In this document: positions 1 to 35,930 of the stretch, in pieces
How the letters are laid out: every line of letters starts with the position of its first letter
Position numbering within the stretch: position 1 is the stretch's first letter
Assembly: GCA_028700415.1 (NCBI GenBank)
Contig: JAQVSS010000011.1
Coordinates: 1-35,930 of the forward strand
DNA: 35,930 nucleotides
Reading direction: 5' to 3'
Source of the DNA: Kiritimatiellia bacterium
GTDB lineage: Bacteria > Verrucomicrobiota > Kiritimatiellia > RFP12 > UBA1067
Made by a program: the position numbers and the translations under genes
The notes under the pieces: model-generated
Databases searched by the model: none
What the model saw: the letters and a program-made list of their open reading frames with translations, nothing else
What the model was told of the DNA's origin: nothing

Positions 1-1073
1 TCCCTGACTGTGAGCACGGGCCGCCCCAGCGTTTCAGGGCCACCCAAGTAAAAAGGCATGCCCTTGTGAATAAGCATCACGCCGTCATCGCAGACCGTGA
101 TCTCCGCCAGAGAGTCCGCACCTGCCCCCGTGTAAAACGAGCTATAGCTGCTGTGAACCTGCATCTGGAACTTCGCGCTCCCGGCCACCGTCACCCGTCC
201 GGTCGACCCTGCGTAGTAAGCAAGGTAAGCCGTCCTGTTTGAGCTCAGAAACACCAACTCCGCCTGATCCTTCAGATTCACTATCCCCGTACCGTAATTC
301 CCGATATACAGGAAGTTCGCCAACTCGTTCCCCACCTCGACCCTGCCCATGCCGGACACCTCCAGATGCCCGTAGCTACCCGAACCGTTCCCGATATACA
401 GTGTAGTGCCCCACCCGCCCCCGAACTCGGCCCTGCCCGTGCCGGACACCTCCAAACGCCCATCGCCGCCCGTGCCGTTCCCGAGATAGAACTGTGCATT
501 CTTGTTGGTCTCGGCCTCCGTGAAAACGCCGTTCATGGAGAACGTGCCGGCCGTGACCTCCATCCGCCCGGCTGACCAGTCGCCGACCAACATCCGCGAG
601 GCGTCCGTGGGGGTTGCCTGCATCAGGTTGGTGAACGCCACCGTGCCGCCGTCGACGCGGAGCAACCCGCCGTTTTTAACGACAGCGATCCTGTCATCCG
701 AAGGCGCACGCCCCGCATACGACCACACGCCGCCGTTGGTCACGCACACCTCGGCGCTGCGCCCGATCTCAACATACCCGTTGGAGACCGTGAACCCAGA
801 GGCCGCGATATCCAGCCGCGTCGTGTTTGCCGCGACGTTGCTGACGGTCATGTTGCTGATAACGCCCAAAGGCGTCTCCCCCACCGTAACCCGGTAGGAG
901 GCCGCCGTCTCTGTCAGGTCGGCCGAAGTGTTGTCCGGAACACCGAGATTCCAGTTTTCCGGACCGTTCCAGGATCCGCCCAGCATATTCGTCCAGGTTG
1001 TCGCCTGGACATTCGAAGCGCCGCATAACGCCGCCAATAAACAAGCCCGCCCAACTCTTCCGAACAGCTTCAT
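1..1073 (-). CDS. Autotransporter-like / beta-strand-repeat secreted protein, N-terminal part (runs off the left edge of the window)
   Basis: Reading the minus strand from CAT at 1071-1073 gives MKLFGRVGRACLLAALCGASNVQATTWTNMLGGSWNGPENWNLGVPDNTSADLTET..., with a signal peptide and repeated 'YIGNGSGSYGHLEVSGMGRVEVG'-type units; open to the window edge, so absent from the ORF list. Confidence 0.8.
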   Translation of the reverse strand, partial: MKLFGRVGRACLLAALCGASNVQATTWTNMLGGSWNGPENWNLGVPDNTSADLTETAASYRVTVGETPLGVISNMTVSNVAANTTRLDIAASGFTVSNGYVEIGRSAEVCVTNGGVWSYAGRAPSDDRIAVVKNGGLLRVDGGTVAFTNLMQATPTDASRMLVGDWSAGRMEVTAGTFSMNGVFTEAETNKNAQFYLGNGTGGDGRLEVSGTGRAEFGGGWGTTLYIGNGSGSYGHLEVSGMGRVEVGNELANFLYIGNYGTGIVNLKDQAELVFLSSNRTAYLAYYAGSTGRVTVAGSAKFQMQVHSSYSSFYTGAGADSLAEITVCDDGVMLIHKGMPFYLGGPETLGRPVLTVR

Positions 1074-1117
1074 CGCACACCCGCCTTTCCCAATAAGACA
1101 TGCGAAACGGCCTGCCT

Positions 1118-4009
1118 CTATTCAAAAAACAGCCAGCCGAGATTCTCGGGGTTTTCGTTGCACAACCTGAGCCTGTAGGGCCACGGGTTCCGCGCGATCC
1201 ACACGCGTTCGCCACCGCCCGACACATGCCGGACATTGATCCGCAACGGGGCCGGCGCCACCGCGTCCATCCCGCGCGAAACAAAGGGCAGGCGGATCCA
1301 TCCCTGCCAACCGTTCGCGCCTTCGCGAGCATGCGCGTCGAACGCCTGGGAGAGCCACGGCATCTTTTGGCCCGAGCCGGACATGCTGTAGTTGAGGCAC
1401 GTCCACAGTCTGCGCGGCTCTAGGGTCAGCGTGATACTGTCTGACTTTTCCGCGCCGTCAAACGCCACGTAAAAGGCATCGCGGTCGTGGCAAACCGTCC
1501 ACCGGAAGTTTTTGGCGCCGGCCTTGCGGGGCGCCGGTTTCTCGCACGTTTGCCACACGAAGTCCCTTGGGAAGAACCCGGAAATATCTTTTGTCCGGTT
1601 GCCGATATCCCCGCAGTAGAGCGAGCGCAGCGAGACGCCGGCGGGCGCGCGCCCGGAGTATTCCGCAAACACATCTTTGCCGGACGCGATATCGCGCTCA
1701 AGCGCGGGAATCTCTTTTTCGAGCACGTTTTTCAACTGGTTCATGCGCCAGCGGATTTTTTCGGGAAAGTACTTATAGCCCTCGGCCTCGGAATGGAACC
1801 CAAGACGCGAGTCGCGGCCGCACAACCAGACCAATTCCGCGCCGTTTTTCCGCTCCTCCTCCACAATGCGCCGCATCTCCCCGAGGAGCGTGCGCTGCTT
1901 CTCCGGCTTCCCGTTCACCATGCGCTCGCGCAGGTCATAGAACCGGAGAATGTTCAGGCCGCTGCGGAACTGGATGCCCAAAGCCCGGGCCACGCCGATG
2001 TCCAGCCGCCTCTGCGGCAGAAGGGCGGGGTCGGCCTCAACCTCACGCAGCAGCGCCACGCCCTGATCCCAGAGGTCACTCATCGCACGGCACTCCTCGA
2101 TCGCCTCGGACAGGGTGTAGACCTGCCCAAGCGCCTCGCCGATCCGGTCGCCGCTCGGCGCGTACGGGGTGCCGATGTGCTGGCCCGTGTGCCACGCGAT
2201 CTGCCAAGTCGGCGCGAGCGGCACATCACGGGGGCGCAGGAGCAACGGCCAGACCACGCCGTCATGCATGGGCCCCCAGTACTGGAATTCGGTCACCAGG
2301 GGATAATGGCCGTACCCCTCGGTGAAGAGCGTCAGGGCGCGCGCGACCGTTTCGGCATGACGCCCCCATTCCGGCCCGACCAGACGGCGCATGAACGCCG
2401 CTTCGTTCTCCGGGAACGGTTCGAACGAAAGCTCTCCCGCCGCCCGGTTCATGATCCCGGGATAATTGCCGAAATACCAGCAGAGCATCACGTTCGAAAC
2501 ATCCAACTCCCGCATCGCGCTGAATTTGCGGTACAGCATTCCGGGAACAGGGACAAAGGGGATGGTGGCCACCTCATGCGAGCAGCCGGTCTGGATCTTG
2601 GCCGACATCGGCGTGCCGGCCTCTTTCGCGAACGAGGCCAGCCGCTCATACCGCTGGCTCGGCCCCGGCGTCGAGATCCAGTAATCCGCCCCCCTGCGGC
2701 CGCGGCCGAACACGTCCTTCGTCACGCCCGACTCGAAATTGAACTGCATCGTGACGTGCTCGGGACAGTGTTTCGGAAGCTCATAGACCCAGTCGCCCAA
2801 GTCCTCATCCTGGGGCATGTAAAACCAAGCGATGAATCTGGCGTCGGGGTTGGCGTCGTGCATCCCCTTGGCCATGGGCTGCAGCGTCCTGTGAATGATC
2901 TCCCACGGCTCTTTCTTCGAGCAGACGGGGCAGGTGGAGCGCCGGTTGCTGGTCGCGGCAACCACGCTTTGGCAAGTCGTCCGGCGCTCGCCATGGCTGA
3001 TGTTGATCATCCCGCCCAAATGCGGGACCTGAGAGAAAATGAAGCGCGTCGACTCGTAGAGATAGCGCTGCGAGACGTCCGACCACGGGCAGAACGGACG
3101 GGTGTTGCCAATCAGGTCGCCCCCGAGTTCCGGATGCCGCTTCAGTACCGGCGAATCGGTCTCCCACGCCGTCGGCTCAATGGAGAAAATGTAAATGCTG
3201 ACCCCGTACCGGCGGCATTGCTCAACCGTCTTCCGCAGCTTGGCCAGACGGCGCTCGACGTTCTCACCATACTCGGGAGCCACCCCCGTCTTGCACAGAT
3301 CCTTGAACGTGATCGTGAGCCATAGCCCGTTAACGCCTTCATGCGCCAAGCGGTTCAGGTACTGGTCGGGATAATAGTCCACGTCGTCCATCAGCTCGTC
3401 GCGGTAACGCGGCGGGCGTTTGATCGGTCCGAAAAAGCAGCGGGAGATGCGGGACTTGATGAACGGTTTGCGTTCCGTTGTGCCGAGCGGCAGGAACGGC
3501 CCGCACACCTCGCGCATCATGTCCTCAACCTTGAAAAGGCCGCGGCGGATGCCCTCCGTGTCGGCGGCCAGAATCCGGCAGCGGTCCGCGGTCACCTCGA
3601 TCCGGTAGGCCTCGAACACCGGCGTCTCCGCCTTTGCGGTCTCGATGACGAACGGGCCGTTGGCCGGGATCTTGCCGGCCGCGCAAAAGTCGGCCACGTC
3701 GGCATAGGCCGTCTTCAGCATCCCCTCGGGGTCTGGAAAATTCGCGTCGACGCGGACACCGCGGCTCAGGTCGGCCTCGCCCGCCGCGGCCGCGCGCGGG
3801 CTCCAGCCAAGGCCGTCGCCCCAAAGCGGCGCTTTCAGATCATTAATGAACGTCCATGCCTCGTCGCCCGGCTGCGCGGGCGGAGCCCCGAGATCCTGCA
3901 GGGTGTCCTTCGGCAGATTCTGCGCCGACGCCACCAGAGAAGACACGCCCGCCATGGCGGCCAAAACCGCGAAGGTCGTGATACCGCGTTTGAATCTTGT
4001 CATCGTCAT
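1118..4009 (-). CDS. Secreted glycoside-hydrolase-like protein (GH20/DUF4838-like barrel) with C-terminal CBM9-like domain
   Basis: 967-aa ORF (track start 4021 is GTG; ATG at 4009 or 4003 with AAGGAAGG upstream is more likely). Signal peptide; 'EGIRRGLFKVEDMM' N-domain; 'LNRLAHEGVNGLWLTITFKDL' barrel; homologous along its length to the 5157-7469 product. Confidence 0.75.
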   Translation of the reverse strand: MTMTRFKRGITTFAVLAAMAGVSSLVASAQNLPKDTLQDLGAPPAQPGDEAWTFINDLKAPLWGDGLGWSPRAAAAGEADLSRGVRVDANFPDPEGMLKTAYADVADFCAAGKIPANGPFVIETAKAETPVFEAYRIEVTADRCRILAADTEGIRRGLFKVEDMMREVCGPFLPLGTTERKPFIKSRISRCFFGPIKRPPRYRDELMDDVDYYPDQYLNRLAHEGVNGLWLTITFKDLCKTGVAPEYGENVERRLAKLRKTVEQCRRYGVSIYIFSIEPTAWETDSPVLKRHPELGGDLIGNTRPFCPWSDVSQRYLYESTRFIFSQVPHLGGMINISHGERRTTCQSVVAATSNRRSTCPVCSKKEPWEIIHRTLQPMAKGMHDANPDARFIAWFYMPQDEDLGDWVYELPKHCPEHVTMQFNFESGVTKDVFGRGRRGADYWISTPGPSQRYERLASFAKEAGTPMSAKIQTGCSHEVATIPFVPVPGMLYRKFSAMRELDVSNVMLCWYFGNYPGIMNRAAGELSFEPFPENEAAFMRRLVGPEWGRHAETVARALTLFTEGYGHYPLVTEFQYWGPMHDGVVWPLLLRPRDVPLAPTWQIAWHTGQHIGTPYAPSGDRIGEALGQVYTLSEAIEECRAMSDLWDQGVALLREVEADPALLPQRRLDIGVARALGIQFRSGLNILRFYDLRERMVNGKPEKQRTLLGEMRRIVEEERKNGAELVWLCGRDSRLGFHSEAEGYKYFPEKIRWRMNQLKNVLEKEIPALERDIASGKDVFAEYSGRAPAGVSLRSLYCGDIGNRTKDISGFFPRDFVWQTCEKPAPRKAGAKNFRWTVCHDRDAFYVAFDGAEKSDSITLTLEPRRLWTCLNYSMSGSGQKMPWLSQAFDAHAREGANGWQGWIRLPFVSRGMDAVAPAPLRINVRHVSGGGERVWIARNPWPYRLRLCNENPENLGWLFFE

Positions 4010-4017
4010 CCTTCCTT

Positions 4018-5148
4018 TCACTTATTCCGGGCCAGGTTGAGCTTTTTCATCATCCCCCGCCTGCCCTTTTCGTATTTCGCGCGCGGGTTGCCCTGAAAAA
4101 GGTGTCCGCAGCACTCGTCCCACCACACCGAAGGCATGGTGTTGTACTTGATACAGATGTCGGGAATGCCGTGCGTCGTGGTGATCCGCTCGAAGATCAG
4201 CCGGTAGAGGTCCCGTGCTTTCATGGTGCTGCCGAACTTCAATCCGACCTTCTGGAGCAGATCCAAATCGCGCTTCTGGCTGTCCAGGTCGCCGGACCCC
4301 ATCACGTGCGTGCAACAGTTGAGCTCGGGATTGCGTCCCGGGCAGGGGGCGCAGATCATCCAGTCCGCCCCCTTCGCCATCTTGATCCCGATGTCGGGCT
4401 TACGGTTCAGGATCAGGTCGAGCAGCTCGGGCAGGTTGTCCTCCTTGTAGCCCGGACGCAGCCCTTCGCCGTACTGGCACACCGCGCAGACGAGAATGTG
4501 CGGCCGGACAGGCACGACGCTGGCGGCATAGAGCGCCTGCAGCGACTTGGCCTTCTCCCGCGCCATCTCCTCTTCGGTCCGCGGGGAGATCAGCGCTCTG
4601 ACGCCCTTCTCGAATCCTTTCTCGTAATTGTCGCCCGCGGCTTTCGGGCAGCCCTTCCACGCCTCGCCCGTGACCGTGTCATAGCCGCAGATGCCCGACA
4701 CCGTGGGCAGCCCCTTCAGCAAAAGCTCAAACAGCGCGCGCGCCGGCAGCGTGCAGCCGGGCGCCAGGCCGAGGATCTGCAAAACATCCAGATCGCGCTT
4801 CCGGTTGAACTCATCGCTCTCCGGCGTGTCCTCTCCCGTGCCGGAATCCTGAAAGGAGTACAAGGCGCCGGCATGGCAGGCGAGCGTCACGGGCACGTCC
4901 GGATTTCTCCGGAGCGCGTCGCGGATCTGCCTGGCTCTCTCATATTGCCGCACCGGCTCATGGCCCTCTTCGCCCAGCGAACACACCGTGCACAAAAGCT
5001 GGTACGGCCGGATCGTCAGAGGCGTGGACTTTTTCGGGACAGCGCCATCGGGAGCGGCAGACGCCTGCGCCAACGCCGCAGGAACCATACCGACCAGCCC
5101 GCCGGTTCCGCAAAGCCCCGCGCACTGTAAAAAATTGCGCCGTTTCAT
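4018..5148 (-). CDS. Exported Cys-rich protein with two tandem DUF1284-like repeats
   Basis: TAT-like start MKRRNFLQCAGLCGTGG; halves align: 'IRPYQLLCTVCSLGEEG...RDLDVLQILGLAPGCTLPARALFELL' vs 'VRPHILVCAVCQYGEG...DWMICAPCPG...RDLDLLQKVGLKFGSTMKARDLYRLI'. Confidence 0.75.
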   Translation of the reverse strand: MKRRNFLQCAGLCGTGGLVGMVPAALAQASAAPDGAVPKKSTPLTIRPYQLLCTVCSLGEEGHEPVRQYERARQIRDALRRNPDVPVTLACHAGALYSFQDSGTGEDTPESDEFNRKRDLDVLQILGLAPGCTLPARALFELLLKGLPTVSGICGYDTVTGEAWKGCPKAAGDNYEKGFEKGVRALISPRTEEEMAREKAKSLQALYAASVVPVRPHILVCAVCQYGEGLRPGYKEDNLPELLDLILNRKPDIGIKMAKGADWMICAPCPGRNPELNCCTHVMGSGDLDSQKRDLDLLQKVGLKFGSTMKARDLYRLIFERITTTHGIPDICIKYNTMPSVWWDECCGHLFQGNPRAKYEKGRRGMMKKLNLARNK

Positions 5149-5156
5149 TTTTTGTT

Positions 5157-7469
5157 TTACTCCTTATCCGCGAGCTGCCCCTGCAGCCAGCGGCAATTGA
5201 CCACCTTTTCCAGCAGATCCAGCGGCAGGTAAAAGTACTGGCACGACGGCTCAAACCCGATCCGCGAATCTTCGCACACCAGCGCATACAGTTCGCGGGC
5301 CAGCCCGATCTCGGATTCCAAGCGCTGCCGGATCTCTTTCCCCAGGCGTTGGCGCTCGGCCGGCGGCAGCGTGTCCGGGGATTCCGCAAGCGCGTCGCGG
5401 GCGATCACGAAACGCGCCTGGTTGGCGACGGATTGGAACGTGATGCCCGCCGCCCGTGCATATCTCAGGTCGGACTGGACCGCGCCGCGCCGGCCGGGCG
5501 GCGCCTTTTCCACAGCCTTCCGCAGTTCGGCGACGCCCGGCCCCCAGCCGGCCGCCAGCTTCTCAAACTGGGACGCGAATACCTCGCGCGGGTAAGGGCC
5601 GCGCCACCCGTCCAAATCGTCGTAGGGGAGCCCCCACATCGTCGCCTTGTAGCCGGTCTTTGCGGGATACACCGGGTTGGCCGCCCCCCACTGCACGGGG
5701 GAGGTGTAGACCACGCTGATGTGGAACGGGTAGTGGCGGAAAGCGTCGCTCAGCAGCGTCCACGCCCGGCGCGCGTGAGGTCCCCCCGCGGCGCCAAACC
5801 GCTCTTGGGCCATCTGCTCCAGCTCCGCGCCGACCTCGGGCACAGGCGCCCTGTTCAGGCGCCGGGCAAGCTCGAAGTTCGGCGAGGGGTGCCCGCCCAT
5901 CGTCCACCCGATCAGCATGCCGTTGAGCTTCTGCGGGGCCAGGTTGCGGATGTGCTCGGCCACAAGGTCCATCACCGGCAGATAGGGGATGCTCGCGATC
6001 TCACAGGTGTTGTTGAACTGGATTTCGGCGGCCCGCCTGATCCCGGCTTGCGCGGCAGACTCCCAATGCCGCAAAGCCCGCGGGCCGGGGCCCACCGCGG
6101 AAATCGAATATTCGCCCACCTTGGTTTTGACGCCTCCGCGCTCGATCGGCAAGTCCCATTCGCTGACCGACATGAGCCAGACGGTCTTCGGCAGGCGGGC
6201 GATGATCTCCCTCGCGTCGCCGTGCCCCTTCCAGCCCCAATCCGACACGATGACGTTGGCCGCCGGGCTGCCGCGGTGAACACCCTCCTCCAGCGTGGCG
6301 ACCACTTCGGCGATGATGTCGGTGTCGCTGCGCGTTTTGCAGCGCCCGCAGGTCTGCCAGCGTCCGTGCGACGCGCAACTGGTCAGGTTTTCCGAAGCCG
6401 TGATCGCGTAGATGCCGCTCAGTCCCGGCACTTCACGGAACACGTGCGCCAACGCGTCGGCCATCCATTTCCGGACCGCCGGATGCGACGTGCAGAGGGC
6501 GGTCAGCTCCTTCTCCTGAACGCCGGCCATCCCGGAACGCTTTTGAAAGAAGGCGTTGGGCATGGCCCGCGGCTCGTTCATGTAGAGGTACACGCCGACG
6601 CCGTACCGCTTGGCCCGCTCCACCAAGCCCCGGAGGTTCGCCAGGCGCTGGGCATGACCGTCGCCGAATTCGGGGAAGGCCTCCCCGCCGGGCGCCAGGT
6701 CGCGCAGGACGACGTGCAGCCAGATGCCGTTGACCCCCACGGAGGAAAGCCGCTGCAAAAAGCCGTCGGGATACGGGTCCAGCTTGGGGTTCAGCAGCGG
6801 GTCGCCGAAGACCGCGAGATAGGAATAGACAAACCGCAGGGAAACCGGCCCGCCCGTTTCTGACGGTGCCGCGTAACCGGGCAGGGGGCTGCCGAGTTGC
6901 CGCACGAAATCGAAGCGCGGCTCCACCGGGAGGCGGAGCTGCCCGCCAAACTCCCGCTCGACCACCCGCCGGATCTCGGCCGCGCGGCGGCGGGCCGCCT
7001 CGTTGGGCGGCGTGTAGCGCAGCGCCGCGCACTTCGGTTTCAGGCTCCCCAGTTTGATCCAGAGGAAATCCTCCTCCCGCAGGCAGAAGTCCAGGCGCTC
7101 AGGCGTCATCTCCAACAGTTCCAGCAGTTGGCCGTAGGGCAAAAGGTGCCAGTTGCGCCGGAGCACCGAAACATAACCGCGCGTTTTTATCTCGGGCGGA
7201 ATGGCCGCCGCCGGCGGCAGCCCCATGGAGGCGGCCAGCGCCGCGACGTTCTCCGCGGAAGTCTCCAGCACCTTCGCCAGCTTGGCCGGATCAACCGCGT
7301 TCCAGTTGCGCCAGACAAACTCGTGCACGCGGTCCGGAAAGTGGGCGGCGGCCAGCGCCGCCGGAGCGCCGCCTTCCGGCAGGACAACCCCGGCGGACGA
7401 ATCGCCGCACGTGAAACAATAAACTGCCGCGGATAAACATGCCGTCTGCCCTAAAAGCCTTACTCTCAT
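5157..7469 (-). CDS. Secreted glycoside-hydrolase-like protein (GH20/DUF4838-like), paralogue of the 1118-4009 product
   Basis: 770-aa ORF, signal peptide, 'LQRLSSVGVNGIWLHVVLRDLAPGG...AKRYGVGVYLYMNEPRAMP' matches the paralogue; ends 8 nt before the DUF1284-like start. Confidence 0.75.
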   Translation of the reverse strand: MRVRLLGQTACLSAAVYCFTCGDSSAGVVLPEGGAPAALAAAHFPDRVHEFVWRNWNAVDPAKLAKVLETSAENVAALAASMGLPPAAAIPPEIKTRGYVSVLRRNWHLLPYGQLLELLEMTPERLDFCLREEDFLWIKLGSLKPKCAALRYTPPNEAARRRAAEIRRVVEREFGGQLRLPVEPRFDFVRQLGSPLPGYAAPSETGGPVSLRFVYSYLAVFGDPLLNPKLDPYPDGFLQRLSSVGVNGIWLHVVLRDLAPGGEAFPEFGDGHAQRLANLRGLVERAKRYGVGVYLYMNEPRAMPNAFFQKRSGMAGVQEKELTALCTSHPAVRKWMADALAHVFREVPGLSGIYAITASENLTSCASHGRWQTCGRCKTRSDTDIIAEVVATLEEGVHRGSPAANVIVSDWGWKGHGDAREIIARLPKTVWLMSVSEWDLPIERGGVKTKVGEYSISAVGPGPRALRHWESAAQAGIRRAAEIQFNNTCEIASIPYLPVMDLVAEHIRNLAPQKLNGMLIGWTMGGHPSPNFELARRLNRAPVPEVGAELEQMAQERFGAAGGPHARRAWTLLSDAFRHYPFHISVVYTSPVQWGAANPVYPAKTGYKATMWGLPYDDLDGWRGPYPREVFASQFEKLAAGWGPGVAELRKAVEKAPPGRRGAVQSDLRYARAAGITFQSVANQARFVIARDALAESPDTLPPAERQRLGKEIRQRLESEIGLARELYALVCEDSRIGFEPSCQYFYLPLDLLEKVVNCRWLQGQLADKE

Positions 7470-7514
7470 GCTCCGCTTCCTTTTTTATGTTTCACGGGGA
7501 ACCGGGCACGGCAG

Positions 7515-8561
7515 CTACGCCGCGCGCGCAAGCCCGTCGCCGACGCCGATCATGACGACCGAAACGACCAGCGCGATAATGCCCGTCCACAGGTACAGGC
7601 GGGTCTTGGCGTCGACCCCTTTCCACTCCTTCAGCACCAGCCCCCAGAGATTGCTGAAGATGATGATCGCGGCCATGAAAATGCTCCAGCCCGCATAGCT
7701 GTACTCGCCCAGTTTCGTCGTGCCCGTGCCGAAGCTGAAGTACTGCCCGTACCACAGGATCCCGCTGATGATCGCGAGGAAGTAATTGAAGAACAGGGTG
7801 CTCCGGGGCCGCACCACATAGTCGCCGAACGCCTTGTTCTTTTTGGTCTTCAGCATGGTGGCGATAAAGTTGGTCGTGAACCCGCCCGCCAGCGCGAAGA
7901 CCAGCAGCGGCATGTTCTTGAAGACCTCCACCGTGCCGGCATCCACCGCCACCCGGGCGATCGGCGCGCCCGCGGTAAAGGCCAGGGCCATACTCGCGCT
8001 CATGATGCCGCCCAACACCGCCATCGTGACGCCCTTGCCCAGCGCGAACTCTTTGACCGAGGCTTTCTTCTCCTCTTCGCTCAACATCGTTTCCTTGCGC
8101 ACACCCGCATACCCGCACAGCGCGGTGCCGGCCAGGCACACGAGGAAGCCCAGCAGCACGACGATGCCCGGCATCGTCGTGAACAGCAGCCCGATTTTCC
8201 CGTCGATGGCCGCAGGCACCAGCGTGCCCACGATCGAGCAGACCCCCAGGCAGACCGACTGCCCGAGCGAAAGCCCCAGATACCGCAGGCCCAGCGCGCT
8301 CATGAGTCCGCCGAAGCCCCAGAGCACGCCGAACCCGTATGCCCCGAGAATGCTCTTCATTGGGCTCGAACGCAGAATGGCCCACAAGTCCGGCGTCGTG
8401 ATCAGCCCGGACAGCGGCGGCAGGATCACCCACGCCACAAAGCCGAGGCTGATCCAATAGGTTTCCCACGTCCACTTTTTAATCGCGTGGGAGGGGACAT
8501 AAAAACTGGCCGCCGAAAAACCGCCCGCCACCAACAAGAGAATCCCAATAAACTGCTCCAT
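7515..8561 (-). CDS. RhaT-like L-rhamnose/proton symporter family transporter
   Basis: 348 aa, about ten hydrophobic segments; 'GGFSAASFYVPSHAIKKWTWETYWISLGFVAWVILPPL' is characteristic of RhaT proteins. Confidence 0.85.
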   Translation of the reverse strand: MEQFIGILLLVAGGFSAASFYVPSHAIKKWTWETYWISLGFVAWVILPPLSGLITTPDLWAILRSSPMKSILGAYGFGVLWGFGGLMSALGLRYLGLSLGQSVCLGVCSIVGTLVPAAIDGKIGLLFTTMPGIVVLLGFLVCLAGTALCGYAGVRKETMLSEEEKKASVKEFALGKGVTMAVLGGIMSASMALAFTAGAPIARVAVDAGTVEVFKNMPLLVFALAGGFTTNFIATMLKTKKNKAFGDYVVRPRSTLFFNYFLAIISGILWYGQYFSFGTGTTKLGEYSYAGWSIFMAAIIIFSNLWGLVLKEWKGVDAKTRLYLWTGIIALVVSVVMIGVGDGLARAA

Positions 8562-8691
8562 ACCGTTACCCTTTCGTTACCTCAAACCGTGTAAACACCT
8601 CACTCAACACTCATCACACCGTCCGGACGGAGAACCGCCGGACAACCACCCGCCGCCTCAATCTCCATGAAGCCGACAAATCGCCGTAGAC

Positions 8692-8721
8692 ACTGTACCG
8701 AACGCCTTTCTTGTCCGTCAA
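8692..8721 (-). promoter_or_regulatory. Putative sigma70-type promoter for the RhaT-like gene
   Basis: Minus strand TTGACG (8716-8721) - 18 nt - TACAGT (8692-8697), about 130 nt upstream of the start at 8561. Confidence 0.45.
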
Positions 8722-8859
8722 GACCTCCGGAGGACCGTGTCACATGAAACCTCGTTGCGCGCAACCCCGAAGGGACGCGCCGCGCGCCCGCGTCAGCGCC
8801 CCCTGCCCAAACGGCCCGTTTCCCGGCCTTGGCGAATCGTTTGCTCAGTTGACTCGCTT

Positions 8860-11043
8860 TCATTGTTCTCCTTCAAAACCGTTGAGCTGGTTGCCGCTTG
8901 ACCGGAACTGGCCGCGAACAATCTGAACGGCCTGCGTCACACCTGCGGCCCCGTCCCGCGAAATCAGGTTGCCTTTCAGGAAAGAGGTGGCGCTCCCCTG
9001 GGAATCGAAGGCGATGGGCTTGAGACAGCCGGCGATCATGTTGTCATGAATATTCCAGTTCGCCGCGTCTGAACGGATCTCGAACAGGTCGCCTTTTTTT
9101 ATGTCGCCGGGCTGCTTCAGTTTGAAACGCGAGGCCAGCGGCTCGAACGATTCGATCTCTGACGATCCGGCGGGCTTCCCCCCGCGGAACCAAGAGAGCG
9201 TCCAGCCGCGGTACAGGTGCGGCTGCCAACCGAGGGGCACGACGCCGTTTCCAGCATCAAAGGTCGCCGCATCCACACACGCTTTCACCACCGTCCGCGC
9301 GGCGACGCTCTCGATGCCCGTGCCGCAGTTGCGCAGCAGGTTGTCATGGATGAGCGCGTTGACGGCGGGTTCGCGCAGCCGGATACCCGTGACCGCGGCG
9401 TCGTTTGTCCCGCGGACATAGATCTGGTTGTCGGCCACAACCGTGTCGTCGGCGGCGACAAGAATGGCCGTCCGGGCAACGCTTTTCTGGCCCACGGCCG
9501 TCATGTCGAAGATGTTGCCCGTGATGGTCGTGTTGGCGGAGGGGTAGGCGTTGCCATAACTGCCCCCTCCCACCTCCACGGCCGATGAGCCGAAATTGAT
9601 GAAAATATTGTTGCGCACGATAACCTGTGTCGCCCCGCGCGCGGAACGGACGGCGCAGCCGCCGTAACACACGCCGCTCTCAAACACATTGTCCGCGACG
9701 ATGGTCTGCCCCGCGCCGAGGCTGGGGTAGGTGTCGTCCCGGTTGGCAGGGCCGAGATTGCCGATCGCCACCGTACCGGAGTTGCGGACATAGTTGCCCG
9801 AGAAGGTGACGAACCGCGACGCGCCCTCCCACGAGCAGCCGCCGACATCCACGACCCGGCAGTTCAGGACATCCGTGTTCTCGATGCCGCACATCACATC
9901 GTTGAAGGCGTTGCGGGCGGAATCGGTGACCGAGCAGCGCAGGTAGGTGATTTTTTTGGTGTGCGAACGGCCGGGCTTCACCGCGCCGCGGCTGCGTCCC
10001 CCCGCCACAAAGCATTCGCCCGACATCCGGCTCGCGTGGCAGTTCTCGACCAGCACGCGCTCGGTGTTCGCAATGTTGACGGCGCAGCAGTGCTTTAACC
10101 CAAAGCCCCAGATCCCGATGGAGCCTCGCGTCCGCATGTGGCCGGCCATATCGCGGTCTTCAAACCCCATGAACCCGGTCATGCGGAAATTGCGGACCGT
10201 GGCCTCGATACCCTCCAAAAGTTGGATGCAGGGGCCTGCCCCTTCGCTGATGTCGAGCACGGTGTCCACGGCGCTTGCGCCCTCGATCGTGATCGCCGCG
10301 GGGTTGCTGACCCGGATGCTATGGGCCAGCCGGTAGTGCCCGATCGGCACGAAGAGGTTGCGCTTCTCCTTGAGCGCCCGGTCAACCGCCGCCTGGAGCG
10401 CGGCCGTGTCGTTGTGCCGGACCACGGCGTCACTCACCGTGCGGTTGGCCGGGTCGCTCAGGGTCAGGACGTTGCCCTCGATCTTCTCGATCCGGCTGAT
10501 CAGCTGGTCGCGCGCGCCGATGGCGATCACGTAGCCGCTTTCCCAATCGCGCGGGTTGAGGCGCACCTCGACGCCGCCCTCCAGCGGCTGCCAGTCGTGC
10601 GTAACCGGCTGTTCCGGACGCCAGGTGCGCCCGAGGTCGCCGGTCCACCGGAAGGCGGGCTTGGGGGAGGGCGCGACGTCGAGCACGTAGACCACCCAGC
10701 TCCCCTGCGTGCCGTCGTAGCCCCGCACCTCCACGGAGTTCGTCACCGGCTTCGAGTTCCGGTAGATCTCGCCGGCCCCCCAGAGCCGCGTCGGAAGGTA
10801 ACGGATGTTGGCTTTCGACACCATGACGCCCTGCCCCACCTGGAAGTCCCCCGCGTCCGCCACCTTAATCCGGCGCGAGCCGGCCTCGGTCGACGCGGTC
10901 GTCTCATATCTCGACCCCGACGCGCCGCACTCCTTGGCGTTCAGCCACTCCTGAGGCGCCCCGACGGCAGACCCTGCCGACAGGCCCGCGGAGACAGCAG
11001 ACAAAAGTATCCAGCAAAAGCGCCACCCGTTTCCCTTAATCAT
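8860..11043 (-). CDS. Secreted right-handed parallel beta-helix protein (pectate-lyase-3-like)
   Basis: 727 aa, signal peptide, 'NDTAALQAAVDRALKEKRNLFVPIGHYRLAHSIRVSN' followed by beta-helix turns (N-x-I-F/V-x-N repeats). Confidence 0.8.
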   Translation of the reverse strand: MIKGNGWRFCWILLSAVSAGLSAGSAVGAPQEWLNAKECGASGSRYETTASTEAGSRRIKVADAGDFQVGQGVMVSKANIRYLPTRLWGAGEIYRNSKPVTNSVEVRGYDGTQGSWVVYVLDVAPSPKPAFRWTGDLGRTWRPEQPVTHDWQPLEGGVEVRLNPRDWESGYVIAIGARDQLISRIEKIEGNVLTLSDPANRTVSDAVVRHNDTAALQAAVDRALKEKRNLFVPIGHYRLAHSIRVSNPAAITIEGASAVDTVLDISEGAGPCIQLLEGIEATVRNFRMTGFMGFEDRDMAGHMRTRGSIGIWGFGLKHCCAVNIANTERVLVENCHASRMSGECFVAGGRSRGAVKPGRSHTKKITYLRCSVTDSARNAFNDVMCGIENTDVLNCRVVDVGGCSWEGASRFVTFSGNYVRNSGTVAIGNLGPANRDDTYPSLGAGQTIVADNVFESGVCYGGCAVRSARGATQVIVRNNIFINFGSSAVEVGGGSYGNAYPSANTTITGNIFDMTAVGQKSVARTAILVAADDTVVADNQIYVRGTNDAAVTGIRLREPAVNALIHDNLLRNCGTGIESVAARTVVKACVDAATFDAGNGVVPLGWQPHLYRGWTLSWFRGGKPAGSSEIESFEPLASRFKLKQPGDIKKGDLFEIRSDAANWNIHDNMIAGCLKPIAFDSQGSATSFLKGNLISRDGAAGVTQAVQIVRGQFRSSGNQLNGFEGEQ

Positions 11044-11054
11044 ACCTTATTCCC

Positions 11055-12170
11055 TCAGATTCCCGCGTTCTTCCGCAAGCGCATCAGCGCCTGCACCGAT
11101 TCTTCCGGAATCAGCCCGTGTTTGTCCGCCGGAACATTCAGCAAGAGATTCGCGCCGCCCTTACGGCACGAGTTGAAAAGGTTCACCAGTGTCTCGTCGG
11201 AACGCGGCGCGTCCCCGGCCACCCAGAACCAATGCTTGCCGATCGGGTCGCACACTTCGCCGGGCATGTAGCATCGCTTCCCTCGGATCGTCCGCCATTT
11301 CGAGAAGCCGCTGGACGGGACATGCCGCTCCATCGAAACCAGATCCGACGGCCAAGCGCGGTTTTCGCTGAAGTCGCTGCCACCGCTGTTCATCATGATG
11401 ACGGTCTGCGGCTGCAAACGGGCCATCTCCTGATACAGGAACGTCCGGTAGCCCGGCCCGAGAATGCCCGGCATGTCGATCCACATCTCGGCGATGGGGC
11501 CGAACTGGGTCAGCAGCTCCGTGATCTGGGCCGTCATGAAGGTCTGGTACAGCGACGACGTGAACGGCGTGACCGGTTTCAGACGCTCCGAGGGCTTCGG
11601 GATGTTGGACATTTCACCCCACGATTTAACGCCCTCGTCAAAAAGCATCCGGCTGCCGAAACGGTCGCGGTTGTCGCTGCTGTTGTAATACAGGCCGGGG
11701 AGCACGCCCCGCTTCTCGCAGGCCTGGCAGAGTTTCTCCACCACATTGGTCTTGTCCGTGCTGTTGGCCACGGTGTAGTCGGTGTGCTTGCTCGGCCACA
11801 GGCAATGCCCGGCCACGTGCTTCGCGGTCAGCACGATGTACTTCATCCCGGCGTCGCGCGCGACCGACACCCACTGGTCAACATCCAGCCTGTCCGGCGC
11901 GTAAAGCGTGGCCGGCTCCTTGCCCGACGGGAACTCGTTCTGCGCAAACGTGGCGAGGCCGTAGTGGATGAACATGCCGTACTGGAGCGCTTCCCATTTC
12001 TGCAACTGCGCGACCGGCAGCCGCTGGCCGCCTTGTTCGGCGGACGCCGGGGATGCGGCGGGAGCAGCGGTATTCGCCGCCGCGACCGCGTAAGCTGCGC
12101 CGCATGCGGCCGCTGTTGTCGATGCCGCGGACGCGAGAAAACTGCGGCGGGACAGAGTGTGTCTCAACAT
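11055..12170 (-). CDS. Alpha-L-fucosidase, GH29 family, TAT-like signal
   Basis: Start at internal Met of the 395-aa ORF: MLRHTLSRRSFLASAAST; 'WEALQYGMFIHYGLATF...YIVLTAKHVAGHCLWPSKHTDY...IAEMWIDMPG' GH29 landmarks. Confidence 0.85.
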   Translation of the reverse strand: MLRHTLSRRSFLASAASTTAAACGAAYAVAAANTAAPAASPASAEQGGQRLPVAQLQKWEALQYGMFIHYGLATFAQNEFPSGKEPATLYAPDRLDVDQWVSVARDAGMKYIVLTAKHVAGHCLWPSKHTDYTVANSTDKTNVVEKLCQACEKRGVLPGLYYNSSDNRDRFGSRMLFDEGVKSWGEMSNIPKPSERLKPVTPFTSSLYQTFMTAQITELLTQFGPIAEMWIDMPGILGPGYRTFLYQEMARLQPQTVIMMNSGGSDFSENRAWPSDLVSMERHVPSSGFSKWRTIRGKRCYMPGEVCDPIGKHWFWVAGDAPRSDETLVNLFNSCRKGGANLLLNVPADKHGLIPEESVQALMRLRKNAGI

Positions 12171-12283
12171 GGTCACCTCCTGATAAGAACGGTCGGATCG
12201 GAAAGTCGTCGTTCCCGGCCGCAAGGGGAGACCGTGTTCCACCTGTCAGAAAACAGGACGGGGGCTCCCTTGCGCCGGTGCCG

Positions 12284-13213
12284 TCATTTCTGCTCTGCCG
12301 CAAGCTGCTTCGCGGTGACGAACCGCCCGCCGCGCTTCTTAAGCAGGTCGCACAGACGGTCGAGCTGCTTGAGCGCCTTGGGCCCGCAGTTCTTCACGAT
12401 GAACGGCAGCGGGCGCACGCTGCTCTCCCCGAAATCGAGCGCGCCCTGCGGCATCGGGTGAAACTCCCAAGGATGCATATAGAAACACAGCACCGGGCGT
12501 TGCTTCCGGGCCTCGACATAGGCGATGAAGCTCTCGGCCTTTTCCATCAGGGCATCCGCGCCTTTCGTGCGGAAGAGCGGCCACTGGTCGCGGTCGCGCT
12601 GGAAGGGATCGTTGCTCTTCATGCTCAGGTCGCAGAAGTTGGGGATCTCCACGATTTTCATCTTGCCCGGTTTGGTCCAGTCTTTGGACGACGGGTGGTA
12701 CGGCGTGAACGGCTTCCTGAAGAAGTACAGCGGGAACGTGGCGTCCGCCAGATAGCCCAGGCTTTCCAGCACGTTGACCACCTTTGTGCTGCCCCAGAGA
12801 CGCGGGCAGCGGAAGCTCGTGGGATGCACTCCGCTGATTTTTTTCACGATCCGCGTGGCTTCGCGCAAGCGGCCTTCCACCTCGGAGGGCAGGATCGGAT
12901 AGTTGTTGGGCAGCGGGAAGATCGGGTCGCCCAGCGTCTCGTGCTGGAGCCCGTGGCAGCCCGTCTCGTGCCCGGCGTCGCGGACAAGCCGTACGGTCTT
13001 GGGGTTGTTCTCGGCCGCGTGCCCCGTCCAGAAGAACGTCGCTTGGATGCCGTGCTTCTTCAAAAGCTTCAGGAGTTCCGGCGTGCCGTGCTTCACACCC
13101 TCGTAGTACGGGGTGAAAGAGCCGACATCGGTCTCCATGTCGAAACCGTACACGACGTCAAACGTCGTGCCGTCGTTGATGCTCGGTTTGCGGTGCGCTT
13201 TTTTGCCCTGCAT
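12284..13213 (-). CDS. Polysaccharide deacetylase (NodB-homology) family protein
   Basis: 309 aa; 'VYGFDMETDVGS...LLKLLKKHGIQATFFWTGHAAENNPKTVRLVRDAGHETGCHGLQHE' gives the NodB catalytic and metal motifs. Confidence 0.85.
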   Translation of the reverse strand: MQGKKAHRKPSINDGTTFDVVYGFDMETDVGSFTPYYEGVKHGTPELLKLLKKHGIQATFFWTGHAAENNPKTVRLVRDAGHETGCHGLQHETLGDPIFPLPNNYPILPSEVEGRLREATRIVKKISGVHPTSFRCPRLWGSTKVVNVLESLGYLADATFPLYFFRKPFTPYHPSSKDWTKPGKMKIVEIPNFCDLSMKSNDPFQRDRDQWPLFRTKGADALMEKAESFIAYVEARKQRPVLCFYMHPWEFHPMPQGALDFGESSVRPLPFIVKNCGPKALKQLDRLCDLLKKRGGRFVTAKQLAAEQK

Positions 13214-13290
13214 AGCGGTTGTCCTTTTCTGTTTATGCGCGTTTGTTGTCCGGTTAGAAGGTTAAAGAGAAACGGGGCTGCGCGACCGGC

Positions 13291-15462
13291 TCACGAGCCG
13301 ACTCCGGCCTTGATTTCCACAACCCGGATGTCGCCCGGGCCGACGTCGATCGTGAGTTTGTTTTTCTCCCGGTCAAACGCGGCGGGCTCGTTTGTCAGCA
13401 GTTCGCGGACGCCGTTCACGCGCAGCGCCCGCAAATCCACCGTTACCCGGGCCGTCTCCGCGGGATCAAGTTCGTCCGGGGTCTGCGTGAACTTCGTCAC
13501 GCCTTTGTTGTTGATCAGGTAAACCCACCAGCCGCCGTCCACGCGGTTGAGCCCGTATTCGATGTCGCCTTCGACCGCCACGGGCAGGACCTCCCGCACG
13601 ATCTGTTCCATCAGCCGCCCGATCAGCGGCAGCTTCGCGGCGGGATCCTGCATATTCACTTTGTTGCGGGGCATCAGGTAATCGGCGGACGTCAGGATCA
13701 CGCGGCCGCGGCCGTACGTGTTCACGCTCGCCAGAACGCCGCCCTTGCTGTCCGTCCATACCGGTTGGGCGCCCGACAACGCCAGCGGCTCGTAATCGTA
13801 CGGTTCGGACAGGGCGACCGTGCCGTTGCCGGCCAGATCGGTGACGGGGCCGGCGACCTCGGCGGTCTTGCCCGTCAGCTTCGCGCCGAGAAACCCGGGC
13901 GGAAAATGCTGGTTCACCTGCCGGGCGTTGATGACCAGCGTCCCCCCTTGCCGGACGTAGTCCATGAGCCGCGCGGCGATCGGCGCGCCGATGTTCTGCT
14001 TGCCCAACAGGACCGCCGCTTTGTAATTCGGCAGGGCGGACAGGGAAGCGGGCCCGCCGGGCGGGTCACCCGCCAGCACGTCGTAGATGTCGCCGTAACG
14101 GCTGTTGGAGAGGCACCCTTCCTTGCCCTTGCGCAGATCCTGCGCGTGCGGCACCAGCGTGTACAGGAAACCGTCGACCATCGTGTCGGGACGCTCAACC
14201 GGGAAGAACGAGAAGGGGCTGCCGCCCCCGACGGGCATGCCTTGGCTGAACGGGATCAGCAGCGCCACCGGCGCGTAGCTGACTCCGCGGCCCGGATGCC
14301 GCCGCGTGAACGCATACCACTCCCTCATCGCCTCGCCGTGCGGCGAGAGCGACCACTTCGGCGGGTTCCCCGGCTCCAGCCGGCAATAGGCCCGCCCCCA
14401 ATCCTCGTGCTCGACGACACTCGCGCCGGACAGGTAGGCCAGGTAATTGTCGCGCCGCTTGAGCGAAACCGACATGCCGAAGCCCGGCCCCGAGTTCTCT
14501 TCCTGCCCCACCGTGTCGGACCGCGTGGTCGACACATAGTTCGGCTCGTTGTTGACGGAACGCGTCCCGTCTTTCTGGTAGCCGTTGTAATAAGAGGCCA
14601 TGTACCACACCCACGGCCTGCGGTATTGCCGCGACGCGCCGCGGATGAAAGCCATGCCCACCTGGTGCCGGTAGTTGCCGGTACTTGTGGTTTCCAGAAC
14701 CGCCAGCCCGGCGCCCCACTCCAGGCAATAATGGTCAAACGACCAGCCGGCACGCAGGAAGGTCATTTTGCCGGGGTCGTCGAAATAGTAGCGACGGATT
14801 CCCTTGTAACACTCGTGCAGCCCGCGGACCGCGGCCTCCCGGTCGGACTGGCAGGTTGCCCGCAAGGCCTTCGTCCGCGCGACCGCCGTCTCCGTCCATG
14901 TGCTCCGGCGTCCCTCCGCGAGCGTCCCTTCCGACCGGGAGAACATGTGCGCGATGAACTGGTTGTCCCACTCCGAGCCGGCCCTGAACCCCAGAAAGTT
15001 CGGGTGCTCGCGTTTCCACGCCTCATAGCTTTTCTTGTCGGCGTGGAAATCGTCCAGGCAGCGGAACGGCGGGCGCCCCGCCCCGCAGCTGACGAGGAAC
15101 GGCACGGCGGGATCGGGCTTAAGGGTATACAGCTTGTCCCCGCTCACCGCGAGAGGATCGTCGCCGGGGGCGCGCAGGTCCGCCACATGGTAAGAGCCGG
15201 CCGCCTCGCGGACCATCGCTTCGCCCGTGATGGCCTCTTTGCCCTTTCCATGTTTCGCGCCGGCAGGCAGCATGTTCCAGAAGCGCCGCCCGAAAATCTC
15301 CGGCGGCGCACATGTATCGCCCGCGTCAAAGTCCTCCCGGGCCACAAGCCGGCAGGCGCCGGGCGTCGCGCCGGGGGCGGGAAACACCGCAGGCCCGGCC
15401 ACCCCGGCGGCCGAAAGAAGCGCGGAAAGGAACAGGAACCGTGAGCGGTACGCGTGCGCCAT
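13291..15462 (-). CDS. Uncharacterised secreted glycoside-hydrolase-like protein with C-terminal GATase-like domain
   Basis: 770-aa ORF, likely start MAHAYRSRFLFLSALLSAAG (15462), signal peptide; 'YKAAVLLGKQNIGAPIAARLMDYVRQGGTLVINARQ' resembles the GATase-like middle domain of GH42-type enzymes. Confidence 0.6.
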   Translation of the reverse strand: MAHAYRSRFLFLSALLSAAGVAGPAVFPAPGATPGACRLVAREDFDAGDTCAPPEIFGRRFWNMLPAGAKHGKGKEAITGEAMVREAAGSYHVADLRAPGDDPLAVSGDKLYTLKPDPAVPFLVSCGAGRPPFRCLDDFHADKKSYEAWKREHPNFLGFRAGSEWDNQFIAHMFSRSEGTLAEGRRSTWTETAVARTKALRATCQSDREAAVRGLHECYKGIRRYYFDDPGKMTFLRAGWSFDHYCLEWGAGLAVLETTSTGNYRHQVGMAFIRGASRQYRRPWVWYMASYYNGYQKDGTRSVNNEPNYVSTTRSDTVGQEENSGPGFGMSVSLKRRDNYLAYLSGASVVEHEDWGRAYCRLEPGNPPKWSLSPHGEAMREWYAFTRRHPGRGVSYAPVALLIPFSQGMPVGGGSPFSFFPVERPDTMVDGFLYTLVPHAQDLRKGKEGCLSNSRYGDIYDVLAGDPPGGPASLSALPNYKAAVLLGKQNIGAPIAARLMDYVRQGGTLVINARQVNQHFPPGFLGAKLTGKTAEVAGPVTDLAGNGTVALSEPYDYEPLALSGAQPVWTDSKGGVLASVNTYGRGRVILTSADYLMPRNKVNMQDPAAKLPLIGRLMEQIVREVLPVAVEGDIEYGLNRVDGGWWVYLINNKGVTKFTQTPDELDPAETARVTVDLRALRVNGVRELLTNEPAAFDREKNKLTIDVGPGDIRVVEIKAGVGS

Positions 15463-15577
15463 GGAGACCCTCTTTTTTGTTAGACGTCGATTTTCTGCCA
15501 CAGACTCCCCATCATCGCGCCACCGTGATGCGGGCGGCAACAGGCCGGATAACAAAAATATCACTGTTGCAGTAAGT

Positions 15578-15633
15578 ATCACACAATCGTCACGCCTTGG
15601 CAATATCCGACCGCAATTCTAAATTTGTGTGAT
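15578..15633. promoter_or_regulatory. Candidate operator: separated inverted repeat ATCACACAA ... TTGTGTGAT
   Basis: Exact 9-bp arms at 15578-15586 and 15625-15633, upstream of the 13291-15462 gene. Confidence 0.35.
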
Positions 15634-15657
15634 TTGCAAAGGCCTCTTCCCAACCGC

Positions 15658-15736
15658 GGACGGTACGGAGGCCGTCCCTCATCATCGAAAACAAAGGTTC
15701 TTCAAAGGAAATGGAGGGTCGGGCTCCGTCCCGACC
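15658..15736. repeat. Pair of short hairpins
   Basis: GGACGG-tacggagg-CCGTCC (15658-15677) and GGTCGGG-ctccgt-CCCGACC (15717-15736). Confidence 0.5.
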
Positions 15737-15850
15737 TAAAAGATTAGCCCCCGCTTGATTTCGGCGCGCGCGTCAACGGCGTTGCCGCACATGAGGGGTC
15801 AGGAGACACGACCGCCGCCCACTGGGGTGGGCAAAAACGAAGGGGTAACT

Positions 15851-15945
15851 TAAACGTTCAACTCTCAACGTTCAAGTAAAAACCCGTAGGGCTTGGCAGT
15901 CGTTCGCAGTTCTCCCCACTTGAACGTTGAGAGTTGAGCGTTCAT
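15851..15945. repeat. Heptad-repeat palindromic element, copy A
   Basis: Arms AACGTTCAACTCTCAACGTTCAAGT / ACTTGAACGTTGAGAGTTGAGCGTT (one mismatch over 25 bp) around core 'aaaaacccgtagggcttggcagtcgttcgcagttctcccc'. Confidence 0.85.
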
Positions 15946-15983
15946 TCCCATTCCCCACTTCTCCCCACTTGAGCGTTGAGCGT

Positions 15984-16385
15984 TCATCCCTTCTCTTCCC
16001 CATACGTCTCGCCATCTTCCCGGCAGCCGCCGGCGCGGGCGGTGCGGATACTGGCGGCGAAGATGCGGACGAGTTCGTCGGTCTCGTCCAGGGCCGCATC
16101 CAACGCGGCGGTGTCGGTCAGCAGCGGCACGCGCCGGATCAGCTTGAGCCAGCGGCGCGACTCGCGCAGTTCTTTGTGGCAAATCCCCAGCTTGTGGACG
16201 AAATCGTTCTTCGACTCCGCGCCTTCCGCCTCGCCGTGGTTGGGCAACGGAGAGGTGCCGGAACGAAGCAGTTGGCCGGCGATGTGGTTACCCGCGCGCG
16301 TGTCCGGCAGTTCCTCGACCAGCCGGATGATCTGCGACGCATAGTTCAGAAGCCGCTCCTCCAAGTCGAATCTCTGGTCAGGCAT
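15984..16385 (-). CDS. Four-helix-bundle protein (S23 / 23S rRNA intervening-sequence protein family)
   Basis: MPDQRFDLEERLLNYASQIIRLVEELPDTRAGNHIAGQLLRSGTSPLPNHGEAEGAESKNDFVHKLGICHKELRESRRWLKLI is typical of the family; AAAGGA ribosome-binding site upstream of 16385. Confidence 0.85.
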   Translation of the reverse strand: MPDQRFDLEERLLNYASQIIRLVEELPDTRAGNHIAGQLLRSGTSPLPNHGEAEGAESKNDFVHKLGICHKELRESRRWLKLIRRVPLLTDTAALDAALDETDELVRIFAASIRTARAGGCREDGETYGEEKG

Positions 16386-16416
16386 AAGCGAATCCTTTGT
16401 AACGTTAAACACTAAG

Positions 16417-16540
16417 TAACTCTCAACTCTCAACGCTCAACGCTCAACTCTCAAGTAAAAAACCCGTAGGGCTTGGCAGGCGCTCGCAGTCCTCCCCTCT
16501 TGCGCGTTGAGCGTTGAACGTTGAACGTTGAGCGTTCAAA
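16417..16540. repeat. Heptad-repeat palindromic element, copy B
   Basis: aactctcaactctcaacgctcaacgctcaactctcaag - core 'taaaaaacccgtagggcttggcaggcgctcgcagtcctcccctct' - tgcgcgttgagcgttgaacgttgaacgttgagcgttcaa; core nearly identical to copy A. Confidence 0.85.
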
Positions 16541-16580
16541 CATTTTGTTTTTCATTTCGAGGTATATGTCCATGTTCGCG

Positions 16581-19500
16581 TCACGGCACCTCCACCTTCA
16601 CCCTGTAGAACCGTGTGCGATCGCCCGCATCGTCCGCCATGGCGTCCGCGCCACCCGCGCCGGCACGTGGACCCTGGCCGGGGACATCAGCCCACGGGCC
16701 TGCCGCGAGATTGGTCGTCGCCTGCAGAGTGTAGGCCCGAACCGACGAGCCGGGTTCGAAAAACACCCTCACGGGCGGGCCGTTGGAGATCGCGGTCACA
16801 CGGAAGTGCGAGACGGCGTTGGTCGGATCGGTGTCGGCCACATATTCCTGCCACGCCGTGTAGCCGTCGTTGTCGGAATCCGAAACGTCGGCGGTTTCAA
16901 AATCGCCGGTCACACCGAACTGCGCCAACCAGTACTCCGGCGTCTCATGCGAGGTGACGTTCGCCGCAAACGAGGCCTCGAAGCTTCCGTCGGCCGTCAC
17001 GTTGGCCCAGGCGAATTCCGTCACCGCGCCGACGGACGCGCCGTTGGTCGTTACGTCCCCCACGTGCCAGTACGTGTCGGGCGCGACGACGAAGTTGGTG
17101 CCGCCGCCGTACGGCACGCTGACCGCTCCGGACGGTTCAACCTTGCCGTGCGCACCGGCCTCGGCCGTGATCGTGACCGGCGACCCCTGTTCGCCCAACG
17201 TGTAGGATGCACCGTCCGCGAGCGACACGCCGGAGACGGTGAAGACACCACCCGCGTACGTTCCCGCCACCGTGTCCGCACCGACGAGCGTGTCGCCGCT
17301 GCCGGACACAAGGCGCAGATTGTCCGCATTCCAGATGAGGCCCCCGATGCCGGAACAGTCAAAGGCGAAATCGCCCGTAACGGTTCCTTCGCCCTCCGTC
17401 CGCCACACGCGGCCCAGCCGCCAGACCAGGTTGCCCGGCTTGTCGGCCACGGTCTGTTCCAGCGCGCCTCCGTCGTGGCCGAACACGCGGAAGTCGGTGC
17501 CCGCGACAACGGCGTTCGACACGCTCAGAATCGATGAGGCGAGCGAGTGGGTCCGCGCAATCCAATCGCCGCGCAGATTCGCGAGGCCGGCGAGCGTGTC
17601 GGCCACCGGATACTGGCTCACGGTCAAGGTTGCCCCATTCACCAGCGCGCCGTCGAGACCGTTGCCGCTCATGTCCGGCAGGGAGGCCCCATCCGTGGCG
17701 TCGCACCGGTAATACGCGAGCAGTCCGGCCTCATCGCCGTCGAGCGTCGTGTGCATGGCGTCGCGCAGCTCGTCCGCGCCGCGCGCGGTCGACCACACGC
17801 GCACTTCGTCCATCGCGCCTTTGTAGAACAAATTCGTGTTTGAGAACGCGCCGAGCATCGCCTGGTCCGTACTGGCGACGAAACTGATGCTCGACGTGCC
17901 CGCCTTCTCCTCGCCGTTGACGTAAAACCGCAGCGCGGCGCCGTCCCATGTGACGGCCACGTGCTGCCAGACGCACCATCTGATGACCGGATCGCTCGTC
18001 CCGGAACAGTGGCCCTGCGTCTCGAAACGGAGCTTGGCGTCAGCCGTGGCGGGATCGCTCCACGTGTTGATATAGAAAGCATAGCCTGGATTGGCGGAAC
18101 CGCTTTTCTTGCGGCTGAAAATCGAGCAGCTGCCGGTTTTCTCGACGGGTTTGATCCAGGCCTCGATGGTGAACGCGCCGTTCGTAAGAGCCAGAGACTC
18201 GTCCGTCCCAAGGCTGACACAGGCGTTGGTCCCGTTGAAGTTGAGCGCGTTGCCGCTCGCGCCATACTCGTACGCGCCCAGATCAACGGCGCCGCCGCGC
18301 ACACGCGACGTCCCGTCCAGATCCGTCGCGCCGCTCATCCAACTGCGTTTCAGTCCCACGTTCAGGCATGGCGACCCGCCCGAAAGGCGATAGTCGTCCG
18401 CGTTGGCGAAAAGAGGATCGCTGTCGAAGCAGCCCTCACCGCCGTGCGAGGCCAGCGCGTTTGTCGGAGAAACGCAGCAGTATGCGACCGTCGGCCGCAA
18501 ACTGCCGAACGCAATGTTGTTCGACTCCGTCAGTCCCGTGTTGCCGTAGATGACGCAGTTCAGGTTCGTGCCGTCATAGATGTACACACCGCCAATGCGG
18601 GAACCGCTGTTTCCGGCCACGGTACAGCTCTCGAGCAGGGCGTTGGTCGCGCCGGCGCGCATGTAGACGCCGCCGCCGTTGTCCGCCTGGTTATCGGCGA
18701 TCAGGCAGTTGCGTGCCGTGCCGCCCGAGTAAAAGTAGAGCCCGCCCCCGCCCTGGGTGCTCTTGCCGTCGGCCGCGTTGTCGCGGACAACACACCGGTC
18801 GAGCAAGGCACCCTTGTGCAGATTGACGCCCCCGCCGCCATAGGCCACCGAGTTGCCTTCGATCACGCACCCGGCCACACAGCCGCCGTAGTGAAAGTCG
18901 ACGCCGCCGCCGGTGATATTGGCGGAGCAGCCCGCGATCACACAGTTGGAGACCGTGCCGCCCTGATTCAGAAAGACGCCGCCGCCGCGCTGATAGCAGG
19001 CCCAATCACCCTCGGCCTGCGTATGACCGTTGGTGATCGTGAAGCCGGTCAGCAGACCGGCGCTGATCCAGACGCAGCGCGCGGCTGCCGGACCGTTCGT
19101 CCCGTGGTCGGAGGCGCCGACAATGAAGGTGCCCGACGGGCCGTCGACGCCCTTGACGGTGATGCCTTTGGTGATCGCCACGCGGTTGGTGAAGCCTTGG
19201 CCGTGTAGCACGATCCCGCCTTCGCCGTATACGCCGTTGGTGACCAGTACGGTGTCACCCCAGGCCGTCAAATCAACGGCGGACTGGATCGTGCGTTTGG
19301 CTGTCGCCCAACTCGTTCCATTGCCGCTGTCGTCCGGACGAGAAGCGTCCGCGTAGTAGGTGTAGGGGCCCGTCTGCAGTTCGCCCAGCGTGTAATAGGT
19401 TCCGGTGGCGAACGACTGGTTGGTGACCGTGAAAACGTCATTGCTATAAACGCCCGGCAGAAGGGCGGCGTCCTCAAACACGCCGTCTGCGTCGCGCAAC

Positions 19501-22500
19501 AGCCGCAGACGCTCCGGCACGGAAATCAAATCTGCGATTTCGCTGCAATCAAATCTCAGGACGCCGTCCGCCACGCCTTTGTCCTCCGTCTGCCAGACAC
19601 GCTGCAACCGCCAGTTGAGCGTGCCCGGCTTGTCGGACAGGTTGACGCTCAACGCGCCGCCGTCGTGTCCGAATATGGCGCAATCCGGCTCTGCGGCCGC
19701 ATCGTTCGCCATCGTCGCCAGCGACGAGGGCAGCGAATTGGTGCGCGCGCTCCAGACGGCGCGGAGATCCTGCCGGTCCGTGATGTCAGCCGCGCAGGGC
19801 CATGCCGCCGTTTTCCAAACAGGCGTCGGACTGCCGTAAAGCAGAGCATGGCTGCCCGATGACGCAAGGTCTTCCACGCGATCACCGGACAGTTCGTTCA
19901 GGTTATAGTAGCATGAGAGCCCTGTTTCCGTCCCCGTCAGCTCGCGGTGCAGGGTCTCCAGAATCTCGGCCTGCGTGCGGGCCACATGCCACACGCGCAC
20001 CTCGTCAATGCGGCCGTCCACATAATAGGAGATGCTATCGGGACCGACGCCGATGTGGATGATGTCGTCCGCGCTATTGATGGCCCGATCCGCCACGTTC
20101 GTGCGACCGGCCTCGACGCCGTTCACATACGTGATGAGCGCGTCGCCTCGCTTGTACGTCATCGCCAGATGCGTCCACTTCCCGGCGGTCACGACGCCGT
20201 TGGTGAAACTGTAGCGGACGAGGTCGGAATCCCACACCGCGGGGTAGATCCTGCCGCCCATGACGCCCAGATAGTAGCCCTTGGTCGACGGGACGGTGGA
20301 AAACCGGCACACCACCTTGCTGTCCTTGGTCACATCATCGAGCCGCACCCAAGCCTCCACCGTAAGCTCGTTGGTGATGGCCGGCGTGATGGCGCCGACG
20401 GTGCAGATCTTTTGGTTGTACGTCGAACTGCCCGTCAGTTCGACGCAGCCGCCGGGAGCTTTGGCGGGCGTGGTGAAACGGACCGCATCGCCATAGTTTG
20501 TGCCGCGGCTGTTCACGGCATAGGCGCGCACGAAGTAGTTGGTCTTGGGAGCCAGCCCCGTCAGGCTGCACGAGAACACGCCCGGGCCGCCGTCGGCAGC
20601 CGCGGCGCAGCCCTCATGGGCGGTCAGTGTCGGCGCCCCGCCCGTATTCCACACCACCCCGCGCCCGGTCACGGACGTCGCCCCCTCGTCCGTGACGTTG
20701 CCGCCGCAGACGGCGCTGTGGTACGTCACGTTGCTCACAGCCAGCGTCTCCACATACGGGAGGTCGTACGATTCGGTCGTGTACGCGAGCGTGAGATAGC
20801 CGACGTCCGTGAGGTTCACATCGTTTGCGCGGAACACCCCCTCCCAGGTTGTTCCACTGACCAGCGTGCCGTCCGCGAAAACGCCGTCGTCGTCCACCAG
20901 CAGCGCGAACGGCCCCGTGAGGCCGGTGACATCCCAGACGACGTCTGCGGCCACATCGCCGCCGCGCTCGACGCGCCACACGCGCCCGAGGCGTCCAGAA
21001 GCGCCCGCCGGCACATCGGCCGCGTTCTGCGTCTCGTCGGCGTTGTCGTGGCCGAACACGGCAAAGACCTCGCCCGTGACCGAAGCTCCTTCAATTGTCA
21101 TTCGTCCGGACGCCTGCGAATCCGGCTGCCCGGACCACACGCCGCGCAGGTCCGTCGCATCGGCGATCGCGAAAGCGCAGGGCACCCCCGAAACCACCCA
21201 GTCGGCGTCGTCCATGTTGGTCAGCGTACCCGTGTGGCCGTTGCCGGTAAGGTCGGACAGCTCGGCGCCGGACTTTGCGGTGAACGTGTAGCAGGCAACG
21301 AGCCCCGCCTCGCTGCCGCAAGGCTCGCGGTGCATGGTCGCCAGAATGTCGGCTTCCGTGCGCGCGACATTCCGGATGCGCATCTCGTCCATGCGGCCGT
21401 TCAGATACCGGCCGCTGAAGTCGCTGCCCAGGCGGAGCGAATCGGTGTTCGCGGCGACCGTCATGGTTCCGGATCCGAGCGGGACGTTTCGGCCGTTCAC
21501 ATAGAGCGTGCGCGTGCCGCCGCTGTTGACCGCCGCGGCGTGGTACCAGCATCCGGCCTGGAGCCCCAGCCCGCTTGTCACGCGGCCGTCGAAATCAAGT
21601 TCCGTCCCGCTTAGCCGCAGGAAGTAGCCGTTGGCACTCGCGGTCATGTACTTGCTGATCAGACCGCGCAGATCCCCGAACTCGTCGGCGCGGAACCAGC
21701 ACTCGAGCGTGTAGTCCGTCGTCAGATCGAGCGTCTCGTCGTCCGCGATATCCACACAGTCGTTGCTGCCGTCGAAATCCAGGCCGTTGCCGGGCGACTG
21801 GCGGATCGTGGTGAGAACCTGCGCGTCGCCGTAGACCGTCCCGCAGCTGTTCACGGCGTAGGCCCGCACATAGTAGGTCTCTCCTCCCGTGAGATCCGGG
21901 ATCGTATAGGCGAAGGCGCCGACTCTGGCGCCCGCGTCCCAGAGTCCGCCGCCCGTGTGCGAGTCCGTTGTCGGATTCACAGCCGTTCCCCATACCAGCC
22001 CCTTTGCCGTGACCGTCGCGCCGCCGTCGTCCGTGACCACACCGCCGCAATCGGCCGTCGTCGCCGTGATGTTGGAAACGGCATAGGTGACCACAGTCGC
22101 CAAGCTGATGATCGTCTGGAAACGTTCATAAGCTCCCATGTCGACGACGTCGCCCCCGATGCGAGGGTTGCCGGCCGCGTCCAGCGTGTTGGACGCCCAA
22201 GCCGAGTTGAGGCCGGCATCGTGCGCCGGCGACAGAGGGAGAAGAGAATAGTCATGTGCGGCTTCGTCTGTGAACAGGGGATCGCCGGCGGCACAGCCGG
22301 CACCGCCGGGCAGCCCGTCGGAGGGCGTGGTGCAGGAATAGATGATCTGCGAACCCGTCGCGCCGCTGGCCAGCCAGTTCGTCCCGCTCGCCGCCGCATT
22401 GAAATAAAGGATGCTGTTCACGACGGAGCCGTTGCCGTCCTTGATGAAAACGCCGCCGCCCTGGCGCCCCGCGCTGTTGTCGGCCACGGTGCAGTTGTAC

Positions 22501-24776
22501 AGCTCGGGGCCGTCGAATTCGCACATCACGCCGCCGCCCATTCCGTAGGTCACCGTGTCCGTTGCGGCGTTCGCATAGATCGCGCAGTTTTCCGCGCGGC
22601 AGGCGTAGGCCAGGTGCACGCCGCCGCCGTAGCGTCCCGCCGTGTTGCTGTAGACCAGACTGTTCGCCACCAGCCCCGCGTCGCGGCAATACACGCCGCC
22701 GCCGTACTTCTCGGCGACATTGTCATGAATCTCGCACCACTGAATCAGGCTCGTCGCGCAGCCCGCATACTGGACGTCGACCGCGCCGCCGCGTGTCGCG
22801 CGGTTGTCCGCCAGCGTGCAGTTCAGAACCGCACCCCCGTAATAAATGCCCGAGCCGCCGCCGTACAAGTTCGCGGAATTGGCCAGCAGCGCGCAGTTCG
22901 TCACGGTTCCGCCCACCACCAGAGCACCGCCACCGCACCGGTCGAGGATGTCATCCCCGCTCGCCCGCGTCCAACCGTTGCTCAGCGTAAAGCCGGAAAG
23001 CGTCGCGTTCGTGCCGACATACGCGCAGCGCACCGCCGCCGCGCCAAACCCGCCGCTGTCGGGAACGCCGACGATGAACGTCTGTTCCGGCCCCACCTCG
23101 CTGCGGACCGTCACGGCTTTGCCGATGCGCACGCGGTTCAGCGCGCCCGCGCCGGGAGTCGCGGCACCGCCCGCATTGTACGCGCCGGGGGCGACCACGA
23201 TCTCCTCCCCGTCGGCTGCGGCGTCGACGGCATCCTGGATCGTGTGGGCCGCATTCAGCCACGAGTTGTAGGGTGCCGCAGGCAGCGGACTGTCGGCCCA
23301 GACATAGCGCGTCACGAGTCCGACGCGCATGCCCACCGGCGAAGAAACGAATGACGCGCCGTGGGGATCGGTCACCCGCACCTTGACCAGATGCAGGCCC
23401 GCGGCGGGGAAATTCGTCGCAAAGGTCGATGTGCAGGCCATCGGCGCGGTGTCGTAGGTGCCGTCGTTGTCGAAGTCCCATTCGACGGTCACGGTGTCCA
23501 ACGTGTCGTCCGGATCAGACGACCCCGTCGCGTCAAAGGTGACGCTCTCCCCGACCGCAGGCGCGGGCGGCGTGATTTTGATGTTCGGCCACGGGCAGCG
23601 ATCGGTCACGCCCGATACGGAATAGACAAACGTCTGCGAAGTCTCGTTGCCATACACGTCTTGTACGCGGATCTGGTTCGTGACCGTGCCGGTCGTCAGA
23701 TAATAGGGCGTGCGGATCGTGAAGTCGGACGAAGTTCCGGAGAGCGTCTGTTCCGCAAGAACGCCGCCGCCGTATTCGCCACTCTCGTCGACGAGCAGGG
23801 CGAGTCCCAGCCCGGACGCATCGGAAACGGAAAAGTTCAGGACGGCCAGACCGCCCTCGACCGAGACCGTCCCGGACGGAACGGCGGACAGGTTGGGCAC
23901 CAGCGTGTCGGCGACCGCGCGGTTCGGCCTATAAAAGCGGCTCAGATTGCGCTGGATGGCGAAGGCGTATGAACAGCGTGTGAAATCGTCCGGATAGCGT
24001 GCCGGGCAAAGATAACCCTTCATTCCCCGGAAGCCGTTGCCCATCACGTTGCCGTAGAAGTTCCAGTCGTTACGGAAGTCGTGGTGGAGATGGAAGGCGT
24101 GACCGAACTCATGCAGGTTGGCGCCCAGATACGTCGAGCAAAGCGACGAAAGCGTGCTGCCCTCGCCGCTCCCGAAAGTCGTCCCGTAAACCAAGGGGTA
24201 TGCGCCGATCTCGGGAATCGTCAGCCCGTTGTAGGCCGCGTTATTTGTGAGATACTTCGGTGCGCACATCGCCAAACAATCACCGCTCACCACCGCCACG
24301 CCGGAACCGGCGTCCCCTGTTGCGCCCGCATAGTGCCCGAACAGCGATCCGTCGGGCTGCATGATGTGCGCCTCACCCACGAGGAACCAGACATTGTTCT
24401 CCTTCCAGAGCTGCGCGCCGCCATCCGCCGCCGCCGCGCCAACGCGCGTCCACATGTTCGAGGCCAGATAGGCGTCCGTCTGGCTGGTGTGGATGACCCA
24501 CACTTTGGGCGTCCAGCCGTCTGTCTCGGTTTCGACGTTGAACGTCGTGTCGGGAAAGCCGTTCAGTTCCATCTGTTCGCGACACCACACGCGGTAGAGC
24601 AGAAACGCGGCACGGAGGACGGCCACGCCATTCGTCTGCTCCGTCCGGTTCGATGGGATGACGTAGCCGATGCGGACGGTCGGTTTGCCGACGTCCGGAA
24701 TCTCCGAACGTGCCGGGACGGAAAATAGAGCGAACACTAAAAGGCACCCGGCAACGAATCGTCCATTTGTATTCAT
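16581..24776 (-). CDS. Giant secreted modular protein: metzincin-like N-domain, PKD, two parallel beta-helix regions, three LamG modules, calcium-binding-type C-terminal motif
   Basis: Start MNTNGRFVAGCLLVFALFSVPARS; 'NLHEFGHAFHLHHD'; 'WDFDNDGTYDTA' PKD; two 'TIQDAVDAA/TIQSAVDLT ... GGGV' beta-helix regions; three LamG units with 'FGHDxxx...RVWRTE' tails; 'DSDNDGYTAWQEYVADTDPTN'. Confidence 0.85.
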   Translation of the reverse strand: MNTNGRFVAGCLLVFALFSVPARSEIPDVGKPTVRIGYVIPSNRTEQTNGVAVLRAAFLLYRVWCREQMELNGFPDTTFNVETETDGWTPKVWVIHTSQTDAYLASNMWTRVGAAAADGGAQLWKENNVWFLVGEAHIMQPDGSLFGHYAGATGDAGSGVAVVSGDCLAMCAPKYLTNNAAYNGLTIPEIGAYPLVYGTTFGSGEGSTLSSLCSTYLGANLHEFGHAFHLHHDFRNDWNFYGNVMGNGFRGMKGYLCPARYPDDFTRCSYAFAIQRNLSRFYRPNRAVADTLVPNLSAVPSGTVSVEGGLAVLNFSVSDASGLGLALLVDESGEYGGGVLAEQTLSGTSSDFTIRTPYYLTTGTVTNQIRVQDVYGNETSQTFVYSVSGVTDRCPWPNIKITPPAPAVGESVTFDATGSSDPDDTLDTVTVEWDFDNDGTYDTAPMACTSTFATNFPAAGLHLVKVRVTDPHGASFVSSPVGMRVGLVTRYVWADSPLPAAPYNSWLNAAHTIQDAVDAAADGEEIVVAPGAYNAGGAATPGAGALNRVRIGKAVTVRSEVGPEQTFIVGVPDSGGFGAAAVRCAYVGTNATLSGFTLSNGWTRASGDDILDRCGGGALVVGGTVTNCALLANSANLYGGGSGIYYGGAVLNCTLADNRATRGGAVDVQYAGCATSLIQWCEIHDNVAEKYGGGVYCRDAGLVANSLVYSNTAGRYGGGVHLAYACRAENCAIYANAATDTVTYGMGGGVMCEFDGPELYNCTVADNSAGRQGGGVFIKDGNGSVVNSILYFNAAASGTNWLASGATGSQIIYSCTTPSDGLPGGAGCAAGDPLFTDEAAHDYSLLPLSPAHDAGLNSAWASNTLDAAGNPRIGGDVVDMGAYERFQTIISLATVVTYAVSNITATTADCGGVVTDDGGATVTAKGLVWGTAVNPTTDSHTGGGLWDAGARVGAFAYTIPDLTGGETYYVRAYAVNSCGTVYGDAQVLTTIRQSPGNGLDFDGSNDCVDIADDETLDLTTDYTLECWFRADEFGDLRGLISKYMTASANGYFLRLSGTELDFDGRVTSGLGLQAGCWYHAAAVNSGGTRTLYVNGRNVPLGSGTMTVAANTDSLRLGSDFSGRYLNGRMDEMRIRNVARTEADILATMHREPCGSEAGLVACYTFTAKSGAELSDLTGNGHTGTLTNMDDADWVVSGVPCAFAIADATDLRGVWSGQPDSQASGRMTIEGASVTGEVFAVFGHDNADETQNAADVPAGASGRLGRVWRVERGGDVAADVVWDVTGLTGPFALLVDDDGVFADGTLVSGTTWEGVFRANDVNLTDVGYLTLAYTTESYDLPYVETLAVSNVTYHSAVCGGNVTDEGATSVTGRGVVWNTGGAPTLTAHEGCAAAADGGPGVFSCSLTGLAPKTNYFVRAYAVNSRGTNYGDAVRFTTPAKAPGGCVELTGSSTYNQKICTVGAITPAITNELTVEAWVRLDDVTKDSKVVCRFSTVPSTKGYYLGVMGGRIYPAVWDSDLVRYSFTNGVVTAGKWTHLAMTYKRGDALITYVNGVEAGRTNVADRAINSADDIIHIGVGPDSISYYVDGRIDEVRVWHVARTQAEILETLHRELTGTETGLSCYYNLNELSGDRVEDLASSGSHALLYGSPTPVWKTAAWPCAADITDRQDLRAVWSARTNSLPSSLATMANDAAAEPDCAIFGHDGGALSVNLSDKPGTLNWRLQRVWQTEDKGVADGVLRFDCSEIADLISVPERLRLLRDADGVFEDAALLPGVYSNDVFTVTNQSFATGTYYTLGELQTGPYTYYADASRPDDSGNGTSWATAKRTIQSAVDLTAWGDTVLVTNGVYGEGGIVLHGQGFTNRVAITKGITVKGVDGPSGTFIVGASDHGTNGPAAARCVWISAGLLTGFTITNGHTQAEGDWACYQRGGGVFLNQGGTVSNCVIAGCSANITGGGVDFHYGGCVAGCVIEGNSVAYGGGGVNLHKGALLDRCVVRDNAADGKSTQGGGGLYFYSGGTARNCLIADNQADNGGGVYMRAGATNALLESCTVAGNSGSRIGGVYIYDGTNLNCVIYGNTGLTESNNIAFGSLRPTVAYCCVSPTNALASHGGEGCFDSDPLFANADDYRLSGGSPCLNVGLKRSWMSGATDLDGTSRVRGGAVDLGAYEYGASGNALNFNGTNACVSLGTDESLALTNGAFTIEAWIKPVEKTGSCSIFSRKKSGSANPGYAFYINTWSDPATADAKLRFETQGHCSGTSDPVIRWCVWQHVAVTWDGAALRFYVNGEEKAGTSSISFVASTDQAMLGAFSNTNLFYKGAMDEVRVWSTARGADELRDAMHTTLDGDEAGLLAYYRCDATDGASLPDMSGNGLDGALVNGATLTVSQYPVADTLAGLANLRGDWIARTHSLASSILSVSNAVVAGTDFRVFGHDGGALEQTVADKPGNLVWRLGRVWRTEGEGTVTGDFAFDCSGIGGLIWNADNLRLVSGSGDTLVGADTVAGTYAGGVFTVSGVSLADGASYTLGEQGSPVTITAEAGAHGKVEPSGAVSVPYGGGTNFVVAPDTYWHVGDVTTNGASVGAVTEFAWANVTADGSFEASFAANVTSHETPEYWLAQFGVTGDFETADVSDSDNDGYTAWQEYVADTDPTNAVSHFRVTAISNGPPVRVFFEPGSSVRAYTLQATTNLAAGPWADVPGQGPRAGAGGADAMADDAGDRTRFYRVKVEVP

Positions 24777-24828
24777 GGCATCCTCCAGACAGGGCTGAAG
24801 CCCCTTTTCGGACGATGCCCCAACCGCA

Positions 24829-24883
24829 CCGGCGAACGCAATCCGTTTGCGGCGAACGGTGGGAAAAGAGGGGACGAACGGTA
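24829..24883 (-). promoter_or_regulatory. Three direct repeats of CGAACG core, candidate LytTR response-regulator binding sites
   Basis: cggcgaacgca (24830), cggcgaacggtg (24850), ggacgaacggta (24872), spaced 20 and 22 bp, between a LytTR regulator gene and the giant gene. Confidence 0.4.
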
Positions 24884-24920
24884 CGCGCCGGACGAGAGAA
24901 AGGACCACACGCGCCCGTGT

Positions 24921-25661
24921 CTAACAGCCTGATTTCAGTTGCGACAACAGGGCCGGCTCCCGTCGGCGGCTGACCGCAAACCGTTCGGCCACCCCGCATA
25001 AAACGAGGCGGAGCCGCCCGTCGGAACCCCGTTCCGCGCTTTGCACGCAGGCGACATTGACGATCAGGCCGCGGTGAACGCGCAGGAAGCCGTCCGGCGG
25101 CAAAACGCGCAGCCAGTCTTTCATCGAACGCCGCACCATGACATGCGTGTCGTTTCGCAGCGTCAGCGTCGAATAGTCGCCGTCCGCGCGCACGGCGCAG
25201 ACCGACGAGATGGGCTCGAACCAGCGGCGTTTGCTGTCCCGCAGAAAAATCCGGTCGTCCGGTTTCAGCGGTCCGGCCGCACCGCAGGCGGACGCCTCGC
25301 CGCACAGCCGCCGGACGGTGAGCGCGAGACGTTCCGGCGAGACCGGTTTGAGCAGGTAGTCCAGCGCGTTCACCTCGAACGCCCGGATCGCATAGGCGTC
25401 GAACGCCGTCACGAAAACCACGCGCGTTCCCTCCGGCAACTCCTCCAGCAAATCGAACCCGCTCCGGCCGAAAAGCTGGATGTCCAGAAACACCGCGTCG
25501 GGTGTCGCTTCGGCGACGAGACGCCGCGCTTCGGCCAGCCGTCCCGCCTCCCCGACGATACGGACCACACCGTGCGCCGCCAGCAGGGCGCGCAACCGGG
25601 CGCGCGCCAGCGGTTCGTCATCAACGATGACCGCGCTGATCATCTGTTTCTCAAGACTCAC
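24921..25661 (-). CDS. LytTR-family response regulator
   Basis: 'MISAVIVDDEPLARARLRALL...VFLDIQLFGRSGFDLL...VFVTAFDAYAIRAFEVNALDYLLKPV' receiver plus C-terminal LytTR domain '...FLRVHRGLIVNVACV'. Confidence 0.95.
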   Translation of the reverse strand: MSLEKQMISAVIVDDEPLARARLRALLAAHGVVRIVGEAGRLAEARRLVAEATPDAVFLDIQLFGRSGFDLLEELPEGTRVVFVTAFDAYAIRAFEVNALDYLLKPVSPERLALTVRRLCGEASACGAAGPLKPDDRIFLRDSKRRWFEPISSVCAVRADGDYSTLTLRNDTHVMVRRSMKDWLRVLPPDGFLRVHRGLIVNVACVQSAERGSDGRLRLVLCGVAERFAVSRRREPALLSQLKSGC

Positions 25662-27393
25662 GGGTTCCCTCCGGCAGCCGTAGAACGACCCGCACCCATC
25701 CGCCCGACGCTTCGTGCGTCAGTTGTATCGATTCCCCGAATGCGTTTCTGAGCCGTTGCAGCACGTTGTCCAATCCCACGCCCGCCGAAACGTCGGCAGG
25801 GCATTCCCCCGTGCCGAACCAGCGCCCCCGGTTCGCGACCACGATTTCCACGGCGCTTTCGCGGCGGCGGACGGCGAGCCGGATTTCCAGCGGATCAGCC
25901 TCGGAGAGCTGCCCGTATTTGACGGCGTTCTCGACCAACGGCTGGAGCGTGAAGGCCGGCAGGCGGAAATCGTCCCATTCGGGTTCCGCCGACATTTCGA
26001 TCCGCAAGGCCTGTTCGCCCCACCGGATCTGTTCGATCGCCAGATACCGGCCGACCCGTCCCATTTCTTCCCGCACCGTCGTCATGCCGTCCGGCGGGAC
26101 CAACAGCGTCGCGCGGTAGAACTCCGCCAACAGCTGGAGCATCCGCCGCGCGCCTTCGGGCGACGTTCCGAGCAACGCGTCAACCGAGTTCAGCGCGTTG
26201 AACAGAAAGTGCGGGTTGACCTGATAGCGGAGCGTCCTCCAGCGGGCCTCGGCCAACAGGCGCTCGGCTTCCCGCATCCGCTCGCGCGTGGCCTGGTGCT
26301 GGCGCAACCCCGCCTCCATATCCGCCAGACAGGCGGCCAGCACGGTCAGCTCCCCGCCGGATCGGATGTGGAGCGGCGGGTTCGGCTGGCCGTCCCGCAC
26401 GTTGCGCGCGAACTTCTGGCAAGCCGCGAGATCGTTCAGCGCGGGTCGGGCCATGAGGGACATCATCGGAACGAGCAACAGGGCGAGCGCAACGGACACC
26501 CCCAGCGTCGAACGTCTGACCGTCGCGATCGGCGCCAGCACCTCGGAAAGCGGCTGTCTAACCACAATGACCCAGCGGGGACGGCTGACGCGACAAAACG
26601 CGGCGAGGCAGGCTTCTCCGGAATCCCGGTACAGGAACGTTCCCTCGTCCGCAGCTTCCTGTTCCTTTGGAAGGACGATCTCCGGCGGCCGGTAAGGCTG
26701 CCGACTGAGCGGCTCGCCCACCAATAGCGGGCGCGGTGCCAGTTGGATGTTCAGCGCGGGGTCCATCACGACCACTTGCCTATCGTCCATATGTTTCAAT
26801 GAGGCGGTCAATGCGTCGTTGAACAGGCCGAGATCCACAACGACCCGAAGCGCGGCACAGACGCCGTTGTCCGTACGACGCACCGGCACGCTAATGGCCA
26901 GACACGGACGTCCCGTGGCGCGGCTGACAAGGCTTTCGGAAATGCCGGTCCGGCCGGCGAGCGCCTCGCGGAAATCGAAGCGCCCGGCGACCCTGTGTCG
27001 GTGATCCGCGTGGTAGAGGCGGTTCGTGTCCGCGCTGCTCGACGCCACGCAGTCCGCGTCGAGGTTGACGAGATTGATCGACTGATAAAGAGAGAATCTC
27101 GCCTCGAGTCCGCGAAAATACTCATGGAACGCTTCGATTGAGGCCCGCTCACGGTAGTGTTGTGCGGTTTCGACCGTCAGCGGCATCTTCGCCCACCCCT
27201 CGACCTCACAGATGATGTGCGACAACGCGTATTCCGCCTGTTCGGCCACCAAGCAGGCGTTCTGTCTCAACCGGCAGCGTGCGGTCGCCTCCAACTCCGA
27301 CCGCGCCGACCGGTAGATCGTCCAAGAGACCAGCACGATCCCGACGACCGTCGTGCCTTGGACGAACAGAAAAAATCTCGTTCTCAGTCGCAT
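25651..27393 (-). CDS. LytS-type sensor histidine kinase (His_kinase family) with extracytoplasmic sensor
   Basis: Likely start MRLRTRFFLFVQGTTVVGIVLVSW; 'LRYQVNPHFLFNALNSVDALL...LQPLVENAVKYG'; overlaps the regulator start by 11 bp. Confidence 0.92.
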   Translation of the reverse strand: MRLRTRFFLFVQGTTVVGIVLVSWTIYRSARSELEATARCRLRQNACLVAEQAEYALSHIICEVEGWAKMPLTVETAQHYRERASIEAFHEYFRGLEARFSLYQSINLVNLDADCVASSSADTNRLYHADHRHRVAGRFDFREALAGRTGISESLVSRATGRPCLAISVPVRRTDNGVCAALRVVVDLGLFNDALTASLKHMDDRQVVVMDPALNIQLAPRPLLVGEPLSRQPYRPPEIVLPKEQEAADEGTFLYRDSGEACLAAFCRVSRPRWVIVVRQPLSEVLAPIATVRRSTLGVSVALALLLVPMMSLMARPALNDLAACQKFARNVRDGQPNPPLHIRSGGELTVLAACLADMEAGLRQHQATRERMREAERLLAEARWRTLRYQVNPHFLFNALNSVDALLGTSPEGARRMLQLLAEFYRATLLVPPDGMTTVREEMGRVGRYLAIEQIRWGEQALRIEMSAEPEWDDFRLPAFTLQPLVENAVKYGQLSEADPLEIRLAVRRRESAVEIVVANRGRWFGTGECPADVSAGVGLDNVLQRLRNAFGESIQLTHEASGGWVRVVLRLPEGTRES

Positions 27394-27602
27394 GGGTGAA
27401 AAGCTCAACAACACCCCGGTACGTCGCGAAGGGCACCCCTCTTTCACGCTATAGAACCCCCCGGCGTCAGCCGCGCCATATCGGATCGGTTACCGGATGC
27501 TGCAGGGAAACGGCGATCACGCTTTTCATTGCATGACTCCTCCATACGGAAGGGGCTTTCACACGGGAAGGCGGCGATGTGGCGCGATCAGGCGCGGGAC
27601 GG

Positions 27603-28967
27603 CTAAGCCTTGATCTCCCACCCCTTGCGATACGTCCGTTTAACGAAAGCCGCAGCCTCAGGAACATTCGTCACCCTCAGTTGGGCGGCGTCCCAGATGA
27701 TTTTCTTGCCGACGCGGTACGCCACATTCCCCAAATGGTTGGCCTCGGTGAGCCCTCCGCTGTAGTCGAAGTTGCACGTCGTCGGCTCGCCGTTCTTGCA
27801 CGCATGCAGCCATTCCGCGTGGTGGCCGAGGCTGTCGGGAATGGTCGGCGCAGGGCGCGCGAAATTTTTGAATGTGTCCTCGGGCAACAAAATGTGCTTG
27901 CTGTAATCCGACAGCAGCATGCCCTTGCTGCCGATGAACAGGCAGCCGGAACCCCACTGGGGGATTTTCTTGTCCGTCCAAACCTGCGGTTTCATCTCAC
28001 CCTGATACCAGGTGAGTTTCACCGCCGGCATGCCGCCGCGCGGACCGTATTCGTAGCGGGCGGACATCGAGGCCGGGGCCAGTTCGGGATGCGGCGGCGG
28101 GCCGAAGGCCTCGACGGTCAACGGGGCATCCAATTTCAGCGCCCAGAAGGGCAGGTCATTCCAATGCGACCCCAAGTCGCTCATCGTCCCGCTGCCGAAA
28201 TCCCACCACCGGTACCATTTCGGGCCGGGGAAATAATCGCTGTGGAACGGCCGGTCCGCCGCCGGCCCGAGGAACAGATCCCAATGGAGGTATGGAGGAG
28301 GCGTTTGCGCTTCCTTCGGACGGTCCTGCACGGCCAGGATGTCCTTATTCCTCGCCGCCGCCTCAGGGCTCTGCAAGCCCCAGGCCCGCGAAACCCAGAC
28401 GTGGACTTCGGTCACAGGGCCGATCGCCCCTCCCTGGATCAGTTCCACCACGCGGCGGTAATTCGTCCCGGCATGGATCTGCGTGCCCATCTGAGTCGCC
28501 ACGTTCGCCTTCTTGGCGGCCTCGCGGATGATCCGCGTCTCCCAGACATTGTGGGCGAGAGGCTTTTCGCAATAGACGTGCTTGCCGGCCGTGAGCGCGG
28601 GCAGGGTGGCCAGCGCGTGAGTGTGTTCCGCCGTGCTCACCACCACCGCGTCATAATCCTTCAATTCCGCATAGAGTTGCCTGAAGTCGATGAACCTCTT
28701 GGCATCCGCATGTTTCGCCGCCGCGGCATTCAGGTTGTTCTCGTTCACGTCGCAGAGCGCCGCGATGTGCTCGCCCTTCGCCGCGACCGCCGCCATATTG
28801 CCGCCCCCGCGCCCCCCGCACCCGATCACCACAATGTTTAATTTGCTGTTCAGGTTCTGGGCACGCACCACCGCGGGGAATCCCATGGACGCGGCTGCAA
28901 GCGCCGAGGCGCTTAGAAATTGACGGCGGGTGGAGACAACCGTGTGAGGCACATGTTTTCTATTCAT
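27603..28967 (-). CDS. TAT-exported Gfo/Idh/MocA-family oxidoreductase
   Basis: '[18 protein letters not shown]' twin-arginine signal, '[20 protein letters not shown]' Rossmann motif, '[16 protein letters not shown]'. Confidence 0.92.
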
Positions 28968-29053
28968 GCCCCGATTTTACCAGAGGGGACATAAAACCGG
29001 CAAGCATCGATCTTTCCGCGCAGACAAAGGGAAGAGGTGTGTCTCCGGCGCCT

Positions 29054-30097
29054 TTATCTTTTTCCATGTTTGAAAGGATGGCGGCACTTGCCCAAGGGCT
29101 TCGAGGCGCGAACCACGGAGTCCATCCCCCGGCCCCGGAGCAGGAGACTGACCTTCGAGAACCCCGCGGCCGACAAGTCGTCGCGGAGTTCGCCGAGCGT
29201 GAACGTGCCGCCTCCGGGCGTGTTGACCAGCATGTTGACCGCGAACATCGCGCCCGCTGCCGGGCGCAGGCGGGACCCGTCCATGACGATGTCGCGGATC
29301 AGGATCAGGCCGCCTGGCTCAAGAGCCGAGAACACCTTCGCGAACAAGCGCCGGTTCTGCGCCCGTGAATTCTGGTGGATGATCGCGCTCACCCAAGCCA
29401 GATCCGCGCCTTCCGGCAACGCGCTTTTCATGAAGTCTCCCGGAAACAGCCTCGCCCTGTCTGTCAGGCCGGCCTTCCTCATCAGCCGCCTGGCCATGGG
29501 AATGACTTCGGGCCGGTCCATAATGGTCGCGCAGGCGCCGGGGTTGAGCCGGAGGAAAGGGATGGACCACGTACCCGAAGCCCCACCCAGGTCCAGCAGG
29601 TGCGTGAACGTCAGTTCGCCGAGGCCGGCGACGAGCGGCATCGCCAGGGGCCCGGACACCTCGTGCATGGCACGTATGAACGAGACCAAATCACCGCCTG
29701 CGCCCAGAACGCTCGGACGGCGGTTGGCGGGCTTCCCGCGCAACACGACGCCGGCCAGCTGACCCCAGCCGCGCAGGCAGTTGCCGAGATGGCGGACCAT
29801 GCCCAGCACGCACTGCTGACCGCCATCGGCCAAAACTTCGGCCACCGCCTGCGGGACGCTGTAGACGGGTTCGGCTCCGGCCGACTTATCCAAGAGACCG
29901 AGCGCGGCGAGCGCGTCCAGCAGGACGCTCACGGCCCTGACGTCCCCTTTGACGCGGAGAGCCAGCCGCGCAGCGGCCATGGGCCGGGCGTGCAGGATCG
30001 TAAAGACGTCCAGCTCCGCCGCCGCGATGACGACGCATGACGGCTGGAACCCGCGCACCATGTCCAAAACGGTTTCCCTGTTCAGCTTCTTCTTCAT
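29054..30097 (-). CDS. O-methyltransferase-like protein (AdoMet-dependent, with dimerisation domain)
   Basis: 'VVIAAAELDVFTIL' dimerisation helix, 'LLDLGGASGTWSIPFLRLNPGACATIMDRPEV' AdoMet motif, 'GGLILIRDIVMDGS'. Confidence 0.88.
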   Translation of the reverse strand: MKKKLNRETVLDMVRGFQPSCVVIAAAELDVFTILHARPMAAARLALRVKGDVRAVSVLLDALAALGLLDKSAGAEPVYSVPQAVAEVLADGGQQCVLGMVRHLGNCLRGWGQLAGVVLRGKPANRRPSVLGAGGDLVSFIRAMHEVSGPLAMPLVAGLGELTFTHLLDLGGASGTWSIPFLRLNPGACATIMDRPEVIPMARRLMRKAGLTDRARLFPGDFMKSALPEGADLAWVSAIIHQNSRAQNRRLFAKVFSALEPGGLILIRDIVMDGSRLRPAAGAMFAVNMLVNTPGGGTFTLGELRDDLSAAGFSKVSLLLRGRGMDSVVRASKPLGKCRHPFKHGKR

Positions 30098-30192
30098 GAC
30101 CCCTCCCGCGACACCCAAGACGGTAACACACGCCCGGAGACCGGTTCAATCCGGTATCCTGAAGACTCATCCTTCGGTTGCGGAAGATGCCT

Positions 30193-31314
30193 TCAGCCGT
30201 TTTTCTTCACGAAGCGGAGCATATCGTCATAACACTCGTCGAGCTCGGCCTTCTGGAGCTCCGTGAGCTTTATATCCTCAAGTTTCCACTTCGTGTTGTC
30301 GCCGACCGCCACCGTGCCCTGTTCCTTTTTCTCGGCCTTGAGGTAGGTTCGCGACACCGTGGTTTTGAACACGCCCTGACGCTGGAGGTAATAGAGCGAA
30401 TACCCGCGCAGGCCACCGGGGAAGTCGCGCTGGTCGATCAGGAGGCGGAGCAGCGCGTAAGCGAGCGTCAGCTTGCCGTCGCGGTCGTTGTTCTCCATCT
30501 GCTTCCAGATGTACCCGAGCAGCGGCGCGTACGCGCACCGTTCCGTAACAAGCCCCTCCGACCCGCAACGGCGGCTCTGGTAGAGCCACTGCCAACCACC
30601 CCACGCGCTGAACACCGTGTGGATGACCGGCTTCGCGGCGTTCTCCCTGATCATGTTGTCGTTCGCCTTCGCCCCGCCCGACTCCTCCTTGATGTACCCG
30701 TAAATCGCCGGGTGCTTCCGCGCGAGGTCGATCAGCATCTCGACCGTCGGGGACGGGCACGTGTTGTTCACGACCGTCTGGATGATCACCGGGCGCTTCG
30801 CCACCTTCGCCAGCTCATCATAGTAGGCGCGCACGTCGTCGAGCGTTTTGCCCGCGCTCGGGGGGCGCGTGATAATCGCGATGTTCGTCCGCGGGTACTT
30901 CTTTGCGATCTTCTCGACGGCTTCCGTCTCGCGGATCATCTGCGCCGTGTCCACGCCATTGCAGCCGAACGTCATCATGCAGGCGACGCCCTGCATCGCC
31001 TCGGCGCAGGCCTCATACCCTTTCACCTTCTCCTCGAAGGTCAGCAGGTCGACCGCGTCGTTCGACTGACACCAAATCACGCCCGGGCACCCGCCGTCCG
31101 CCGTGAAGCGCGCGCCGCGTTTGAGCGACTCGTAGTCCACGCTTCCGTCCTTGTTGTACGGCGTGGAGAGAATCGGGAACGGGCCGCGCATCCGCTTGTC
31201 GCCGCCGCCGTCCGCCTTCGCGACGGCGGTGGACACTTTCTTGGGCGCCCCGGTCGCGCATCCCGCGAGCGCCGCGCCCGCCAACCCCAATGACAAAAAA
31301 TCCCGTCTCTGCAT
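30193..31314 (-). CDS. Dihydrodipicolinate synthase / N-acetylneuraminate lyase family protein with export/lipoprotein-like signal
   Basis: MQRRDFLSLGLAGAALAGCATG; 'FPILSTPYNKDGSVDYESLKRGARF', 'AIYGYIKEESGG' with a candidate Schiff-base lysine. Confidence 0.82.
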   Translation of the reverse strand: MQRRDFLSLGLAGAALAGCATGAPKKVSTAVAKADGGGDKRMRGPFPILSTPYNKDGSVDYESLKRGARFTADGGCPGVIWCQSNDAVDLLTFEEKVKGYEACAEAMQGVACMMTFGCNGVDTAQMIRETEAVEKIAKKYPRTNIAIITRPPSAGKTLDDVRAYYDELAKVAKRPVIIQTVVNNTCPSPTVEMLIDLARKHPAIYGYIKEESGGAKANDNMIRENAAKPVIHTVFSAWGGWQWLYQSRRCGSEGLVTERCAYAPLLGYIWKQMENNDRDGKLTLAYALLRLLIDQRDFPGGLRGYSLYYLQRQGVFKTTVSRTYLKAEKKEQGTVAVGDNTKWKLEDIKLTELQKAELDECYDDMLRFVKKNG

Positions 31315-31337
31315 GGTCTTCCCTTTCTTGTCAGAAC

Positions 31338-31375
31338 TTCAACGTTCGATGTTCAACGTTCTGCGTTCGGCGTTC
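31338..31375. repeat. Degenerate heptad-repeat tract (core-less relative of copies A and B)
   Basis: Minus strand GAACGCC GAACGCA GAACGTT GAACATC GAACGTT GAA, period 7. Confidence 0.8.
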
Positions 31376-31378
31376 CCC

Positions 31379-32821
31379 TTACCCCTTGATTTCCCAACCG
31401 GGCCGGTACGTCGTCTTGAGGAATACGTTCGCGGACTCGTCGTTCGTGATCGCTGTGCCGTCCCACTCGAGCTTTTTGAGTCCCGCGCGGGCCGCCACGT
31501 TACCGAGGAGCACCGTCGTAGCGAGCGGCGCGGAATAATCGAAGTTGCACCCCGCCGGGCGGTTCGGGTTGCGGATCGCGCGCAGCCAATCCTCCGGGTG
31601 GTTCATGCCCTTCTCGCGCGGGATCGTCTTCGGCGGAACCGGGAGTTTCGTTCTGAGATCATTCGGGACGAATTGAAGCCCGTCGCCGTGCGGGCCGATC
31701 GCCATGACGCCGTTCTCGCCCACATACACCGTGCCGAGGCAGCCCAGGTTTTGTTTGTGCTTCCTCTCGAGCTCCTCGATGACCGGCGGCAGGTTCTGGT
31801 AGTCGCGCTTCAGACAGACGCCGACCTTGTCCACGTGCGCCTTGTCGTAAGGGATGCCGTCTTTCACGCCGTCATACCAATGCAGCGTCATCGCGTCCAT
31901 GCCCTTGCGCGCAGGGAAACGCCAGTGGATCGTGTTGCGCCACGTCCAGCTCCCCGCCACACCCCACATGAGTTCAGTGGCCTCCACGCTCGCGGGATGG
32001 GCCTCGCCGAGGCGCAGCGACCAGAACACAGGGTCGAGGATGTGCGTGCCCATGTTGCCGATCGCGCCGTTGCCGTACCCGATCCACGCGTGCCAGTCGT
32101 GCGGATGCATGCCGTTATGGTCGGCTGTGCCCGCGTAATAATCGCACACCGGCGCGGGCCCGCACCATGCGTCCCAGTCCATGCCCTTCGGCGGCTCGGC
32201 CTTCGGCGGACGGTACATCATCGCGTTCAGGCGGTCGTCGAACGCCCACACGTCATGGATCTGCCCGAGCGCGCCGCTCTGAATGTACTCCACGAGGCGG
32301 CGCATGCCCTCGTCGCTGTGGCCATGGTTGCCGACCTGCGTCGCGACACCGGACTTCTTCTGCGCCGCGCGCATGAGGCGCACCTCCTCGATCATGAGGG
32401 CCATCGGCTTCTCGACGTAGACGTGAAGGCCCTTCGACATTGCGAGGATCGCGGCGGGGGCGTGGTGGTGGTTCGGCGTCGCAATCGCGACGGCGTCAAT
32501 CTCGCCCCCCCTCCTTTCCAGCATCTCGCGGTAATCGTAAAAGGCCTGGATCTTCGAGCTGTCCGTCGTCGGCTGATGATGCTTTACCACGGCGCGGATC
32601 ATGTCCCAATGGCTCGGATCCGGCTCAGCCATACAGACGATCTCCTCGTCCGGGCCACACATGTTATTCAAAATGCCGTAACCGATGCCGAGCCCCATGC
32701 GGCCGCCGCACCCGATCAGGCCCAGCCGGATTTTATTCCGGCCGGAAACCTGCCCCCCAATGGAAAACAATGGGAATGCCGCACTCCCTGCGGCCATTTT
32801 CAAAAAATCACGACGCAACAT
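31379..32821 (-). CDS. TAT-exported Gfo/Idh/MocA-family oxidoreductase
   Basis: Start MLRRDFLKMAAGSAAFPLFS at 32821, 'IRLGLIGCGGRMGLGIGYG', 'GLHVYVEKPMALMIEE'. Confidence 0.92.
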   Translation of the reverse strand: MLRRDFLKMAAGSAAFPLFSIGGQVSGRNKIRLGLIGCGGRMGLGIGYGILNNMCGPDEEIVCMAEPDPSHWDMIRAVVKHHQPTTDSSKIQAFYDYREMLERRGGEIDAVAIATPNHHHAPAAILAMSKGLHVYVEKPMALMIEEVRLMRAAQKKSGVATQVGNHGHSDEGMRRLVEYIQSGALGQIHDVWAFDDRLNAMMYRPPKAEPPKGMDWDAWCGPAPVCDYYAGTADHNGMHPHDWHAWIGYGNGAIGNMGTHILDPVFWSLRLGEAHPASVEATELMWGVAGSWTWRNTIHWRFPARKGMDAMTLHWYDGVKDGIPYDKAHVDKVGVCLKRDYQNLPPVIEELERKHKQNLGCLGTVYVGENGVMAIGPHGDGLQFVPNDLRTKLPVPPKTIPREKGMNHPEDWLRAIRNPNRPAGCNFDYSAPLATTVLLGNVAARAGLKKLEWDGTAITNDESANVFLKTTYRPGWEIKG

Positions 32822-32920
32822 CTGTACCTCCCCCAAAACGGATTCTCGGAAACGGCCACACATCATCCAAAACCGTTCCAGCACATTTCCAGATGCCGAG
32901 GGCACCGCCTGCCAGACCGA

Positions 32921-33118
32921 TCAAACACCCCCTCCGCCGCGGTCCTGCGGCTCATCGGGGCTCACCCCATAGCGTCTCCGCCGGTCACGCCCGGCGGGAC
33001 ATCCGCCTCCGGTCAGCCACATCTCGAGCCGCTGCAGCCATTTCGCCCAGCCGATCCCGGCGCGTGCCCGGGTGCAGACCGGACAATGCGTCTCGCAAAA
33101 CTCCGCATCAAGTTTCAT
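32921..33118 (-). CDS. Small Cys-rich protein of unknown function
   Basis: 65 aa MKLDAEFCETHCPVCTRARAGIGWAKWLQRLEMWLTGGGCPAGRDRRRRYGVSPDEP...; AAGGGG ribosome-binding-site-like motif upstream; starts 20 nt after the GH29 stop. Confidence 0.55.
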   Translation of the reverse strand: MKLDAEFCETHCPVCTRARAGIGWAKWLQRLEMWLTGGGCPAGRDRRRRYGVSPDEPQDRGGGGV

Positions 33119-33138
33119 GCCGTTTTAGACCCCTTCCC

Positions 33139-34647
33139 TCATTGTACGCCGGTCAGCTTGAACACCCACGCGTGCTCGCAGGGGACTTCCTTCGCGAGCA
33201 ACGGCGGCACGGTGATCTTCATGCCGTCCTGGGCCTTCTCCCAGCGGAACGTCTTGTCCGTGCCGAGCAGGCAGACGCGCGCCTCGGGTTGCGGAACGAC
33301 ACCCTTGAGCAAAAGCCCGCCCTCGGGCAATTTCGGGACAATGGCATAGACGGCGTCGCCCTTCGTGGTGAAGAACACTTCCTTCACCGCCATGCCCGGC
33401 TCCGGACAGACCGTCTGCTTCAGGAGAAAATCGCCTCCGACATACGTAAGTTTCTTCAGCTTCTTGTATTCCGCGCCATCCATCTGCTTGCCGGCAGACC
33501 ATTGGACCATCGTCCGCCACTTGCGCGTGCCGTAGATGGCCTCGCCGTTGACCTTGAGCCACTGCCCCATCTGCAACAGCCGTTCCTGCATGATCGGCGG
33601 GATCTTCCCGGTGCTGTCGGGGCCGATGTCGAGAAGCAGGTTGCCGCCGTGGCTGACGACCTCCGCCAGCATCAGGATAAGCACCTGCGCGGAGTTGTAG
33701 TCCTGCACATCCTCGTTGCGGTTGTAGCCGAACGAGAACCCGATGCCGCGGCATTCCTCCCAAGGTCCCGTGAACGTCGTGCCGGAGTTGTATTCGGTGG
33801 TGGGATAGCCGCCATGCTTGAGCCGGCAATTCTTGCCCCAACGGTCGTTGACCAGCACCGTGTCCTTGACGGGCGAGTCGTTGTAGAGCCACGCGAGCAA
33901 GTCGCGGCTCTTCCAGAACCGGTCATCTTCCATCCAGTCGCCGTCGCCCCAGAGGATCGCGGGTTGATAGCGCGTCACCAGCTCCTTCACCTGCGGCAGA
34001 AAATGCTCGTCCACGAACCGCCCGCGCTGCGCCGCATCCGTCCAGAGCGGGTTATACCACTCGAACAGCGAGTAATAGAGGCCGAACTTCACCGGCGTTT
34101 TCTCCAACGCCGCCTTCAGCTCGCCGACGAGGTCGCGCTTCGGGCCCGCGTCCATACTGTTCCACGGGCGGCCAAACGCCTTGTTCGCGTGCTGGTTCGG
34201 CCACAGGCAGAACCCGTCGTGATGCTTGCTCGTCAGCACGATGTAGCGCGCGCCCGACCGCGAGAACAACTCCGCCCACGCGGCGGGGTCGAAGTCCTGC
34301 GCCTTGAACAGCTCGCCGAACCGGTAGTAGCTGAAGTCCGCGCCATAGACCCGCGCGTGGTAATCCGTCACCGCCGTCGGCTTCGGGTGGCTGTTGCCGG
34401 AGCAGGACCTGTTCTGCAACCAATACTGATACCACTCCGAGTAAGTCCCCACCGGCGCCCATGCCGGCACGGCATACGGCCCCCAGTGGATGAAGATGCC
34501 GAACTTCGCGTCCCCGAACCACTCCGGCACCGGCCGCTTGTCGAGCGATTCCCAAGTCGCTTCGTATCGCTCGGCAGCCGCCCCACCCACGGTCACGAGG
34601 ACCATCGCGGCCGCAAAGGCCGCCGCCGTGTTTATCCTGACGCCCAT
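33139..34647 (-). CDS. Alpha-L-fucosidase, GH29 family, secreted
   Basis: Start MGVRINTAAAFAAAMVLVTVGGAAA; 'WFGDAKFGIFIHWGPYAVPAW', 'YIVLTSKHHDGFCLWPN', 'AILWGDGDWM', 'GGNLLLDIGPDSTGKI'. Confidence 0.95.
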   Translation of the reverse strand: MGVRINTAAAFAAAMVLVTVGGAAAERYEATWESLDKRPVPEWFGDAKFGIFIHWGPYAVPAWAPVGTYSEWYQYWLQNRSCSGNSHPKPTAVTDYHARVYGADFSYYRFGELFKAQDFDPAAWAELFSRSGARYIVLTSKHHDGFCLWPNQHANKAFGRPWNSMDAGPKRDLVGELKAALEKTPVKFGLYYSLFEWYNPLWTDAAQRGRFVDEHFLPQVKELVTRYQPAILWGDGDWMEDDRFWKSRDLLAWLYNDSPVKDTVLVNDRWGKNCRLKHGGYPTTEYNSGTTFTGPWEECRGIGFSFGYNRNEDVQDYNSAQVLILMLAEVVSHGGNLLLDIGPDSTGKIPPIMQERLLQMGQWLKVNGEAIYGTRKWRTMVQWSAGKQMDGAEYKKLKKLTYVGGDFLLKQTVCPEPGMAVKEVFFTTKGDAVYAIVPKLPEGGLLLKGVVPQPEARVCLLGTDKTFRWEKAQDGMKITVPPLLAKEVPCEHAWVFKLTGVQ

Positions 34648-34774
34648 CGCATCCTCCTTTGTTGCGGACACGCTTCCGCACGCTGCATTCCGGTGAAAGC
34701 CCCGGCCGCGACGCGCGGCAGCAGAAACGGTTTCCATCTGACTTCTTTATTATGCTGAGGAGGGATGAAAAGAG

Positions 34775-35812
34775 TCAACACCGATTCGGACGCAAACAAA
34801 TTTTTACCGCGGGAATCTTATGCTCAAGAAGATCTGTGCAGACAGATCCGAGCGTCTCAAAGGCCGCGAAGTGGGTGAGGAAGAGATCGGGATTGACCGC
34901 GTTGGACTTGAGCAGGTCCAGCGCTGTGTTGAAATGAAGCGCCGGTTCGGCAATGACGCCCTTCAACGCAATCTTGTTAAAGACAGCATGATTGACATCG
35001 AGCGTGATCTTCTCGCCGCCGCCAAAACTGATGCCGAGCATCGCGACACATCCGCCAAAATGGACGCACTTGATCGCGTCCGGCACGGTGCGCGGCGGCG
35101 AGGTGACGATAACGCGGTCGACGCCGTCCGGGAATCGCTTGCGGAGTTCCGCGACGACGTCCTGTTTCATGCTTTCAAGGGTCAATTGACATCCGAGTTT
35201 CTCCGCGACATCAAGCCGCTTCGCCCCAAGCGGCGTATCCCGCGACGTGCCGACAACCGCAACAAACCCCGCGCCCTTGAGGATCGCGCAACGTGCAGCC
35301 AAGAGTCCGATCGGCCCATGTCCGAAAACCACAACGCTCCCGCCGAATGGCATGTCACTTTCCTCCACCGCGCAGAGGCCCACTGCCAGCGGTTCGGTCA
35401 GCGACGCCGCTTCGAAGGAGAGCCCGTCGAACGGTACTAGGCAACGCGCATCAATGAGCATGTAATCCGCCATGCCGGGACGCCCCCCGCCTGAAAGCAT
35501 GTTGCGACAGCTCTGGATGCGTCCGTTCTGGCAGTCCGGGCAAACCCCGCAGTACGCGAGATCCTCGACAACAACCTTCGTCCCCACCGCTACGTTCTTC
35601 ACGCACATGCCAACCTCGATCACCGTGCCGGTCAGTTCATGTCCCATCGGACGCAATTCCCCTTCGCAATCCCGCAGGAAATTGAGGTCCGTCCCGCAAA
35701 CTCCGCAGGCTTTCACCGCCACAAGCGCGTGGTTGGGTCCGACCGCCCCGAGTTCATACTCCCGCTTCTCGATCTTGACGTATTTTCCTCCGAAAAGTCC
35801 GTTTGCTTTCAT
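34775..35812 (-). CDS. Zinc-dependent medium-chain alcohol dehydrogenase (sorbitol/threonine dehydrogenase-like)
   Basis: 'VKACGVCGTDLNFL', 'GHELTGTVIEVG', 'CGVCPDCQNGRIQSC' structural-zinc lobe, 'VVVFGHGPIGLLAARCA'. Confidence 0.93.
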   Translation of the reverse strand: MKANGLFGGKYVKIEKREYELGAVGPNHALVAVKACGVCGTDLNFLRDCEGELRPMGHELTGTVIEVGMCVKNVAVGTKVVVEDLAYCGVCPDCQNGRIQSCRNMLSGGGRPGMADYMLIDARCLVPFDGLSFEAASLTEPLAVGLCAVEESDMPFGGSVVVFGHGPIGLLAARCAILKGAGFVAVVGTSRDTPLGAKRLDVAEKLGCQLTLESMKQDVVAELRKRFPDGVDRVIVTSPPRTVPDAIKCVHFGGCVAMLGISFGGGEKITLDVNHAVFNKIALKGVIAEPALHFNTALDLLKSNAVNPDLFLTHFAAFETLGSVCTDLLEHKIPAVKICLRPNRC

Positions 35813-35930
35813 GCCGCTTCCTTTCTATGTTTCGATCTCCTTGGTTATAAATCATCTCATGTTCCGTATATTCCTTCAAGGCCGTGCAAGGGATTTGCCT
35901 GAAAATTCGTCACAAAAATGAAAAAAGCCC

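Follow-up and report, generated by a model that had tools for sequence, protein, structure and literature searches.

To our knowledge, the PF05635 (S23/IVP) proteins are common in bacteria and have been without a known role since they were named after the intervening sequences of rRNA, and we know of no cause proposed for the short 6-9-bp tandem arrays that have been described in bacteria for decades. The closest described systems are the rRNA intervening sequences (IVSs) of Leptospira, Coxiella and Brucella, in which an S23p ORF of the same protein family lies between complementary termini. The IVS of Coxiella 23S rRNA carries such an ORF, has complementary termini of 28 bp and is excised by RNase III; tandem heptamers (GACAGAT) stand directly before the ORF in a strain-variable number, in which the authors saw a variable feature only (PMC4990558). 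The X. campestris protein has been reported as a homopentamer ring (PMC4990558). Heptad arrays in intergenic gaps have been described separately, as TAACTGA in Beggiatoaceae (PMC4679880) and as GGGAATC in Xanthomonas and Nostoc (PMC4692102); no mention of S23/IVP was found in the texts of these two papers, where the arrays are presented without a cognate protein.

The locus analysed here lies in a window of 35,930 nucleotides, the whole stretch of DNA examined, from a Kiritimatiellia bacterium. An initial annotation had described two composites of the same orientation bracketing one S23/IVS-type gene. Both composites are present (15853-15942 and 16418-16536), and the observation is real, yet it understates what is present. 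Along the gene strand the order is arm, core and inverted arm (16536-16418), the gene, a half-arm (15984-15967), and again arm, core and inverted arm (15942-15853); the coordinates of all parts are collected in Table 1. Each arm is a run of AAC-NNNN heptads. The two composites have a 65-nt stretch in common with 88% identity, and the complementarity of the arms is 96% over 25 nt in the downstream composite and 84% over 38 nt in the upstream one. RNA folding on the gene strand gave -61 kcal/mol (z -7.4) and -43.6 kcal/mol (z -7.0) for the two composites, far below dinucleotide shuffles and in accordance with the long hairpins that had been claimed for them. The terminator-like stem AAGCCC-TAC-GGGTTT, also claimed for the minus strand, was located within the upstream core. 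An alternative upstream start of the gene is possible at a TTG (16433). The IVP gene is the sole gene recognised in the unit, and its neighbours, both on the minus strand, are a gene at 13291-15603 and a 2775-aa gene at 16581-24908. The latter apparently encodes a surface protein with internal repeats.

Table 1. Parts of the S23/IVP element in the window (positions of the 35,930-nucleotide stretch)
Feature	Position	Strand	Remarks
S23/IVP four-helix-bundle gene	15984..16385	-	133 aa from ATG at 16385; PF05635 and TIGR02436 profiles
Upstream composite, outer arm	16499..16536	-	(AACNNNN)x5 on the gene strand; template of the window clade
Upstream composite, core	16456..16498	-	43 nt; terminator-like stem inside at 16474-16460
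Upstream composite, inner arm, inverted	16418..16455	-	ends 32 nt 5' of the ATG
Half-arm, 2-3 heptads	15967..15984	-	at the IVP stop codon; absent from the initial annotation
Downstream composite, first arm	15918..15942	-	
Downstream composite, core	15878..15917	-	40 nt; plus strand reads AAAAACCCGTAGGGCTTGGCAG
Downstream composite, terminal arm, inverted	15853..15877	-	96% complementary to 15918-15942

The assignment of the protein to the S23/IVS-type family was borne out by both profiles, the scores being above the curated cut-offs for PF05635 (45.2 bits against 33.8, E 1.2e-11) and TIGR02436 (79.1 bits against 24, E 2.6e-22). The AF2 (AlphaFold) model of the protein was all-helical with a pLDDT of 88. 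A fold search with this predicted model returned 2RLD and 2GSC as the best PDB matches, followed by Avd (4DWL), and indicated a four-helix bundle like that of 2RLD and 2GSC (TM-score 0.70-0.76, depending on the query length). These two nearest solved structures each contain five chains. The net charge of the window protein is -5, compared with a family median of +2, and such an acidic protein does not suggest strong non-specific binding of nucleic acid. No nuclease, reverse-transcriptase or transposase domains were found in the IVP protein. At two other loci (L010, L031) the last part of the IVP frame can run into the right array, which makes the C-terminal tail a translated repeat, e.g. PETRNLKPETRNQKPET.

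Three copies of the ~690-bp unit were found in the genome of the window, the other two on contigs C516 (88%) and C163 (87%). Arms unaccompanied by the gene were found at dozens of further places in this genome; among 34 gene-less regions inspected, many were inverted pairs of arms with a short spacer or none and some were single arms, and gene-less arm-spacer-arm copies are dispersed through the genome. The 55 uninterrupted solo arms of the form (AACNNNN)n with n of at least 3 had exactly five units in 33 cases and four in 16. The exact core was rare, with 6 places within 3 mismatches, which indicates that the arms and not the core are the general feature. A core occurring genome-wide with no tie to four-helix-bundle genes, the situation that would speak against the cassette, was not what the analysis revealed: gene-less copies exist, and the association with the genes is very strong. 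This genome holds 16 PF05635 genes, and the exact TTGANNG heptad stands beside three of them. The reading of the repeats as a private cassette of these three genes was dropped once the detection of periods no longer depended on a given sequence, as arrays, differing in unit from gene to gene, were then seen on either side of nearly every IVP gene. Arrays of a second unit of the GGTGTCA/GGTTTCA type were seen near AACNNNN arms at four loci (L303, L310, L314, L320) of the same genome, and a unit of this type also surrounds another IVP clade; the same gaps receive elements of more than one family.

The association was analysed across bacteria using 80 loci from a species-level genome collection, found by a profile of the window clade, and about 109 further loci with diverse PF05635 genes of order-level relatives, mostly from draft metagenome-assembled genomes in which arrays break contigs. 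The detector accepted any tandem period and required a score of at least 8 on both sides within 350 bp. Of 210 IVP genes, 156 had an array on either side with the same period, compared with 14 of 268 displaced windows (Fisher p 1e-60). Among PIN (PF01850) genes of similar size in the same genomes this held for one of 30 (p 2e-14), that one being a GC run; these p-values overstate independence because the loci are related by descent. The 54 loci below the two-sided test include some at contig ends and others, e.g. L016, at which one array or both are lacking. The template of the window clade, (AACNNNN)5AA with at least 14 of 17 positions, was matched in 60 of 80 left and 50 of 80 right flanks against 1.4% of control windows (n=508), at loci from Verrucomicrobiota, Lentisphaerota, Kiritimatiellota, Desulfobacterota, Planctomycetota, Nitrospinota, Armatimonadota and others. 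On annotated plasmids, all 15 genes annotated as S23 or 'four helix bundle protein' had period-7 arrays on both sides, that is 30 of 30 flanks compared with 5 of 30 control windows. The plasmid copies span cyanobacteria, Bacteroidota, Chloroflexota and Spirochaetota, the hosts being Nostoc, Anabaena, Trichormus, Calothrix, Planktothrix, Gloeocapsa, Geminocystis, Pseudanabaena, Euhalothece, Riemerella, Bernardetia, Chlorohelix and Treponema saccharophilum. Other four-helix-bundle genes are thus flanked by such elements too, while the particular palindrome and core emphasised in the initial annotation are not essential, most relatives having one inverted pair of tandem arrays. Among the scorable loci the arrays were inverted in 141 and direct in 13, so that terminal inverted repeats are present in 141 of 154. 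The repeat sequence and even the period differ between the clades of the IVP protein.

Some loci of this sample have particular neighbourhoods. IVP elements separate cas2 from cas1 in two cyanobacterial plasmids, and a third plasmid has one separating cas6 from cas4 (L372, L375, L367). A Chloroflexota and a cyanobacterial plasmid carry an IVP element at the same junction of a DUF1156 gene and a Swt1 HEPN gene (L373, L374), which points either to one insertion that travelled with a transferred operon or to insertion more than once. A dense cluster of IVP-type arrays extending over more than 20 kb (L180, G057:C7:5000-24500) includes at least one IVP gene, at 18682, and its matches lie between about 5.7 and 28.8 kb on the contig.

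Presence and absence of the element were followed in genus g21. Within a single gene neighbourhood, genome G038 carries three inserts of 640-750 bp, each in a gap of its own, and two of these contain IVP genes. Site 1 is empty in G057, G054, G051 and G047, site 2 in G043, G047, G051 and G054, and site 3 in G057, G054 and G043; at all three the neighbouring genes of these genomes are a few bases apart. The gaps between gene ends at the empty sites measure 5-27 bp, and the alignments also contain a few of 58-117 bp; no arrays were seen in the junctions inspected at the three sites. These clean empty sites in congeneric genomes indicate that gene and arrays were gained as one ~0.65-kb unit in intergenic gaps. 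The suggestion that the unit is a cassette that comes and goes thereby gains substance, with three copies in the genome of the window and related units cleanly absent at orthologous sites of congeneric genomes. The site-2 element is common to G038 and G057, and its two arms differ together between them (AGAGAAC/AGTGAAC against GGAGAAC), suggesting concerted change of both ends. At L142 (G043 against G038) the site was not clean, the gene-less genome having other arrays there, and in the comparison of G011 with G025 the gene is common to both and the site is interrupted by other DNA. The elements abut gene ends, the stop codon of a co-directional upstream gene lying a median of 8 nt before the arm. 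No target-site duplication was recognisable at flank identities of 70-93%, at which the empty sites are too diverged to tell.

The arrays might instead be moved like MITEs or REPINs by an unrelated transposase (e.g. Y1) or a reverse transcriptase, with the IVP gene as cargo. The solo arm-core-arm copies are indeed MITE-like, and the genome of the window has Y1_Tnp (six) and RVT_1 genes, none of them in the cassette. However, neither RVT_1 nor Y1_Tnp was found in six g21 genomes (93-95% complete) that are polymorphic for IVP insertions. Within that completeness neither enzyme appears to be needed in this genus, and trans-mobilisation by either was rejected as a candidate for it. Cargo status would also not explain why period and unit follow the IVP protein, as described below, and such a passenger origin is considered highly unlikely. 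Two other origins were tried. The AACNNNN/GTTNNNN units resemble the core sites of integron attC (RYYYAAC/GTTRRRY); an attC-like nature was dropped as the units of other IVP clades lack the motif and no integrase is present in the cassette. A phage origin was likewise set aside, no relative being found in IMG/VR by the search made.

The period of the arrays is mostly 7, with 8, 9 and 6 in particular clades and 12-14 with two-domain proteins. Mapped on the protein tree, the period requires 18 changes, compared with a mean of 32 and a minimum of 29 for shuffled labels. Among period-7 loci the similarity of the units rises with protein identity (Mantel r 0.53, 0/500 permutations), and the relation persists at r 0.17 (0/500 permutations) without the loci from the window-clade scan. 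The unit of the window clade is AAC[AG][TC][CT][CG], a fixed triplet with a degenerate spacer rather than an exact microsatellite, and AACNNNN with about five units per arm is found from Verrucomicrobiota to Desulfobacterota. Five units is also the modal arm of period-7 arrays (80 of 232 arms), the range of 2 to more than 30 units making five the mode and not the rule.

The two-domain proteins gave a further view of this relation. With each intact locus counted once, the period was 12 or 13 in 7 of 7 (L018, L249, L252, L253, L255 and L260 with about 246-261 aa, and L264, where the frame runs on); an eighth, frame-shifted locus (L257) has a 14-bp unit. The half-units have an identity of 0.19-0.48, from chance to weakly alike, compared with 0.67-1.0 at the full period, and single-domain relatives in the same clade (HEKLxVYQ) have 6-bp units. 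The arms contain about three units (36-40 nt) with two-domain and about five (31-37 nt) with single-domain proteins. One domain per unit is the simplest reading of the doubled period, and the doubling may represent a single event, as the two-domain proteins, 38-67% identical, seem to form a single clade. One two-domain locus, together with its flanks, has 98-99% identity over a length of about 2.7 kb between two genomes placed in different genera (L018 in G000:C45, L251 in G008:C55), which reflects either recent transfer or cross-binning of contigs. At the level of sequence comparison, the arrays were shown to be a regular component of the element across many phyla, with period and unit following the protein clade. 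Ordinary microsatellite slippage, with IVP genes tending to land in the arrays or to recombine between them, would account for the variation of array length between loci, with some of more than 30 units, and for the common occurrence of arrays without a gene. It is extremely improbable in view of the empty sites without any array, the inverted arms in 141 of 154 loci, the doubling of the unit with the protein, and the AAC kept across phyla while NNNN varied, which is unlike slippage repeats.

The pairing of the two arms was analysed over all loci. In-order complementarity was 0.833 compared with 0.824 for permuted arms (p = 0.20), with a small excess in the clade of the window (0.667 against 0.640), and a conserved RNA stem across the gene was rejected on this basis as the main constraint. 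As in-order pairing hardly exceeds what shared units give, recognition of a paired hairpin is less likely than recognition of the units. The earlier proposal that the protein recognises the flanking element fits the dependence of unit and period on the protein, and it is the specific paired hairpin within that proposal that is less likely. The sequence data favour recognition of the units by the protein, in DNA or RNA form, over a selected RNA stem. An RNA module, in which the protein binds units in its own transcript in the manner of TRAP, a stem of the inverted arms that RNase III could cleave lets the element sit harmlessly within transcripts like an rRNA IVS, and occasional recombination spreads it, draws on several of the above results: IVP genes are mostly co-directional with their neighbours (281 of 394 compared with 21 of 48 for the PIN control), the upstream stop codon comes just before the element (median 8 nt), the hairpins of the window fold strongly, and the Coxiella 23S IVS combines an S23 ORF, 28-bp inverted termini, heptamers and RNase III excision (PMC4990558). 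Such a module is nevertheless unlikely, considering the weak in-order complementarity (p 0.20, with the small excess in the window clade), the dispersal of gene-less copies as inverted pairs and the loci that lie between genes on opposite strands.

The unit is probably a minimal mobile element, in which a ring-forming protein would read cognate repeat ends with about one protomer per unit. The protein may assemble into a five-membered ring on the pattern of 2RLD and 2GSC, and this ring would read the array with about one protomer per unit in a TRAP-like manner, the array being the cognate end sequence of the protein. The ring may then mark or pair both ends of the element, and the element or a gene-less derivative would be copied or moved into new gaps between genes, with the cutting and joining enzyme not encoded by the element; repeated spread may strew genomes with heptad arrays. 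We infer that a five-fold ring may read about five units, which is a specific proposal. The IVP gene and the short arrays would belong together, the gene giving the array its length and letters. This points to a mode of reading repeated DNA or RNA that would be new for proteins, of which the two-domain form is a natural variant that reads double units, and to a mobile element so small that the cutting enzyme would have to come from elsewhere. Some of the enigmatic short repeats that have long been noted in genomes of bacteria may find their explanation here as well. On balance we lean towards a new class of element, in which a pentameric ring reads the units and the protein architecture sets their period and sequence, and which may be the source of some scattered heptanucleotide arrays (in cyanobacterial, Xanthomonas, Beggiatoa and PVC genomes) and of rRNA IVSs.

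TRAP, the trp RNA-binding attenuation protein, is an eleven-fold ring that reads regularly spaced triplets. It would serve as a model of the working principle only, being an unrelated protein, while the putative IVP ring is five-fold and the spacing is 6-9 nt. The heptanucleotide STRR of cyanobacteria, TAACTGA and GGGAATC are likewise dispersed 7-bp tandem arrays and occur in groups that carry IVP genes. In the open-access literature, which was the literature covered, no report of a link between the IVP gene family and arrays was found, and a general array-protein link is not made in the rRNA IVS papers found there. Like the rRNA IVSs, the window element has inverted terminal repeats around an S23p ORF; unlike them, it lies between two protein genes and not in 23S or 16S rRNA, and an LSU-like motif was present in one of all fetched loci (L037, array-only). 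The rRNA IVSs may be members of this element class that landed in tolerant rRNA helices. Avd of the diversity-generating retroelements has the same fold as IVP, being the next-best family in the fold search, whereas no reverse transcriptase or template/variable repeat is linked to the element and no RVT_1 was found in the six g21 genomes. The element resembles REP/REPIN-RAYT systems in its repeat-flanked gene matching its repeats and its dispersed gene-less palindromic copies, and differs from them in that IVP is not a transposase and the ends are tandem arrays instead of a single hairpin. Terminal inverted repeats are shared with DNA transposons and insertion sequences, which unlike the present element encode a transposase. 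The element class is considered new since the element lacks at least one tested defining feature of each of rRNA IVS, insertion sequence, diversity-generating retroelement and REPIN/RAYT. The protein family and its rRNA variant are known, and, as far as searched, the element class and the repeat set by its protein are new.
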